The notes beneath the pieces are model-generated. The model saw only the letters and a program-made list of their open reading frames with translations, was not told the origin of the DNA and did not search any database. This document shows positions 1 through 64,000 of a stretch of 64,000 bases of DNA, piece by piece. Source of the stretch: Spirochaetota bacterium (GTDB taxonomy: Bacteria > Spirochaetota > UBA4802 > JAFGJZ01); the NCBI GenBank assembly GCA_029554345.1, contig JAKPJF010000076.1, positions 1 to 64,000 of the forward strand, in the 5' to 3' direction. The position numbers and the translations under genes were made by a program. How positions within the stretch are numbered: position 1 is the stretch's first letter; each line of letters opens with the position of its first letter.

Positions 1-58
1 CGCATTATCAGAGAGAATATGTTTTCCGGAAAATCATTGCGTGATCTTATTTGCCCGG

Positions 59-2209
59 TTAAGCATCGACCCTTATCAGACAAGGAATTGAATTGTGAAA
101 TTCAAGGATGTATATGGAGCTAAAACAATGGGACAGCAGTGCAATCCAATATTTTGTTTTATCAAAATATACAGCATTTCTAATACTAGCACCTCCATCC
201 GGAAATGTCCAATTTTCTCCATAATTGACTGATCTGCATACATTCTCATTTCTTGTTGCAGTCATATACTTCCCGTCATTGCCCTGGTCACTAAGTGACG
301 GATCAGTTTTTGACACATAACAGCTGTTCCAGTTTTTTGAACCGGCTTCAGATTGCATCCATGTAACACCATAATCATCCGAAACCCATATATAGCCAGT
401 CGGACTCCCTTCAATTGCTGCAACATATTGTCCGCTTGAAGAGCATGATACAGCTTTCCAGTTTTTAGTTTCAGTATTGGAATACATATAAGCAGAATCA
501 AAAACCGACAATAAAGCAGAAGGAAGGCTCAAACCTCTAACCCTGAAAATTGTACTGTAAACAGTTTCACTGGGTTCCATATTCGGCGATTTTGCATAAA
601 CGGCATATCTATATGCTCCAGGATATTTCGTCATTTGAATCCAATCATTTGATGATGTTGTCTTCGGATCATTGGGAATTGATAATGCATTGTACCAATT
701 ATCTAATGAATATGACTGATTATATTTTATTTCAGTATCGGAAGGATACGTATTTGCGATGTCAATTGTGGCATAGTTAACACCGCCAGAAGGATAGACG
801 AGTTTGCTCTCTGCAAATGATTGAACAGGATATGGCTGGCATGTACTCAATTGAAATTCAGGCATCGGCGTTCTTATCTTGATTTTGACTGATGCAACAG
901 ATGACTGTTTATAACCCCGGGTAACGGCGACGGCTTTTATACTCGTGTTGACCTCGGCGTTTATAGCCGTTCCGGCATATTCATCCGATTCAGGTGTCGG
1001 TGTATCCGCTTCAGCAGAACCGATCGCAGTAGTATAAAATATCTTAGTGTCAGGACCACTTGCCGAAATAGTAACAGTCTGGGCATTATCATAGATATCA
1101 GCTACTTCGCTAAACACAGGGTTTGGTGTTGTTCCCTTCTCAACCGTAGTAAATGTATTGCTTTTCGCATCAATGTATTCATTGCCAGCTAAGTCTTTTA
1201 TTCCGCTCCGGCCGCTCACTTTATAATTAGAATAGTATTCAAGCCCGTCAGGAACAAAGGTAACAATATTTCCTTCAACAGAGCATTTGCCCGAAGGATT
1301 TGGCTTTAATAAAGAGAAAAATGATCCATTGTCTTCAAGTTTCACAGAACTATCAGAAACAGATGAAGGCATTATTTCTTCGTCAAACACAAGCCTCAAA
1401 GGCGAGCGCAATCCGACACCAGTTGTGCCGCTTGTATCGATGCTGTTAAGCTGCGGCGGCGTATTATCAACTGTCACGGGAGCAAGCGCGGCGAATGGAT
1501 CGTTTATTCCGTCAGAAAATACAACCCATACTTTATTACGAAACTCAGGCGTTGAAAGTTTTACTTTTGCCTCAGTGGACGAAGCAGGTCCGGCAATATC
1601 TACAATTATATCCTTAAAGTTTCCGTTTTCATCCTTTCTGTATAAAAAGTAATCAGATGCCGGACGCAACCCGGCAGAGCTTTCATCCACGCCATTATCG
1701 CAGTACAACTGATAAATTCCTTCACAGTCGGCTTTGAATGATATCCTGGTATTTTTTTCTTTCTGAATATATGCAGAACCTTCATATCTTACCGTAACGG
1801 TCGGTCCGCGCCTTCCCTTTCCTATTTCATAATTTGTGGCAGCGCTCGCGTCTTTATGGTCGACAACTGAAACAGCAACAGTCACGGGAAGTCCCGGGCG
1901 CACAAAAGAACCTGTAACAAAAGGAATAGTACACGAATCATCGGTATTAACAGGGTTTCCGAATGTTCCGTAGTCTGAATTAAACTGAAACTTTAGTTTT
2001 TTATTTTCGGGATCATGAGCCTTGACAGTTATAGTAAATTTCATTCCGGCTTTAAGCGAATCAGTCGAAGAACCGTTCAATGACACGGCTTTAACATCAA
2101 TAATCGACGGAGGCTCGTTCGGTTCAAAATTCTGCGCGTCGCCGATAGTTCCGCCGCCGCACGAATTTAAAAATATTATAAATGCCGCTAAAGCAAAAAG
2201 TTTTTTCAT
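59..2209 (-). CDS. lipoprotein with Ig-like, chitobiase-C-like and BNR-like regions
   Basis: Secreted lipoprotein of about 716 residues. The N-terminus is a short basic signal peptide ending in the lipobox LNSC followed by GGG. The middle part has a Big_5/SbsA-type Ig-like stretch (roughly residues 255-360, with PLRLVFDEEIMPSS and DLAGNEY), then a chitobiase C-terminal-like segment (IFYTT...TPTPESDEYAG), then two BNR-like units (WVSDDYGVTW, RSVNYGENW). The ATG at 2209 is chosen over 2224 because GAGGAGG lies just before it. The next gene downstream on the strand of transcription is unknown, since the window starts here. The final ~25 residues do not continue the BNR pattern and look like read-through, so the 3' end may be truncated. 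The first ~240 residues are paralogous to the neighbour upstream. Substrate or partner is unknown; a surface-exposed adhesive or binding role is only inferred. Confidence 0.75.
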   Translation of the reverse strand: MKKLFALAAFIIFLNSCGGGTIGDAQNFEPNEPPSIIDVKAVSLNGSSTDSLKAGMKFTITVKAHDPENKKLKFQFNSDYGTFGNPVNTDDSCTIPFVTGSFVRPGLPVTVAVSVVDHKDASAATNYEIGKGRRGPTVTVRYEGSAYIQKEKNTRISFKADCEGIYQLYCDNGVDESSAGLRPASDYFLYRKDENGNFKDIIVDIAGPASSTEAKVKLSTPEFRNKVWVVFSDGINDPFAALAPVTVDNTPPQLNSIDTSGTTGVGLRSPLRLVFDEEIMPSSVSDSSVKLEDNGSFFSLLKPNPSGKCSVEGNIVTFVPDGLEYYSNYKVSGRSGIKDLAGNEYIDAKSNTFTTVEKGTTPNPVFSEVADIYDNAQTVTISASGPDTKIFYTTAIGSAEADTPTPESDEYAGTAINAEVNTSIKAVAVTRGYKQSSVASVKIKIRTPMPEFQLSTCQPYPVQSFAESKLVYPSGGVNYATIDIANTYPSDTEIKYNQSYSLDNWYNALSIPNDPKTTSSNDWIQMTKYPGAYRYAVYAKSPNMEPSETVYSTIFRVRGLSLPSALLSVFDSAYMYSNTETKNWKAVSCSSSGQYVAAIEGSPTGYIWVSDDYGVTWMQSEAGSKNWNSCYVSKTDPSLSDQGNDGKYMTATRNENVCRSVNYGENWTFPDGGASIRNAVYFDKTKYWIALLSHCFSSIYILEFHNSIPCLIRVDA

Positions 2210-2224
2210 AAATCCTCCTCTCAT

Positions 2225-2998
2225 TCAGGGAACTGCCGTAACAACGCTTTTCACGGAAATGTCGTCGTTTATATAATCACAGAAAATAATCCATATATTA
2301 TTAGGAGCGCTGTTGAGTTTGAGTTTTACGTTTGAATCAACTGCGGAACTGAGTCCGGAAATCGTCACAGTTACATAGTCGAATATTCCGCCGGTTTCAT
2401 CATAAGGAAATATTCTCTCAGAATCATTCATTTTTAACGTGCCGGAAAGAGCGGCATTGTCGCATATTACCTGATAGTATCCTTTACAATCTGCTTTAAC
2501 CCTGATCGATGCGGTTCCGTTATTATTGCAATTTATTGCCGAATCGCCCGGATGAATTTCAAGAACCGCTTTTTTCTTTCCCTTTCCGACTGAATGAACA
2601 CCTTTGTATTCACCGCCGATTGGATCTGTTATCGCAAGATTGATATCAACAGGTGTTTCGATTTTTACTTTATCATTCGTTACAAAAGTAATTTTGCATA
2701 GGTTTCCTGAAACTTCTTTACCGCCGAAGGTGCCGAAATCAGATGTGAATTCAAAATCGAGTCCTTCATCTTCAGGGTCAATTCCTTCTACCGTGATATT
2801 AAAGACAACATCTTTTACGAGCGAATTGACATCAATTCCTGCTGATTCTGGTGCTAGAACTGCAGAAAAACTTGCGAGTTGAGGATTTTCATTCGGTACA
2901 AAATCCTGAGCATTGCCGATTGCGCTTCCGCCGCAGGAGGTCAGCAGAATCAATAATAAAAAAGCCCAAGCCGCAGATAGAAATATACGCGTACGTAT
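2225..2998 (-). CDS. short paralogous lipoprotein with possible ATA start
   Basis: Lipoprotein of about 257 residues, similar over its whole length to the N-terminal third of the next gene (CGGSAIGNAQDFVPNENP against CGGGTIGDAQNFEPNEPP). The conservative start is a TTG at 2953, but that leaves only five residues before the lipobox cysteine. Reading the same frame upstream gives RTRIFLSAAWAFLLLILLTSC, a normal lipoprotein signal peptide, and a GGGGGA ribosome site sits four bases before an ATA codon at 2998. There is no ATG, GTG or TTG in between. I therefore place the start at ATA, either as a rare start or as a mutated ATG. It ends one base before the downstream ORF's alternative ATG, so the two probably form one operon. 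Confidence 0.7.
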   Translation of the reverse strand: MRTRIFLSAAWAFLLLILLTSCGGSAIGNAQDFVPNENPQLASFSAVLAPESAGIDVNSLVKDVVFNITVEGIDPEDEGLDFEFTSDFGTFGGKEVSGNLCKITFVTNDKVKIETPVDINLAITDPIGGEYKGVHSVGKGKKKAVLEIHPGDSAINCNNNGTASIRVKADCKGYYQVICDNAALSGTLKMNDSERIFPYDETGGIFDYVTVTISGLSSAVDSNVKLKLNSAPNNIWIIFCDYINDDISVKSVVTAVP

Positions 2999-3222
2999 AA
3001 AATCCCCCTTTCACATATTAATCAAAAACTATATAAATTATATAGTAATTATTAAACTCATTTTTTATCAAGCATTCTCTTATTTGTAGTGTCATAAAAG
3101 GCCGAAAATTTACATTTTTTCAGTGTTTTTTTAAGGTTTTTTGCGTTTTGCTGAAAAAACCTCACAAAACAACGTATATATTATTGACAGGCATGTTTTT
3201 TTCTAATAGTTTAAGGTGGATA

Positions 3223-3603
3223 ATGAGTACTGCAATGGAATTTACGAAAGAACAGCTTGAACAGATCGGTTCATACATCGAATCAAACTTCGACCGTTTC
3301 GGTGCGAAGAGCAATGTAGTCCAACTCCGCCCGTACGACATTCAGCTCATCGAACGCATGACGCGCATCGAAGAAGAACTCAGAAGCCAGCGCGAATTGA
3401 TGCAGTTGGGATTCAATCAGATGGACAAACGGTTCGAATCCATGCAGAAACAATCGGACACACGCTTTGAAATGATGCAGAAAAATATGGATACACGTTT
3501 CGATGACATGAATAAAAAATTCAACATGATAACGTGGATGATGAGTGCAGGCTTTACAATAATTGCAACAGTTATAACACTGATTTCAATCTTCGGTAAA
3601 TAA
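3223..3603 (+). CDS. small coiled-coil protein with C-terminal membrane anchor
   Basis: Protein of 126 residues. The ATG at 3223 is preceded by AAGGTGGA and is preferred to an upstream in-frame ATG at 3148. The N-terminal part is charged (FTKEQLEQIGSYIESNFDRF). Residues ~45-100 form a heptad-rich coiled coil with a repeated unit of the type MQKxxDTRFExM. The last ~25 residues (WMMSAGFTIIATVITLISIFG) are one membrane helix, so it is probably a tail-anchored cytoplasmic protein. Function is not recognised; proteins of this build are often multi-copy next to mobile or toxin-antitoxin genes, but that is only a loose association. It is monocistronic and convergent with the AbiE-like pair. Confidence 0.7.
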   Translation: MSTAMEFTKEQLEQIGSYIESNFDRFGAKSNVVQLRPYDIQLIERMTRIEEELRSQRELMQLGFNQMDKRFESMQKQSDTRFEMMQKNMDTRFDDMNKKFNMITWMMSAGFTIIATVITLISIFGK

Positions 3604-3645
3604 AATCGCGGGCAGTCGGAACGATGGTGAAACTCTGCATTTACT

Positions 3646-4197
3646 TCAATTTTGCATTTTACAGTAATTATCAATGATTTGCAGTATTCTGGATATTCGC
3701 ACCCCGGCGATTGTTGAAGAAACAACAAAAAAACCGTGCAAGGCATCAATGAATGTATCATCTATCATCAGAAGTGAAAGTTCATTCTTCAAAAATTGAT
3801 GAACTTCAGCTACGGATTCCGAATCGAAAGGCAATGATCTTGTAATACTTTGATTTATTCCGGACTTATACCACTTGTTCGTAAAACCGAGAGCTTCTTC
3901 TTCCGTAGACATGACATCGACTTTTACATTGTTATAAATTAGCCTGCATAAAGGCGCTTGTTCGTCACTCATTTCATCTTTAAAGCCTTTCGCTCTCAAC
4001 TTTGAAATAAATTCAGTATATTTTCCATATGTGCACATGTTTATAACGAAATCGACATCATCAGTCGGACGCATTCTCTCAGATGCCGGATTTTCACAAT
4101 ATAGAAATGTTACCGCACCTCCGACAAAAACAACCTCTTTCCTCAGATCACCTAATCCATCGCAGACAGTTTGAAGCATTTGAATATTGGATTTCAA
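3646..4197 (-). CDS. AbiEii-like nucleotidyltransferase, internally shortened
   Basis: Nucleotidyltransferase-superfamily protein of 183 residues. The core shows VGGAV (residues 25-29) and PTDDVDF (44-50) with the acidic metal-binding residues D46, D47 and D49. Family members that pair with a winged-helix partner are typically 250-300 residues and carry a middle PEYF-ATK-LEAF ... DLEDI region. Here the sequence passes directly from residues ~125 (NQSITRSLPFDSE) to the usual C-terminal helices (VHQFLKNELSLLMIDDTFIDAL), so the middle part appears deleted in frame. The start overlaps the upstream HTH gene by four bases (ATGA), which implies translational coupling. In a type IV-like AbiE system this would be the toxin; with the deletion it may be inactive. 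Confidence 0.65.
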   Translation of the reverse strand: MKSNIQMLQTVCDGLGDLRKEVVFVGGAVTFLYCENPASERMRPTDDVDFVINMCTYGKYTEFISKLRAKGFKDEMSDEQAPLCRLIYNNVKVDVMSTEEEALGFTNKWYKSGINQSITRSLPFDSESVAEVHQFLKNELSLLMIDDTFIDALHGFFVVSSTIAGVRISRILQIIDNYCKMQN

Positions 4198-4703
4198 CTC
4201 CGCCCGTCTCCGATCATTGAAATTAACATCTTTTCAGCGATTTCACGTTCGCGAATTCTTCCTGTCCTCTGAGCGTCAAGCAGAGCGCAATAATCATACA
4301 AGTTGCTGTTTTTGAGAGCGATAACGGGTATCGATTTATAAAACGGAATCAGCGAAGTCCCCCGGATTTCTCCGTCCGGATGGGGCCAGACAAAAACATC
4401 GTCGTTGCTGTATACAATGCGGTTTTCGAAAACAGGCGCCGCGAAGGATGTAGGAATTCCTCTTTCCATCTGTCCGAATGTAGGCGGAAAAACATATTTA
4501 AAACCATGAATGAGAAATTCCTTTGCCGCAGCGGTTATCGGAGTATAGTCGCCAAGAAGCAGTCTTGAATTTATCAACCGCTTTATCGCCGAATGAGTTT
4601 CGGAAAGACTGATTCCGGTACCACGGCTTATCAGCGGCATGGTTACCATTTCATCTGCGCTTTGCAGCAAATAAAGAAGAATTAAAATATCCTGTGCTTT
4701 CAT
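4194..4703 (-). CDS. winged-helix protein, putative AbiEi-like antitoxin/regulator
   Basis: Protein of 169 residues. Residues 1-65 form a winged helix-turn-helix (ISRGTGISLSETHSAIKRLINSRLLL) followed by a C-terminal region with no recognised motif. It is the first gene of a two-gene operon with the nucleotidyltransferase, with a four-base ATGA overlap. Antitoxin plus nucleotidyltransferase pairs of this shape are known from AbiE-type systems, where the first protein binds DNA and represses its own promoter. The 24-bp palindrome 44 bases upstream of the start is a natural operator candidate. The antitoxin assignment is by context and fold impression, not by sequence identity. Confidence 0.55.
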   Translation of the reverse strand: MKAQDILILLYLLQSADEMVTMPLISRGTGISLSETHSAIKRLINSRLLLGDYTPITAAAKEFLIHGFKYVFPPTFGQMERGIPTSFAAPVFENRIVYSNDDVFVWPHPDGEIRGTSLIPFYKSIPVIALKNSNLYDYCALLDAQRTGRIREREIAEKMLISMIGDGRS

Positions 4704-4746
4704 GATACAACATTATACAGACTGTTTAATAATTTCCATAACTTTT

Positions 4747-4770
4747 TTTCGCGTTTCGCGAAACGCGAAA
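4747..4770. promoter_or_regulatory. 24-bp perfect palindrome, operator candidate
   Basis: Perfect inverted repeat with no spacer, half-site TTTCGCGTTTCG. It lies upstream of the HTH-nucleotidyltransferase pair and downstream of nothing else on that strand, so autoregulation by the HTH protein is plausible. The rest of the 4771-5013 gap is AT-rich and holds no gene that I can see; it contains a short GTCGGAAC-type motif near 4852 that recurs near 3616 and 6390. Confidence 0.5.
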
Positions 4771-5013
4771 TTATCGCAACACAATTATCTTTATGTTTAT
4801 TTTATTTTTTATTTATCAATATGCCCGTTAAACTGCATTACTTGAAGCCGAGGTCGGAACCATCCCGATAAAAGAGACGCTTCAACAAGCGACTGCTCAA
4901 CCTTTTGCCTTAATTTAATTTCTACTACACGGCAAAATACTTGAATTTATATTATTATAAGAAATAATTTAGCTCTTATTATTATTACAAAAAACAGGTA
5001 AAGCAGAAACTGA

Positions 5014-6141
5014 ATGATAACAATAAAAGGCTCATACAACACCGCTAATGTAATGATTGATGAAATTGATGAAACTGCAAGAGAACAGATTCAGAATTTT
5101 CTGAATCATCCGGCTTTTGCCAATACCTATATCGCGGTAATGCCTGATGTTCACGCCGGAAAAGGCGCGGTCATCGGTTTCACAATGAAAACAAACGGCT
5201 TCATTATTCCTAATGTTATAGGTGTAGATATCGGCTGCGGAATGTTATCTGCAAAATTCAGCCTTGATTCAATCGATCCCGCAAAGCTTGACTCATTTAT
5301 CAGAACGGAAATTCCTTCCGGTTTCGCTATAAACAAAAATCATAACTGCGTTTCGAAAAGTCAGAAACATGAAATCAGAGACGTATGCCTAAGAATTAAA
5401 ACCGACACCGACAAGGCATTAAACGCCGTTGGTTCCCTCGGCGGAGGAAATCATTTCATCGAAGCCGGATATGATTCTAACAGATATTTATGGATAACTA
5501 TCCATTCAGGAAGCCGAAATTTCGGTCTGAAAATAGCCGTACATTACCAAAAGAAAGCGAAAGAAATCCTCAGTAAAAATTCAGCCGATATTCAATACAA
5601 AGATCTCGAATTTATGCCGGAAGACAGCCCTGAATGCCGGGATTATCTGCGTGATCTTTTTACCGCACAGAGATTTGCCGCTTCAAACAGAGAAGAAATG
5701 ATGCGCCGGATCATTTCATTTATCGGAAAAGATCCCGAGGAAACGATTGAATCCGTTCACAACTTCATCGGAACGGATAACATAATCAGAAAAGGAGCGA
5801 CTCCCGCTCACAAGGGACAAAAGGTAATTATACCTTTCAACATGAGAGACGGAATCGCAATATGCGAAGGAAAGGGTTCGGAAAAATATAACTGCTCGGC
5901 TCCTCATGGTGCTGGAAGAATATTGAGCCGCGTGCAGGCAAAGAAACAATTATCCGCGGATGATTTCCGCCGGCAGATGACAAATGCCGGAATATACACA
6001 TCGACTGCATCAAAGGAGACTTTAGATGAAGCCCCCGGCGCATACAAAGACATGAACTTGATTCTTGATAATATAAAAGAAACCGTAGAAGTAATTGAAA
6101 TGATCAAACCCGTGTATAACTTCAAAGCGGGGAAGGAATAG
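5014..6141 (+). CDS. rtcB: RNA ligase RtcB
   Basis: RtcB-type RNA-splicing ligase of 375 residues, which joins 2',3'-cyclic phosphate or 3'-phosphate ends to 5'-OH ends using GTP and Mn. Visible family motifs are DVHAGKG (45-51), GVDIGCG with the metal-binding cysteine (70-76), GGGNHF (143-148), HSGSR (164-168) and SAPHGAGR near residue 300, which contains the histidine that becomes guanylylated. The length fits the shorter RtcB2-type group. It stands alone on the plus strand between two minus-strand toxin-antitoxin-like modules. No archease or RtcR regulator is adjacent, so a role in repair of RNase-toxin-cleaved tRNA or mRNA is an inference from position only. Confidence 0.95.
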   Translation: MITIKGSYNTANVMIDEIDETAREQIQNFLNHPAFANTYIAVMPDVHAGKGAVIGFTMKTNGFIIPNVIGVDIGCGMLSAKFSLDSIDPAKLDSFIRTEIPSGFAINKNHNCVSKSQKHEIRDVCLRIKTDTDKALNAVGSLGGGNHFIEAGYDSNRYLWITIHSGSRNFGLKIAVHYQKKAKEILSKNSADIQYKDLEFMPEDSPECRDYLRDLFTAQRFAASNREEMMRRIISFIGKDPEETIESVHNFIGTDNIIRKGATPAHKGQKVIIPFNMRDGIAICEGKGSEKYNCSAPHGAGRILSRVQAKKQLSADDFRRQMTNAGIYTSTASKETLDEAPGAYKDMNLILDNIKETVEVIEMIKPVYNFKAGKE

Positions 6142-6148
6142 GGATTTT

Positions 6149-6229
6149 TCAGAATTGAATGAAAGTTAATGTGCCCTCACCCAGCATGAATTTATCTTTG
6201 ATATCAATCAAATGTTGCTTTTTCTCCAT
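6149..6229 (-). pseudogene. truncated small-ORF copy (26 codons)
   Basis: Short reading frame MEKKQHLIDIKDKFMLGEGTLTFIQF. Its first 19 residues match the 42-residue ORF at 7025-7153 closely (E/V-T/K-KQ-hydrophobic-IDIKDKFMLGEG), then the two diverge abruptly. It lies downstream of hepT and contains one copy of the 35-bp direct repeat. I read it as a degenerate duplicate of the longer ORF rather than a working gene. Confidence 0.45.
6174..6208. repeat. 35-bp direct repeat, copy A
   Basis: Identical over 35 bases to 7092-7126. The two copies bracket the hepT-mntA module. Homology continues weakly upstream in the coding sense, and each copy is followed on the plus strand by a hairpin-forming block with a shared GAGGTAAC...TCCC...AAGAC...GTCTT...CTCG pattern (near 6350-6395 and 7204-7250). 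Confidence 0.9.
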
Positions 6230-6409
6230 TGTCTTTTTTGTGCATTTTCCATCCTGGCCGCACAAAACTGGTGCACATCCTGTGCACTATGCCTGTCAGC
6301 TTCGAATACTGCTTTAATTATTTTTTACACATCAAAGTCAGAGGTAACTTTTGCGCTATCCCACTGAAGACTTCGTCTTCCTCGCAGATAGTCGGAACGA
6401 TCCCGATTA

Positions 6410-6745
6410 TTATATTTTTCTTAAATTTTGAAGCAATTCAGGAAGGTCTAATACAACAGTTTTCCACAAAACGCTATCATCTACAACATCATAACCATGA
6501 ATGAGACGATCGCGCATAGCTGAAATGATCTTCCATGGAATCATAGGATATTTACTTCTAATCTCATCTGGAATTCTTTTTGCGGCTTCGCCCATAACCT
6601 CAAAGCATCTTATAACAGCATATCTGGTTTTTAAATCTTTAGAAAAAGAATCGAAACTGGTATCTTTCGTAAATTCTATTATTAACTCGGCAGACCTTAT
6701 AATATCTTCAACATAGTCGGTGTAGACTTTTTCAGACATAGACAA
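6410..6745 (-). CDS. hepT: HEPN toxin HepT
   Basis: HEPN-domain (DUF86) protein of 111 residues, the RNase toxin of the HepT/MntA type VII toxin-antitoxin system. The catalytic RX4H motif is seen as R78-DRLI-H83 and is followed by Y85, giving the RX4HXY pattern in which MntA AMPylates the tyrosine to neutralise the toxin. The gene overlaps the 3' end of mntA by 14 bases, the usual antitoxin-first arrangement, so translation is coupled. The motif is intact, so the module looks functional. Confidence 0.92.
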   Translation of the reverse strand: MSMSEKVYTDYVEDIIRSAELIIEFTKDTSFDSFSKDLKTRYAVIRCFEVMGEAAKRIPDEIRSKYPMIPWKIISAMRDRLIHGYDVVDDSVLWKTVVLDLPELLQNLRKI

Positions 6746-7028
6746 CCTCTGAAAGAATCCTTTCGCCGATTGTGCGCTTCAAATCACGCTTGATGACAAG
6801 ATCAACTTTTTTATCAAACTTTGCGGAAAGCGACTGCTCAAGCTCGATAAGTGAAAACAGCGTCATACAGCTTTCATCAGTAAGATCAATGAGAATATCG
6901 ATATCGCTGTTTTCGTCGGCTTCACCGCGCAGATATGAACCAAAAAGACCGATGCTTTGAACGCCTAGAGCACTTAGCCTTTCTTTTTCTAAATGAAGAA
7001 CATTCATAATTTCACGTGAGGTAATCAT
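6732..7028 (-). CDS. mntA: MNT nucleotidyltransferase antitoxin MntA
   Basis: Minimal nucleotidyltransferase of 98 residues. The GSX10DXD motif is present as G30-S31 and D42-x-D44 (GSYLRGEADENSDIDIL), with the third acidic position at D76 in KVDLVIK-like context. In known HepT/MntA pairs this enzyme transfers AMP to the tyrosine of HepT. The start ATG overlaps the stop of a 42-codon ORF (ATGA), so it appears to be the second gene of a three-gene operon. Alternative assignment: a generic Polbeta-type nucleotidyltransferase of unknown target. Confidence 0.9.
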   Translation of the reverse strand: MITSREIMNVLHLEKERLSALGVQSIGLFGSYLRGEADENSDIDILIDLTDESCMTLFSLIELEQSLSAKFDKKVDLVIKRDLKRTIGERILSEVVYV

Positions 7029-7153
7029 AGGTAAATATTATCTTCAAAAATAGATTTGTCAAGCCATTCATGCAGGTAATGAATTCTTGCTCCCTCACCC
7101 AGCATGAATTTATCTTTGATATCAATAATATATTGCTTAGTCTCAACGTCCAT
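7025..7153 (-). CDS. 42-residue ORF coupled to mntA
   Basis: Small ORF starting MDVETKQYIIDIKDKF and ending NIYL. Its TGA overlaps the mntA ATG. The composition is protein-like (KFMLGEGARIHYLHEWLDKS) and a related copy exists at 6149-6229. It is not recognised. It may be the C-terminal remnant of a larger gene, since frames further upstream also look weakly protein-like, or a genuine small third component. No convincing ribosome site precedes it. Confidence 0.4.
   Translation of the reverse strand: MDVETKQYIIDIKDKFMLGEGARIHYLHEWLDKSIFEDNIYL
7092..7126. repeat. 35-bp direct repeat, copy B
   Basis: Identical to 6174-6208 and inside the 42-residue ORF. The distance between copies is 918 bases. 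See copy A. Confidence 0.9.
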
Positions 7154-7213
7154 CCATGTCCGTTTCGATATTTGACATCAATATTTCTTTCCCACACATC
7201 TCTGAGGTAACGC

Positions 7214-7277
7214 TTGCGGTTTCCCGCAAAAGACTGAGTCTTTCTCTCGGGCAATGTTTCCGCCTCCATGCGGAAAC
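7214..7277. repeat. three consecutive hairpins
   Basis: Three adjoining inverted repeats: TTGCGG/CCGCAA with loop TTTC (7214-7229), AAAGACT/AGTCTTT with a one-base centre (7229-7243), and GTTTCCGC/GCGGAAAC with loop CTCCAT (7256-7277). A diverged relative is found at about 6350-6395 with hairpin GAAGAC/GTCTTC. They look like a REP-like intergenic repeat rather than a gene. Confidence 0.6.
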
Positions 7278-7379
7278 TAAATGGCGAAGCCGATGAAGAA
7301 AGACCTTTCCCGGGAGAGGGCTATCTCTCATTATATTATTGATTCATCAAAAGATGAATTATAGAAAAAGCACCTAAAC

Positions 7380-7581
7380 ATCAGCCGAAGGCTGATACCA
7401 AATAAGCTGAGCTTTCGCAATCCGCTGAAAGCGGTGCGAAAATCGAAGCGAAAAAAGCCGCGCGGCGATTGAGCGACGTATTTTTCTTTCGCCGGTTTCT
7501 TTTGTTACGCAGACAAAAGAAATCGGCAAAACCGGGTAAAGGGTGTGAAACACCCTTTGAAGTCTGCCCGCATCGCGGGCA
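7380..7581. repeat. dense hairpin array next to the rplT terminator
   Basis: Intergenic block with at least five stems: ATCAGCC/GGCTGAT (7380-7396), TTTCGCA/TGCGAAA enclosing CCGC/GCGG (about 7414-7442), a long imperfect stem GCCGGTTTCTTTTGT/ACAAAAGAAATCGGC (about 7490-7527), AAGGGTGT/ACACCCTT (about 7541-7559) and GCCCGC/GCGGGC (7566-7580). No coding frame in it looks convincing on either strand. It could be a dispersed non-coding repeat or the remains of one. Confidence 0.5.
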
Positions 7582-7590
7582 TCTTTAAAA

Positions 7591-7623
7591 CAAAAAAGCG
7601 TTCCGAATCGGAACGCTTTTTTT
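7591..7623 (-). terminator. rho-independent terminator of the thrS-rplT operon
   Basis: Ten-base-pair stem AGCGTTCCGA/TCGGAACGCT with a one-base centre, extended by A/T tracts on both sides, 25 bases after the rplT stop. It reads as a terminator on the minus strand and could also work on the plus strand. Confidence 0.9.
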
Positions 7624-7647
7624 ATAATCTCTAATGAAATTAGAATC

Positions 7648-7992
7648 TTATTTTGCTTTTGCAACGATTTCTTTAAAAGCGTTGAAATCTTTGATAGCGA
7701 TTTCAGAAAGCATCTTTCTGTTGATCTTGATGTTTGCTTTATCAAGAAGACCGATAAGCTTGCTGTATGACACACCGCAGATTCTTGCAGCTGCATTGAT
7801 ACGCGCGATCCAGAGAATTCTGAACTCGCGTTTTTTTCTTTTGCGGTCTTTATACGAATGCTGAAGCGCCATTCTATGAGCGTCTTTCGCAGTTCTATAA
7901 AGTCTTCTTCTTCCGCCTATATAGCCTTTTACGGCTCTCATTATTTTTCTTTGTCTTTTATGGTGAACTAAACCAGTGGTTGCTCTTGGCAT
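7648..7992 (-). CDS. rplT: 50S ribosomal protein L20
   Basis: L20 of 114 residues, full length, with the usual N-terminus (MPRA...VHHKRQRKIMRAVKGYIGGRRRLYRTAKDA) and the IARINAAARICGVSYSKLI core. It binds 23S rRNA early in large-subunit assembly. It is the last gene of the thrS-infC-rpmI-rplT operon, 25 bases after rpmI, and is followed by a strong terminator. In other bacteria L20 autoregulates this operon; I did not identify its operator here. Confidence 0.98.
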   Translation of the reverse strand: MPRATTGLVHHKRQRKIMRAVKGYIGGRRRLYRTAKDAHRMALQHSYKDRKRKKREFRILWIARINAAARICGVSYSKLIGLLDKANIKINRKMLSEIAIKDFNAFKEIVAKAK

Positions 7993-8017
7993 ACTCTAAC
8001 CTCTTTAAATATTCGTC

Positions 8018-8215
8018 TTACGCGTAAGGAAGCATTCTGCTGATTCTATCGAATTCAGGAGTTCTTTCCGCAAACGTTCCTCTGAGCTTTCTTTTTCTGC
8101 CCGGAGATTTACACTGAAGCTGGTGTCTTGCAAAAGCGCTGGCTCTTTTCACTTTACCTTTCTTCGTGATGGAGAATCTTTTCTTTGCTCCGCTATTCGA
8201 TTTAATTTTAGGCAT
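8018..8215 (-). CDS. rpmI: 50S ribosomal protein L35
   Basis: L35 of 65 residues with the typical MPKIKSNSGAKKRF start and basic composition. It overlaps the 3' end of infC by eight bases, so translation is likely coupled. Standard position between infC and rplT. Confidence 0.98.
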   Translation of the reverse strand: MPKIKSNSGAKKRFSITKKGKVKRASAFARHQLQCKSPGRKRKLRGTFAERTPEFDRISRMLPYA

Positions 8216-8798
8216 TATTTTCCTCTCTGTCTATATCTGTCTTCTTGATCTTGGCGGATTGGGATACGCCAGGAGCAAGGAACATTGTCATACTTTTTCC
8301 TTCAACCAGCGGTCTTCTTTCTACAACCGCACAGTCTGCAAGTTCACCCTGCATCTTCTCCATTACCCTGAGTCCGAGTTCGGAATAAACGATTTCTCTT
8401 CCGCGGAACATCATTGTAACCTTAACTTTATCTCCTTTTTCAAGGAACTCTCTCGCATGCTTAACTTTATGAGAATAATCATGCTCATCAATAGAAGGAC
8501 GTAATTTCACTTCTTTTATATGAACGATTTTCTGCTTCTTCTTGGCTTCTTTTGCCTTTTTGATCTGCTCAAAACGGAATTTGCTGTAATCTGATATCTT
8601 AACAATCGACATATCCTGTTTGGATATCTCAATCAGATCAACTCCTTCGTCTTTTGCCATCTGAAGCGCTTCCGCGAGAGAAACAACACGTGGTTCGTTC
8701 TCACCGACTAATCTGACGCTTGGGCCGTCAATTTCCTCATTCAAGCGATGCTCTCTGGCATCCTTGCGGTCTCTGCCGCCTTGCCTGCGATTTAAGAT
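8208..8798 (-). CDS. infC: translation initiation factor IF-3
   Basis: IF-3 binds the 30S subunit and checks the start codon. The N-terminal domain (HRLNEEIDGPSVRLVGENEPRVVSLAEALQMAKDEGVDLIEIS) and C-terminal domain (KEVKLRPSIDEHDYSHKVKHAREFLEKGDKVKVTMMFRGREI) are both complete. The frame is open upstream to 8864, but the strong ribosome site GGAGGGG (about 8802-8808) precedes an ATC codon at 8798, giving ILNRRQGG as the start. Use of AUC/AUU/AUA starts is the known basis for IF-3 autoregulation in several bacteria, so I place the start there; an ATG at 8810 overlaps the ribosome site itself. Confidence 0.93.
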   Translation of the reverse strand: MLNRRQGGRDRKDAREHRLNEEIDGPSVRLVGENEPRVVSLAEALQMAKDEGVDLIEISKQDMSIVKISDYSKFRFEQIKKAKEAKKKQKIVHIKEVKLRPSIDEHDYSHKVKHAREFLEKGDKVKVTMMFRGREIVYSELGLRVMEKMQGELADCAVVERRPLVEGKSMTMFLAPGVSQSAKIKKTDIDREENNA

Positions 8799-8928
8799 AT
8801 TCCCCTCCATAGAGATAGAAAGATTTTGACCAGAATGCCACACGGCGCATATTTTTAGCAACAATAATTCAGGATAATGACTGAATTAATCGCTGAAAAC
8901 GACATAATACAGAATAAAATTAACTCTA

Positions 8929-10833
8929 TCAGTTATTTTCGGATTTTATCAAAGCGATAAAATCATCACAGCTCATAACTTCAGGCTTATCCGAACCGCG
9001 TCTTCTGACTGAGACGGAACCTGCTTCAATTTCCTTCTTGCCGAGTACGGCAACATAAGGTACACGGCTTGTCACTGCGTTTCTTATCTTATAACCCATT
9101 GTCTCATTTGACAAATCAATATCAACACGAAGTTCTTCCTGCTTCATTCTTGCCTGAAGAGCCTTAACGCCTTCAGCTTCGTTTTCTGAAACGTTTATAA
9201 TAACGCACTGAACCGGAGCAAGCCACACTGGAAACGCTCCTTTGTAATGCTCGACGAGAATTCCGAAAAATCTTTCAAGCGATCCGAGAAGTGCACGGTG
9301 AATCATTATCGGACGGTGATCCTTTCCGTCAGAACCCGAATATGAAATATCAAATCTTTCAGGAAGATTAAAATCAAGCTGAACAGTCGAGAGCTGCCAG
9401 TCGCGTCCGATAGCGTCTTTTACGGCAATGTCGATCTTCGGGCCGTAGAAAGCCCCGTCGCCTTCATTAATTTCGTAAGACATTCCGCTTCTCTGAAGAG
9501 CTTCTTTGAGAGCAGCTTCCGCCTTATCCCAAAGTTCAACCGAACCGACATATTCCTTTTCAGGTCTTGTTGAAATCTTTATCTTGAAATTTTCGAATCC
9601 GAATTTCTTAAGCATGAACATCGAAAAATTAAACGCCGCGAGTATCTCATCGGTTATCTGATCCAGGCGGCAGAAAATATGCGCGTCATCCTGAGTGAAT
9701 CCTCTAACACGGAGAAGACCGTGAAGAGTCCCTGAACGCTCGTATCTGTAAACAGTTCCGAACTCTGCAAACTTCACCGGAAAGTCGCGGTAACTGCGCT
9801 GTTCGCTTTTATAAACCATCACGTGAAACGGACAGTTCATCGGCTTAACATAATAATCTTCGCCGTCAATATCCATCGGCGAATACATTCCATCTTTATA
9901 GAAAGACAAGTGCCCGCTGGTTTCCCACAAAAGACTTCTTCCGATATGAGGAGTATAAATTATTTCGTAACCGTTTTTGTAATGTTCTTTTCTCCAGAAA
10001 TCTTCAATGAGGACTCTTATGCGGGCGCCCTTAGGTGCCCAAAGAATCAGACCCTGACCTACTTCATTGCTAACTTCAAAAAGATGCTGATCCTTTCCGA
10101 TTCTGCGGTGGTCGCGTTCCTTTGCCTCTTCCTGAAGACGGATATAATCATCAAGTTCCTTCTTGTCCGGAAAAGAAATTCCGTAAATACGCTGAAGCAT
10201 TTTATTCTTCTCGTCACCGCGCCAGTACGCACCTGCAACGCGAAGAAGCTTGAAAGCTTTGATATCGCCGGTTTTAGCGACATGAGGTCCGCGGCAAAGA
10301 TCGAAAAAATTTCCCTGAGTGTAAACAGAGCCCATTTCATCAGTTATGGCATCAAGAAGTTCAACCTTATAAGTTTCGCCCATATCGGCGAATTTCTTTT
10401 TTAAATCAGCAACAGGAATTTCAGAGCGGACTATATTGATGTTTTCCTGAGAAAGTCTTGTCATTTCTTTTTCTATTGAAGCTAGATCTTCAGGAGTAAA
10501 TGGTTTCTCAGCGTCGAAGTCATAATAAAATCCTTCATCAATTGAAGGTCCTATCGCAAGCTTAACTTTTGGAAAAATATTTTTAACAGCCTGAGCCATC
10601 AAATGAGAAGTCGAGTGCCAGTATAATTTTTTTCCTTCGGCATCCTTGAACGTGATTACCTTAAGCGAAAAATCTTTCTGCGGAATGAAATTCAAGTCTT
10701 TAGCTTCTCCGTCAACGGATGCGGCAAGAGCTGCTTTCTGCAGTGATTTTCCGATTTGTCCTATAATGTCGAAAAGAGTCGAACCGTTCTCGGCAGAAAG
10801 CTTTGAACCGTCAGGAAGTGTAATTGATATCAT
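8929..10833 (-). CDS. thrS: threonyl-tRNA synthetase
   Basis: Class II synthetase of 634 residues, charging tRNA-Thr. Domains in order: TGS (residues ~1-60), the editing/second-additional domain with HSTSHLMAQAV, the catalytic core with RYERSGTLHGLLRVRGFTQDDAHIFCR, and the anticodon-binding domain (PVQCVIINVSENEAEGVKALQARM...). The ATG at 10833 is preferred because GGAG precedes it; an in-frame TTG lies at 10845. The coding region begins only 17 bases from the 3' end of tRNA-Val, so the tRNA and thrS are probably co-transcribed. No T-box-like leader fits in that space. Confidence 0.97.
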   Translation of the reverse strand: MISITLPDGSKLSAENGSTLFDIIGQIGKSLQKAALAASVDGEAKDLNFIPQKDFSLKVITFKDAEGKKLYWHSTSHLMAQAVKNIFPKVKLAIGPSIDEGFYYDFDAEKPFTPEDLASIEKEMTRLSQENINIVRSEIPVADLKKKFADMGETYKVELLDAITDEMGSVYTQGNFFDLCRGPHVAKTGDIKAFKLLRVAGAYWRGDEKNKMLQRIYGISFPDKKELDDYIRLQEEAKERDHRRIGKDQHLFEVSNEVGQGLILWAPKGARIRVLIEDFWRKEHYKNGYEIIYTPHIGRSLLWETSGHLSFYKDGMYSPMDIDGEDYYVKPMNCPFHVMVYKSEQRSYRDFPVKFAEFGTVYRYERSGTLHGLLRVRGFTQDDAHIFCRLDQITDEILAAFNFSMFMLKKFGFENFKIKISTRPEKEYVGSVELWDKAEAALKEALQRSGMSYEINEGDGAFYGPKIDIAVKDAIGRDWQLSTVQLDFNLPERFDISYSGSDGKDHRPIMIHRALLGSLERFFGILVEHYKGAFPVWLAPVQCVIINVSENEAEGVKALQARMKQEELRVDIDLSNETMGYKIRNAVTSRVPYVAVLGKKEIEAGSVSVRRRGSDKPEVMSCDDFIALIKSENN

Positions 10834-10850
10834 GGTAAACTCCAAGATCT

Positions 10851-10924
10851 TGGGCGATACTGGATTCGAACCAGTGACCTCCTGCGTGTCGAGCAGGCGC
10901 TCTAACCAACTGAGCTAACCGCCC
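10851..10924 (-). tRNA. tRNA-Val (anticodon GAC) with C33
   Basis: Complete 74-base cloverleaf: acceptor GGGCGGT/ATCGCCC with one G-T pair, D arm GCTC...GAGC, anticodon stem CCTGC/GCAGG, T arm ACTGG/CCAGT with loop TTCGAAT, and discriminator A. CCA is not encoded. The anticodon loop reads TCGACAC, so position 33 is C instead of the almost invariant U; loops of this class normally read CTGACAC. The identity Val follows from GAC and A73. Confidence 0.9.
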
Positions 10925-10940
10925 CCAAGTAAGTATGTAG

Positions 10941-10969
10941 AAATATTTTTTATGACGTTAGCTTGTCAA
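10941..10969 (-). promoter_or_regulatory. sigma-70-type promoter for tRNA-Val/thrS operon
   Basis: On the minus strand TTGACA (10969-10964), a 17-base spacer and ATATTT (10946-10941), ending about 16 bases before the mature tRNA 5' end. A perfect -35 box and correct spacing; the -10 box is weak. Confidence 0.55.
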
Positions 10970-10977
10970 GCCGAATA

Positions 10978-11733
10978 TCAAAGTTTTTTCTTTCTGAATA
11001 GAACGACTTCATAATTCTCATCGATCTCTTCTCCGTCAAAACCGTAAAGCTCGGCAAGCAAAGCTTCGTTTTCAGAGAGAAACGCAAGATGGTCTCCGCG
11101 CATGACGTCTTTTCCGAAATAGAATTTAGAATAATGAGAAACCATATCTTTCAGATTCCTTCTGAAGACAAATTTCTCCGACTTAATAAAATCAAAACCC
11201 TTGAGATCAGCAAATGTCTTGAGATCCGTTTCAAGATAATAGTCCGAATGAACAGGATTTATGCATTTGATGAGCTCATCATAAACTCCGTCGATATCCG
11301 CGTCAGGAAGAACAACTCCCGTAAAAAGAAAATATCCTTCGGGATTCAGAACACGTTTTGATTCTTCAAGTATATTTATGGAATCGAACATATCGAGAAT
11401 GTCAGAACATATAACCATGTCGAATTTCTCGTAATCGAGCGGCATCAGCGAATATGAACCGTTGACGGCAAACACATTGTCATTTCCCTGATTCGAAAGA
11501 AACAGTTTGATGTTTTCAAAATAATTCTCAAGAACATAATGCTTTTTCTGCTTAAGATATTCAGGCATGAAATTTTTAACAAAAGAAAGCCGCAAAACTT
11601 TTTCAGGCAGATACTCTCTAAGAAAAGTATCAACTGTACCGATAAGTTTTTCTTTTCTGAAATCAGCTCCGACTTCATAAGGCTGATAAAACTCGCCTGC
11701 CAGATAATTTTGTATAAGTTCTTCTCTGTTCAT
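10978..11733 (-). CDS. SAM-dependent methyltransferase-like protein
   Basis: Protein of 251 residues with the C-terminal half of a class I methyltransferase: FDMVICSDILDMFDSINILEESKRVLNPEGYFLFTGV matches the motif II-III region of Methyltransf_11 enzymes. A clear motif I glycine loop (E/DxGxGxG) is not visible upstream, where LRLSFVKNF occupies its place, so SAM binding could be altered or lost. The ATG at 11733 follows GGGGCAAT and is preferred to 11745. It is divergent from the WecG/TagA-type gene; substrate unknown. Confidence 0.65.
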   Translation of the reverse strand: MNREELIQNYLAGEFYQPYEVGADFRKEKLIGTVDTFLREYLPEKVLRLSFVKNFMPEYLKQKKHYVLENYFENIKLFLSNQGNDNVFAVNGSYSLMPLDYEKFDMVICSDILDMFDSINILEESKRVLNPEGYFLFTGVVLPDADIDGVYDELIKCINPVHSDYYLETDLKTFADLKGFDFIKSEKFVFRRNLKDMVSHYSKFYFGKDVMRGDHLAFLSENEALLAELYGFDGEEIDENYEVVLFRKKKL

Positions 11734-11875
11734 ATTGCCCCGCATGACAAGATTTTATTATTGACACATTTTGTAATCAATTAAAAAACTTATTTTGAAA
11801 TTTAATCAATACTTTTTCATCTCATTTCCCGCAAAACGGCGTGAGATATTTTTTCTGCCCCAAACCGGAGAGTTT

Positions 11876-12694
11876 ATGACCGATAAAAGCGTTTATTATG
11901 ATTCTTATAAAGAAGACCGTGATATTATTCTTGAATATAACCAGATCAATCTCAAGGAAGTCGGTGTATCAAATATTCTCGGAATGGGCATAGATAATCT
12001 CACATGCATGCACGCCGTTGCAAAAGTCGTAAAGATGATTGAAGAAGGCGGAGTTCATCACGTCATCAATCTTAATCCGTACAAACTTCTCCGTTACCGC
12101 GCAAACAGAGAACTTAAGACTATTTACAATAAATCTTCTCTCAGATTCGCATCCGGCGCAGGCATTCAATGGGCAGCCAAAATGCTTAAGTTTCCGATTA
12201 GAGAAAGAATCCCTTTCATTCATTTTATGATGGAGCTTATAAGAATTTCTGAAATAAAAGAACTTTCAATATTTCTTGTAGGCGGAAAACCCGAGACCGC
12301 AGAAAGAGCTTTCGCAAACATCAAAAAATCTTTTCCGAATATACGCATAGTCGGAAGACACGGCGGTTTCTTCAATCCCGACCGTGAGAAATCAGTAGTT
12401 GAAGCTATAAGAAAATCAGAAGCAAACATAGTTTTCGTAGGCATGGGTTTCCCGAAAGAAGACCGGTGGATCGCGAAATTCGGCAAACAATTCAAAAATG
12501 TTGTTTTTATAAGCGCAGGCGGATCTCTGGATATAATATCCGGTGAAAACAGAAAAGCTCCGGAATTTTTTACAGAACGCGGCACGGAATGGTTTTACAG
12601 AATAATAACCAAGCCGTGGAGAATCGGCCGTTTATTCAGGGTATGTCTTTTTTTCGTACATACAGTACTTTACAGAATATTTAAGTCAAGATGA
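11876..12694 (+). CDS. WecG/TagA/CpsF family glycosyltransferase
   Basis: Family GT26 enzyme of 272 residues, which transfers a sugar such as N-acetylmannosaminuronate or ManNAc onto a lipid-linked acceptor for surface polysaccharide. The family core is visible: HVINLNPYKLLRYR, FASGAGIQWAAK, FLVGGKPETAERA, IVGRHGGFF, NIVFVGMGFPKEDRWI and APEFFTERGTEWFYRI. The start at 11876 follows GGAGAG; the frame is open further upstream without a ribosome site. The C-terminus (RLFRVCLFFVHTVLYRIF) can peripherally associate with membrane. No other polysaccharide genes are adjacent. Confidence 0.9.
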   Translation: MTDKSVYYDSYKEDRDIILEYNQINLKEVGVSNILGMGIDNLTCMHAVAKVVKMIEEGGVHHVINLNPYKLLRYRANRELKTIYNKSSLRFASGAGIQWAAKMLKFPIRERIPFIHFMMELIRISEIKELSIFLVGGKPETAERAFANIKKSFPNIRIVGRHGGFFNPDREKSVVEAIRKSEANIVFVGMGFPKEDRWIAKFGKQFKNVVFISAGGSLDIISGENRKAPEFFTERGTEWFYRIITKPWRIGRLFRVCLFFVHTVLYRIFKSR

Positions 12695-12930
12695 GCGAAT
12701 TTCCACGAGAAATAACATTCAAGGCTGTTTTCCGCACATCTGATTTTGTTTCAGAATCAGTCAGGGTTCTGCTTTCAGAAAAACTTGAAACATTCAGCCT
12801 TTCTGAAAAAACAAGCGGAGGCGGAAAATTTATCAGCTTCACGGTTTCCGCTCATTTTGAAAGCGAAGAGAAACTAAATGCTCTCACGGGTTCTGTTTCG
12901 TCAATTGAAGGTTTTACTTTGATGGTCTGA
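12691..12930 (+). CDS. DUF493/YbeD-like small protein
   Basis: Protein of 79 residues matching the ACT-like DUF493 (YbeD) fold: FPxxIxFKAVFRTSDFV, then GGGKFISFTVSAHFESEEKLNALTGSVSSIEGFTLMV. YbeD homologues are small regulators of unknown mechanism, in enterobacteria near lipoate genes. It overlaps the glycosyltransferase stop by four bases (ATGA) and the convergent flavoprotein by 17 bases. Confidence 0.75.
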   Translation: MSEFPREITFKAVFRTSDFVSESVRVLLSEKLETFSLSEKTSGGGKFISFTVSAHFESEEKLNALTGSVSSIEGFTLMV

Positions 12931-14125
12931 CTGCTCTTCCCGCAAGCGCGCCGCTTGCCCATGCAAAGTGCAGATTAAATCCGCCGGTATCTCCGTCAAC
13001 ATTCAGAAGTTCTCCGGTTATATGAATACCGCGCATTTTTTTTGATTCCATCGTAAACGGATTTACCTCATTGCAGTCAACACCGCCTGCGGCAACAACT
13101 GCTTCCGAAAAACCCCTCGCTTCGCCCGGATTAAAACGCGATGCTTTTAATAGCGAGGATATTTCAGCGCATCTTTCCATGTAAGAAAACGCTTCACGCG
13201 CAGGATCAAATGATGCAAGCTCGAGAAAAACCTGACCCATGCGTTTTTTCAAAATACCGCCGAGCGCAAAAGATGCGGATCTGCCCCGTACAGAAAATAT
13301 TTTTTCGAGCAGTTTAGCGAGTTCACCGTGCTTTATCGAAGGAAACAGATCAATTTCAATCTCAGCGTTTTCTATATCCGGATCATTTACATATCTCGAA
13401 ATATCCAGTGTCACAGGACCGGAAAATCCGTATTTGGTGAAAAGAATTTCACCTTCAGAATGCCGAATCTCTTTGCCGTTCGAAATTACTTTCAGTGCGC
13501 AGTTCCATTTTATACCTTCGAGACGGTGAATCTTTTTCAACGGAATATTTACAGGAACAACAGCCGGAAAGGGTTCAATCACATTATGACCGACTGAGGA
13601 AGACATTTGATAACCGTCAGAACTCCCCCCTAAAGAAGGATAAGAACAACCACCTGAAGCTATTATTATTTTATCAAAATCATAAACTTCACTATTATCA
13701 ATTGAAAGTTCGAATTTATCTTTTATCTTTTTTATCCGCGAAATACGGGATGAAGTTTTTATGCTTATATTTTTCCTTTGCGCATCAAAAAGAAGAGCAT
13801 CGACGACAGACGAACTCTGAAAAGAAAAAGGATACAGCTTTCCATTTTTTCCTTCAGCAAAGGGAATTCCAATATCATAAAAATAATCCCTGACGGATTC
13901 CATTCCGAAATGCGAAATCACCTTCATCGCGAAATCGGAATCGCCATGATAGACATTACGGTCAATCTGCATATTGGAAATATTGCATTGACCATTTCCG
14001 CTCGCTGTAACTTTTTTTAAAGGGCGGTCATTTTTTTCAAAAACTGTTACAAGACATTCTTCTGCCGCAAAAAGTGCAGAAAATATTCCGCTCGCTCCAG
14101 CGCCTATTACACCGACTTTAGTCAT
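12914..14125 (-). CDS. BaiN/HI0933-like NAD(P)/FAD-dependent oxidoreductase
   Basis: Flavoprotein of 403 residues. The N-terminal FAD motif is VGVIGAGASGIFSALFAA with acidic VFEKN at the end of strand 2, followed by KKVTASGNGQCNISN typical of HI0933-like proteins, the middle domain, and the C-terminal GGVDCNEVNPFTMESKKMRGIHITGELLNVDGDTGGFNLHFAWASGALAGR motif. Known relatives include bile-acid reductase BaiN, but most family members have no assigned substrate. Complete at both ends. Confidence 0.9.
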   Translation of the reverse strand: MTKVGVIGAGASGIFSALFAAEECLVTVFEKNDRPLKKVTASGNGQCNISNMQIDRNVYHGDSDFAMKVISHFGMESVRDYFYDIGIPFAEGKNGKLYPFSFQSSSVVDALLFDAQRKNISIKTSSRISRIKKIKDKFELSIDNSEVYDFDKIIIASGGCSYPSLGGSSDGYQMSSSVGHNVIEPFPAVVPVNIPLKKIHRLEGIKWNCALKVISNGKEIRHSEGEILFTKYGFSGPVTLDISRYVNDPDIENAEIEIDLFPSIKHGELAKLLEKIFSVRGRSASFALGGILKKRMGQVFLELASFDPAREAFSYMERCAEISSLLKASRFNPGEARGFSEAVVAAGGVDCNEVNPFTMESKKMRGIHITGELLNVDGDTGGFNLHFAWASGALAGRAVRPSK

Positions 14126-14179
14126 TAATTATCCTCTCTTTTGCTTGACCCCAGCAAAGATATTTGTCAAGATAATTCA

Positions 14180-14782
14180 ATGAGATCTAAAAACATAATA
14201 TTCCTTTTTGTTGTCTTCATTCCGGCATTAAGCCCGGCACAATTAAAACAAACTGAAAGAAACGGCGTCATCGAAATACGCTCTTCAAAAATAATCAAAA
14301 GATCTTCTTCCGCGAAGACTATCAGCAAATCAGAATTCGATGATATCATCGAAGCCGAATGCGCAAAGAATACAATCGATCCTTATCTTATAAAGTGTAT
14401 AATTAAAATCGAATCGGATTTCAATCCCAGAGCGAGATCATGCAAGGGTGCAATGGGTCTCATGCAGCTGATGCCGGCAACGGCAAAAATATACCGCATC
14501 AAAGACGCTTATGACCCGGCAGAAAATATTTATGCAGGCACAAAACACTTCGCGTGTCTCATGGACGAATTTTCTAATGACGTTATTATGGCTTTAGCGG
14601 CTTATCACGCTGGAAGCTCACGTGTAAAAAAAGCCGGAGGAGTTCCGCCGATTAAAGATACTATAAATTATGTAAAAAGCGTATTATCGTATTACGAACC
14701 GAGAACCGGCGAAGAAATCGAAAAATCAGTAAAAAAAGTCTACAGCAGAATATCCGGCGAAACAATAGAATTCCGGAACTGA
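14180..14782 (+). CDS. lytic transglycosylase (SLT domain)
   Basis: Secreted murein lytic transglycosylase of about 200 residues. A signal peptide (MRSKNIIFLFVVFIPALSPAQ) supports the ATG at 14180 over 14141. The SLT domain covers residues ~60-185 with the catalytic glutamate in IKIESDFNP, then GAMGLMQLMPATA, and AYHAGSSRVKKAGGVPPIKDTINYV. It cleaves the glycan strand in the periplasm. It ends one base before the convergent MCP-like gene, without an obvious terminator. Confidence 0.9.
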   Translation: MRSKNIIFLFVVFIPALSPAQLKQTERNGVIEIRSSKIIKRSSSAKTISKSEFDDIIEAECAKNTIDPYLIKCIIKIESDFNPRARSCKGAMGLMQLMPATAKIYRIKDAYDPAENIYAGTKHFACLMDEFSNDVIMALAAYHAGSSRVKKAGGVPPIKDTINYVKSVLSYYEPRTGEEIEKSVKKVYSRISGETIEFRN

Positions 14783-16492
14783 TCAGAAAAATTCAATCGT
14801 TCCCTGATTTGAAGACACATCCTCCGAGAGTTCGCTTACAAACGAAAGAAGCATATTAATCTCATATTCACTGACACCGGTCTGAGACGCTATAGATTCT
14901 TTCAGGGAAGGAATCATGCCGGAATAATCCTTACCTTCAACGGCGGATTTTTTATAAAAAGAAAGAGCATCATCAATAATTTTTTTTACATTTAAGAACG
15001 CATCAAATCTATTAATATCGCTCTTCAAAAGATTTTCCATTTCGTCAAAATGAGTATGCATTTTTTTTTCAAAATCATCATGATAGAGCCGGGACTCATT
15101 AACATCATCCGACATCTTCTTTATCGATTGTGCGCATTCTTCAAGAATCTCTTTTTGAATATCAAAAGATCTGTTATAATGTCTGATATTTTTTTTCAGT
15201 GCAGAATAAGTCAAAGAATAATGAGCTGCACCTCTATCCGCCTCGTTTTTTATAAGCCGGGGAATATCACTCACATCTGACAGAGAACCTTCGAGCGAAC
15301 GTTTAAGCTCATCATAACGGGCAAGCTCAATCCGGGTAAGCAGAATTATTCTTTCAAAATTTTTAGCTATATCAGCAAGTTTTTTATAAAAATCGCCGAA
15401 CTTAGCCATATTGCCTTCAACTTCAGAAGCTATATTTTTCAGTTTAAGTTTCATGCCGACAATCTCATCAAGATGTCTTGAATATTCACTCTGCAGCGAA
15501 TTAATTCTATCCCATATTTCCGAAAGCTGTTTCTTCTCGTTATCTTTCTTTTCAGAATTAAAATTGGAAATAAACGATTCATACGAAGTTTCAATATCCG
15601 CAAAAATGGAACTCAGCGTGTCCAGAAACATGTCCATGCTGTGCTTAACAGCTTCAAGTTTTTTTGACGCAAGCCACGAAAAAAAACCATCATCCGACGG
15701 ATAACGCATAAAATAATCAATAAGAAAAATCAGCTTTTCCACATCCTGCCTGAAAAGATCTTCAAGCTGATAATTAACAATGACACTCTCGAGTTTTTCT
15801 CCGGCTGATATCATTATCGATAAATCTTTATTAACAGATAATGAAAGAGAATTCAAACTACGGCCGAATTTATCGAAGTTATCACGTCCCGTAAGCTGAA
15901 AAGATGTAAGACTGTTTTCATAAAGCATATCGATATCATTTTTAATAGATACGAATTTTTCAGATACTGAGACAAGAGAATTCATCTGATTTGAAAACTT
16001 GTCTCCGAGCGCGGCTCCCTGTCTTGAAAGATCGCTCATTTTCTTCGAAATAGTGGCAAGAGAAATTCCGATATCACCCGCCCGCGCAGAAATTACCATC
16101 GTATTTACCGCATACATCTCCACCGACTCAAGATGACCGAGAACAGTAGAAACACTTGTACTGAGTTTATCGATATCAGCAATACTGCTTAATATAATTT
16201 CATGAATATCGGAATCCTCCGACATAATTTTAACTGCCTTGTTTACTGAAGCGGAAAGCCTTTCTTTCGCCGATTTAACGGTGCGGGAAAAAAAGGTGTT
16301 TTCACCGGCAAAACCGTCAACCGGAAAAAAATGCTTAACATACGGAGAAACATCATCTATAAAAGATGAAATTGACTGAGACGATGTTTTTACTTTAACG
16401 GAAATATTTTCAAAAAGTTCCCGCAGATTATCTTTTATTAAAAGCGATTCTTTTCTCAATTTTTCCGATTCGATTCTGATTTCGGAATTCAT
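14783..16492 (-). CDS. soluble MCP-like coiled-coil protein
   Basis: Cytoplasmic protein of 569 residues, almost entirely helical, with no signal peptide and no membrane segment. Residues ~115-165 (LESVEMYAVNTMVISARAGDIGISLATISKKMSDLSRQ) resemble the hairpin tip of chemoreceptors (NLLALNAAIEAARAGE-type). A later segment (YQLEDLFRQDVEKLIFLIDYF) is also conserved-looking. No PAS, heme or other sensor module is evident. A cheY-type gene lies 46 bases upstream on the same strand, so the two likely act together as an unusual cytoplasmic signalling pair; cheW and cheA are not nearby. Confidence 0.65.
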   Translation of the reverse strand: MNSEIRIESEKLRKESLLIKDNLRELFENISVKVKTSSQSISSFIDDVSPYVKHFFPVDGFAGENTFFSRTVKSAKERLSASVNKAVKIMSEDSDIHEIILSSIADIDKLSTSVSTVLGHLESVEMYAVNTMVISARAGDIGISLATISKKMSDLSRQGAALGDKFSNQMNSLVSVSEKFVSIKNDIDMLYENSLTSFQLTGRDNFDKFGRSLNSLSLSVNKDLSIMISAGEKLESVIVNYQLEDLFRQDVEKLIFLIDYFMRYPSDDGFFSWLASKKLEAVKHSMDMFLDTLSSIFADIETSYESFISNFNSEKKDNEKKQLSEIWDRINSLQSEYSRHLDEIVGMKLKLKNIASEVEGNMAKFGDFYKKLADIAKNFERIILLTRIELARYDELKRSLEGSLSDVSDIPRLIKNEADRGAAHYSLTYSALKKNIRHYNRSFDIQKEILEECAQSIKKMSDDVNESRLYHDDFEKKMHTHFDEMENLLKSDINRFDAFLNVKKIIDDALSFYKKSAVEGKDYSGMIPSLKESIASQTGVSEYEINMLLSFVSELSEDVSSNQGTIEFF

Positions 16493-16538
16493 TCACTTCC
16501 TCTCAGCGCATAAAAAAGCATTATCAAAATGGAAATAA

Positions 16539-16922
16539 TCATTGCTTGCTTCGTAAAACTTTATTTATCGTTTCAAGAAGCTTTTCAGGCGGAAATGGTT
16601 TAACCATCCATCCCTTAACACCGGCATTACGCCCTTCCTCCCTCAGTTCTTCCGAAGATTCGGTTGTAAGCATTATAACAGGTGTAGTCGAATTAATAAA
16701 ATATTCTTTATAATTTTTAAGTCTTTCAGCAAATGTCAATCCGTCCGTATTGGGCATATTTACATCCGATATTATCAGATCAAAGCGTTTCGATACACAC
16801 TTTTCAAGAGCTTCATCCCCGTCTGATGCCTCAGTCACATTATACCCGTTATTAGAGAGCACAAACGATAACGCCTGACGTATTGAAGCGGCATCATCGA
16901 CTATGAGAATTTCTTTCGGCAT
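16539..16922 (-). CDS. CheY-like response regulator
   Basis: Single receiver domain of 127 residues. Acid pocket VDDAASIR, phosphoacceptor aspartate in LIISDVNMPNTDG, the threonine in MLTTES, and the lysine in MVKPFPPEKL are all present, so it should be phosphorylatable. No output domain. First gene of a likely two-gene operon with the MCP-like protein. The cognate kinase is not in the window. Confidence 0.9.
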   Translation of the reverse strand: MPKEILIVDDAASIRQALSFVLSNNGYNVTEASDGDEALEKCVSKRFDLIISDVNMPNTDGLTFAERLKNYKEYFINSTTPVIMLTTESSEELREEGRNAGVKGWMVKPFPPEKLLETINKVLRSKQ

Positions 16923-17006
16923 AAATCATCTCCACGACAGCATATTAAGTTTAATGCCAGGCAAAATAAAAATCAATATAATATTGAACTGTTTAAAATG
17001 GCTTTA

Positions 17007-18827
17007 TCAAGAAGGCATTCCGAAAAGATAACCCTGAGCAAACTGAATATTGTTTTTCTTTACGATATCAAGAAGGCTTTCGCTCTCAACATATTCGGCA
17101 ACTATCTGTTTTCCGCTTTTATGACAGAATGACGAAATACTTTCTATCATCGTCAGAGCATTCGGATCCAGCTCGGCCGAACGGATAAGAGAACCGTCTA
17201 TTTTTACAATATCAAAAGAAAGATTCAGCAGATTGCAGAAATTCGAGTACCCTGATCCGAAATCATCAATGGCGATTTTGCCGCCTTTTTCCTTAACCTT
17301 CGCGATGAAATTTCTGCATATATCAATCTCGACAAGTTCCTCGCTTTCAATAATTTCTATTATCAGTTTTCCTTTTCTGTTTTCAACTTCACGGCAGATA
17401 GAAAGAACATCTTCCATAAAACCAGGATGAGAAATATCACTGAGAGTAATATTTACAGACACGTCAGTATCACCCTGAAGAAGTCTGTTTCTGACTGATT
17501 TCAGGACAGCACGCGTCAGTTCATTATAAAGCCCGGTATTTTTTGCAATAGCAAGATAGGGATATATGGAAGAATATCCCGACTTAGTTTTTACGCGGAG
17601 AAGAGCCTCATGCCATTTAATTTCTCCGGTAAGACTGTCCACGACCGGCTGATATACAGTTTTCAAGGAAGCATTTTTTATATTATCAAAAAGTTCATTG
17701 TAAAGCCTGGCTGAGCTCATAACTCTTTCTTTTTCTTTGACATGATTTTCATCATAGACGTAAACATTATGAAAAAGTTTATCAGCCATATTAAGCGCGA
17801 GATCTGATTTCAAAAGGGCTCTTGAGAAATCACCTGAAAGATTTACAGAAGCACCGATTCTGTAAGTAAGATATATTTCCATTCCGCCGGCATCCATTCT
17901 GTACGACAGAAGTTCAAACCACATCAGATCGAGAAGAAATTTAGCGTTTTCATTCGATTTATCCTTGTCATCAAATGGAATAATTACTCCGAATTCATGC
18001 CCTACCAGCTTGTAACAGGAATAACCGTCGCGTTCGCAGATTTCTGAAAGAACTCCGGCAACATACTGAAGTATTTTTTCTGAACTTTTATATCCGAATA
18101 AAGAAGAGATGTCGGGAAAATTCTGAATCTTTATTATTGCAAGTATGAAATCCTTTTTTTTAGGGAGATTTCGCATCAGAGAGTTTTTATTGGGCAGATT
18201 GAGCATCTTATCAAATACGACAGCCTGCATAATCTTTTTCAGAATTTTTTCATCATAAGAACCGCGTGAATAGAAAAGAAGCATAACCAGAGGAACCGAA
18301 AATACCGCACCGGTAAAGTTATTCATATTTAAGTTCATAAACCGGCTTAAAATGCTCATGTCTGTAAACAGTAGACTAAAAAACAATATAATCGCAGTGT
18401 AAAGGGTAATGGAAATTATGCCTCTCACCGTGCCGTTAAAATAAAATGAAAATGGAATAAATATAATTAGAACCACAATAGCTGTTAAAATCTGAGAAAA
18501 AGAAATTATTGAAAGAATAGAAACAGATAAAGCCAGAAACATGCTGAAATAAGGAGACATCCTCGGCACTTTGGAAACTCCGAAAAAATAAAACAGCGCC
18601 GCTCCCGATAAAAGAAGCATTATAATTAAATCTGCCGGAATGAAAATTCCTGAAGCAAAATAATATGAAACTGACTGACATGCTGAAAAAATCAGCACGC
18701 ACAATGAAGTTATTAACATTACTTTTTTCTTGTTATAGAAAAGAGAAATCGCAGCTCCGGACTTGCCACAGTAACCGTTTACAGATTCTGAGTCATCAAT
18801 ATCATCAACACATTCATAGACAGCCAT
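17007..18827 (-). CDS. membrane EAL phosphodiesterase with degenerate GGDEF domain
   Basis: Protein of about 606 residues. Residues ~35-190 hold five or six membrane helices without a recognised sensor domain. A GGDEF-like domain follows with the signature changed to VGHEFG, so no cyclase activity is expected. The C-terminal EAL domain appears intact: HEALLR, VNITLSD, EIIESEE, AIDDFGSGYSN, VKIDGS, VAEYVES and QGYLFGMPS. It should hydrolyse c-di-GMP. The ATG at 18827 is preferred (GGATGG upstream) over 18866. Stands alone; partner cyclases elsewhere include the REC-GGDEF protein at 61-62 kb. Confidence 0.88.
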   Translation of the reverse strand: MAVYECVDDIDDSESVNGYCGKSGAAISLFYNKKKVMLITSLCVLIFSACQSVSYYFASGIFIPADLIIMLLLSGAALFYFFGVSKVPRMSPYFSMFLALSVSILSIISFSQILTAIVVLIIFIPFSFYFNGTVRGIISITLYTAIILFFSLLFTDMSILSRFMNLNMNNFTGAVFSVPLVMLLFYSRGSYDEKILKKIMQAVVFDKMLNLPNKNSLMRNLPKKKDFILAIIKIQNFPDISSLFGYKSSEKILQYVAGVLSEICERDGYSCYKLVGHEFGVIIPFDDKDKSNENAKFLLDLMWFELLSYRMDAGGMEIYLTYRIGASVNLSGDFSRALLKSDLALNMADKLFHNVYVYDENHVKEKERVMSSARLYNELFDNIKNASLKTVYQPVVDSLTGEIKWHEALLRVKTKSGYSSIYPYLAIAKNTGLYNELTRAVLKSVRNRLLQGDTDVSVNITLSDISHPGFMEDVLSICREVENRKGKLIIEIIESEELVEIDICRNFIAKVKEKGGKIAIDDFGSGYSNFCNLLNLSFDIVKIDGSLIRSAELDPNALTMIESISSFCHKSGKQIVAEYVESESLLDIVKKNNIQFAQGYLFGMPS

Positions 18828-19028
18828 AGAACCATCCGATAAGAATAAACTGCAATAACAGACCAATCAGACGGCAAAATCTTCATAAAGTCAAGAAAAA
18901 GTTTAATATGAGGGAATGAGTTTATTTCGACAATACAGCTTCATAGATTAAATACAGTTTACAGGTTTAGCAGTTTTAAAAATTTTTAACGTTTAATGAA
19001 ATACATTAAATGAAAACGTTTGCCGGGT

Positions 19029-19925
19029 TTACTCATGTAATTCACAACGTTTCCAGCTTATCCGTAGAATACATTTATAAACAAGAGTAACAATTATCAA
19101 TAAACTTAGTGTTATTACTATTTTTTTAAAAAAAAATTTAACCAAATAATCATCATAAATGCAATATAAAGGTGAAAAAAGAATTCCAATATCTAACGCA
19201 AAATAAGTAAGAATAATTTTAAAAGGGGATACTGCTTTTTGTTTTTTTCTATGAGAAATAAGATTAAATAAAACATAACCCACTACAACAATCACAAAAA
19301 AAGCCGTTAACAGATATACTTGAGTAATACCATTCATCAGACTGAAGATATAATTCGAAATCAGAATAAACATAAAAAGTATTGTTGATGAATAAAAATA
19401 TCTGACTTCAGGATTATCATGAATGATCTGATTAAATGATAATTGATCAAAAAATTTAATCACATGTTTTAATTTTGAATATTTATCAAGGTTGTCACTA
19501 TCTTGACATATTTCGTGATAGAATTCTTTCAAACATAAAGTAAAAATTAGCAACATCAAGCAAAATATAACTGTCGGAAGAACAATAATAAACAATACAA
19601 AACCCATTGATAAAAAAAGTGATGGAATCAAACCGCCGAAAAACATAACACTTGCAATAAAAAATATTAATCTTATCTTTTTGATAAAAGAATCCATAAA
19701 ATATAATTTCCGTTTAAAATAAAACCAAATTACTGTCACAAATAATAAGTTAACGATTGCAGATATAACGTAAACAATTTCGACTTCAGGTTTTATTACA
19801 ATGATAAATATTGTCACAATAGTTCTTATAGCCAAAAACAGCAAAGAAAACAAAAGAAATCGTGACCAGAATGGAAACTCTTTATCTTTATCAGTTTCCT
19901 GCATAAGTTTATTATCCAAAACCAT
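19029..19925 (-). CDS. unknown polytopic membrane protein
   Basis: Protein of 298 residues with about seven to eight predicted membrane helices and very high Phe/Ile/Leu content; no motif recognised. AGGCGG precedes the ATG. It is followed, 18 bases upstream in the operon sense, by another membrane-anchored unknown protein and then an SH3-domain protein, all on the minus strand. AT content is higher than in the flanking housekeeping genes, which hints at recent acquisition. Confidence 0.65.
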   Translation of the reverse strand: MVLDNKLMQETDKDKEFPFWSRFLLFSLLFLAIRTIVTIFIIVIKPEVEIVYVISAIVNLLFVTVIWFYFKRKLYFMDSFIKKIRLIFFIASVMFFGGLIPSLFLSMGFVLFIIVLPTVIFCLMLLIFTLCLKEFYHEICQDSDNLDKYSKLKHVIKFFDQLSFNQIIHDNPEVRYFYSSTILFMFILISNYIFSLMNGITQVYLLTAFFVIVVVGYVLFNLISHRKKQKAVSPFKIILTYFALDIGILFSPLYCIYDDYLVKFFFKKIVITLSLLIIVTLVYKCILRISWKRCELHE

Positions 19926-19943
19926 TACCGCCTATTGATGTAT

Positions 19944-20510
19944 TCAGAAATCTATTTCTTTCGATATTCTTCTTGTAAGCAGTTTTGTTCCGCTTATCGA
20001 ATATTCTCCAGAAGCATCCTCGACAATAAAATTGTATTTCAGTTTCAGATGTCTATGATAAAAATTAACGCCGTCAATTATAACATAAACTGTCGGATCA
20101 TTAAAATCCTTATCAATTGATAACCGGCTGTTCAACATCCTGTAATCCAGGTTTTTCATTGAACCAGTCGTCATTGATAAACTGTATGTTGTCGGAGATA
20201 TTAATACATCATTATGATAGAGTTCATATTCCAAGTTCTTTATTACAGGATCTTTTATATTATCATCGATAATCTGAAACTCTGTCATGAGAGATTCTCT
20301 GCCGGTGTCAGGATAAGTCCAATGTGCTGAAATTATTCTATGCAGATAATAAACCCTAAAATACTTATTCCCGGAATAATCATTTCCATCTGCATCAACA
20401 TACCGTGTTTCCTGACTCATTAAAAGCAAAAATAAAAGATATAATAGCAGAAAAAAAACAAATACAAAAGCTGAGAAAAGAAAAAACAATTTACTTCTGA
20501 TATTTTTCAA
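19944..20510 (-). CDS. unknown membrane-anchored protein
   Basis: Protein of about 188 residues: a short basic start (KNIRSK), one long membrane helix (FFLFSAFVFVFFLLLYLLFLLL), then a mostly beta-rich outer domain (NLEYELYHNDVLISPTTYSL, PTVYVIIDGVNF). No ATG is available at the right place; a TTG at 20510 with GGAG seven bases before it is the best start. Not recognised. Middle gene of a three-gene set. Confidence 0.55.
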   Translation of the reverse strand: MKNIRSKLFFLFSAFVFVFFLLLYLLFLLLMSQETRYVDADGNDYSGNKYFRVYYLHRIISAHWTYPDTGRESLMTEFQIIDDNIKDPVIKNLEYELYHNDVLISPTTYSLSMTTGSMKNLDYRMLNSRLSIDKDFNDPTVYVIIDGVNFYHRHLKLKYNFIVEDASGEYSISGTKLLTRRISKEIDF

Positions 20511-20555
20511 ATTCAATCTCCGAAGTTTAGAACAATATTATTTCATAATGCCAAG

Positions 20556-21494
20556 TCATTTTATTTTTTTCGGGAAAACAATATTACTCTTAATAATCTT
20601 TTCATCTACACTCTCAATGTAATAAAAACCGGCTTTCTGCAATAAATGTATTTCGGCTTCCATTGTCGCATCCAAATCAAATGAATCAGGATTTATTTCA
20701 TTGAACTGCTTCTGTGTAAAACCAGAAATGCGGTATTTACTAACGATAGATGAAACTTCATCTGCACGGATTATTGATCCTTCTGCATATTCTGCTCTAT
20801 ACCAATATTTCCGTGTTAAATATATTTTATATATTTTATCTGATTTCTTTTCAATTTTAGCAATCTTATCATAAACAAACCGGTCATAAAGTAAAAAGAA
20901 ATATTCAGATCTGACACCGCCGTCGTTTAAAAGAGAAATAGATAATCTTTGATACAACTCACCGGAAAGAATCTTTTTATAATTTTCTTCTATTGAATCA
21001 ACTACAGCTTTTCCATAAGCATCAAAATTCCGATGTAAATAATCGTGTTTATTATTCATCAACAGATCAATAGCCTTTTTCGGAAAACCAAAATATGCAC
21101 GAATCAGTTCTTCCGCGTCTAAATAATTCCGAACATCAAGTTCCTTACAGTATTTATCATAAAGCACTTGATATTCCGATGCGATTTCCGACATTTTCCC
21201 CTTATGACTTTCAATACCGCCGCTGTAGACATAACCTTCAATGCCTTTAATTTTTACTTTTGACCATTTAGTATAGAATTTCATTCCGCGCAAAATTACA
21301 GGATGATAATTCCCGAGATCACGTTCCAGTATTTCAACTTCATCTCCTTCTTTCAAAAAAGTAATTATTTCCGATAAAGCCGATGGTTCTTTTCTTACAG
21401 AAAGCTGATCAACCCAGCAATACTCAGCAGAACCGGCATTGACATTTGAATAAATGCTTAGAATCAAAGTGAAAATAATTAAATATCTTTTCAT
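20556..21494 (-). CDS. secreted SH3-domain protein
   Basis: Protein of 312 residues with a signal peptide ending near NVNAGSAE. Residues ~25-95 form a bacterial SH3-like domain (WVDQLSVRKEPSALSEIITFLKEGDEVEILE...GYVYSGGI). The rest is helical and unrecognised. SH3 domains of this type often bind cell-wall peptides. AAGGAAA precedes the ATG. First gene of the three-gene minus-strand set. The 21495-21757 gap upstream contains only AT-rich sequence and a small CTCTC/GAGAG hairpin. Confidence 0.65.
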   Translation of the reverse strand: MKRYLIIFTLILSIYSNVNAGSAEYCWVDQLSVRKEPSALSEIITFLKEGDEVEILERDLGNYHPVILRGMKFYTKWSKVKIKGIEGYVYSGGIESHKGKMSEIASEYQVLYDKYCKELDVRNYLDAEELIRAYFGFPKKAIDLLMNNKHDYLHRNFDAYGKAVVDSIEENYKKILSGELYQRLSISLLNDGGVRSEYFFLLYDRFVYDKIAKIEKKSDKIYKIYLTRKYWYRAEYAEGSIIRADEVSSIVSKYRISGFTQKQFNEINPDSFDLDATMEAEIHLLQKAGFYYIESVDEKIIKSNIVFPKKIK

Positions 21495-21757
21495 ATTACT
21501 TTATTTCCTTAACTTTAAAATATTATTCAAGAATAATATTTTCATAATTACATCATCTTTTAATTTTTTTTCACATCAATCTCCAGAAATATATTTCCGG
21601 ATACTGGAAATCATAAAACTCTCCTAGAGAGACAATGAATTTGGCTGGTCCTGAAAAAAACACCTTCCGGAAACGTGAAATTTTAAAAAAGAGATAAACT
21701 CGAAATCAAAGACGGAAAAATTAAAGTTAAATAAGTTTTATTTCTTTTAACAAAAAT

Positions 21758-21778
21758 AACCGGCATTATCTGCCGGTT
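21758..21778 (-). terminator. terminator after the GH operon
   Basis: Stem AACCGGCA/TGCCGGTT with loop TTATC, flanked by T-rich tracts in both directions, 24 bases after the GH3 stop. Confidence 0.85.
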
Positions 21779-21801
21779 TTTTATTCGTTAGAAAATTAAT
21801 A

Positions 21802-23586
21802 TTACCAGCTGAGTCCGTATCCGCAGTCAAACAATGCTTTCTTGCCGTCGCCTTTGTTGATTGGAATATCCTTCATCGAAGCCGGCCATGAAAACGGAAG
21901 CTTTCCTTTAGGCTTATGATCTCCGAATAGAACATCGGCGATTCCGTCAGCTTCAGTTCCGGGAAGCCAAACTGCGACAAATGCCTTTGATTTCGTAATC
22001 ACTTCCGTAACAGGCATCGGTCTTCCGCTTATAAATATTACAGCGAAATCTTTTCCGCTCTTTTTTATCTTGTCAAACAGATCCTCGTCAGACGGGTTCA
22101 AAGTCAGTTCTGTACGGTCGCCCTTAAATTCGGCATAAGGGGTCTCGCCGAGAACGACTATTATTTTATCAGCGCCGTCTATGCCGCTTCCGTCTTTCGA
22201 ATAAACAACTTCAGTGTTTTTTGAAACAGCATTTTTGAAAGCTGTTACGATATCCGTTCCCTGTGTCACCTTTCCGGTCGAACCCTGCCAGTCAATAGTC
22301 CAACCGCCGCACTGCGAACCTATATCAGATGCACGCTCCCCGCAAAGAACAATCTTCTTTAAATCTTTTTTAAGAGGAAAATAATTTTCATTTTTAAGAA
22401 CAACAAGCGATTCACGGACAGCTTCTCTCGCAACTGCACGGTGTTCAGCCGAACCGACCTTTGAAGCGGCTTCCTTATCTGAATAAGGCGAATCGAATAA
22501 TCCGGTCTTATACTTAACATAAAGAATTCTACGGACAGCGTCATTTATTCTTTCTTCGCTTACTTTCTTTTCGTTAACAAGCTCAGTCAGATTAGTGATG
22601 AAAGTCTTATAATCATAAGGGATCATGACCATGTCTATTCCGGCATTAATTCCCTTTTCAACCGTTTCTTTTGAAGTTCCGCCAAGCTGCTTGAGCGCGT
22701 CAAAATCGCTTATGATAAACCCTTTGAATTTAAGTTCATTCTTCAAAACATCGGTGAGCCAGTAACGGTTTCCGTGCATCTTCTCGCCTTTTATACTGCT
22801 GTATGAAGCCATTATTGTAAGAACTCCGTTCTTAACTGCATCCTCATACGCCGGCAGAAATTTGTCGCGGATTTCTTTTTCGCTCATGACGCAGTCGCCC
22901 TGATCGATTCCGTACTGAGTTCCGCCGTCGCCGATAAAGTGTTTCGCGCAAGCTGCGATTCCGTTGGTTTCAAAAGAATCCTGAAGTCCGCGCACTTCGG
23001 CGGCACCGAGAGCTGCAACAATACTACCGTCCTCGCTGAAACCTTCGTATGTTCTTCCCCATCTTTCATCAAGAGGAACTGCCACGCACGGAGAAAAAGC
23101 CCAGCGGAATCCGCTAGCTCTTGATTCAAATGCCGTTATGCGCGCGACCTTCTCGACGAGCGAGGGATTATTCGCGGCTCCCAAACCTATATGATGAGGA
23201 AAAATCACCGCGTTCATGGTTTTATTTGAACCGTGAAGCGAATCGATGCCGTAAATAACCGGAATAGCGAGTCTCGTTTTAAGCGCCATTGACTGAACAC
23301 GGTCGCAGTATTCAGCCCACCCTTTTGCGTTAATATCAGAAGGCATCGCGTCACCGCCGCTTAGAACAGAACCGATACCGTATTCAGTAATATCAGCAAA
23401 ATTGACAACAGACGAATCTATCTGAGCCATCTGGCCGATTTTTTCAGCCAGAGTCATTTTCGCAAGAAGTTCATCCGCTTTCTTGAAAGCGATTTCATCA
23501 CTTATGTTTTCCGGTGCTTTCTTCTTCGAACATGCCCCGGCTGAAATAATTAAAAGCAGGGCAAAGAGAGATAATATTTTTTTCAT
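21802..23586 (-). CDS. GH3 beta-glucosidase lipoprotein
   Basis: Family GH3 enzyme of 594 residues, releasing terminal glucose from beta-glucosides at the cell surface or periplasm. The signal peptide ends in the lipobox ISAGAC. The (beta/alpha)8 domain shows KHFIGDGGTQYGIDQGD and the nucleophile aspartate in GFIISDFDAL; the second domain contains VVLGETPYAE and ISGRPMP. Last gene of the GH12-GH51-GH1-GH3 operon, overlapping GH1 by four bases. It would process oligosaccharides made by the GH12 enzyme outside the cell. Confidence 0.93.
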   Translation of the reverse strand: MKKILSLFALLLIISAGACSKKKAPENISDEIAFKKADELLAKMTLAEKIGQMAQIDSSVVNFADITEYGIGSVLSGGDAMPSDINAKGWAEYCDRVQSMALKTRLAIPVIYGIDSLHGSNKTMNAVIFPHHIGLGAANNPSLVEKVARITAFESRASGFRWAFSPCVAVPLDERWGRTYEGFSEDGSIVAALGAAEVRGLQDSFETNGIAACAKHFIGDGGTQYGIDQGDCVMSEKEIRDKFLPAYEDAVKNGVLTIMASYSSIKGEKMHGNRYWLTDVLKNELKFKGFIISDFDALKQLGGTSKETVEKGINAGIDMVMIPYDYKTFITNLTELVNEKKVSEERINDAVRRILYVKYKTGLFDSPYSDKEAASKVGSAEHRAVAREAVRESLVVLKNENYFPLKKDLKKIVLCGERASDIGSQCGGWTIDWQGSTGKVTQGTDIVTAFKNAVSKNTEVVYSKDGSGIDGADKIIVVLGETPYAEFKGDRTELTLNPSDEDLFDKIKKSGKDFAVIFISGRPMPVTEVITKSKAFVAVWLPGTEADGIADVLFGDHKPKGKLPFSWPASMKDIPINKGDGKKALFDCGYGLSW

Positions 23587-24935
23587 ATAGCTTCTCCGTT
23601 TGTTTCAATGACTTTCTTATACCAAAGCGCCGAATCCTTAAGAGTACGCTTCTGTGTTTTGTAATCAACATGAATCAGTCCGAAGCGCTCTGTATATCCG
23701 TAAGCCCATTCGAAATTATCAGTCAGTGACCAATGAAAATATCCGTCGACAGGTACGCCTTCATCCGCAGCCTTCTTCAGGCTTGAAAGATATCTTTCAA
23801 GAAAATCAATTCTCTGCGCGTCATGAACATGGCCGTCGCGGAAAACCCAGTCATGAGAAGACATTCCGTTTTCGGCAATCACTATCGGTTTTCCGTATCT
23901 TTCGTAAAGAAATTTTGCTCCCCAGTAAAGGCTTTCGGGAACTACCGGCCAGCCGATTGCAGTGCGAGCATATCCTGCGTCATGATAAATTCTTTTAATC
24001 TGATTGTTATCTTCGCCTGAAACGGAAAAACCCTGATATATATTTACACCGCAGTAATCAAGATTCTGATTAATGGTTTTCATATCGCCGTCTTTTATTT
24101 CAGGCATGAACTCCGCGTATCTCGAAAAAGTATCATCTGAATAATTTCCTTTATATACGGGATCAAGCCATAGATCAAGACTCCATATATTCTGAAGTTC
24201 ACCTGTAAAATTTCCTCTGACTGCAGCATCAATATCGCGCGGAGAATTTGTCGCCGGACAGCAAACCGATGCCGGAGGAGCAAAACCTATTTTAACAGGA
24301 TTCTTTGCCGCGCCTCTGATCGCCTGAACGCTTTTTCCGTGCGCAAGCAGTGCGTTATGAATGATTTCAAATATCTGCTTCATTCCGAGCTTGTCGCCCG
24401 GTGCATGAATTCCGTCCTTGTGGCCAAGATTGACGAAGCAATGCGGCTCGTTTAGCGTGAACCAGTTATTCACCCTGTCTGAAAGTTTTTCAGCAACGAT
24501 ACGGGAATAATCCGCGAACCAGTCAGACGATGAAGGATTCAGCCAGCCGCCCTGCTTATAAAGAGCATACGGATAATCCCAGTGAAAAAGAGTCACCCAC
24601 GGATCGACACCGTTTGCAATCAGTTCATCAACCAGGCGGTCGTAGAAATCAAGCCCTTCTTTGTTGATCTTGCCTGTTTCAAAATTAATAACCCGCGGCC
24701 ATGACACAGAAAATCTATACGCCTGAAGACCGATCTGTTTCATCAGAGAAACATCTTCTTTATAAAGCCTTATATGATCGCACGCTACATCGCCGTTTGA
24801 TTTATCAAATATGGTATTTTCTTTGCGGGTGAATGTATCCCACACAGAAAGCCCCTTTCCGCCGTCCTTATAAGCACCTTCTATCTGATACGAAGCTGAT
24901 GCAGCCCCCCAGACAAAATCTTTTTTAAAACCCAT
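23583..24935 (-). CDS. GH1 beta-glucosidase
   Basis: Cytoplasmic family GH1 enzyme of 450 residues. Acid/base glutamate E163 in TLNEPHCF, nucleophile in IVIAENGMSS, and the N-terminal FVWGAASASYQIEGA signature are present. No signal peptide, so it acts on imported cellobiose-type or other beta-glucosides. The aglycone side contains FEWAYGYTERFGLIHVDY, typical of beta-glucosidases rather than 6-phospho enzymes. Third in the operon, 23 bases after GH51. Confidence 0.95.
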   Translation of the reverse strand: MGFKKDFVWGAASASYQIEGAYKDGGKGLSVWDTFTRKENTIFDKSNGDVACDHIRLYKEDVSLMKQIGLQAYRFSVSWPRVINFETGKINKEGLDFYDRLVDELIANGVDPWVTLFHWDYPYALYKQGGWLNPSSSDWFADYSRIVAEKLSDRVNNWFTLNEPHCFVNLGHKDGIHAPGDKLGMKQIFEIIHNALLAHGKSVQAIRGAAKNPVKIGFAPPASVCCPATNSPRDIDAAVRGNFTGELQNIWSLDLWLDPVYKGNYSDDTFSRYAEFMPEIKDGDMKTINQNLDYCGVNIYQGFSVSGEDNNQIKRIYHDAGYARTAIGWPVVPESLYWGAKFLYERYGKPIVIAENGMSSHDWVFRDGHVHDAQRIDFLERYLSSLKKAADEGVPVDGYFHWSLTDNFEWAYGYTERFGLIHVDYKTQKRTLKDSALWYKKVIETNGEAI

Positions 24936-24958
24936 GTTACCTCCGCAGTAAAAACATA

Positions 24959-26458
24959 TTACTTAACTCTAAACTTTACAGTATTCCATGACAATGGCGG
25001 AAGAACCACAGAGATTTTTCCCGCGCTGTCAACAACAGGCATCGTCATTGCTTCACGTGGAAGCACTTTTTCGGGTTCGGCGAAAGAATTTTTAGCATGA
25101 AGATCCGTTCCGCTCATTTCCGAATGGCTTAAAAATTCAACCTCCCCGAACGAGCGCAGATCAACTGAAAATTCAGCCGAATCATTATTGAAAGAGTTTA
25201 ACGCGAAGAGCGTGATGACACCCTTTTCTTCCTGATAAATAAGAGACGACTGAACTCCCGGAACCGCACCGTACATCGGCGTTTCTTTTTCCGGAGAATT
25301 GACAAAAGTTTTTAATACTTTTCCGCCTGCGCATCCGGCAGCCTGAACGAAAGGATAGTATGTCGTCTGCTTGAAAATTCCTCCGCCCGGTTTGGTCATA
25401 ACAGGAGCTATAACGTTCACAAGCTGGGCAAGACACGCCATCTTGACCATGTCGCAGTTATTAAGCAATGTGCAGACAAGTCCGCCGAAAACAAGCGAAT
25501 CGAGAAGCGAATAATTGTCTTCAAGAAGTTCAGGCGCTTTCTGCCACGGATGATCGGTCTGATTCTGCATGTACCAGATATTCCATTCGTCAAAAGAAAG
25601 AAACACCTGCTTCTTCGATCTTGTCTTTGCCTTAACATAGCCGACTGTTCCGGCGATTGTTTTTATAAATGAATCCATATCGTAAAATGACGCTAGAAAA
25701 TCGTCATCATTGCCTTCGTTTTCATAATATCTGTGCAGAGAAAGATAATCTGCATATTCATAAAGATGCTCTAAAACTGTTCTGTCCCATTCCGGATACG
25801 TCGGGATGCGCGTAGTCGAGCTTCCGCACGCAACGAGTTTTATTGAAGGATCTACAAGACGCATAATCTTCGCGGTCTCTCTCGCCTTTTTTCCGTAATC
25901 ATCCGAAGTCATCTGTCCAATCTGCCACGGCCCGTCCATTTCATTTCCGAGACACCATACTTTTATATTATGCGGATCCTTGTGACCGTTTGCGATACGC
26001 ATATCGCTCCAGTATGTGCCTGAAGGATGATTGCAGTATTCGACAAGTTCTGCCGCGTCCTTCGGATTTCCTGTGCCGAGGTTTACCGCTCCCATGATCC
26101 CTGCTCCGCATTCCTTTGTCCAGTCTGCAAATTCATCGATTCCGAATTCATTCGTTTCAATTGATTTCCAAGCGAGATCAAGCCGAACGGGTCTTTTGTC
26201 TTTCGGCCCGATGCCGTCCTTCCAGTCATAATTTGAAAGAAAATTTCCGCCCGGATAACGGATAAGACCTATTTGCATATCTTTGATGCACTGAATAACA
26301 TCTTTGCGGAAACCGCGCGAATCAGCCTGCGGATGACCCGGCTCATAAATTCCGTTATAAACAGCACGCCCGAGATGCTCTATAAACGAACTGAACAATT
26401 CAGTTCCTGCAGTTCCCACATAAAAATCCTTGTCAACAACACATTTTACCTGTTTCAT
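24959..26458 (-). CDS. GH51 alpha-L-arabinofuranosidase
   Basis: Cytoplasmic enzyme of about 499 residues removing arabinofuranose side chains. Motifs: IRYPGGNFLSNYDW near the N-terminus, the acid/base glutamate in WCLGNEMDGPWQ and the nucleophile in LSFDEWN. The ATG at 26458 has GGGGAGG eight bases upstream and is chosen over 26479. It follows GH12 after a 48-base gap that contains a strong hairpin. Its presence next to GH12 and GH1 points to arabinoxylan or arabino-xyloglucan fragments. Confidence 0.95.
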   Translation of the reverse strand: MKQVKCVVDKDFYVGTAGTELFSSFIEHLGRAVYNGIYEPGHPQADSRGFRKDVIQCIKDMQIGLIRYPGGNFLSNYDWKDGIGPKDKRPVRLDLAWKSIETNEFGIDEFADWTKECGAGIMGAVNLGTGNPKDAAELVEYCNHPSGTYWSDMRIANGHKDPHNIKVWCLGNEMDGPWQIGQMTSDDYGKKARETAKIMRLVDPSIKLVACGSSTTRIPTYPEWDRTVLEHLYEYADYLSLHRYYENEGNDDDFLASFYDMDSFIKTIAGTVGYVKAKTRSKKQVFLSFDEWNIWYMQNQTDHPWQKAPELLEDNYSLLDSLVFGGLVCTLLNNCDMVKMACLAQLVNVIAPVMTKPGGGIFKQTTYYPFVQAAGCAGGKVLKTFVNSPEKETPMYGAVPGVQSSLIYQEEKGVITLFALNSFNNDSAEFSVDLRSFGEVEFLSHSEMSGTDLHAKNSFAEPEKVLPREAMTMPVVDSAGKISVVLPPLSWNTVKFRVK

Positions 26459-26478
26459 ATTCCTCCCCTTATAAGACA

Positions 26479-26498
26479 CGCGCCGGAAAACCGGCGCG
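26479..26498 (-). promoter_or_regulatory. intercistronic hairpin between GH12 and GH51
   Basis: Perfect stem CGCGCCGG/CCGGCGCG with loop AAAA in the minus-strand transcript, seven bases after the GH12 stop. There is no U-tract after it, so it is not a classical terminator; it may protect the GH12 message 3' end or mark a processing site. Confidence 0.6.
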
Positions 26499-26505
26499 GA
26501 TTAAG

Positions 26506-27297
26506 TCATTCAACTTTTACATCGTATTTTTTGATTTTTGCAGTTCCGGTTCCGTACCAGACTTCATTGCCGAGTTCAAAATTCGCAATATAGTTGTCTT
26601 TGGTTATTATGTTTTTCTTCATCAGAAAATCGATAAAAAGAGAAACACTCAGTTTTCCTTTCATGAAAGGCTTTCTCGCTACAAAAGCTGTGTAAGTCCA
26701 TTTGTTGTCATTCGCGCCGGAATCATCACCGTGATTGCCTTTGAAATAAATATCATAGACGATACCGTCGGCAGTAAAAGTGCCGAGATTTTGAGCCCAT
26801 GACCAGTCGTTATTAGTCTTATCGTAATTCCAGATCATGACTTCCTGAGAAATGTGTTCTTTTTTGCTCGGAAGCTTTGACAATGCCCAAAACTCAAAAG
26901 CCATGTCGCACTTTCCGGTTGTCTGAAGATCGATATCAAATTCAACAGTCAGCTTTTTGCTTCCTGCTTTGAATGGAAAACCAGGGTGAAGATTTTTATT
27001 ATCATTCCACGGAGAATCTCCGCACATCACTTCCGGATACGAGAGAACCCATTTGCCGTCTCCTTTCCAGTTCCACTTCCATCCGAAGTAATCTTTTCCT
27101 TTAATTACTGACTGGGTATAATTGCCCGATCTCGCGTTCTTGTTCCATACATTATTCATTACTTCATATTTTTCATTTACGATAAACGACGCCCAGTCGG
27201 ACGACAATTCAGTATCACCTGCAGAACGCAGAGATGTAAAAAGCAGGAATGCAGCCGACAGAGTCAAAAAAAATGCAGTTAAAACTTTCTTTTTCAT
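26506..27297 (-). CDS. GH12 endoglucanase/xyloglucanase, secreted
   Basis: Family GH12 beta-jelly-roll endoglucanase of 263 residues with signal peptide (KKKVLTAFFLTLSAAFLLFTSLRSAG). The nucleophile glutamate is in QEVMIWNY and the acid/base glutamate in NFELGNEVWYGTGTAKI; VSFDIDLQ-type and YTAF strands fit the family. It would cut beta-1,4-glucan or xyloglucan outside the cell. First gene of the operon, divergent from the ArsR-type regulator with a 143-base shared control region. Confidence 0.92.
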   Translation of the reverse strand: MKKKVLTAFFLTLSAAFLLFTSLRSAGDTELSSDWASFIVNEKYEVMNNVWNKNARSGNYTQSVIKGKDYFGWKWNWKGDGKWVLSYPEVMCGDSPWNDNKNLHPGFPFKAGSKKLTVEFDIDLQTTGKCDMAFEFWALSKLPSKKEHISQEVMIWNYDKTNNDWSWAQNLGTFTADGIVYDIYFKGNHGDDSGANDNKWTYTAFVARKPFMKGKLSVSLFIDFLMKKNIITKDNYIANFELGNEVWYGTGTAKIKKYDVKVE

Positions 27298-27324
27298 GAG
27301 GCCTCCTTTGTATCACGTTTTGTG

Positions 27325-27428
27325 ATGTTTATCATTTATCCAAATAGTTATTCCGTCAACATAATTTATGATATTTTTATGTTTTTGGCTTGCAATATAA
27401 AAATAATATCATGATATCTGATAAACAT
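27325..27428. promoter_or_regulatory. GH operon/regulator control region with inverted repeats
   Basis: Two ten-base arms ATGTTTATCA (27325-27334) and TGATAAACAT (27419-27428) face each other across the divergent promoter region, each close to a start codon. Between them lie a 12-bp perfect palindrome ATATCATGATAT (27406-27417) and a related ATGATATTTTTA stretch (27369-27380). These are candidate binding sites for the adjacent ArsR-type regulator. A -35-like TTGCAA at 27390 belongs to the regulator promoter with a poor -10. Confidence 0.55.
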
Positions 27429-27440
27429 AAAGGAAATTAA

Positions 27441-28364
27441 ATGGACAACAAAACTCTCGTAATAGACGCGGAACAGGATATTCATATATTAAAGGGTCTA
27501 GCTTCCGAAATCAGAGTCAAAATACTTCAACTGGTTTCCGACGAAACCGTCAGCATTAATGACATTTCAGAAAAACTTTCACTTCCGCAATCGACCGTTA
27601 CGACGAATATTCAGATACTCGAACAGTGCGGACTCGTTAAAACCGAATCAGCTAAGGGAATCAAAGGAAGCAGAAAAATGTGTTCAGCGCTTTTTTCTTC
27701 CTTTTTAGTAAACATCAGAAAAGACGGTTCGTCATCATCGGATTCCGTAAGCATTGAAATGCCGGTTGGACTATTCTTCGATTATCAGGTATCGGCTCCC
27801 TGCGGAATGTGCAGTTCAACCCGCACAATAGGATTTCTCGATTCGCCTGAAGCGTTTCTGATGCCGGAACGTGTGAGCGCGGGACTTCTCTGGCTGGGCA
27901 AAGGATTCGTCAAATATAAATTCCCGAACAACGCATATAACGCGCAGAGACCTGTTTCAAAAATTTTATTGTCGATGGAACTATCGTCTGAAGTACCGGG
28001 CACGAATCCCGACTGGAAGTCGGACATCTTCGTAAAAATTAACGGGAAAAAAATCGGAACATGGACATCTCCCGGAGACTTCGGAGACAAGCGCGGCAAA
28101 TACACGCCTGAATGGTGGAAGAACAAGGGTTCGCAGTACGGAATACTCACCGCATGGGAAGTGAACTCAAAGGGAACATTCATCGATAATGAAAAAATAT
28201 CCGACGTCAAGATAAACGATCTTACGATCAACATGCATCATTCAATCGAAGTCACAGTAGGCGTTGATGAGAAGTCAAAGAATGTCGGAGGAATGAACAT
28301 ATTCGGGAAAGATTTCGGAAATTACGATCAGGACATCTGCCTGAAGATGTTTTTCGGCGAGTGA
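27441..28364 (+). CDS. ArsR-type HTH regulator of glycoside hydrolase operon
   Basis: Protein of 307 residues. Residues ~10-90 are an ArsR-like winged helix (LKGLASEIRVKILQLVSDETVSINDISEKLSLPQSTVTTNIQILEQCGLVKTE). The C-terminal ~210 residues are a beta-rich domain (FFDYQVSAPCGMC, PVSKILLSMELSSEVPGTNPDWKSDIFVKINGKKIGTWTSPGDFGD) found in sugar-operon regulators of this type and probably ligand-binding. It is divergent from the GH12-GH51-GH1-GH3 operon, so it most likely represses or activates it in response to an oligosaccharide. AAAGGAA precedes the ATG. Confidence 0.85.
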   Translation: MDNKTLVIDAEQDIHILKGLASEIRVKILQLVSDETVSINDISEKLSLPQSTVTTNIQILEQCGLVKTESAKGIKGSRKMCSALFSSFLVNIRKDGSSSSDSVSIEMPVGLFFDYQVSAPCGMCSSTRTIGFLDSPEAFLMPERVSAGLLWLGKGFVKYKFPNNAYNAQRPVSKILLSMELSSEVPGTNPDWKSDIFVKINGKKIGTWTSPGDFGDKRGKYTPEWWKNKGSQYGILTAWEVNSKGTFIDNEKISDVKINDLTINMHHSIEVTVGVDEKSKNVGGMNIFGKDFGNYDQDICLKMFFGE

Positions 28365-28366
28365 TT

Positions 28367-28394
28367 GTAAAGACGCAAGATCTTGCGTCTTTAC
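28367..28394. repeat. 28-bp perfect palindrome
   Basis: Uninterrupted inverted repeat with half GTAAAGACGCAAGA, two bases after the regulator stop and before a gene remnant. No T-tract follows. It resembles the GTAGAGACGC...GCGTCTCTAC kind of dispersed palindrome known from cyanobacteria and Bacteroidetes; it may also help terminate the regulator transcript. Confidence 0.65.
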
Positions 28395-28395
28395 G

Positions 28396-28614
28396 GATGA
28401 ACCGGTAAATGTTATCGACACTTCCGACAAAAAAAAGACTTACGAAAAAATAACTCATGTTGAAATCATTAATTTTTACGAATTCGACATCAGCCGGAAA
28501 ACCGGACGTAAAATTACGATCCGCGGAAAACTCGGAGTTTTTAATCAGCGCGGAGGATATTCACGCCAATACTCAACTCCGATATATATCTCAATTATTG
28601 AAGTAATTGATTAA
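28396..28614 (+). pseudogene. 3' gene remnant without start codon
   Basis: Open frame of 72 codons ending at TAA 28612-28614, with a protein-like sequence (KKTYEKITHVEIINFYEFDIS, then KITIRGKLGVFNQRGGYSRQYSTPIYISIIEVID). No ATG, GTG or TTG exists at its 5' end, where the 28-bp palindrome lies. It looks like the end of a beta-rich protein whose front part was lost. Family not recognised. Confidence 0.5.
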
Positions 28615-28618
28615 AATA

Positions 28619-29188
28619 TCAATAATTATAAGAATCTATTTTCAGCTTATTTCCTTCCTGTTTAATCAAGAGAATTTTGTTAAACATGCTATCGATTTCA
28701 AGCCGGGTCTTATCATCATATTCCGCAAGCTTTTTCAATTCCGAACCGTTCTTTCCGCATATCCATAAAGTTTTCTTCTTTGAAGTCTTTGAATATGTGA
28801 TAATTATCATATTGAGAGAAGCTTTCTGCGGATCAACCGACGAGGGCAAAACTCTATACTGTGAAATTGAGTCACGCGGGAAAAGAAGCATGCGGTTTTC
28901 ATCGGTCTTATATCCGATCTGATAATAAAATCCTACGATAACATCTCTATTGTCAGAAGGAAATACATATTTAAGATCATTCTTTCCGATATCATACAGG
29001 CAGATATTAATAACTTCATTCTCATCATCAACCGCATTATTCACTGCATAAAAATACTGAGCAGTCTGATAATCAAAAGAGTCAATATATACCGAACGTC
29101 CAGTTTTCGAAGAAAAACCTGACAGCGACGATTGACCTGCCGAAATCACCAATACCAGAAATACCGAAAGTAAAACTTTTCTAATCAT
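28619..29188 (-). CDS. unknown secreted protein
   Basis: Protein of 189 residues with an N-terminal signal peptide (RKVLLSVFLVLVISAGQSS). The mature part alternates strands and turns (GRSVYIDSFDYQTAQYFYAVNN, ICLYDIGKNDLKYVFPSDNRD, LWICGKNGSELKKLAEYD), reminiscent of single blades of TolB-like propellers, but it is too short for a full propeller. Possibly a truncated or partner protein. Preceded by GAGGA-type ribosome site. Confidence 0.6.
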   Translation of the reverse strand: MIRKVLLSVFLVLVISAGQSSLSGFSSKTGRSVYIDSFDYQTAQYFYAVNNAVDDENEVINICLYDIGKNDLKYVFPSDNRDVIVGFYYQIGYKTDENRMLLFPRDSISQYRVLPSSVDPQKASLNMIIITYSKTSKKKTLWICGKNGSELKKLAEYDDKTRLEIDSMFNKILLIKQEGNKLKIDSYNY

Positions 29189-29219
29189 AACTATTTCCTC
29201 CTGATGATTCAGACAACTG

Positions 29220-29248
29220 CCGGAATAATATGTTTCACATTATTCCGG
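29220..29248. promoter_or_regulatory. hairpin between MBL gene and next gene
   Basis: Stem CCGGAATAAT/ATTATTCCGG with nine-base loop, 26 bases after the metallo-beta-lactamase stop. No U-tract, so either a weak terminator or an mRNA 3'-end structure. Confidence 0.5.
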
Positions 29249-29273
29249 AATTCTCAGATTTGAACTGAACTTT

Positions 29274-30113
29274 TCAATTTGATGTCTTTGAATTAAGAAG
29301 AGCCGCAGATACAACTTCGCGCGTGTGCTTTATAAGCGAGCCGTCTCCGGCCTTTCCATGACCCGGAATAATTATTCTGCAGTCCTTGAAACGCGCGGAA
29401 AGTTTATCCATCGACACAACCCAAGCGCTCAAGTTTCCGTCTTCGACGAAACCGGGCTTATTCGATTCAGCCGCAACAATCATGCATCCGCCGAAAAGAA
29501 TTTTTCTTTCCGGAAGATAAACAACCAGATTATCATAAGTATGAGTCGGACCCGGATAATAAACTATTGCCTCTTCATCTCCGCATTTGATTTTCTGTTC
29601 TTTATTAATATTAAAAACACGGTTCGGAGGATAAAACTTAAATGAAGCGTAAACATTTCTGTACTTTGTCATTTTTTCATCTTTAAGCCACTCAACCATC
29701 TTCGCCATCGTCGATGGACTTTTCTTTTTCAGAAGTTCGCATGTAAGATCCGAACCGTATACAGAAATTTCTTTTTTTAAAAGAGCTTCGTTTCCGCCAA
29801 GATTGTCTATATGAAAGCCGGTATTGATTTCAGTTACAGAAGCGTCACTGCCGAATGTTTGATTTATCCACGCGAGAACATTCTGCGCTGCATCCGGTGT
29901 ATACGGCGTATCAATCCAGAGAATATCCCTGTCACCGGTTTTCACTATTAACGAATTTCCCGGCCACGGGAAACTGTGAGTTACCAAATAAACATCAGTT
30001 TCAATTTCTGTAATAATCAGCTCAGCACTGAGCTTTATTTCTTTTGATGCGGTGTTTGCCGAAAGAAGCGCTGAAAGCGCAAGAGTAAATAAAACGGCAA
30101 TAGTCTTTTTCAT
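29274..30113 (-). CDS. subclass B1-like metallo-beta-lactamase with altered zinc site
   Basis: Secreted MBL-fold hydrolase of 279 residues with signal peptide (KKTIAVLFTLALSALLSA). The overall pattern is that of B1 metallo-beta-lactamases: zinc ligands H101 and D103 in NTGFHIDNLGGN, H191 in GPTHTYDNLVVYLP, C210 in ILFGGCMI and H252 in PGHG. The first histidine of HxHxD is replaced by G99. In B2 enzymes this position is Asn and in GOB-type B3 enzymes Gln; Gly would weaken the Zn1 site. A beta-lactamase role is possible but untested; other MBL hydrolase roles cannot be excluded. Stands alone upstream of the phosphatase operon end. Confidence 0.8.
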   Translation of the reverse strand: MKKTIAVLFTLALSALLSANTASKEIKLSAELIITEIETDVYLVTHSFPWPGNSLIVKTGDRDILWIDTPYTPDAAQNVLAWINQTFGSDASVTEINTGFHIDNLGGNEALLKKEISVYGSDLTCELLKKKSPSTMAKMVEWLKDEKMTKYRNVYASFKFYPPNRVFNINKEQKIKCGDEEAIVYYPGPTHTYDNLVVYLPERKILFGGCMIVAAESNKPGFVEDGNLSAWVVSMDKLSARFKDCRIIIPGHGKAGDGSLIKHTREVVSAALLNSKTSN

Positions 30114-30172
30114 ATTAGTTCTCCTTCATAGACGGAATCCGTTTAATATACGGACGCGAAGCACCTATAATT

Positions 30173-33161
30173 CTATTTCAGTCTCTTCAATGCAAGCATT
30201 GCAATATCATCATTTATCTCAGCCGCGCCGCTGCCGCTTATAAACTCGATTCCGGTAAACTCCTGAACCGCTGAGGCGACATTGCGTATCATCACGTCAA
30301 TTTTTTTTAGAAGCGGATTTTACAACAGCCGAATGAAGTCTTTCGTCGCCGAAAAGTTCACGCGTAGAATTCATCGCTTCGCTTACGCCGTCAGTGTATT
30401 CAAAAAAGATATCTCCGGGTTTCAATTTGATTTTTCTCAAAGTAACTGTCTCAAGAAAGAAATCATTGTCGTCCATCCCGAGCGGAAGTCCGCCCGCTTC
30501 GAGCCGCAGTACCGATTTGGTTTTATGGCTGTAAAGAAGGGGTTCCAAATGACCCGCTGAAGCGTATTCGACTTCATGAGTCCGCACATCGATGACACCG
30601 ATGAATAAAGTCACGAATATAGTTTCAGGTGTTTCTGTAAAAAGCTGTTTGTTTATTTCTGAAAGAATCTTGATAATATCTCTTTCACCTCGTTTGACGA
30701 TACCGTGAAGATGCGCTCGCACTGTCGACATTACAAGAGCCGGTCCGACTCCGTGGCTTGAAACATCCGCCATGCAGAAAAGAAGACGGTTTTCATCCAG
30801 CTCAATCAGATCATAGTAATCGCCTCCCACTCCTTTCATCGACCGGTAAAAATGCCCTATTGAATAATTATCCCCGAGAGTTGCCGGAACTGAAGACGAA
30901 AGCAGCTGCTTCTGAATCTCGCCTGCAGCAGAAATATCACCGCGCATCTCCTCACGGTCGCGGAGTCCCTTCATCATTTCATTCAGCGAAACGGCCATAT
31001 CCTCGATTTCATCCATGCCCTTTTCAGGAAACACAGCTGAGAGATCCCCCTTTGCCGCTATTTGAGCCTGAGAAATTATACCCTTAATCCGCCTCACGAT
31101 AAAACCAGAGAATATGAAAGTAAACATAACAGCCGCAAATGCCAGAATTCCGGCGCCGATTAACATCTTCCTTCCATTGTCCTTTATCTTAAGCATTCCA
31201 TCGGTTCCGTCGACAATCACGGTATTGTATCCTGTAATCCCGGCCGAGATAACATCATGGACTATACCCGGAGTCCCGTTTTTGTATCCGAAAAATCCTA
31301 TTTCCGGAACAAACGGCGTCGAGTCGAGCTTCCACATATATTCTTCGGCTTCGCTTCTGCTGAAAGCGGCAATACCGTCATCAATCATTTTTATTCTATT
31401 TGAACCGTCGGCAAATTCAGGCAAAGCAGTCTCCGACATCCCGCTGTATATCCAATTACGAAGCGCTTCAAAACGTTTTAGTGCTGAATATCTAAAAACA
31501 GGATCACGCAGATAGTCTCTGAACTCATCAGAGCTTTTTCCGTGACGAAGAGCAACATAATCATACAAAGCGCTGTCTCGGAAAGTTCTAAACGCCTCAT
31601 AGGACACGACACCCTGCATGGTTGAATAGTCCTTTTTAATTCTGTCTAGTTCAGCCTTAAGCTTCAGTTCGGCTTCCTTGAGATCATCAGATTTCTGAAC
31701 AAGTGATTCCTTTTCCGGAAAATCTTCTTCATCTTTGGAAACAGATGCAGCTTTTAACTGCTCAGCAATCCTTGCCGATTCATTCCTGATCCTTTTGATT
31801 TCATCGTTAATCTCAGCGTTACGCCTGGTCTGTAAATCAGCGTGCGGATTGTTCTTTGCGAAGGAAACAGATCTTTCATTTACAAGCGACTTATATTGCG
31901 AGTATAAAGAAACATATTCCGGATCATTTCCCGGAGGAGTTTTGGCATCCTTGAGTTCTTCCATTCGTTTTTTCATCTTAACCGTGAGTGTTGCAATCAG
32001 GCCGCATATTCTATTATCTTCTTTAAGCAGTTTTTTCCATGCATTAAATTCAGAATCGAATTCATTAAGTATAATTCCGCCACGCGAAAATGTTGCAGGA
32101 TTTCTGTAAACTCCGAGATATCTGACAAGATAAGATTTACCATTAATCAGGTATTGCGTATCAGGTGCATTGCCGGAAACTGCGCGTGTCGATGCGGAAG
32201 AAAAAAATTCATTTCTGTCATTCTTGTATAAATCAGAAGAAAGAAGATCTGCGAAACGGGATCCGGCATCCGGAAGATCCGGTCCCGTATCCAGTGTAAC
32301 CTCTCCGATTTTGTCGGAAGAAACGATACGTACAGCACCGCCTGATATGCCGAGCTCTTCAATTCTCTTAAATTCTTCTTTATAATAAGGCCTCAAAGAT
32401 GCGCGGAGAATCCTTTCGGCATAAGCTTTTCGCTTCATGGCGGATGAAACCCTTTTTTCCCATGAAACAAGTTCAGTTTTCATTTTATTATATTTAATCA
32501 TATCCTGTTTAGAAAGCGAAGACGGATCACCGAGAGCATTGATTTTTTCACGGACAGTATCAACGCTGCTCTCAATCTCACTTAAATGCTTGGCAGCTGC
32601 TGCAGCTCGGGAAGCGCGGTATTGAATTATCTTAAACGCGGCATCGGCAACATCTTCTCCGCTTTTCCGTTTGAGTCTTTCTTTGACGGATTCTTCAAGA
32701 AGTTCTATATCCTTATCTGAAAGATATCTGCTGAAATATGTATCATACGAAACAGGATGATATGTATATCTCACCTTCATGCCGAAAAGTTTTCCGAGAG
32801 AACGGAAACTGTTCATTGCAGATTCATCTTTTCTATAATAGACAGCTTTATATTTGCTCAGATCCTGCTTCTTTTCTTTTATCCTTATACGCATATCCTC
32901 GATGAGAATAAGATGTGAGGATATATTTTCCATGTCAGAAATGACAGAGTTGATAACACGCAGAGAATTCTCCGTCTCTGCAGCATACTCCTTTTCGAGA
33001 AGTTTCTTCTGGTATATATAATTGAATGCCGCAGCAGCAAAAAGAATAACTAAAACGAAAACGCCGGTAAGTACAGACAGCTTGAAGCGTATTCCCGGCA
33101 TCAATCTTCTCAGAAAATGTTTTCTTTTAATTAAATTCTTAATCGGATTCATTATTCTCAT
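30173..33161 (-). CDS. membrane HAMP-PP2C (SpoIIE-type) phosphatase, frameshifted near the 3' end
   Basis: Phosphatase that should dephosphorylate the STAS antagonist encoded upstream. Membrane helices at ~27-50 and ~655-680 flank a large coiled-coil outer domain; then HAMP and a PP2C domain with VGGDYYDL, CMADVSSHGVGPAL, ASAGHLEPLL and FEYTDGVSEAMN. The uninterrupted frame stops at 30297 after ASKKN. Just before that is a run of eight A (30301-30308 on the plus strand as T8). Dropping one A continues as IDVMIRNVASAVQEF...INDDIAMLALKRLK to a stop at 30173, which restores the normal PP2C end with its conserved metal-binding DD. So it is either a sequencing indel, a recent mutation, or slippage-controlled. 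The start overlaps the anti-sigma gene by 23 bases. Confidence 0.88.
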
Positions 33162-33573
33162 TATTTTTCTCCCACTTAAGGATGAGGCGGTTCCCGCCGT
33201 TTTCGCTTACCTCGTAACGGACGTCCATGAATCTTCTGTAAACGCCGATTCCGAATCCTCCTTCAGCTCCGTCAGCGGGTTCTTCCTGAGCTGAAATTTT
33301 TTCAAGCGGATTATACAAAGGTGCAGTATCTGAAAGCGTGAATTTAAAAGAACCGTCTGACGAATACATCTCAAGAATTATTACTCCATCGGTGTTTTCT
33401 CCATAACCGTGCCTCATAATGTTAGATACGGCCTCATCGACTGAAAGGACAATATGCGATGCATCCATTTCAGGAACATGCCCGTCGATAAAAGACGCAA
33501 CCTCTGCGCGGGCTCTTGAAAGTTCCGCAAGAGAATTAATCAGCGTCACAGAGCGGAATGATCCCGAATTCAT
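33139..33573 (-). CDS. RsbW-like anti-sigma factor/serine kinase
   Basis: HATPase_c_2 protein of 144 residues. N box VDEAVSNIMRHGY and the G-rich ATP lid EGGFGIGVYRRFMDVRYE are present, followed by GGNRLILKW. Such kinases phosphorylate a STAS antagonist or hold a sigma factor. It overlaps the STAS gene by four bases and the phosphatase gene by 23, so the three form one translationally coupled partner-switching operon. No sigma factor gene is adjacent; the output could be a sigma factor elsewhere or another target. Confidence 0.9.
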   Translation of the reverse strand: MNSGSFRSVTLINSLAELSRARAEVASFIDGHVPEMDASHIVLSVDEAVSNIMRHGYGENTDGVIILEMYSSDGSFKFTLSDTAPLYNPLEKISAQEEPADGAEGGFGIGVYRRFMDVRYEVSENGGNRLILKWEKNNENNESD

Positions 33574-33920
33574 TGCAGATCTTTTACTGCCGCAGCGGTT
33601 TCAATATAAAGTTGAACTTTTTTAGTAAAATACATAACCTTGAATGTATCGGTTATCGTTTTATTCGCTTCTGATACCGCTATTATCCCGCCCTTAGCTT
33701 TGACAGAATTGAGAATAGCGTTCAGGACGCCGATACCGGCTGATGAAATGTAAGTACAATTCGCGAAATTAAAAACTAATTTTACGTTGCCTTCCGATAT
33801 TTTCTTTTCGGCACTTTCCTTAAGTATTGGAGCCGTATGCGCGTCTATCTCGCCTGCAAGCTCCAGAACCATAACACTGCCGTTTTTATTTTCAGTAATT
33901 TTCAAAACTGCTTCAGCCAT
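33570..33920 (-). CDS. STAS anti-sigma factor antagonist
   Basis: STAS-domain protein of 116 residues. The phosphorylatable serine lies in CTYISSAGIGVLNAI, preceded by the usual VMVLELAGEIDAHTAPIL start. In partner switching the unphosphorylated form binds the RsbW-like kinase. It lies nine bases after an unknown 301-residue gene, so that gene is probably part of the same operon. Confidence 0.92.
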   Translation of the reverse strand: MAEAVLKITENKNGSVMVLELAGEIDAHTAPILKESAEKKISEGNVKLVFNFANCTYISSAGIGVLNAILNSVKAKGGIIAVSEANKTITDTFKVMYFTKKVQLYIETAAAVKDLQ

Positions 33921-33929
33921 TATTCCTCC

Positions 33930-34835
33930 CTATTTGAGTTCATCCCAAAGATTCTTTTCCGTAATCATTTTATAAAGAATTCTCTCAAGTCTGTCGATGT
34001 CATAAAAATGTTTCGCTGAAGCATTGCCCTCAAAAATGTAGCCGTATTTGCGGATAAACTGAACCGCTGATGAAATATCCCCGTCAAGAATGCTTTTAGT
34101 GATGCGGAAATATAGATCAACTGCCATCTGATTTTTCAGCTCATCCTCGAAACCTTCTTCACGTTTGTTCATCGCAGCAACGAGTTTACGGACGTCATTC
34201 GAAGCGTAATCCTCGCCGTCCGAAAATCTAATGATATATGAGGCTAGAAGTTTTCTGCATTTTGAAATATTTCTGTAACTGCTGGCGATAAGAATATTGT
34301 CATACAGACGTTTAATTTCTCCGTCCAGTCTGATCTTCTCAAGAGAGGCATCAAGTTTTACAGGATCGAAAGCCGATTTTAAGGCATCTTTGCCTATTCC
34401 GCCGATCGCGTTGGAGAAGATTTTTTCACTTTTTTCGCTTATCTTTTTTTGGAATTCATTTAACGGCTGGCTTATGATTTCTACGAAATCCAAAGCTTCG
34501 GGGCTTCCCGAAACCTTTGTGTGAAGCTGCATTTTCTCAAGAAAAAAAATTGAAGAATCCCCGAGAGCACTCAAAGATTCATCGGCAGCATGCATAATAA
34601 GCCTTTTGCAGCGCGGACCGATTGTATTAAGAAATGCCTGATTCTGGGATTCAAGAGCTATGCGTTCCATTGTTTTGCGGACATTAATGTCGCTTTGTCT
34701 TTTCTGCCATCCGGCATCAACAACCGGCTTATACAGGTATGAGACAAAAGAATCTTTACCGCTTTTGGCCAGAATACGTATGCCCTTGATCAGTTCCTGA
34801 GACAATGAAACGGAAACTTTGTGCTGTAATTCCAT
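33930..34835 (-). CDS. unknown helical protein heading the partner-switching operon
   Basis: Soluble protein of 301 residues, predicted almost all helical, without a signal peptide or membrane segment. No family recognised. It has regularly spaced charged helices (FVEIISQPLNEFQKKISEKSEKIF, AVDLYFRITKSILDGDISSAVQFIRKYGYIF). Its tight spacing to the STAS gene suggests that it is an input, output or scaffold for the switch. The 34836-35070 gap upstream is AT-rich and holds no gene; it should contain the operon promoter. Confidence 0.7.
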   Translation of the reverse strand: MELQHKVSVSLSQELIKGIRILAKSGKDSFVSYLYKPVVDAGWQKRQSDINVRKTMERIALESQNQAFLNTIGPRCKRLIMHAADESLSALGDSSIFFLEKMQLHTKVSGSPEALDFVEIISQPLNEFQKKISEKSEKIFSNAIGGIGKDALKSAFDPVKLDASLEKIRLDGEIKRLYDNILIASSYRNISKCRKLLASYIIRFSDGEDYASNDVRKLVAAMNKREEGFEDELKNQMAVDLYFRITKSILDGDISSAVQFIRKYGYIFEGNASAKHFYDIDRLERILYKMITEKNLWDELK

Positions 34836-35070
34836 AATCCTCTGACCAAGTAAAAAAATAAACCACTTGTTCTAATCTGGGGGGATGCCGTTAAAAATGT
34901 CAATCAAAGCTTATAAAGATAAAACCTGTTCTGCAGGAAGAATACCAAGAATTAATTAATAAAAATCTAAAATGATCTTTAAACGGTATTATTATAAATA
35001 ATGATTTGACCGGCAAATTCATTATGTAAATATCTATTTAAATGCATTTAACAGGCGGAACATGATATAA

Positions 35071-35844
35071 ATGATTAAATCAACACATTGTCTTTCATGC
35101 GGAGCACCGCTCGTTCATGAACTACTTATATCAAATAAATTGTCATTTAAATGCCATTATTGCGGAAGAACATATCTTTCAACAAAGTCATATTCAGAGT
35201 CTTCAATTATAGAAAATAAAAGTTCCATAAATGAAGACTTAAATTCTCCGGCAGAGCGTCCTGCTAATACGAAACTCCGTTTAATCAGCAAACCCGGAAT
35301 ATTTTTTTACGCCGAACTCAAAGGAAGGCATGATTTTAAAACTACTCTTTTCGCTGTTATCTTTTCGTTGTCTTTTGTGATTTCTATTTCTTTTGCGGAA
35401 GCTGTCCTTATCAATGGAGGAAATACAGTTTCAGCAATAGCTTTAATGTGGGGTTCAAGTCTATTATCAGTAATTTTTATGATATCCAATGCAAAACGCG
35501 CAGGATTGAAAGAATGGTCTTTTTACCGCGTAATGAGAAATATTCTGCATCTAGTGATACCTAACGCCGTCTCTTTCCTTTTACATCTTTCATTATTTCC
35601 GCTTCTGCACAAAGAAGACATCACAATAAAGAATAGAATAATCACTATGAGAGGAAGGAATATTTTCAGCTGGAAAATTTGCCGAGATACAAAAGAAATA
35701 AAAGAAATTCTCTTCAAAAACGCCCAAATTCAGCCGCTCTTCTCTATCGTGTTTAACGATGCCTGCTGGCATCTCGGAATAAACATGAGTCTTGAGGAAA
35801 GACGCTGGGTAAAAACCGAAATTCAGAAATTTTTAGACATATAA
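35071..35844 (+). CDS. zinc-ribbon membrane protein, unknown
   Basis: Protein of 257 residues. The N-terminus is a zinc ribbon (CLSCGAPLVHE ... FKCHYCGRTY, two CxxC pairs). Residues ~90-175 contain three or four membrane helices, and the C-terminal ~70 residues are soluble (NRIITMRGRNIFSWKICRDTKEIKEILF) and PH-like in feel. Function unknown. A TTGACC box 60 bases upstream may belong to its promoter. Confidence 0.7.
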   Translation: MIKSTHCLSCGAPLVHELLISNKLSFKCHYCGRTYLSTKSYSESSIIENKSSINEDLNSPAERPANTKLRLISKPGIFFYAELKGRHDFKTTLFAVIFSLSFVISISFAEAVLINGGNTVSAIALMWGSSLLSVIFMISNAKRAGLKEWSFYRVMRNILHLVIPNAVSFLLHLSLFPLLHKEDITIKNRIITMRGRNIFSWKICRDTKEIKEILFKNAQIQPLFSIVFNDACWHLGINMSLEERRWVKTEIQKFLDI

Positions 35845-35980
35845 CTTCTCAAAAAACCATTTTTCCGAAATCACTGATGAATTAAATTAATAAAAAAACA
35901 TAATCTTTCTTCTTGACTTTTTATTCTATTTTTTTTCATTACACTTACTCTACTAGTATTGATCATTTAAGGAGATAAAA

Positions 35981-37006
35981 ATGAAAAAGAAAATGTTACT
36001 GGCGGGTTTAACTTCGCTCATATGCTCTTTCGGCATCATGTATGCCGAAGACGATGCTGCAAAAACAACAATCGCCGCAGACGGTCCTGTTGCGGACGTA
36101 TGCTTCAGTGCCGACGGGAAAAAACTTGTTTTTTCCTACAATAACGTTATAAACCTATATAACGCGGATGGGACTCTGATTAAAAAATTCGGTGTAAAAA
36201 ACGGACCGACAATCGACGTTCTCGACTATGCTAACGGCGTTATCGCGGCATTTGCCTATACCAACCCTGCACAGATCGAAATATGGGACGAAAAAGGCGT
36301 TAATACTAAAAAGCTCGGCGCAATAGCTAAAGACGCGGACGAATGCTCTGTAAATGCAAACATCGAAACCGCAAAGTCATACCGCATGATTCTTTCACGC
36401 GACGGCAAAAATGTCATCAACGTATCAAGCACTGATAATTTCGGCGGTGTCAAAGCAAGAGACATCGCAAGCGGCAAACTCAAAGTCTTCAAAGGTTATG
36501 ATGACACATCTGTTTACGGATGCTCTTTAAGCCCTGACGGAAACAAATTCGCGACAATATCAAGAGACGAACAGGTCAAAATCTGGGATCTCGCAAAAGG
36601 AACTCTCATCAGCACAGTAGAAACAGGAGATCCTTTGAATTCAACTTATTACGGAAAAGATGTAGCCTTCCTTGCTGATTCAACACTTGCAGTTCTTAAG
36701 TCAGAACTAACATTGTGGTCTGCAGACGGAAAACAGATAAAAACCATCAAGAAAGAAGTTGATTCAGCATACACTCTTGTAAGATCAAGCCGCGACGGCA
36801 ACATGTTCGGCGTAGCTTTTCAGGACAGCGGTTTTGCCGTTTACAAAAAAGACGGAACTCTTGTAAAAGTAATTATGACTCAGGGAGATTATTCGCTTCC
36901 ATGCGCTGTTACAGGCATATCATTCAGCCCGGACAATAAATCAGTCGCAGTATCAACTGACGGCGGCGGAATGAGCAAGGGCGACGTTAGAATCTATTCA
37001 CTCTAA
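35981..37006 (+). CDS. secreted beta-propeller (WD40-like) protein
   Basis: Protein of 341 residues with signal peptide (KKKMLLAGLTSLICSFGIMYAED). At least six blade-like repeats with the pattern VCFSADGKKLVFSY...INLYNADGTLIK, CSLSPDGNKFATISRDEQVKIWDLAKGTLI, ISFSPDNKSVAVSTDGG. This is a WD40/YVTN-type propeller, probably a periplasmic protein-interaction scaffold. AAGGAGA precedes the ATG; a terminator follows. Confidence 0.82.
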   Translation: MKKKMLLAGLTSLICSFGIMYAEDDAAKTTIAADGPVADVCFSADGKKLVFSYNNVINLYNADGTLIKKFGVKNGPTIDVLDYANGVIAAFAYTNPAQIEIWDEKGVNTKKLGAIAKDADECSVNANIETAKSYRMILSRDGKNVINVSSTDNFGGVKARDIASGKLKVFKGYDDTSVYGCSLSPDGNKFATISRDEQVKIWDLAKGTLISTVETGDPLNSTYYGKDVAFLADSTLAVLKSELTLWSADGKQIKTIKKEVDSAYTLVRSSRDGNMFGVAFQDSGFAVYKKDGTLVKVIMTQGDYSLPCAVTGISFSPDNKSVAVSTDGGGMSKGDVRIYSL

Positions 37007-37033
37007 TATCATATTTTTAACCTTCAACACAGC

Positions 37034-37057
37034 AAAAGACGGAGAAATCCGTCTTTT
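37034..37057. terminator. bidirectional terminator
   Basis: Stem AAAAGACGGA/TCCGTCTTTT with loop GAAA between convergent genes, T-rich on the plus side and A-rich before it. Confidence 0.85.
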
Positions 37058-37081
37058 GTTTTCTGTATAATATATTTGAAA

Positions 37082-37648
37082 TTAAAACTCTGAAGGAAGA
37101 TTTTTCCATAAATCTTCACGGGTTTCGTTAGTCATTAAACAGGCGACAACAGAATCAATCGGATATGAATGATTTACGTTTTCATCAACTTCTCCTAATT
37201 CGTGTCTAATCTCAAAGGCCAACTTCGGTTCGCCTAGCGAAAAATCAGCATTGATTCCTTCCTTATTTCCGCGCGCATCAAGTTTAATCCACCTTGAGGC
37301 AACATAGACAAAAACATATCCGTGAAGAACAAGCCATGGAAATTTATCATCATCAAGTATAAGCTTCTGATAACCGAATCCGGCAGGTATACCGACTGCG
37401 CGGCAAAGCGCGGCAAGAAGAATTGATTTTGCAAAACATATACCATGACCGTTTTTTAAAACTTCCGATGCGCTTCGTGTTACAGGATTCTCTCCGATAT
37501 CCGCCGAATGTTTAATATCATCTCTGACGAAATAATAAAGCCTCCTGGCTTTTGCAATATCATCCGTACAAGAAGAAACAATCGATAAAGCAAAATCCTT
37601 TACATTCGAAACATCAACCAAACCTTTATCTTCAAGATAGTTATTCAT
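37082..37648 (-). CDS. transglutaminase-like protein
   Basis: Cytoplasmic protein of 188 residues with a transglutaminase-like (papain-fold) core. Catalytic triad candidates: Cys in GHGICFAKSILLAALCRAVGIPAGF, His in LVLHGYVFVYV and Asp in WIKLDARGN. Such proteins are usually peptidases or cross-linking enzymes of unknown substrate. The ATG at 37648 is preferred to a TTG at 37672. It is followed in the same direction by the ricin-papain fusion 47 bases upstream. Confidence 0.82.
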   Translation of the reverse strand: MNNYLEDKGLVDVSNVKDFALSIVSSCTDDIAKARRLYYFVRDDIKHSADIGENPVTRSASEVLKNGHGICFAKSILLAALCRAVGIPAGFGYQKLILDDDKFPWLVLHGYVFVYVASRWIKLDARGNKEGINADFSLGEPKLAFEIRHELGEVDENVNHSYPIDSVVACLMTNETREDLWKNLPSEF

Positions 37649-37695
37649 AACATACCTAGGATAAACGCACAAAATTAAACTTCCGCGTCAATAAT

Positions 37696-40212
37696 TTATT
37701 CAATTCTAATCCAGCTTGCCGTACTTCCTATACCGGCACAGCCGTATTTTATCCACATGTATCCGTCTTCTCCCCAATCAGGTCCCCATGAGTTCTTGAT
37801 TAGCCATGCACCTTTTGCATCATCCCATCCGACGATAATAATCGCATGATTGGTCTGACCCGCAGGAATAACCGCATCATAAACGCCTGATCCGTACGCC
37901 ATAAAAAGATCCGTTACGAGCACTGATGAATAAAGCGGTCCATATTTGCAAAGAGCTTCCTTTATCTGACGCACTGTAGGATTTTTCAAAGCAACATATC
38001 CCTGCATTGAAACTTTATAAGTAAGCGACGGGACTTTATTCGCGGAACTCCCGTCTTTGGCCTGATATGGAAATTCACTTTCAGTTGGAATTCCTGAGTC
38101 TATCATGCTCTTATGCAGAAACGGAGTGTTGCCTCCTCCGCAGCTTCCGCAGTCAAATGTTTTACCTGCTGCTGTTTTTCCTTCCATACGGTCAACCGCA
38201 TACTGCTCTGAAAGATCCAGTTCTGTATTTTTCATTATCTTAAACACAGCTTCATAAACACCGATCGCTGAAAATGCCCAACAGCTTCCGCAGTTCTTCT
38301 GATCTTTGACAGACGTCATTTTCCCGATATCGCGCCAGTTGAAAGCTTTCATGTCGGCATTTCGCACAATCGAAGATGGAAGAGATGAAGGTTTTTTGTC
38401 ATTTGCCATTAAAACAGAATCCGTCGGAGGAGGAACATCGAAAGTTCCGGCAAGCTCTTTCATCGTACGGCTGAAAGCTTTGCTGACCTTGGTTCTGAAC
38501 TTATAACTTTTTTTCTTGATTTCATTTTCGAGCTCGTTCAAACGCTTATTCATTTCATCGGTGCGTTTAGCAATCAGCTCTTCGGTTGTTTTCTTCTCCT
38601 CGCCTTTTGATATTATAAGAAATTCCCATTCTGATTCCTGACCCTTGAAAGCAGAAGCCGCAAGCTTTGTTCCGTTTTTGCCTGCGTTTCCGTCGGCAGA
38701 AATAAAAGTTCCGTCGAGACGTGAAATAAAGCGGAAGCGGTTTTTGCCCATTGCATCTATCTTCCAGTGAAAAGCCTGTTCTGCCAGAATAGAAGCGGAA
38801 TTATTCACTTCGATAGAAGAGCTCTGTGAAGGTGTAAAATTCCATTCCATCCACGGACCTTCATGATCGGCCCATGTATGAACTGATGCACCATTTGCAA
38901 AACTTCTCGGAGTACAAAGAGCCCTTCCCCAATGGGTATAAATTTTCCATTTGCCGTTAGGCAAAAGCTGAAGACGGAATTTCTGCGAAACAGTTCCGTT
39001 ACGTTGAAACACCTGAACAGGAACACCGTCTCCGTCAACTCCGCCTCTTACATCAAGGTAACCGCCGTTTGCGGAAAGGATATTATACCAGCCGTCACCC
39101 AAGGCGATAAAGCGGAAATGCTGATCAACAGCATCCTCGCGTGCGTACAAACTCACGGCGTCACCCGATTTAAACTTTTTCGGATATCCCGGCTGATCCC
39201 AGCATCCTAAATCCGAAGCGTCACCGGCCTGTGCGGATTGAATATGAACAAATCCTGAAGGAACAATCCCCTGCTGAAATGCGGCAGTTCCGCTGTTTTT
39301 CACATATGTATCAGTATTGCATTTAAGCAGATAAAAACCTATATCTTCAACCTTATTGGTTCGCGTCCAAAGGGGTTCGAATTTATAACGTCTGTCGCCT
39401 TCAGGAGATTTCTGAAATTTATACGCCATTTCCCAAAGCTGAAGCTTCTTTCCATTGCCCCTTGTAAAAGCACCATCGCCCGGTATATCCCAGAAGTTTC
39501 CGAAATCATTACTTCCTTTTTTAGGGCTTCTTATGGCAGTCCAACGCTCAGTGTCAGGCACAGATGATTCACCGTAAGCATAAAGATATCTGTCCCAGCC
39601 TCCGGTAACTTCAACCTTGTCTTTAACAGCTCCGCCTGCCTGGTTAAGAAAACCGGCTCTGCCTGCTTCGATAAGAACCCACTGAGCTGCCAATGAATCA
39701 TTGTCATCCCAAAGAACAACATGTGTTCCGTCGGCATCCGAATTATCAGCCGCTACGAGTATCTTCTTTCCGCCGCCTTCATTAACATATATTTTATATT
39801 TTCCGCCTCCGACTGACGCAAATTTGAACTGCTGGTTGCGGTTTTTGGTAAGCTTAACATCCCATATTGCGACCTTTGTTCCGTTAGCGGTTTTTCCGCC
39901 GGCAACATCAACATTCCCTCTAAACAGTCTTCCGAATGAGGCATTTTTCGGAGAAATGTAGATCCATCCGTTTCCGGCCGGTGTAAGCATAAATTTTCGG
40001 TCATCTTCATCATCATATTTATAAAGCTGAAGTACGGCGCCTTTTTTATAACCGCCTCCTTTGCCCGGGAGATCCCAGAATCCGCGGTCGGCATCGCCCG
40101 AAAGCGCCGATTTTATGTAATAATATTTGCCTGCATCCAGAGCTTCAAGCGCCGTAAACGAAATAAAAATCATGCCTACGGCAAAAATACAAAATTTCAG
40201 AAGTCTATTCAT
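37696..40212 (-). CDS. secreted ricin-lectin/papain (C1) protease fusion
   Basis: Protein of 838 residues with signal peptide (LLKFCIFAVGMIFISFTALEA). The N-terminal ~540 residues contain three to four ricin-type beta-trefoil-like units, with recurring Q-x-W/F ends such as QQFKFASVGGGKYKIY, AQWVLI, QKFRLQLLPNGKWKIY and SEWEFLI. A charged coiled-coil linker (EELIAKRTDEMNKRLNELENEIKKK) follows, then a papain-like C1 peptidase: Cys in KNCGSCWAFSAIG, His in NHAIIIVGWDD and Asn in KNSWGPDWGEDGYMWI. Probably binds glycans and cleaves proteins on host or competitor surfaces; this is inference. GTG at 40221 is an alternative start. Confidence 0.88.
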   Translation of the reverse strand: MNRLLKFCIFAVGMIFISFTALEALDAGKYYYIKSALSGDADRGFWDLPGKGGGYKKGAVLQLYKYDDEDDRKFMLTPAGNGWIYISPKNASFGRLFRGNVDVAGGKTANGTKVAIWDVKLTKNRNQQFKFASVGGGKYKIYVNEGGGKKILVAADNSDADGTHVVLWDDNDSLAAQWVLIEAGRAGFLNQAGGAVKDKVEVTGGWDRYLYAYGESSVPDTERWTAIRSPKKGSNDFGNFWDIPGDGAFTRGNGKKLQLWEMAYKFQKSPEGDRRYKFEPLWTRTNKVEDIGFYLLKCNTDTYVKNSGTAAFQQGIVPSGFVHIQSAQAGDASDLGCWDQPGYPKKFKSGDAVSLYAREDAVDQHFRFIALGDGWYNILSANGGYLDVRGGVDGDGVPVQVFQRNGTVSQKFRLQLLPNGKWKIYTHWGRALCTPRSFANGASVHTWADHEGPWMEWNFTPSQSSSIEVNNSASILAEQAFHWKIDAMGKNRFRFISRLDGTFISADGNAGKNGTKLAASAFKGQESEWEFLIISKGEEKKTTEELIAKRTDEMNKRLNELENEIKKKSYKFRTKVSKAFSRTMKELAGTFDVPPPTDSVLMANDKKPSSLPSSIVRNADMKAFNWRDIGKMTSVKDQKNCGSCWAFSAIGVYEAVFKIMKNTELDLSEQYAVDRMEGKTAAGKTFDCGSCGGGNTPFLHKSMIDSGIPTESEFPYQAKDGSSANKVPSLTYKVSMQGYVALKNPTVRQIKEALCKYGPLYSSVLVTDLFMAYGSGVYDAVIPAGQTNHAIIIVGWDDAKGAWLIKNSWGPDWGEDGYMWIKYGCAGIGSTASWIRIE

Positions 40213-40341
40213 TTCTATCACCTTTTAATCATTAGTTAAAAATAAAATGCATATTTTAAGCTTTAAATAAAGAAAAAAACAATATTGAAGCAAAATATTG
40301 TATCTTGTGATAAAAATCCCTATAATCTCGTATATGAATTA

Positions 40342-40953
40342 CTAGAAAACGACTCCAAGTCTCAATCCCAACTCCCATACAGGAGTTTCTGTTTTATAAA
40401 CATATCTAAAACTTGTATATGGACTGATCAGCAATCTGGACATTATTATGTAATTAAAATCGAGACTTATTCCGTTTGTGTAATACAGTTTCTCTGCATC
40501 GGCATCATATTCAATTCCCCAGGGATGAAGCCCAAGCGCAAAGGCAAAATCCGGCCGAAGCCAATAATGAAATTTAATGTTTTCTGGGACCAAAACAAGA
40601 AAAACCCCTATACTGCCTGCAATCTTAGGCTCTCCATTATCTTCATCTTCATCTGAATCCTCATCGTCATCGTCATCGTCATCCGAATTTGCAACTTCCA
40701 ATCCGATCAAACCGACACCTATGAGACCTGGAGCCGAAGTATAAAATCCGTTTTTATTAAGTGAAAATACATAACCCAATGAAAGACTTATATTATCCGA
40801 AATATCAATTTTCGGCCAGTCAAGATTTACTCCCAAAACAGGTTTCCTTTCATTTCTATCAAACATCATTCCGCCGTTTAATGTAAAATCAGAATAAGAA
40901 AACACCAGAATAAACACAAAAAACAGCATTGTTAATAATACTTTTATTTTCAT
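40342..40953 (-). CDS. putative outer-membrane beta-barrel with acidic loop
   Basis: Protein of 203 residues with a signal peptide (KIKVLLTMLFFVFILVFSYS), alternating amphipathic strands (ISLSLGYVFSLNKNGFY, LISPYTSFRYVYKTE, WELGLRLGVVF) and a C-terminal phenylalanine, as in outer-membrane barrels of about eight strands. Residues ~90-108 are an acidic run (DDDDDDDEDSDEDEDNGE) coded by GAT/GAC repeats, probably an external loop. No family name recognised. Confidence 0.65.
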   Translation of the reverse strand: MKIKVLLTMLFFVFILVFSYSDFTLNGGMMFDRNERKPVLGVNLDWPKIDISDNISLSLGYVFSLNKNGFYTSAPGLIGVGLIGLEVANSDDDDDDDEDSDEDEDNGEPKIAGSIGVFLVLVPENIKFHYWLRPDFAFALGLHPWGIEYDADAEKLYYTNGISLDFNYIIMSRLLISPYTSFRYVYKTETPVWELGLRLGVVF

Positions 40954-41027
40954 AATACTTCCCCTTTTTGAAACATCAGCACTCAGGTAATTTCAGAAAG
41001 TCATCATCGCAACAGCTATTATGCATG

Positions 41028-41210
41028 CTATTTTGCGAACAACATACAAATATTAGATTTATTATTTGCCATTTTTGTTTTAAAAAAACAATTCATTTTT
41101 TCAAATACATAAATCTGCGTTTTAAAATATTCTTTGACAGAAATATTATTCAATAATTCATCAACTGATAACTGATTATTTACATGGACTGATTCGTCGT
41201 AGAGTTTCAT
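41028..41210 (-). CDS. doubtful 60-residue ORF
   Basis: The only frame worth noting in the 40954-41255 gap. Sequence begins MKLYDESVHVNNQLSVDELLNN and looks moderately protein-like, but it has only a weak AAAGA before the ATG, no recognised motif and high AT content. Could be a small protein or a remnant; the rest of the gap shows nothing. Confidence 0.2.
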   Translation of the reverse strand: MKLYDESVHVNNQLSVDELLNNISVKEYFKTQIYVFEKMNCFFKTKMANNKSNICMLFAK

Positions 41211-41255
41211 TCTTTAAAAATTATCAACATCTTTACCCGGATTCATTACTTTGAT

Positions 41256-41657
41256 ATGAAGATAACAATATTCGCTCTAAAAAAACGCATTCTTTATTTT
41301 TTGATATCAGCAATTCTTTTTGCTATGGGAGTAAGTCTTGTCATTTTCGGAAAACGCTTTCAGCATTTCCGCGGATGGTTCGGAGATTATATAATAACTA
41401 TCTTCATTTTCTTCGGCATAAAATTTATTTTTCCTAGACTGAACAGAATAAGACTCGCTATAGGAGTTTTTATTTTTTCATCCGCAGTTGAACTGATTCA
41501 GCTTTCAGGCGTATGCGATTACTATAATTTAAAATCAGCGTTTTGGCAGCTTACTATCGGAAGCCGTTTTGATTTCTTCGACATCTTTCTTTATGCCGCC
41601 GGCTGTTTAAGCGCGGCGGTGATTGACGGAATAATAGACAGGATAAACTCTAAATAA
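41256..41657 (+). CDS. DUF2809-like membrane protein
   Basis: Protein of 133 residues with four membrane helices. Features match DUF2809: GWFGDYIITIFIFFGIKFIF, SSAVELIQL and GSRFDFFDIFLYAAGCLSAAVID. Role unknown. It ends one base before the convergent exonuclease gene. Confidence 0.75.
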   Translation: MKITIFALKKRILYFLISAILFAMGVSLVIFGKRFQHFRGWFGDYIITIFIFFGIKFIFPRLNRIRLAIGVFIFSSAVELIQLSGVCDYYNLKSAFWQLTIGSRFDFFDIFLYAAGCLSAAVIDGIIDRINSK

Positions 41658-41658
41658 A

Positions 41659-42453
41659 TCAGTTCCACTTCACGGCATCAATATATTTCTTAAAAACCGG
41701 ACGCTTGTCGTAAAGCTTCTCCATATACTCTCTTGCATGAGCGCGAAGTTCGCCTTCGCGTATAGATGTGATATCTCCGCAAAGAACACGGCTTCTCAGA
41801 AAAATAAAATAAGTATCAAGAACATCGCAGATACAGTAATCATTTATCTCTTCTGCTTTTCCGGCTTTGTAAAGTTCATGAACTTCGCTTCCCTTCGTGT
41901 CCATTTTACCCGGACATCCGATCATCTTCGCAAGCACATTCAGTCCGCCCGCAAGCTTAACAGCGTGATTATTCGACATATATTCCTGCATGTCTATGTG
42001 ACGGGCGCCGTTTCTGTAACGTGTTCCGCCCTTATCAGAAAAATGTCTCTTGGCGGATATTCCGATCTTATAGGCACAGAATTCCATTAGAGGAACATCA
42101 AATCCTCTGCCGTTAAATGTTACAATAGTCGCATCTTTATAAAGGGATTCGATTCCATACCAGAAACGTCTTGTAATTTCCTCAGGCCGGTAATTAGGCT
42201 CATCCATTGAAACTATTTCCAGAAGCCTGAAATTCTCATCAACCTTTGCAACCACAAGCGAAACAGGAATCTGAAAGGTTGCAGGTATGAAATTACTCGT
42301 TCCGCCGGTAATTTTCAGTATTTCGTCCTGAAATTTTTCAACGGCCTCATCTCCGCTGATATTTTCATCCGGAAATTTTACAGATTTAATTAAATCCGTA
42401 TCGGGAACCGACTCGATATCGAAAACGAGATACTTGACTTTGGCTTCTTCCAT
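41659..42453 (-). CDS. PolB-like 3'-5' exonuclease
   Basis: DnaQ-fold protein of 264 residues related to the exonuclease domain of family B polymerases. Acidic motifs: Exo I VFDIESVPD near residue 10, Exo II VTFNGRGFDVPLMEF, Exo III region DYCICDVLDTYFIFLR, plus HIDMQEYMS. Likely a stand-alone DNA repair or nuclease activity. ATG at 42453 follows GGAGGAAA. Divergent from rpmB. Confidence 0.85.
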   Translation of the reverse strand: MEEAKVKYLVFDIESVPDTDLIKSVKFPDENISGDEAVEKFQDEILKITGGTSNFIPATFQIPVSLVVAKVDENFRLLEIVSMDEPNYRPEEITRRFWYGIESLYKDATIVTFNGRGFDVPLMEFCAYKIGISAKRHFSDKGGTRYRNGARHIDMQEYMSNNHAVKLAGGLNVLAKMIGCPGKMDTKGSEVHELYKAGKAEEINDYCICDVLDTYFIFLRSRVLCGDITSIREGELRAHAREYMEKLYDKRPVFKKYIDAVKWN

Positions 42454-42580
42454 GAATTTTCCTCCGGCGGGTGAACATATATCGGCAAACCCGTTTTTCA
42501 ATTTGTTTAAAATAAAATTGTTGCAATAAGAATGCGCAATAGAAAGGATGTCTACAAAGTTTTTACTATCGGAGAAGTTT

Positions 42581-42769
42581 ATGGCTAAATGCGATATATG
42601 CGGTAAAGGCGTTCAGTTTGGTCACAATGTGAGCCATTCAAACAGAAAGACTAACACTCTCTGGAAGCCGAATGTCAAGAAAATCCGCGTGATCGAAGAA
42701 AAGCAGGTTGTCCGCAAACATGTTTGCACACGCTGCATCCGTTCCGGCAAAGTTCAGAAAGCCGTGTAA
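42581..42769 (+). CDS. rpmB: 50S ribosomal protein L28
   Basis: L28 of 62 residues. MAKCDICGKGVQFGHNVSHSNRKTNTLWKPN and CTRCIRSGKV show the zinc-binding (C+) form with two CxxC pairs. Start at 42581 follows GGAGAAG; an upstream in-frame ATG is ignored. Monocistronic with its own terminator. Confidence 0.97.
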   Translation: MAKCDICGKGVQFGHNVSHSNRKTNTLWKPNVKKIRVIEEKQVVRKHVCTRCIRSGKVQKAV

Positions 42770-42770
42770 C

Positions 42771-42798
42771 AAAAAGCCGGTTAATAACCGGCTTTTTT
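42771..42798 (+). terminator. rpmB terminator
   Basis: Stem GCCGGTTA/TAACCGGC extended by A/T tracts and followed by T6; one base after the rpmB stop. Also usable for the convergent gene. Confidence 0.92.
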
Positions 42799-42802
42799 AT
42801 TC

Positions 42803-43420
42803 TCAGAGATTCACTATAAATCCGTAAAAGATACCGAAAAGCGAAATAACACACAATATCACTGCAATAGTAAGAGCTATGAGCGGAATAAAAACTGCCG
42901 CGAGAGCGGTAAGTACCGGCGCGGAATTAATTTCCGAAAGAACTGAAACAATAAAATAAACCGAATAAATCAGAGCAGCGATTACGAAAACAGCAAGAGC
43001 TAAAACTGCAACCGGAGCCAGTTCTATCGAATTAAAAATTACGACTCCCGGAAGAATAAACACGAAAGGAAACAGAGAATAATTCAATACCGAGAAAATA
43101 CGACCGCTCTTTCCAGGAAAACCCAGATATTGAAAAACAAAATCAGCAGAAAGGGCAAAAATAAATAATATCATCAAAAGAATTATATATCCGAGCACTA
43201 ATCCATAAGAAATTTTGTAATAAAAGAATTCACTTTGAGGAAGAAGCAGTGATAATGATAAAAAAACAGAAAACAAAGCAAGAAATGAAATCATTAAAGA
43301 AGACGGCAAAATTCTGCGTTTTGACTCAGAAATCTTCACCGCAAAAAGTCTCGGATCCATTATAAGGGCTGAAATATAGTCCGCCCAGACAAGCGATTTC
43401 AAATTTTCTTTAAAACTCAT
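42803..43420 (-). CDS. Yip1-family membrane protein
   Basis: Protein of 205 residues with five to six membrane helices after a ~35-residue soluble start (WADYISALIMDPRLFAVKISESKR). The hydrophobic layout (FSVLNYSLFPFVFILPGVVIF) matches bacterial Yip1-domain proteins, whose function is unknown. Overlaps the sppA gene by four bases, so co-expressed with it. Confidence 0.7.
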   Translation of the reverse strand: MSFKENLKSLVWADYISALIMDPRLFAVKISESKRRILPSSLMISFLALFSVFLSLSLLLPQSEFFYYKISYGLVLGYIILLMILFIFALSADFVFQYLGFPGKSGRIFSVLNYSLFPFVFILPGVVIFNSIELAPVAVLALAVFVIAALIYSVYFIVSVLSEINSAPVLTALAAVFIPLIALTIAVILCVISLFGIFYGFIVNL

Positions 43421-44352
43421 GGTACGTACCTGTATTCTATCAGTCCGTTATTTCCAGTAACCGAACCAAGCGGATTTTTCCCGAAAAATGAACCCATTCC
43501 TCCGAATATAAGATCAAGCGCGGAAGAATTCTCGTCATAAAGCGGCGCGTCAGCCGGAAGCTTCGCGAGCTCTTTCGCTTTTTTCACAGCATCCTGAAAC
43601 GTACCTACAGAATCAACAAGTTTCATTTCAACTCCTCTTGAACCTGTAAACACCCTTCCGTCAGCGTATTGCTTAAAATCATCGATAGGAATATTTCTAC
43701 CAAGAGAAACATCCTTAATAAACTGATTGTAACAGTTATCAATCAAATCCTGAAGAAGAGCTTTTTCTTCATCGGAAAGATCACGTGAAGAAGAAAGAAT
43801 ATCCTTGTATTTGCCGCTTTTAATTACATTCATCTTAATGCCGAGTTTCTCAAAAAGCCCCTTGAAGTTAGGAGCTGCAATAATAACTCCGATTGAACCG
43901 GTCATCGTTCCCTGATTTGCAAAAATATGATTCGCCGCAGATGAAATATAATATCCGCCCGAAGCCGCCATGTCTCCCATTGATACCACAAGAGGTTTTT
44001 TCTGACGAAGCTCCATAAGCTTTTGAAATATTTCCTGAGTAGCTGCAACAGTTCCCCCGGGAGAATCGACTCTCAAAACAACCGCCTTAATATTATCATC
44101 GGCTGCAAGCTGGTCGATGCGCGCTATAACAGCTTCATGCATTGACATAGACGCGAAATGTCCCTCCGTGTCCGAACTTATCACTCCTGAAACTCTGACA
44201 ACACCGACTCCACGAGAGTCACTGATAGAAATATTTGATGATGAAGCTGAAGTTTTCCTCTGCATGGAAGTATTAATCTGAACTAGAGATAATACCATCG
44301 ACATCAGAAGAAAAACCAAAATAGCCACCAGAATTTTTCTGTTTTTATCCAT
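43417..44352 (-). CDS. sppA: signal peptide peptidase SppA
   Basis: Membrane-bound serine protease of 311 residues (short, SppA36K-type) that degrades released signal peptides. One N-terminal helix (ILVAILVFLLMSMVLSLV). Nucleophile serine in GDMAASGGYYISSAAN, substrate-binding VDSPGG, GTMTGSIGVI, and the catalytic lysine region KSGKYKDI. Second to the Yip1-like gene in the operon; the XRE-cupin gene lies 9 bases upstream, so the three may be one unit. Confidence 0.95.
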   Translation of the reverse strand: MDKNRKILVAILVFLLMSMVLSLVQINTSMQRKTSASSSNISISDSRGVGVVRVSGVISSDTEGHFASMSMHEAVIARIDQLAADDNIKAVVLRVDSPGGTVAATQEIFQKLMELRQKKPLVVSMGDMAASGGYYISSAANHIFANQGTMTGSIGVIIAAPNFKGLFEKLGIKMNVIKSGKYKDILSSSRDLSDEEKALLQDLIDNCYNQFIKDVSLGRNIPIDDFKQYADGRVFTGSRGVEMKLVDSVGTFQDAVKKAKELAKLPADAPLYDENSSALDLIFGGMGSFFGKNPLGSVTGNNGLIEYRYVP

Positions 44353-44361
44353 ATAATCTCC

Positions 44362-44931
44362 TTATCTGTGTGAAAAAAACCACGGTTTGCTGTCTACCCA
44401 TAGAACGACAGCCTTTTCCGCAGAATTGTTGATTACCCGATGATTCTTATGCGATTCAAATGAAATTGAATCGCCCTCTTCCATATCGTACCGTGAACCT
44501 TCAAGTTCAATCGTAAGTTTTCCTTTTATCAAGTAGGCGCATTCATAACCTTCATGAGAATACGGCTCAGTTCCAGTTGTTGAACCTGCCGGAAACTCGA
44601 TTAAAAGATATTCGAAATCATCAATACCCTGACTGATAAGATAATGTGTAACATCCCCGTCCGCAACAATCTTCTTATGAAAAGATTTTTTTGTCAGAGG
44701 AGATACGGGTGCTTTTACATTTGATTCGAACAAAGCCCCGATCGAAACGTCAAAATAATCGGCAATAGCCTTAAGTGTTGTCAGAGACGGAGAAGCTTTG
44801 CCGTTTTCAATCTGTGAAAGAAGACTTGGTGTAACATTGGTCTTTTCTGAAAGATCTTTTAGAGTTACCCTTCTGTTTTCACGGTATAGTTTAATTTTTC
44901 TGCCGAGCGCGGCAACTATTTCATCTGCCAT
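44362..44931 (-). CDS. XRE-family regulator with cupin domain
   Basis: Protein of 189 residues. HTH_3 domain at ~8-65 (LKDLSEKTNVTPSLLSQIENGKASPSLTTLKAIADYFDVSIG) and a C-terminal cupin (EPYSHEGYECAYLIKGKLTIELEGSRYDMEEGDSISFESHKNHRVIN) with metal-type histidines. Such regulators respond to small metabolites (for example polyamines or amino acids in PuuR-like proteins). Divergent from glgX with a 156-base shared region. Confidence 0.9.
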   Translation of the reverse strand: MADEIVAALGRKIKLYRENRRVTLKDLSEKTNVTPSLLSQIENGKASPSLTTLKAIADYFDVSIGALFESNVKAPVSPLTKKSFHKKIVADGDVTHYLISQGIDDFEYLLIEFPAGSTTGTEPYSHEGYECAYLIKGKLTIELEGSRYDMEEGDSISFESHKNHRVINNSAEKAVVLWVDSKPWFFSHR

Positions 44932-45029
44932 CCGAAACCTCTTTCACCTTTCTTTCAAACACACATTATTTTACAATTTCTTTTTGTTTCAGTGAATAAA
45001 AATAAGATACAATATAAACCAAAAAAGTC

Positions 45030-45057
45030 TTGCCATTATTCTATATCAATATACAAT
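45030..45057 (+). promoter_or_regulatory. glgX promoter
   Basis: TTGCCA (45030-45035), 16-base spacer, TACAAT (45052-45057); transcription would start about 24 bases before the glgX ATG. Confidence 0.6.
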
Positions 45058-45087
45058 CATACGGTTGTCCAAACCAAAGGGATTACA

Positions 45088-47226
45088 ATGACGAAAAACA
45101 GAGTTCAGCTGCCGGGATATCCTCTGCCCCTTGGAGCAAATATCGCAAACAAAGGTGTTCAGTTTTCGCTCTTCTCCCGCCATGCGTCCGATGTCTCTCT
45201 TATTCTCTTTGAATCACCTGAACCCGATTCGCCTTTCGAAGAGATTAGACTCGACAAGGAACTCAACAAAACAGGCGACATCTGGCATATTTGGATTGAA
45301 GGAATCACTGAAGGACAACTCTACGGATACAAAATTGACGGACCTTATAATCCGGAAAAAGGACATAGATTTAACAAATATAAACTCCTTCTTGATCCTT
45401 ATGCGCGCGCCGTAAGCGGAAATTTCGACTGGGTTCTTTCTGATCCTAGAGGATATGACGCAGACAGCCAGTTTAAAGACGCAATTTATTCAACCAAAGA
45501 CAGTACCGCCGGTGCTCCGAAGTCAATAGTCATCAATCACGAATTCGATTGGTTTGACAGACCTCTCAAAATTCCATTAACTGAAACAATTATCTACGAA
45601 ACTCACGTTAAAGGCTTTACCTTTCACGAAAGCTCATCAGTATACTCGCCCGGAACATATAAAGGACTGACTGAAAAGATTCCTTATCTCAAAGATCTTG
45701 GAATAACCGCCGTCGAACTTCTTCCGATTCAGGAATTCGATGAAAATGAAAATATCCGTAAAAATCCGTTAACCGGAGAGAAGCTTAAAAACTACTGGGG
45801 CTACAGCACTATGAGTTTTTTTGCTCCGAGAGGACGCTACTCTTCAAAAGGAGCGCTTGGAGAACAGTTCTACGAATTCAAGGAAATGGTGAGAGATTTT
45901 CACAATGCCGGAATAGAAGTTTTTCTTGATGTAGTTTTCAATCATACGGCAGAAGGAGATCAGACAGGTCCGACCATGTGCTTCCGCGGCATAGATAATT
46001 CAATTTATTATATGCTCGAAAGCGATAAACGCTATTACAAAAACTATTCCGGATGCGGCAACACCTTTAACTGCAATAATCCGATAGTCCGCGAATTTAT
46101 TATCGACTGTCTTAAGTACTGGGTAATCGAAATGCATGTTGACGGTTTCAGATTCGATCTCGCATCAATTCTCGGCAGAGACCAGGAAGGAAACATTCTC
46201 AAGAACCCTCCGCTGATAGAACGCATTGAATCGGATCCGATTCTAAGAAGTACCAAAATTATTGCCGAAGCATGGGACGCAGCCGGAGCATACCAGGTGG
46301 GGCACTTCCCCGGCAGATGGGCTGAATGGAACGGCAAATTCAGAGACGACATACGCAGATTCTGGAGAGGCGATGCAGGCACAGCCGGAGCATTCGCAAC
46401 AAGAATAACAGGAAGCTCAGATCTATATTCAACTGAAGAACGCTCTCCACTTCACAGCATTAATTTCATAACCGCTCACGACGGATTCACTCTGCGCGAC
46501 CTGGTTTCATTCAAAGAAAAGCACAATGAGGAAAACGGGGAAAATAACGCTGACGGTGAAAATCATAATATCAGCATGAACTTCGGCATAGAAGGAAATG
46601 ACGTCACCCCTTTCATTGAAAGAGAAAGACGGCAAATGATAAAAAATTATTTCGCTTCACTTCTTTTGAGTCAGGGAGTTCCGATGATTCTGGCGGGTGA
46701 TGAATTCTGCCGCACGCAGAAAGGGAATAATAACGCGTACTGTCAGGACAATGAAATATCATGGCTCAACTGGAAACTGCTTGAAACGAATCAAGAAATG
46801 TTTAATTTCGTTAAATCCCTCATTGCTTTCCGCAAAAAGCACACTTCTCTCAGGCGGAAAAAGTTTCTTACAGGCGGAAATTCTCCATATGAATCATCAC
46901 CGGATATTTCATGGCACGGAACTACTCCCGGAAAACCCGACTGGACTGATGAAACCGGATTTATAGCATGTCTTATCAACGGATTTTATTCAATACAGGA
47001 CTTCGCAAACCAGGATGCCGATATCTTTATGGCATTTAATTCATCTAAATTCAACAGAAATACAACTCTTCCGGAATCACCTAACGGCGGTTCGTGGAAA
47101 AGAATAATGGACACTTCGCTTGAAAGCCCCGACGATTTCTGCCTTGAATGTTCAGCACGGATAACCGAAAAGAAATATCTCGTGAAACGTTATTCATCTG
47201 TTCTTTTCATTTCTGAAAGAAATTAG
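45088..47226 (+). CDS. glgX: glycogen debranching enzyme GlgX
   Basis: GH13 isoamylase-type enzyme of 712 residues that cleaves alpha-1,6 branches of glycogen or limit dextrin. CBM48 at ~5-130, then the GH13 core with nucleophile Asp in VDGFRFDLAS, acid/base Glu in IIAEAWDAAG and the third Asp in FITAHDGFTLRDLV. Also GNNNAYCQDNEISWLNW, typical of GlgX. ATG at 45088 follows AAAGGGA; the frame is open upstream to 44992. No signal peptide. Likely degrades internal glycogen; the amylase and double-CBM protein lie at 51-53 kb. Confidence 0.95.
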   Translation: MTKNRVQLPGYPLPLGANIANKGVQFSLFSRHASDVSLILFESPEPDSPFEEIRLDKELNKTGDIWHIWIEGITEGQLYGYKIDGPYNPEKGHRFNKYKLLLDPYARAVSGNFDWVLSDPRGYDADSQFKDAIYSTKDSTAGAPKSIVINHEFDWFDRPLKIPLTETIIYETHVKGFTFHESSSVYSPGTYKGLTEKIPYLKDLGITAVELLPIQEFDENENIRKNPLTGEKLKNYWGYSTMSFFAPRGRYSSKGALGEQFYEFKEMVRDFHNAGIEVFLDVVFNHTAEGDQTGPTMCFRGIDNSIYYMLESDKRYYKNYSGCGNTFNCNNPIVREFIIDCLKYWVIEMHVDGFRFDLASILGRDQEGNILKNPPLIERIESDPILRSTKIIAEAWDAAGAYQVGHFPGRWAEWNGKFRDDIRRFWRGDAGTAGAFATRITGSSDLYSTEERSPLHSINFITAHDGFTLRDLVSFKEKHNEENGENNADGENHNISMNFGIEGNDVTPFIERERRQMIKNYFASLLLSQGVPMILAGDEFCRTQKGNNNAYCQDNEISWLNWKLLETNQEMFNFVKSLIAFRKKHTSLRRKKFLTGGNSPYESSPDISWHGTTPGKPDWTDETGFIACLINGFYSIQDFANQDADIFMAFNSSKFNRNTTLPESPNGGSWKRIMDTSLESPDDFCLECSARITEKKYLVKRYSSVLFISERN

Positions 47227-47242
47227 GTATTAATAGGTGTTT

Positions 47243-47881
47243 ATGAAAGAAATTGATTTTTCAAACTGGAAGCGCCGTGAACATTTCGCTTTTTTTCACA
47301 GAATGGATTATCCTCATTTCAACGTGTGTTTTGATCTTGATATAACAGGTTTTGCCGGTGTAATCAAAGAAAAAAACTTTCCATTTTATTTTTCAATGAT
47401 ATATCTATCAACTTTAAGCGCCAACCTAGTTGAAGAATTCAAGTTCCGCATCCGGGACGGAAAGGTGTTTCTACATGAATCGCTGACACCGTCATTTACT
47501 TACATGGACGGCAAAAACACAGAAGATGATCTTTTTAAAATGGTTACAGTTGAAATAAACGGCGACTTAAATAATTTTATTGAACTTGCTTCAGCAAAAT
47601 CAAAAAATCAGAAAGAGTATTTCATAGCAAGCGACTTCGCGAATAGAGATGATTTTATATACTACACTTCTCTGCCGTGGATTTCATTCACTCATCTGTC
47701 CCACACAATAAATCTAAACAAGAATGACTCCGTTCCGAGATTATCGTGGGGCAAATATTACGAGCGCGATTCAAAAATTTATCTGCCTTATTCAGTTCAG
47801 GTTAATCATGCTCTTGTTGACGGAATTCACATCGGAAGATTTAAGGAAACACTCGAGAATCAATTAAACAGTTTCAATTGA
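47243..47881 (+). CDS. chloramphenicol acetyltransferase-like protein
   Basis: CAT-fold acyltransferase of 212 residues. Catalytic HxxxDG in VNHALVDGIHIGRF; N-terminal WKRREHFAFFHRMDYPHFNVCFDLDIT and the SFTHL/PRLSWGKYYERDSKIYLPYSVQ core match type A CATs. It acetylates chloramphenicol or another small alcohol/amine. Located 16 bases after glgX and probably read through from it, an odd context for a resistance gene. ATG at 47243 with AGGTG; GTG at 47237 possible. Confidence 0.85.
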   Translation: MKEIDFSNWKRREHFAFFHRMDYPHFNVCFDLDITGFAGVIKEKNFPFYFSMIYLSTLSANLVEEFKFRIRDGKVFLHESLTPSFTYMDGKNTEDDLFKMVTVEINGDLNNFIELASAKSKNQKEYFIASDFANRDDFIYYTSLPWISFTHLSHTINLNKNDSVPRLSWGKYYERDSKIYLPYSVQVNHALVDGIHIGRFKETLENQLNSFN

Positions 47882-47910
47882 TACGGCAGAAAAAGCCGTA
47901 ACAATTGAAA
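47872..47910. terminator. bidirectional terminator between CAT-like and FlcA genes
   Basis: Stem TTTCAATTG/CAATTGAAA with inner ACGGC/GCCGT and a seven-base loop. It overlaps the last codons of the CAT-like gene. Confidence 0.75.
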
Positions 47911-47922
47911 TTCAATTAATCT

Positions 47923-50900
47923 CTATATTCTCATGTCCTCTCTGTATATTTCAAGCGAATACGGGATATTGTCATTAATGAGAGGCTCAACCTCTTCGGT
48001 TCTCTGCTTGAAAGAACGTCCGAGATTTACGCGTGAATATTCACTTTCAGTTCCGAGTTTCTGCGCATACTCGATCGACTTCCAGTATGCAAGACTTGAT
48101 TTCGCCTCATTATTCTGAAGCTGATATACCGCACCGAGATTATTATAGGAAGCCGCAAGAGTCTCGTAAATTTTAATGTGATTTGTCGCACGGTTATCAA
48201 CTTTTTTGATTCTGTCAGCATCAAGTTCAAAAACAGAAATGACTTTAGTATACTGAGCTTTTGCTGAATCAAGATTATTAAGTCTGAGAAAAACATTTCC
48301 GAGAGAAAACATCAGCTCCGGAGATCTCGCGAAATCATCATACAGATTCATCCACTGGGAAAGCGCATCCTCATACAAACGGTTCATATAGTAAATGCGG
48401 CCGAGATTATAATGAAGCTCTGATGATTCGTATGCATTATCAAGAGCCTTCTGATACTTGTTCTGCGCGATAGAATAATTTTCCATTTTGTCTTCAAGTC
48501 TGTCGACGTCTTCGCTTTCAAGCGAGTCGAGATCGGTTTGTTCGAGCTTAATCTTGTCAAAGAAATAGTAGAAAAGATTTCCTTCGAGAGCGTAGGTCTT
48601 GCCTATCGATTCGGTTTCCTTGTAAAATTCTTCATATGTAAATTCAGGCTGTGTCTGATAGGCACTCTCAGCTGCACGCAGATATTTATATGATTTAACG
48701 GGATCTTTCGTCATATAATAAAATTCACCGAGAAGAGCGAGCGCACCGAAATACTTCTCATTATTTTTTTCTGCGTGTTCAAGAGCAGTAAAAAGATAAT
48801 TCTCCGCGAGCTTCGGATTTCTCTGCAGAATAGCCATTTTCGCATACTGAAGATACAAAGGAGGATAATTCGCATCACGTTTCTTCAACGCCTTAAGTAT
48901 ATCCGCGACAACAGGAAAAGGATTATCATCAAAATCTTTGAGACGAGGTGACTGAATTCCGAAATCAATTCTTACATTATTCTTTTCGTCTGCCTTTTTG
49001 CTCATCACATACCATGCGGCCTTGGCAAGAAGCGGACTCGGAACTTCCGGAAGAAGATCCTTGTCGCGCATTTTTACATAGAGGTCAATTGTCTCGGCAA
49101 ATGCGTCGCGCTCGATAAAAAGATTCATCAGTCCCGAATATCCGACAGGAGAATCAGGAGCTTTCTTGATGATATCTTCGAAATACTTGCGGGCTTTTAG
49201 AAACTGGCCTTGATAGAAATAAGCGTTTCCTATTCCGTAAAGGGAAGTTATATCATCCGGATTCTTATTATTTGCCTTACGGTAAAAATCAAGCGCAACA
49301 TCAAGCTGTGTATCAACTTTATCTATCGGTTTTGTTATTTCATAATAATAACGTTTCAAATGAGGCTTCAGTTCGTTAAAATAACGTGCAGGAACCTTGG
49401 AATAAAAATAACCTAGATTATTGAGAATATCATATTCGATAAAATTATCTTTCTCGGCTATTTTGTATCCTCTGTTGAGTTTATCTATGGAACGGTCATA
49501 TTCTTTTTTATCAAAATAGGCGCGTCCGTAGGAATTATAACCGTAAAGATAATCTTTTTTATACTTCGCATCAACCTCGCGGAAAAATTCTTCCGCCTTG
49601 GCATAATCTTCAGTTTTAGGATCATTATTTCTGCGGATCAGCTCAACACCTTTGTTGATAAGCCTTTTTGCCATAAAAGGTTTATACACATATTGATAAC
49701 CGAGAACCCCAAGCACTATAACCATAAGTCCCGCAATTGACATATTGCGGGTTCTTTTTAGAAGAATCTTCTGGCGTTCGCGCCCTTCCTGCGTATATTC
49801 TTCACGGGCATATATTCTTCTTCGCTGAACCGAATCGGAGCTTGAATCAATTACTATTCCGAGTTTTTCTTCAAGATAAGTCTGAACATCATCCTCACGC
49901 GCACCGTCAAGAATCATGTTAACGAGTTCGGATGTATCATCTTTGGAAAGCTTATCGTTGACTATAGTGTCTTTTACGGCTTTCATCAAACCGAATGACA
50001 TCAGTTTGAGCGCATTTTTCAATTTGCGCATTTCATGCACAGTCAGATCAAGGGCATCCTCGTCAGTTTCAGGTGCCGGGATATAACCGCGTGAATTCAT
50101 TTCAGGAGCGGATGTTCTTACAACATCGTCAATAGCATCGATGTTGTCGATGCCGGAACCCATACCTGAAAAGGAATCTCCGCCGGAAACTTCATCTGAA
50201 CCGAAAGAAATATCTTCCGAAGAAGCACCTGGTTCATCAAACGATGAAGAAAAATCAATCTCAGGAAGTTCATCCATATCAGCAGTCTGAACATCTGCTT
50301 TGCCGCCGATGTCGATATCGGACAAATCCGGTCCCGAAAAATCTGCAGATCCGTCGAGCGAAACTCCGCCCAGATCATCGGATGAAACAGCATCCGTAAA
50401 AGACGGCATTTCATCGGAAGAAGTTTCTTCCGATGAAAATTGATCATCCAGTGAAAAATCAGATGAAGAATCCGTAAAAGTATCTTCTCCGCCTACGAAT
50501 ATATCCTTTGATATATCCTGATCATCGACTGCGTCAGGTTCATCTTCAAGCAAAGACTCAATCTGTCCTTCAGCAGTACTTGTATCTATTTTCTTTTTAA
50601 ACTTTGAGGCAATTCTATCTTTTAATGACTGAAATTTTCCTGCACCCGATGGTGCTTCAACCGGACTCGGCGTTTCATCAAAACCAAACGAAGGCTCGGC
50701 AGAATCAGATTCTCCTCCGAAATCAATATCAGGAAGACCATCTGAAACAGTTTCTTCAGCACCGAATGCAGAATCATCAATACCGGAAAATGAAGTATCA
50801 CTTTCAGCTTCGGAAAATGCATCAGAAGCTGAGAAATCATCCTGATCCTGAAAATCAAATGACGGTTCCGGCTCATCCTCAATTTCAACCATTGAAGTGA

Positions 50901-51093
50901 TATCCTGAATCTCACCGGAAGTATCAGAAACATCCTGAAAACCGGATGGTGCGCTGAAAGCCTGGCTTGGAGCAGCCGTATCATCGGTTTTTTTGCGTGA
51001 AGCGGCACCGCCGGGCAATACACCCAGTATACGCTCTATTTCAGCAGCTTCTTCAGGCGTTATCGCCGCCGTTTCTTTATACTTTTCAGCCAT
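47923..51093 (-). CDS. flcA: TPR protein, likely flagellar collar protein FlcA
   Basis: Protein of 1056 residues. Residues 1-~340 are acidic and low-complexity (DISSFDE/S-rich, probably disordered, cytoplasmic), followed by a helical region, one membrane helix at ~450-470 (MSIAGLMVIVLGVLGYQYVYKPF), and a ~580-residue periplasmic part with many TPR-like repeats (NSYGRAYFDKKEYDRSIDKLNRGYKIA, LYGIGNAYFYQGQFLKARKYFEDIIKKAP, HYNLGRIYYMNRLYEDALSQW). This layout fits FlcA, which builds the collar of spirochaete periplasmic flagella. The assignment is by architecture and remembered similarity to the spirochaete protein. No other flagellar gene is adjacent. Confidence 0.75.
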   Translation of the reverse strand: MAEKYKETAAITPEEAAEIERILGVLPGGAASRKKTDDTAAPSQAFSAPSGFQDVSDTSGEIQDITSMVEIEDEPEPSFDFQDQDDFSASDAFSEAESDTSFSGIDDSAFGAEETVSDGLPDIDFGGESDSAEPSFGFDETPSPVEAPSGAGKFQSLKDRIASKFKKKIDTSTAEGQIESLLEDEPDAVDDQDISKDIFVGGEDTFTDSSSDFSLDDQFSSEETSSDEMPSFTDAVSSDDLGGVSLDGSADFSGPDLSDIDIGGKADVQTADMDELPEIDFSSSFDEPGASSEDISFGSDEVSGGDSFSGMGSGIDNIDAIDDVVRTSAPEMNSRGYIPAPETDEDALDLTVHEMRKLKNALKLMSFGLMKAVKDTIVNDKLSKDDTSELVNMILDGAREDDVQTYLEEKLGIVIDSSSDSVQRRRIYAREEYTQEGRERQKILLKRTRNMSIAGLMVIVLGVLGYQYVYKPFMAKRLINKGVELIRRNNDPKTEDYAKAEEFFREVDAKYKKDYLYGYNSYGRAYFDKKEYDRSIDKLNRGYKIAEKDNFIEYDILNNLGYFYSKVPARYFNELKPHLKRYYYEITKPIDKVDTQLDVALDFYRKANNKNPDDITSLYGIGNAYFYQGQFLKARKYFEDIIKKAPDSPVGYSGLMNLFIERDAFAETIDLYVKMRDKDLLPEVPSPLLAKAAWYVMSKKADEKNNVRIDFGIQSPRLKDFDDNPFPVVADILKALKKRDANYPPLYLQYAKMAILQRNPKLAENYLFTALEHAEKNNEKYFGALALLGEFYYMTKDPVKSYKYLRAAESAYQTQPEFTYEEFYKETESIGKTYALEGNLFYYFFDKIKLEQTDLDSLESEDVDRLEDKMENYSIAQNKYQKALDNAYESSELHYNLGRIYYMNRLYEDALSQWMNLYDDFARSPELMFSLGNVFLRLNNLDSAKAQYTKVISVFELDADRIKKVDNRATNHIKIYETLAASYNNLGAVYQLQNNEAKSSLAYWKSIEYAQKLGTESEYSRVNLGRSFKQRTEEVEPLINDNIPYSLEIYREDMRI

Positions 51094-51341
51094 TAATTAT
51101 TTCCATAAAAGAGACATAATCACAATGATAAACTACTTTCAAAAAATCAATACCTTTTTACATGAGCTCTTAGCCAATAAGACCTTATTCGTTTAATTAT
51201 CGGAAAAATTATACTAAAAATTGAGATTAAACGCATTCAGTCTTTATTCTGGCCGAATTCTCATGTTTTTGAATCATAATCCCGAAATTATAATATATTC
51301 CCGTAACCGGGCAAATTTTAATTCGGCGGAAAAGCCTTTTT

Positions 51342-52076
51342 ATGAAAAAATATCTTATTATACTTCCTTTGCTCTTTATTGCCGGGATAAACGCGCAATC
51401 TGAACCGGATACCTCATATGAATACTCTCTGAAAAATTTGAAGAGTTCGATTGCTCCTTATGCTGCAAAACTCATTCTTGATAATAACGGTCAAAGTACC
51501 AATGTTTCGCTGAAAAAAGGAACTGTTTTCACATATAAAAACCGTTCCTGCAAAAAAGCATACATTGCCGGAGATTTTTCCGGATGGAAGAAGATCAGCA
51601 TGAAGCGCGGAAAATACGGTGTCTGGTATTATTTTCTCGCAGAATATGACAGAAAAGAAATTTTCAGATACAAGTTTTTCATCGACGGCATATGGACTGC
51701 AGATCCGATGAGCGAAGAAGTAGAGGATGACGGATATGGTTCTACCGTTTCTAAAACAGCTGCACAGTCAACCGGCGAAAATAAATTCGTTTCGTATAAA
51801 ATCATAAAAGAAGGAAAAAAATCTTTTGTTGAATTCAGAATTTTTAATCCTTCCGCTTCGTACGTTTCAATTGTCGGAGATTTCAACAGATGGAATCCGG
51901 AAAACGATGTTCTTTTCCGTGATGATAAAAATATATGGCGCATAAAAAAACACCTGCCCAAAGGACAGTACCGTTATTCATACGTCATTGACGGAGAATG
52001 GAAAACCGACACATATAATCCGCAGTCAAGCTCGAATCCTGCCGGAAGACTCTGTTCATTAATCATAATAAAATAA
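51342..52076 (+). CDS. secreted protein with two glycogen-binding (CBM48-like) domains
   Basis: Protein of 244 residues: signal peptide (KKYLIILPLLFIAGINAQSE), then two AMPK1_CBM/CBM48-like domains, first KKAYIAGDFSGWKKISMKRGKYGVWYYF...YKFFIDGIWTADP, second ASYVSIVGDFNRWNPENDVLF...YSYVIDGEWKTDTYNP. No catalytic domain. It probably binds alpha-glucan in the periplasm or at the surface, or has become a structural domain. Followed by the amylase gene after 120 bases with its own promoter. Confidence 0.85.
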   Translation: MKKYLIILPLLFIAGINAQSEPDTSYEYSLKNLKSSIAPYAAKLILDNNGQSTNVSLKKGTVFTYKNRSCKKAYIAGDFSGWKKISMKRGKYGVWYYFLAEYDRKEIFRYKFFIDGIWTADPMSEEVEDDGYGSTVSKTAAQSTGENKFVSYKIIKEGKKSFVEFRIFNPSASYVSIVGDFNRWNPENDVLFRDDKNIWRIKKHLPKGQYRYSYVIDGEWKTDTYNPQSSSNPAGRLCSLIIIK

Positions 52077-52092
52077 TAAGAATAGCATTAAG

Positions 52093-52143
52093 TTATTACA
52101 AAATACATCTAACTGAATTGACCCAAAATGTATTTTGTAATAA
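52093..52143. promoter_or_regulatory. 16-bp inverted repeat overlapping amylase promoter
   Basis: Arms TTATTACAAAATACAT (52093-52108) and its exact complement (52128-52143), 19 bases apart. The right arm covers the spacer and start of the -10 box, the left arm lies just upstream of the -35 box, an ideal layout for repression. It could alternatively form a hairpin ending the preceding transcript, but no T-tract follows directly. Confidence 0.65.
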
Positions 52144-52146
52144 TAT
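52118..52146 (+). promoter_or_regulatory. amylase promoter
   Basis: TTGACC (52118-52123), 17-base spacer, TAATAT (52141-52146). Start of transcription near 52153, about 44 bases before the gene. Confidence 0.7.
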
Positions 52147-52196
52147 TATTGCTTTTTTATTTATTCCGCCTCAAAATATGATTTATCGGGGGACAT

Positions 52197-53447
52197 ATGC
52201 CTAACAGGGGAAACGGAAAAGACATTATACTTCAGGCTTTTCACTGGAATCTTGTCAAAACTCAGGGAGACGGAACTATAGACGGCAGAGACATGTCTTG
52301 GTACCGGATTCTTACCGAATCTGCCGACAGAATCGCCTCCTGCGGTTTTACTATAATTTACCTTCCCCCGCCATGGCGGGATGACTCGGCATGGGAATCA
52401 AACGGAAAGCACGGCGGAGGCGAAGGATATTACTGGCATGACTTTGATCTAAACTCCCGATATGGAACAAAAGAAGAATTAAAAGAACTGATACTTGCCA
52501 TGCATTCGCGCGGAATAAAAGCAATTGTAGATCTGGTAACAAATCACCGCGACGGAAACAGAATGCAGAAAGACATCTGGGAATATCCCGGAGAATGCTG
52601 GGCAAAAGGCGGCACAGACAGCGGAGGCAGTTTTTTCGACGGACGCTTTGACCTTTCCCTTTCAAATCCGAGAGTTAATAAACGAATAAAAGAAGCTATG
52701 AATGAGTTGATGGATGAATGCGGAGTAGACGGATGGCGCTGGGACTATGTCTGGGGATACGAAGTGAATGAAGTAGTAAACTGGATCAAGTCAACTCACA
52801 AAGAAGAATATTTTTCCGTCGGTGAATACTGGCAGGATTCGCCTTTTATGACAAATGACCCGATGGTAAAAAGATACGGAGCTGATGAGGGAGCAAGAAT
52901 TCTCGGTTGGGCAAGGGAAAGCAACGGCTGTGCCTTTGACATTATTCTTAAAAGATGCATCCAGTCAGCTGACGCCAGAAATTTAAAGTTCGGCCTAATT
53001 GCAAAATCATCCGCGGAAGACCGTGCAGCTCTCGTTACTTTCGTAGATAACCATGACATGGGAGCATCGCCCTACTCACCTGCAAACGGATGGGGTCAGC
53101 AATGCTGGCCGTGTCCGCCGCATTTTAAATCGAGAGCTTATGCTTTCATTCTCTCAATGCCCGGTACACCTTGTGTTTACTGGCCGGACTGTTTTGACTG
53201 GGGGCATGAAGCTGAAATTAAAGAATTAATCCGCCTTAGAAAAAAAGCCGGAATAACATCTTCTTCCGAATGGATCGACCTGACAGGGAATTATTACGGC
53301 TTTGCAGGAATTATTCTAAATGAAAAAAAAGAAGAAGCTCTAGCCGTATCAATTAATTCAAATTTCACAGCAGCACCCGAAAACTGGGAAACCGGATATG
53401 AAAAGAAAGGGGAATACACAGTTTGGATTAATAAGAAATTTATTTAA
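52197..53447 (+). CDS. GH13 alpha-amylase, cytoplasmic
   Basis: Alpha-amylase of 416 residues resembling the plant/bacterial short amylases: LQAFHWN start, VDLVTNHR, nucleophile in VDGWRWDYVWG, acid/base Glu in YFSVGEYW and the third Asp in TFVDNHDMG, followed by a small C-terminal beta-domain. No signal peptide, so it acts on internal or imported alpha-glucan. GGGGGAC precedes the ATG. Controlled by the promoter/inverted repeat just upstream. Confidence 0.93.
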   Translation: MPNRGNGKDIILQAFHWNLVKTQGDGTIDGRDMSWYRILTESADRIASCGFTIIYLPPPWRDDSAWESNGKHGGGEGYYWHDFDLNSRYGTKEELKELILAMHSRGIKAIVDLVTNHRDGNRMQKDIWEYPGECWAKGGTDSGGSFFDGRFDLSLSNPRVNKRIKEAMNELMDECGVDGWRWDYVWGYEVNEVVNWIKSTHKEEYFSVGEYWQDSPFMTNDPMVKRYGADEGARILGWARESNGCAFDIILKRCIQSADARNLKFGLIAKSSAEDRAALVTFVDNHDMGASPYSPANGWGQQCWPCPPHFKSRAYAFILSMPGTPCVYWPDCFDWGHEAEIKELIRLRKKAGITSSSEWIDLTGNYYGFAGIILNEKKEEALAVSINSNFTAAPENWETGYEKKGEYTVWINKKFI

Positions 53448-53475
53448 CTGAGTGTTTCCTGAAAACATCAAACTG

Positions 53476-54699
53476 TTAACACCGATGCCATTCGAGTGAT
53501 GAAATTTTATTTAAAAAAATCTGGGCTTCCTTTTCCGTATCAGAAAGCGCACAGAATAACGCCCTTTCTGTTAAATGTTTTAATCCGTTTTTCTCATAAT
53601 AGAGAGGACTCATAAGAATAATTCCCTTTCCTCTCTCAGCGGAATACGCTTCATCGCCGAAACAAGAGATGATATCAGATTCGCACTTGAATCTTTCAAG
53701 ATGCTTTCCCTTCACAAATTTGATTGAACTTATCCTTGATGAAGTTTTTTCAGCCATAAATCTTGCAATATCCGCCATAGTCATTCGGGCGTTTATTTCA
53801 GAAACAGGATTCATAGAAATTCCTTCACCATCGCGGAAAGTATAAGCATCAAAAGATACATGACCGAAATATCCTTCAGAAACAAGACTTTCTGATATTT
53901 TAATTGCGGCATCATGCATCTCATTAAATAATTTCTCATCTATTTCTAAACCTGTTATAAGCGCGTCAAACTGACCGCGATCCGTGCTGAATAATTTACG
54001 GACATTGAAATCAGTCATCTCCCCATTTTTTGAAAGAAAAAAACCTGCGGAGTAATCCTCAACACGCTCTCTCCATGGCTCAATGATAAATGATATTCCG
54101 AAATTAAAATAATTCAGCCCTTTATTAAGCTTTTTTATATCTTCACTTTTTTTAACATGAATGAATCCGCTCGCGGAAGAACCGAATTCTGTTTTCGCGA
54201 CAAAAGGAAAAGAAGATTTTGCGGCTATATCAAGAAGTTCCTCGTAGTTATCCGCACATTTACCGTGCGGATAATTTAATTTACGGCAAATATCATTGGA
54301 ATATTTTCTTGAATTGATCTTTTTTACAATAGTTTCATCCGGAAAATCACAGATACAATTATACGATTCGAGAATATTCAAAGATTTGGAATTCATTCCC
54401 CATGCAAGCCCTTCTCTTTCAATGTCAGAATCTCCGGCAATTGATGCGTACTCAATTCCGATTTGCTTTAAATATTCATAATAAAACTTGTGGGGAGTTA
54501 TATTAACGACCACAGAATCACGAGCATCAACTGCCGAAAGAAAAAGACAAGTCATCTCATCTGCAAATTTCTCATAACGTTCTAGCGGAATATTGCCAAG
54601 TTCAAGATCAAAATTAGAATTGAGATAATATGTCTTTTTCAAATCCTTTTTCCACTCAGCGTAAATAATGTCGGGATCAGTTTCTGTAATCCTGTGCAT
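53476..54699 (-). CDS. ATP-grasp-like protein
   Basis: Protein of 407 residues. Residues ~120-330 look like an ATP-grasp fold: ICRKLNYPHGKC, FPFVAKTEFGSSASGFIHVKKSEDI, FIIEPWRERVEDYSAGFFL and the metal-binding SEINARMTM near residue 305. It probably ligates a carboxylate to an amine or thiol, substrate unknown. It overlaps the SDR gene by 23 bases, so the two are coupled and may act in one small-molecule pathway. Confidence 0.7.
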   Translation of the reverse strand: MHRITETDPDIIYAEWKKDLKKTYYLNSNFDLELGNIPLERYEKFADEMTCLFLSAVDARDSVVVNITPHKFYYEYLKQIGIEYASIAGDSDIEREGLAWGMNSKSLNILESYNCICDFPDETIVKKINSRKYSNDICRKLNYPHGKCADNYEELLDIAAKSSFPFVAKTEFGSSASGFIHVKKSEDIKKLNKGLNYFNFGISFIIEPWRERVEDYSAGFFLSKNGEMTDFNVRKLFSTDRGQFDALITGLEIDEKLFNEMHDAAIKISESLVSEGYFGHVSFDAYTFRDGEGISMNPVSEINARMTMADIARFMAEKTSSRISSIKFVKGKHLERFKCESDIISCFGDEAYSAERGKGIILMSPLYYEKNGLKHLTERALFCALSDTEKEAQIFLNKISSLEWHRC

Positions 54700-55360
54700 G
54701 AAAAAGTTTGCCGCTTACTGCTTCATCAAGAAGAACAGGCACCATTGCTCCGGGGATAACGCTTTCAACAGCATTCGGAGCTTTATCTCCGCCGAGATCA
54801 GTTCTGAGCCAACCCGGATCCATAAGATTCATGCAAACTCCGGTTCCTTCAAGCTTCTTTGCCATATCAAAAACATATTTATCAAGAGCAGCTTTAGAAA
54901 TTGCATACGGAGTGAGTTCAGGTTCGTCTTTTATTCCCGATGTTACATTAATGACTCTTCCGAATCCGCGTTTAATCATTTTAGGAAGAATTTTATTGCA
55001 AATCAGAATCGGAACAATCGTATTTACCGCAAAACTTATCTCATATTCATCAGCGGGCGCAGAATAATATTCTGTTCTATACTTAGTCATTATTGCTGCA
55101 TTATTATAAAGAATATCCAGTCCGCCCGAAAGTCTTTCAGCTTCATCAGCTATTTTTTCGGCAACCGAAACATCAGATAGATCTCCTTCAATCTGAAATA
55201 CTTTTACACCTTTCAATTCTTCTGCGAGAATTTTCGTGTGCTCAATGCTTCTGCTGTGAAGAATGAGGTTGCAGCCTTCAGCAGCCATAGCTTTTGCAAT
55301 TTCTTTTCCGACGCCCCTGCTTGCACCGGTAATCAACGCCCACTTGTTCTTTATATTCAT
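54677..55360 (-). CDS. SDR-family oxidoreductase
   Basis: Short-chain dehydrogenase of 227 residues. Nucleotide motif LITGASRGVGKEIAKAMA, NNAA, the serine in INVTSGI and the catalytic pair YAISK. Substrate unknown; near-NADP specificity suggested by LHSRS after strand 2. AGGAGG-type ribosome site. First gene of a two-gene operon with the ATP-grasp protein. Confidence 0.92.
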   Translation of the reverse strand: MNIKNKWALITGASRGVGKEIAKAMAAEGCNLILHSRSIEHTKILAEELKGVKVFQIEGDLSDVSVAEKIADEAERLSGGLDILYNNAAIMTKYRTEYYSAPADEYEISFAVNTIVPILICNKILPKMIKRGFGRVINVTSGIKDEPELTPYAISKAALDKYVFDMAKKLEGTGVCMNLMDPGWLRTDLGGDKAPNAVESVIPGAMVPVLLDEAVSGKLFHAQDYRN

Positions 55361-55690
55361 AAATCCTCCGTTTAACCCAAAATATAAATTATGCCATATT
55401 TTTCAACAAGAAAACGTTTGCGCAGAGGCATTAGCTCACCTTTTTAAGAAATAAGCATGACAATTATAAACTTTAATATCAACATCATTCATCAATGTCA
55501 GGTTTTACACATTATTTTTCAATTCAGGCAATCTTGAACTTCATATTAAATTAATTCTTAAAACTATTAAAAAAAAACGAAAAAATGTTAAAGTTACAGG
55601 AATAATTTCCGACAATATTAACGCAAGGGATTAAAAGGTATATTCCCTCCCGATTATACTTTAAGTCTCCTGACACTGCGCGTCCAAACG

Positions 55691-55727
55691 CAGAAGGCAG
55701 GATAGCCGCCCAGCTATTCTGCCTTCT
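55691..55727. ncRNA. strong intergenic hairpin element
   Basis: Fifteen-base-pair stem AGAAGGCAGGATAGC/GCTATTCTGCCTTCT with one G-T pair and loop CGCCCA, preceded by a GCGT/ACGC hairpin. It lies in the 381-base gap 55361-55741, 15 bases downstream of the small secreted protein gene. There is no T-tract, so it is not a standard terminator; a 3'-UTR structure or small RNA is possible. The rest of the gap is AT-rich with nothing recognisable. Confidence 0.4.
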
Positions 55728-55741
55728 CCTTGGAACAAAAT

Positions 55742-56134
55742 TCAGGGGAGTCTTTCAAGAAGCTCCATTGTGAAGCTTTTGATTCTCCCTTGAATTTTTC
55801 CTTTTGAATCAATTCCTTCAACCGTAAAAATAACTCTATAAATCGAACCTTCATGCATTGTTCGAAGATTTGATTTTATAATTTTATCCTTACGCCTGTC
55901 GCTGATATCAAAAACAATATCATGATTATTCTTATCGTAAAATGTTATGGTCTTGAAATGCTCACTATGGTTTCTAAGCCTGAAAAGCATTTCAATTTCC
56001 TGTCCTCGGTAAGTTTCAATAGATTCCGCCAATGCTTTCAATGTCATGTTTTCTTCGGAAATCAGACTGAAAGAAAAAAAAACACAAACTGCAATTATGA
56101 TAATGAATGAAAACTTACGATTCGAGCTCATCAT
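55742..56134 (-). CDS. small secreted protein, unknown
   Basis: Protein of 130 residues with signal peptide (KFSFIIIIAVCVFFSFSLISEE). The mature part is a beta-rich domain (YRGQEIEMLFRLRNHSEHFKTITFYDKNNHDIVFDIS...YRVIFTVEGID), OB-fold-like in feel. Overlaps the 3' end of the MBL-cNMP gene by 20 bases and is probably co-expressed. Confidence 0.65.
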   Translation of the reverse strand: MMSSNRKFSFIIIIAVCVFFSFSLISEENMTLKALAESIETYRGQEIEMLFRLRNHSEHFKTITFYDKNNHDIVFDISDRRKDKIIKSNLRTMHEGSIYRVIFTVEGIDSKGKIQGRIKSFTMELLERLP

Positions 56135-58256
56135 CTTTCAGCCTCATCAAAAGTCCCGGGTTCTTATCTGCAAATCTAATGATATCATCTTTTTTCATTG
56201 AAAAGAGAGAAACCGCAGATTCGGTTCTGTAAGTATACGGCAAAGTCTGCCCGTAATACATTCTGCTTATTGAGCCGATAAAATCGCCTTTTTCGAGAAC
56301 GCGTATTTTCTCGCCGTTTCTTTCAACAACAACTTCACCGCTTCTTATGATGCAGATATTTTTAATCTGTCCGTTTTCTTTATATAAAACAGTACCCTTT
56401 TTAAAATCCTGCGGAACAAAAATGGATTCAAGCCATGTTTTCTGCGTCGCAGTACAAAGTCTAAAAAACTTGCTGGTTGACAAAAGATTCCATGTCTCGC
56501 TGGTTCGAATGCGCGCAAGACGATGAAGAGTGTTTTCAAATTCCGTACCCGCAATAAAACTAAGAAATTTATCTCTTTCTATTGTGTATAACACAACATC
56601 AGTTTCAGCATAAACGTCGGCAGCTCTTGTTCTCTGTGTAACTATCGCCACTTCTCCGAAATAATCATACGAACCGTAAATCTTTTTTTCATCAAGATTT
56701 CCGCTATCAACAGAGACATTCCCCATGTGAATGATATAAAACTTGTCCCCCGAACTTCCCTGCTTTATTATCAGTTCGCCTTTTTTATATTTTTCTTCAT
56801 GCACTATATTTATAAATTCCTGGGCTTTCTTTACGCTTAAATCTTTTGCAAAATCGAGATGATTCAGCAAACCGAGAATCTGATGGGCCTTCTCAAATAA
56901 AGGCGGCTTAACATCAAATGATATTGTGTTTTCTATGCCGAATTTAGCGAGAGAAAGAGATGTATTTTTCGGAAAATCTTTCTCTGCTATATGATAAACA
57001 AAAGTTCGCTTTTTTATCTGCTCAGGAAGCGAGTCAAGATACGAAACAGGCGTATGAAGCGGAGGAATACCTGCTTCATGAAAAATAACTTTTGAATCCC
57101 ATGGAAAATTTGAGAGCTCTTCATAACGCTCTTTTGAGAGAACTCCCGATTCAAAAAGAGACTTGTGCGCTTCAGGATCATTATTGTGATCAGAACTGTA
57201 TACAAATGACTGATTCTGAAACGTCATTTTAAATCCGATGCATGGAATAGAATGCAGAGTATAAAACATATCGAATTTTGCATTATGAATAAACATAGAC
57301 CGCCCGATTTTTACAGGAGAAAAATCAAAGAGAGTTTTAAGCCTTTCAGCAGAAACTCCGGCAGTCGCGGAATACTTTCTTAAAAAACTGTCAAGAACAG
57401 TAGTAGTTGAATAAATGGTTATTCTTTGTTCTTCGAGAATTTTCTGAAAAGTACCGGCATCATGGTCAGCATGACAATGCGATAGAATTATTCCCGTAAT
57501 AAACTTCGGATTAACATTCGAATCAAGAAGCCATTCGGTTGAGTTGACAGGCGGATCAACCATGATTCCCTGATGATTAATCCAGATTATGAAACCCGAA
57601 GTATTATTAGTCGGATCAAATCCATGACTTGGCCCGAGACATGTAATTCCGAAAAGAGGAGGAACAAAAGGTTCCGAAAGACGTTCTCCGACAAGATACG
57701 ATGCCTTGTATTCAACAAAATTATCTACTTCGGCAACCTGTTTGCCGCCGTCGCGAACGGAAAATTTTTTTCCGCTTGATGCGATTTCAACATTTCCTAT
57801 TACAGCTTTCCCTTGCCGCATTACAACGAATTCTACAAGATCATCAATGGTAAAATTTCCGCGAAAATGATTCATTTCGTTCTTTAGGTCAGTAACGAAT
57901 ACATCCGGATTATCAATGTCATAATCAAGAGAAATGTCGAATTCAACCGGACCGAAAAGCGCCTCCTGAAGAATATCACACATTGCTTTTTTCTGTTCTT
58001 CAGTGCAGATTACCTTCGTTCGGCTTTTCTTTATAAAGAAATTGAAATAAAGCGGAAACTCTATTTCGGCTACGCTAATCCCTTTTATCCAGTTAAACAT
58101 TTCCCGAGTAAGCACAAATATCTTCGGAACTGAATCCGGAAGCAGCATCGTATCTTTTATAGTTTCAGGAGGTATACCGAACTGAATATTGCCCTCAGTT
58201 GTACGAACGAGAACACCGCCCCTTTTAAGCTCATATTTTATATCAATTTTATGCAT
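56115..58256 (-). CDS. metallo-beta-lactamase-fold protein with two cNMP-binding domains
   Basis: Cytoplasmic protein of 713 residues. The MBL domain (~190-460) has the zinc motif LSHCHADHDAG, a VYSSDHNNDPEAH strand with a metal Asp and a further HEAGIPPLHTP. Two cyclic-nucleotide-binding domains follow (~485-590: KKGELIIKQGSSGDKFYIIHMGNVSV...GSYDYFGEVAIV; ~605-705: FKKGTVLYKENGQIKNICIIRSGEVVV...EKGDFIGSIS). In neither is the phosphate-cassette arginine (RxA) evident where expected, except RTRAADVYAETDVV in the first. A cAMP-regulated hydrolase, target unknown; this architecture is familiar from spirochaetes. Confidence 0.88.
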   Translation of the reverse strand: MHKIDIKYELKRGGVLVRTTEGNIQFGIPPETIKDTMLLPDSVPKIFVLTREMFNWIKGISVAEIEFPLYFNFFIKKSRTKVICTEEQKKAMCDILQEALFGPVEFDISLDYDIDNPDVFVTDLKNEMNHFRGNFTIDDLVEFVVMRQGKAVIGNVEIASSGKKFSVRDGGKQVAEVDNFVEYKASYLVGERLSEPFVPPLFGITCLGPSHGFDPTNNTSGFIIWINHQGIMVDPPVNSTEWLLDSNVNPKFITGIILSHCHADHDAGTFQKILEEQRITIYSTTTVLDSFLRKYSATAGVSAERLKTLFDFSPVKIGRSMFIHNAKFDMFYTLHSIPCIGFKMTFQNQSFVYSSDHNNDPEAHKSLFESGVLSKERYEELSNFPWDSKVIFHEAGIPPLHTPVSYLDSLPEQIKKRTFVYHIAEKDFPKNTSLSLAKFGIENTISFDVKPPLFEKAHQILGLLNHLDFAKDLSVKKAQEFINIVHEEKYKKGELIIKQGSSGDKFYIIHMGNVSVDSGNLDEKKIYGSYDYFGEVAIVTQRTRAADVYAETDVVLYTIERDKFLSFIAGTEFENTLHRLARIRTSETWNLLSTSKFFRLCTATQKTWLESIFVPQDFKKGTVLYKENGQIKNICIIRSGEVVVERNGEKIRVLEKGDFIGSISRMYYGQTLPYTYRTESAVSLFSMKKDDIIRFADKNPGLLMRLKDDELES

Positions 58257-58406
58257 TAATTTTTCCGTGTAGTAATAATTACAATAAGCCTCAAAATATC
58301 CAGCGTTTTTTTATATTTGATCCGGTTAAAGCATAAGCTTCTCATTAAATGAGACATATTAACAGTATCAAACCGCTCGCACAGCATATCTCATCTAAAT
58401 TTATTC

Positions 58407-58437
58407 TTGACTTTTTTTTTGAATATTAGCTTATGAT
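58407..58437 (+). promoter_or_regulatory. possible promoter of RRM gene
   Basis: TTGACT (58407-58412) and TATGAT (58432-58437) with a long 19-base spacer. It would give a ~100-base 5' leader, a feature often seen for cold-shock-type RNA-binding proteins. Confidence 0.35.
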
Positions 58438-58546
58438 ACCATTGTATTTTGAGAAGACGCTTTATGCGACTTTCCGCTTTTGCCGCCGTAACACAATTCA
58501 GTTTGGAAGCAAAGAAAATACAGAGTAATTTTTTTGAGGTTAAAAA

Positions 58547-58801
58547 ATGGCAGTACAGATTTATGCCGGCAATTTGCCGTACAACACTAACGACGAAGCG
58601 CTAAAATCTCTTTTTGAGGGCTTTGGTGAAGTTGTATCTTCGAAAATTGTCAAAGACAGAGACACTGGAAGATCTAAAGGATTCGGTTTTGTTGAAATGA
58701 CTGATTCAGCAGCTGCTGACGACGCGATCAAACAGCTTGACGGCTCTGATCTTGGCGGAAGAAAAATCAAAGTCAACATCGCGAGACCAAAAGGCGCGTA
58801 A
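58547..58801 (+). CDS. RRM-domain RNA-binding protein
   Basis: Single RNA recognition motif of 84 residues. RNP2 IYAGNLPY and RNP1 KGFGFVEM are both present and the domain fills the protein. Binds single-stranded RNA; bacterial members are often cold-induced. TGAGG precedes the ATG. Monocistronic with a strong terminator. Confidence 0.95.
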   Translation: MAVQIYAGNLPYNTNDEALKSLFEGFGEVVSSKIVKDRDTGRSKGFGFVEMTDSAAADDAIKQLDGSDLGGRKIKVNIARPKGA

Positions 58802-58829
58802 TGGCTTAAAATAAATCCATGACAATCGA

Positions 58830-58857
58830 AGGAGGCTGAAACAGCCTCCTTTTTTTA
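58830..58857 (+). terminator. terminator of RRM gene
   Basis: Stem AGGAGGCTG/CAGCCTCCT with loop AAA followed by T7, 28 bases after the stop. Confidence 0.95.
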
Positions 58858-59706
58858 TTAATCAAATACATAAGAAATATGCTGCTGTCCAAGTCCTCTG
58901 AATCCGTAATCGCTGACTTTCTGCTCAAATGATTTAAAATTATCACCATAATGAACCAATATCATTTTTGATTTGATGTCCGCCGGAAGAGTATTGAGCT
59001 CTTCTATCGAAGCGTGAACACCGCCTGTAAAAAACTGGCAGTCATGAAATATTGCTTCAAAGTTGAATTTAGAACAATATGTCTCAATCAGATCCCTGTC
59101 AAAACGCGTATCACTTGTAAACATCACTCTCTCATCAATTACTATTCCGCAGCTCCAGAATGAATTATTCCATGCATTCGAAACATCCGGAATATGCATT
59201 GTCCGGAACATTTTAAGATCTATCGAACCGACCTTAGCGGATAATGTTTCTCTAGGAAAATCATGAAGCATCTTCGGACGATTAATATTGAAAAAATCCT
59301 TAAAAGAAAGAATATCCCCGCAAATTTCTTCATTATAAGCTGCTCCGCCCCTTAGAGACATATCCCAGAGTATATGCTGATAAGTTTCACTTATAACCAT
59401 ATTGGGCTTCTTTTTTGTCACATATCTGCCGAGAAGAGCTATTTCTTCCAATCCGCCGATATGATCTGCATGAGAATGTGTGATAAGAATATTTTCAATC
59501 GAAGTAATAGGAATACCCAGTTCAAAAAGAGACTGAGTACATTTTGTGCCGCAGTCAACAAGAAGATGATCCTTTCCTTTGATTATAAGCAGGTTCGTCT
59601 GATACTGCGCTTTAGTAAATGCGCTTCCGACCCCTGCGAAAACAAGCTGAAGATTCCCATCGTTAGAAAGCTTCAGACCATCTGAGGCTATTTTTTCTGT
59701 TTTCAT
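58858..59706 (-). CDS. RNase Z-like metallo-hydrolase
   Basis: MBL-fold protein of 282 residues. Zinc motif ILITHSHADHIGG, acidic SDTR in VMFTSDTRFDRDL, and HYGDN near the C-terminus. Close to ribonuclease Z/cyclic phosphodiesterase-like hydrolases; tRNA 3'-processing is possible because tRNA genes here lack CCA, but the usual RNase Z exosite arm is not evident. Convergent with the RRM gene. Confidence 0.82.
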   Translation of the reverse strand: MKTEKIASDGLKLSNDGNLQLVFAGVGSAFTKAQYQTNLLIIKGKDHLLVDCGTKCTQSLFELGIPITSIENILITHSHADHIGGLEEIALLGRYVTKKKPNMVISETYQHILWDMSLRGGAAYNEEICGDILSFKDFFNINRPKMLHDFPRETLSAKVGSIDLKMFRTMHIPDVSNAWNNSFWSCGIVIDERVMFTSDTRFDRDLIETYCSKFNFEAIFHDCQFFTGGVHASIEELNTLPADIKSKMILVHYGDNFKSFEQKVSDYGFRGLGQQHISYVFD

Positions 59707-59798
59707 ACTAAACCCTTCTTTTTATGCTTGAAAAGAAACAAGAGATTTAATCATAATTAATTGAATATATTTTTCAATCTTTTTTTATGCGGGGATGT

Positions 59799-61157
59799 AT
59801 GCGGAATTTTTTCTCTGAAAAACGAATCGGGAAAATTGACCGAAGCAATGAAAACAAATTAGAAAGAAGCACCTTTGAAAAAGATCACGACAGAATAGTA
59901 TATTCGAATTATTTTAGAAGACTGCACGACAAAACACAGGTTTTTCCATATTCTCCGCTTTCAGCATCAAATCAGGCAAGATCAAGGCTTTCTCATTCGC
60001 TTGAAGTTTCGTGTGTAGCCCGTTCTCTCGGCAATCTCACAGGTTTGTACTTATCAGAAAAATTTCCGGACATCAGACCGTTTGATGTCGGAATAATTGC
60101 CGCATCAGCAGCACTCGCTCATGATATCGGAAATCCTCCATTCGGTCATTCAGGCGAAGATGCAATAAGAATCTGGGCAAAGGAAAACGTCGATCGTTCA
60201 CAACTCAGCAGTGAAGAGTATTCAGATATGATAAATTATGAGGGAAACGCTCAGGGTTTCCGCATTCTTTCACGTCTCGAAATATGGCAGAGAAAAGGCG
60301 GACTGCGCCCCGCGTGTGCAACGATAGGCGCATTTACAAAATACCCGTGCAGCTCTTCAGCAATGGATCCGTCATCCGGCATTATATCAAAAAAGAAATT
60401 CGGCTTCTTCAAGGAAGACGAAATACTTTTTACTGAAGCGTTTGAAGAAATGGGAATTCCGCTTTATGAATCGGGAAAAACTTCCTACCCACGGCATCCG
60501 CTTTCTTTTCTCTCTGAAGCTGCAGATGACATCTGTTATGCTGTCATTGATCTTGAAGATGCCTTTCACCTTGGAGTAATAGATTATAAAACATTGGAAG
60601 ATTTACTGCTTCCGATTGTCCGCCACGAACACGATTTCAGTATCGATCAGTCTTTCGACAAGCACATAAAAGTTTCACGTCTTCGATCGGCAGCAATTAA
60701 TTCGATGATAAACCAGTGCCATAAATGCTTTATTGAGAACATCGACTCTATTTTCTCACTCAAACATAACACGCCTCTTGTATCAGAAATCGGCAGTGCA
60801 AAGCAATATGATATTATTTATGATTTTTCCATGAAAAACATATACTCATCAAGCAGTATCCTCGAAACAGAATATGCAGGATTCAAAGCTATCGGAGCAC
60901 TTCTTAACATCTTTATGCCTGCAGTTTTATCAAAAAATCCAGACAAGCAGGAAAGACTCGGAAGAAAACTTATTCCGTCTATTTACTATAAACGGTTTGA
61001 ATTTTCAGATAAATATAAATCCGATTCGGCAGAACATCTAATAGAGTTTCTTTCGCCGTATCAGCGCATGCTGACTGTTACTGACTATATAAGCGGAATG
61101 ACTGATAGATATGCAATTGAACTTTACAGGGAACTCACAGGTTTTGGCAAAATATAA
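59799..61157 (+). CDS. dgt: deoxyguanosinetriphosphate triphosphohydrolase (dGTPase)
   Basis: HD-domain triphosphohydrolase of 452 residues that removes triphosphate from dGTP. Signatures: YSNYFRRLHDKTQVFP, RLSHSLEVSCVARSLG, LAHDIGNPPFGHSGEDAI and HPLSFLSEAADDICYAVIDLEDA with the HD metal residues. ATG at 59799 follows GGGGATG; 59787 is also possible. Complete. Ends one base before the convergent GGDEF gene. Confidence 0.95.
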   Translation: MRNFFSEKRIGKIDRSNENKLERSTFEKDHDRIVYSNYFRRLHDKTQVFPYSPLSASNQARSRLSHSLEVSCVARSLGNLTGLYLSEKFPDIRPFDVGIIAASAALAHDIGNPPFGHSGEDAIRIWAKENVDRSQLSSEEYSDMINYEGNAQGFRILSRLEIWQRKGGLRPACATIGAFTKYPCSSSAMDPSSGIISKKKFGFFKEDEILFTEAFEEMGIPLYESGKTSYPRHPLSFLSEAADDICYAVIDLEDAFHLGVIDYKTLEDLLLPIVRHEHDFSIDQSFDKHIKVSRLRSAAINSMINQCHKCFIENIDSIFSLKHNTPLVSEIGSAKQYDIIYDFSMKNIYSSSSILETEYAGFKAIGALLNIFMPAVLSKNPDKQERLGRKLIPSIYYKRFEFSDKYKSDSAEHLIEFLSPYQRMLTVTDYISGMTDRYAIELYRELTGFGKI

Positions 61158-62399
61158 TCAGCGTTCGGTTCTATTTCTTCCATTAGCCTTAGCTGAATAC
61201 AACAGGCGGTCAGCTTCCGATAGAAGATTTTTAAGTTCATCACCGCTCCACTGACAAACTCCGATACTCACAGACACTGCAATATCTTTCTTTGAAAATT
61301 TCAGACTTTCTATATTCTTACGAATTCTTTCAGCCACAAGGAAAGCATCTTCAATAACTGTATTCGGGAGTATTACCAGAAATTCTTCTCCGCCGAATCT
61401 TCCGACAATATCAAAATCTCTCAACGTTTTAATTATTGATTCAGCAATTTTTTTCAGAACGACATCACCTGAAAGATGGCCGAACTCATCATTAATCCGT
61501 TTAAAATGATCAACATCAATCATCATCACTGAAAGCGGATTTTCATAGCGTTTAGATTTCTCAATTTCATCTTCCAGGCGTTCCATTGTATGGCGTCTGT
61601 TGTAAAGTGACGTCAGAACATCGGTGATCGCCAGCTTTTTGACTTCATTCAATAGAATATAGTTTTTTGCATTTGTCTTAATGCGCGACAGAAGAAGTTC
61701 ATTGTTAAACGGTTTGGCAATATAATCGTTTGCTCCGATATTCAGCGTGTTGGAAATTGTTTTATAATGAGCAACTCCTGATATTGCAATTATTACAGCC
61801 TCCGACCCTCTCTCTCGAAGCTTCATTATTACGTAATTGCCGATCATGTCTTTAAGCACCATGTCTATCAGATAAATATCATATTCCTTATCTGAAGCTA
61901 AAAGGAGATCTCCGGATTCATAGTATTCAACATTTGAAATACCTGCCATGGTAAATATTCTTTCCATGATATAGCGGTCCATCTTGCTGTCATCACACAC
62001 TGCGATTTTAAGTTCAGCCATCTTCTGAAAAACATTATCTTCCCGCATATAAGCAAGAATCGCCGAACGTATTTCTTCGTTTCCGGACTTTTTGGAAATA
62101 TAATCAACGATGCCGAGAGAAAACATTCTGGTTCGGTATTCATCGCTGTCTGTACCGGTTATAACAACAACAGGAATATTCTTATAAGGAGAATCATTGA
62201 TCTTAATGATTAGTTCTTCACCTGTCGAATCTTCAAGCTCAATTGCAGTTATGATAAGATCTATTTTGCGGTTTTGTAAAACATTCAGGGAATCATCGAG
62301 GTTCTTAGCGAAGGAATATTCAGCACCGATATCAGAACATATCTTTTCAATAAGTGTTCTGTAAAAATTACTGGTTTCCACATGCAATATCGAGTACAT
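61158..62399 (-). CDS. REC-REC-GGDEF diguanylate cyclase (PleD-like)
   Basis: Protein of 413 residues. First receiver (~1-115) lacks the phosphoacceptor: the usual Asp is Ala in IDLIITAIELED. Second receiver (~130-250) has CDDSKMD and the phosphorylatable Asp in IYLIDMVLKD and KPF. The GGDEF domain has the active signature GRFGGEEFLVIL and an RxxD inhibitory site (RDFD) five residues earlier. It should make c-di-GMP with feedback inhibition. ATG at 62399 follows GCGGAGG. It is 43 bases from the DtxR-type gene, with a CTGCGG/CCGCAG hairpin between. Confidence 0.92.
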   Translation of the reverse strand: MYSILHVETSNFYRTLIEKICSDIGAEYSFAKNLDDSLNVLQNRKIDLIITAIELEDSTGEELIIKINDSPYKNIPVVVITGTDSDEYRTRMFSLGIVDYISKKSGNEEIRSAILAYMREDNVFQKMAELKIAVCDDSKMDRYIMERIFTMAGISNVEYYESGDLLLASDKEYDIYLIDMVLKDMIGNYVIMKLRERGSEAVIIAISGVAHYKTISNTLNIGANDYIAKPFNNELLLSRIKTNAKNYILLNEVKKLAITDVLTSLYNRRHTMERLEDEIEKSKRYENPLSVMMIDVDHFKRINDEFGHLSGDVVLKKIAESIIKTLRDFDIVGRFGGEEFLVILPNTVIEDAFLVAERIRKNIESLKFSKKDIAVSVSIGVCQWSGDELKNLLSEADRLLYSAKANGRNRTER

Positions 62400-62441
62400 A
62401 AGCCTCCGCATGCTGCGGCAGTTACCGCAGTAGGTTTTATA

Positions 62442-62891
62442 TCATGATAAATGTTCTTTAAGCTTCTCGATCCATTTCGATCCGTTTTTCTTTTCTTCAT
62501 CATAAAAATTCAGAAAAACACAGAACCGGTCAAAAGTACTTTGAGTCATGTAATGCTCGAGACGGCATGCTTCAGCTTCGGCTTCTGTTTCGTTTACACA
62601 AAGGACTTCTGACAGGAGACGCTTCAAAAGCCGATGCTTATCATATACCCTTTCAGCTTCAGCTCTCCCCTGTTCGGTAAGTTCAACATATCCGTATTTT
62701 TCGTAAGTAATAAGATCTTTATCCCGAAGCTTTATAAGTGCTGCAGTTACGCTCGGCATCTTTATTCCGAGAGATTTGGCAATATCCCTTACCCTGACAA
62801 CTCGGTTCTCTCTTGAAAGAAGTGAAATGGTTTCGATATAATCTTCCATATTCGATGAAAGATCAGAATTATGAGAAAAATCTTCAGCCAT
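62442..62891 (-). CDS. DtxR/MntR-family metal-dependent regulator
   Basis: Protein of 149 residues. Winged helix VRVRDIAKSLGIKMPSVTAALIKLRDKDLITYEKYGYVELTEQG, then the dimerisation/metal region HRLLKRLLSEVLCVNETEAEAEACRLEHYM with Cys, Glu and His ligands. Controls Mn or Fe homeostasis genes. It overlaps ThyX by one base, so it probably shares its transcript. Confidence 0.92.
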   Translation of the reverse strand: MAEDFSHNSDLSSNMEDYIETISLLSRENRVVRVRDIAKSLGIKMPSVTAALIKLRDKDLITYEKYGYVELTEQGRAEAERVYDKHRLLKRLLSEVLCVNETEAEAEACRLEHYMTQSTFDRFCVFLNFYDEEKKNGSKWIEKLKEHLS

Positions 62892-63532
62892 CAGGATTCA
62901 CCGGATAATTCGGCAGTCCAGTTCTCAGCGGGAATGAAATCTTCAAAAACACTAGGCGCGATTTTTTTCATTATCAAAAGCATCTCGTAAGCTGCTCTGC
63001 GGATTTCCCACTGCGCATGCTTTTCGAGACGTATTGAAAAGAAATGTCTGAGCTCGCGGAAATTTGCAGTAAACACTATTTCGGTTTCAACAGCATTCGG
63101 AAGAACAAAACGAGCGTCTTCTTTTAGAATATTCATTTCTCTCAGCTTGGAATACGTTAGCCTTGAACTTTCCATAAAATCAGAATATAATTTATGCGCT
63201 TCCGGATTGTTTTCTATTGAAGGCGGAAGAATGTATGAAAATTCATTTTCACTGACATATCTCTGCGACTGCTGGGAATAGCTTGCCATACGGTGACGTA
63301 CCAGCTGATGAGTAAACGCACGGGACACTCCCTTAATACGAAAAGACGCGCATGCGTGCTCAAGAATGGAATCATGACCGGTTTTGATTCTCGCTTTAAT
63401 GAATTTTCCGGCACTCGCATCATCTGCTTTCTCAAACGAAAGATAGCAGGTTCTCCCCGCTCTCTCAATCACCTTCTCCGCGTCGGGAGTATAAGCAATC
63501 AGCTCAACTGAAACATTTTTTATTTCGTTCAT
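62891..63532 (-). CDS. thyX: flavin-dependent thymidylate synthase
   Basis: ThyX of 213 residues, making dTMP from dUMP with FAD and methylene-tetrahydrofolate. Signature RHRMASYSQQSQRYV (the RHRxxSxxxxSxR motif) and the RELRHFFSIRLEKHAQWEIR region are clear. Complete. First gene of a run with the DtxR-type regulator and possibly the GGDEF gene. Confidence 0.97.
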   Translation of the reverse strand: MNEIKNVSVELIAYTPDAEKVIERAGRTCYLSFEKADDASAGKFIKARIKTGHDSILEHACASFRIKGVSRAFTHQLVRHRMASYSQQSQRYVSENEFSYILPPSIENNPEAHKLYSDFMESSRLTYSKLREMNILKEDARFVLPNAVETEIVFTANFRELRHFFSIRLEKHAQWEIRRAAYEMLLIMKKIAPSVFEDFIPAENWTAELSGES

Positions 63533-63589
63533 CCAATATCCTCAAGAAAAGCTCATATGTACAACACGCGCGGAAATAACACAAGCCGA

Positions 63590-64000
63590 TTATTTAAAAA
63601 GTTTCATACCCGAAAAACCGAGAAATGAAAGAGCCATAAGACCAGCGCAGATAAATGTAATGGGCAGACCCTTCAGATTTTCAGGAATGTCGGCAAGTTC
63701 GAGCCGTTCGCGTATTCCTGCCATCAGATAAAGAGCCAGGGTAAAACCTACTCCTGCACCGAAGCCCTGAACAACCGACTTTAAGAGACCAAGATTCGAT
63801 CCGACAAAGCCGGAATCGATATTGAGTACAGCGACACCGAGCACGGCGCAATTTGTTGTAATTAGAGGCAGAAATATTCCAAGCGCTTGATAAAGAGACG
63901 GCGCCGTCTTGTTAAGAATCATTTCAACAAGCTGAACGAGGGATGCGATTATAAGAATAAAAGCAAGAGTTCTTAGATATGTAAGATCAAAAGGAATCAA
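63590..64000 (-). CDS. rnfA: electron transport complex protein RnfA, 3' part
   Basis: C-terminal 136 residues of RnfA, cut by the window edge at 64000. Hydrophobic helices with [51 protein letters not shown] and [51 protein letters not shown] match RnfA (NqrE-like). Membrane subunit of the ferredoxin:NAD+ oxidoreductase that moves Na+ or H+. Other rnf genes should lie beyond the right edge. Confidence 0.93.

Follow-up and report, generated by a model that had tools for sequence, protein, structure and literature searches.

A probable isolated one-base indel at an A8 run in the SpoIIE-type phosphatase gene of a spirochaete partner-switching operon

The sensor phosphatase gene of a partner-switching operon in an uncultured Spirochaetota bacterium is interrupted at a run of eight adenines, and the missing end of its catalytic domain is encoded in a shifted frame. 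In the 64,000-nucleotide stretch of DNA analysed here (the window; contig JAKPJF010000076.1), the break is very probably an isolated single-nucleotide indel, that is, either a loss-of-function mutation of recent origin or an error of the consensus, and not a genetic switch. This reading is favoured because orthologues, paralogues and other A8 and A9 runs are intact, and because the detached tail retains its coding quality.

The phosphatase is the last gene of a four-gene operon on the minus strand (30173-34835), in which genes overlap or are closely spaced (Table 1). With phosphatase, kinase or anti-sigma factor, and STAS antagonist encoded together, the locus is a predicted partner-switching module. 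The SpoIIE match and the STAS and HATPase neighbours bear out an earlier note on this DNA, which had assigned the gene as the PP2C of such an operon. Like RsbU/SpoIIE-type PP2C modules, the operon combines a STAS antagonist, a HATPase kinase and a membrane-type HAMP-PP2C protein. It differs from them in that the assembly places the C-terminal metal ligand out of frame, and in that no family matches either the N-terminal sensor region, which is large, or the 301-aa product of the first gene. Relatives, including Spirochaetota and Turneriella records, keep the order 301-aa protein, STAS, HATPase and sensor-PP2C as far as their contigs reach.

Table 1. Operon genes and elements of the interrupted phosphatase gene, in window coordinates unless residues are given.
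Feature	Position	Strand	Details
301-aa protein, first operon gene	33930..34835	(-)	Neither Pfam nor NCBIfam match
STAS anti-sigma factor antagonist (RsbV/SpoIIAA type), 116 aa	33570..33920	(-)	Above NCBIfam TIGR00377 cut-off
HATPase_c_2 anti-sigma-factor-like kinase (RsbW/SpoIIAB type), 144 aa	33139..33573	(-)	
Sensor phosphatase frame, 954 aa	30297..33161	(-)	HAMP and cut-short SpoIIE/PP2C
N-terminal region of sensor phosphatase	~680 aa		No Pfam match
HAMP domain of sensor phosphatase	residues 684-735		Pfam
SpoIIE/PP2C domain of sensor phosphatase	residues 790-949		Stops at profile position 156 of 192
A8 run, sense strand	30301..30308	(-)	Point where the frames part
Premature TGA stop of phosphatase frame	30297..30299	(-)	
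Shifted frame, missing SpoIIE C-terminus	30173..30301	(-)	42 codons and TAG, with NDD motif

The minus-strand junction reads TCT AAA AAA AAT TGA, with the A8 run at 30308-30301 and the TGA at 30299-30297, which confirms the frame break that the earlier note had placed at this run. The stop, described there as lying right after the run, is indeed adjacent, but a T at 30300 separates the two and the TGA begins one base past the run. The shifted frame overlaps the annotated one, with ATT as its first codon (30301-30299) and TAG at 30175-30173. Its translation is IDVMIRNVASAVQEFTGIEFISGSGAAEINDDIAMLALKRLK, and the C-terminal end of this tail is ...EINDDIAMLALKRLK.

The homology and coding signal of the tail are beyond chance. 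Reading through the junction extends the match to SpoIIE (PF07228) from profile position 156-157 to position 191 of 192 and raises the score from 122.4 bits for the annotated frame (cut-off 25) to 142.1 bits. By a three-periodic Markov model fitted to long source-genome frames, the tail scores +0.143 per codon, against a 5-95% range of 0.046 to 0.324 in real genes. The other two frames over the same stretch score -1.10 and -0.79 per codon (wrong-frame range -1.12 to -0.26). Compared with the C-termini of nine orthologues, the tail shows 30-46% identity in an alignment that is gap-free at the junction; the domain part upstream of the junction is 47-60% identical to the same nine. The statement that the tail continues the family C-terminus exactly is thus supported by the profile, although "exactly" is too strong at such identities. 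Since the tail is undecayed, the event is recent, absent from the organism itself, or tolerated.

Relatives provide the clearest comparison. The phosphatase is a continuous single frame in all nine full-length orthologues, and the same four-gene operon surrounds these genes wherever contigs show it. Eight of the nine carry no slip-prone run at the junction, while the remaining one, from genome G014 (same order), has CGC AAA AAA ATC at the same codons, an A7 run kept in frame. Two further orthologues run off their contigs before the site, among them that of congener G001 (80% identical), in which contig C322 ends at codon 746 of the phosphatase. Contig C76 of G001 was considered as a source of the missing 3' end and set aside, as it holds later genes only and does not adjoin the phosphatase there. 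An order-wide search found no additional orthologues. A programmed shift should reappear among relatives, and this one is single; it does not mark a programmed or conserved recoding site. The earlier note had itself named relatives with one continuous frame and no homopolymer as evidence against the phase-variable switch by polymerase slippage that it proposed, and eight of the nine orthologues are of this kind. With all nine orthologues continuous, the proposal is not supported.

Within the genome itself, the other 14 SpoIIE genes all extend to profile position 189-192. As the 3.0-Mb genome encodes 15 phosphatases of the SpoIIE family, the loss of one might be buffered. The surroundings of A/T runs were surveyed in 384 kb, comprising the window and stretches around known loci, a non-random sample of about 13% of the genome. 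In this sample, 86 A/T runs of 8-9 fell within frames called as coding. Two of these 86 were flagged as a broken frame with a coding alternative. One, at L078:7591, is an ordinary thiL/thiE overlap (gene names by sequence reading), and its dismissal left the phosphatase site alone. The gene ending at 28364 was also considered as a frame break and rejected, as it aligns with the congener right to its end. A8 runs are kept in frame as a rule here, and nothing suggests general mishandling by the assembly. Relative to shuffles of synonymous codons, coding A8 runs occur near expectation (68 observed vs 76.6 expected, z -1.2). A9 runs are depleted (13 vs 29.9, z -3.7), as are runs of A10 and longer (1 vs 15.6). 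Slippage avoidance usually starts at nine bases (PMC1088944), and A8 falls below the avoidance threshold in this genome. A 569-aa frame at 14783-16492 (-), with no Pfam match over cut-off, contains four A/T runs of 8-9, all intact.

The functional consequence depends on the final metal ligand. In SpoIIE of B. subtilis, manganese is coordinated by Asp628, Asp746 and Asp795 (PMC3517971). From the order of motifs and an alignment with Rv1364c, we infer that the NDD motif of the tail would be the counterpart of Asp795. This motif is encoded in the shifted frame only, and the annotated product lacks a complete SpoIIE domain; the earlier observation that the metal-binding Asp pair is lost from the annotated frame is therefore correct. 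The truncated phosphatase, as written, should be inactive, because the end of the catalytic domain and the last metal-ligand Asp are missing. An inactive phosphatase would leave the STAS protein phosphorylated, and this in turn would fix the partner-switching module in one state.

Restoration of the full-length protein at the level of expression is an improbable alternative. Transcriptional slippage, or +1 ribosomal slippage, at the A run could yield some full-length phosphatase as a minor product alongside the truncated form, as in Citrobacter tssM1. The layout resembles that of tssM1 in Citrobacter rodentium, the best-studied parallel, in which a poly-A run shortly precedes the premature stop of an interrupted gene and the tail represents the conserved functional C-terminus (PMC4256274). 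In addition, dnaX A7 and A8 sites have been suggested to slip (PMC3711429), and the tail in the present gene is undecayed. However, tssM1 carries an A11 run from which two products were demonstrated, with ~20% frameshifting (PMC4256274), whereas the phosphatase has an A8 run, a length that the genome does not avoid. The frame of tssM1 is restored by added adenosines (PMC4256274), but here one added A fails. Only a net change of -1 or +2 bases brings the tail into frame, and +1 A leads to another short product. Homopolymer errors in E. coli and Buchnera are dominated by one-base insertions, with deletions rare, and that survey recorded no frame-restoring transcription error (PMC5574713). As the commonest slip of RNA polymerase is +1 A, it would not restore the phosphatase frame. 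Features expected of programmed realignment also point away from this explanation. A slippery run with a frame transition kept in orthologues is not seen, since the run is present in one of nine, as A7 in frame, and absent from the others; nor is the run length avoided in coding sequence, where avoidance starts at A9. A search for a stimulatory RNA structure downstream of the A8 run found none that was stable (z +0.48). For E. coli RNA polymerase, slippage is not detectable below eight A and becomes detectable from ~A8 (PMC6260861). The run thus lies at the edge of polymerase slippage in E. coli, and low-level read-through is possible. There is only a slim chance that the A8 run leaks at low frequency, so that few transcripts or cells would make the full phosphatase and the module would be active in few cells.

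Heritable switching is a separate matter. The earlier note had merged transcriptional slippage, which generates RNA heterogeneity from fixed DNA, with phase variation, which is a heritable change of the DNA. In the latter case, replication would alter the run length and switch the phosphatase on and off across the population, an outcome that we regard as very unlikely. Coding poly-A tracts can be hypermutable, for example in Listeria inlA (PMC2831843), and the operon is a signalling system in which switching would have effects. Yet the A8 run is short and 3'-terminal, while surveyed poly-A tracts cluster at 5' ends (PMC2831843). Moreover, the tract is not retained across orthologues, as a phase-variable tract would be, and intact A8 runs are common elsewhere in the genome. 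Tract instability through defective mismatch repair was also weighed and dismissed, as MutS and MutL are present with open frames. It is scarcely credible that re-initiation past the stop yields the tail as a separate product able to complement the truncated phosphatase in trans. Tail-frame GTG and ATG codons do occur a few bases past the TGA, but they have no clear ribosome-binding site in the sequence. A piece of ~40 residues with one metal ligand would be unlikely to fold or assemble alone, and none of the relatives has a split gene.

The favoured reading is an isolated indel, by which a short A run close to the 3' end of the final operon gene changed its length by one base. About half of the weight would fall on a real recent mutation in the sequenced population, and somewhat under half on a consensus error in the assembly. 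The undecayed tail implies either a recent lesion or an artefact. The earlier alternative of a sequencing indel survives as far as the indel is concerned, but it was too narrow, since a true, recently arisen indel in the sequenced population and a sequencing error are equally likely. In an analysis of frame transitions in 1106 genomes, sequencing errors or indel mutations were held responsible for unclustered frameshifted genes confirmed by BLASTp or Pfam, with breaks towards the 3' end leaning to real indels (PMC3711429). The phosphatase resembles the GeneTack "singletons" of that work (PMC3711429) in being restricted to one genome, in having homology either side of a break that falls at a short A run, and in lying near the 3' end; there are no differences of note. 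In annotation, the phosphatase gene is best entered as frameshifted, or as possibly mis-assembled, rather than as a short phosphatase or a switch. A bistable switch, if shown, would place a signalling phosphatase among the few regulators that are recoded or phase-variable.

Directly 3' of the phosphatase, at 29274-30113 (-), lies a gene for a subclass B1 metallo-beta-lactamase-like protein, which matches NCBIfam NF033088 with 175.7 bits, under the cut-off of 200. The lactamase-like copy of congener G001 (C76, L042 6120-6523) is without ~140 internal residues (66-206 in the numbering of the window protein), and its gene sits apart from the phosphatase operon.
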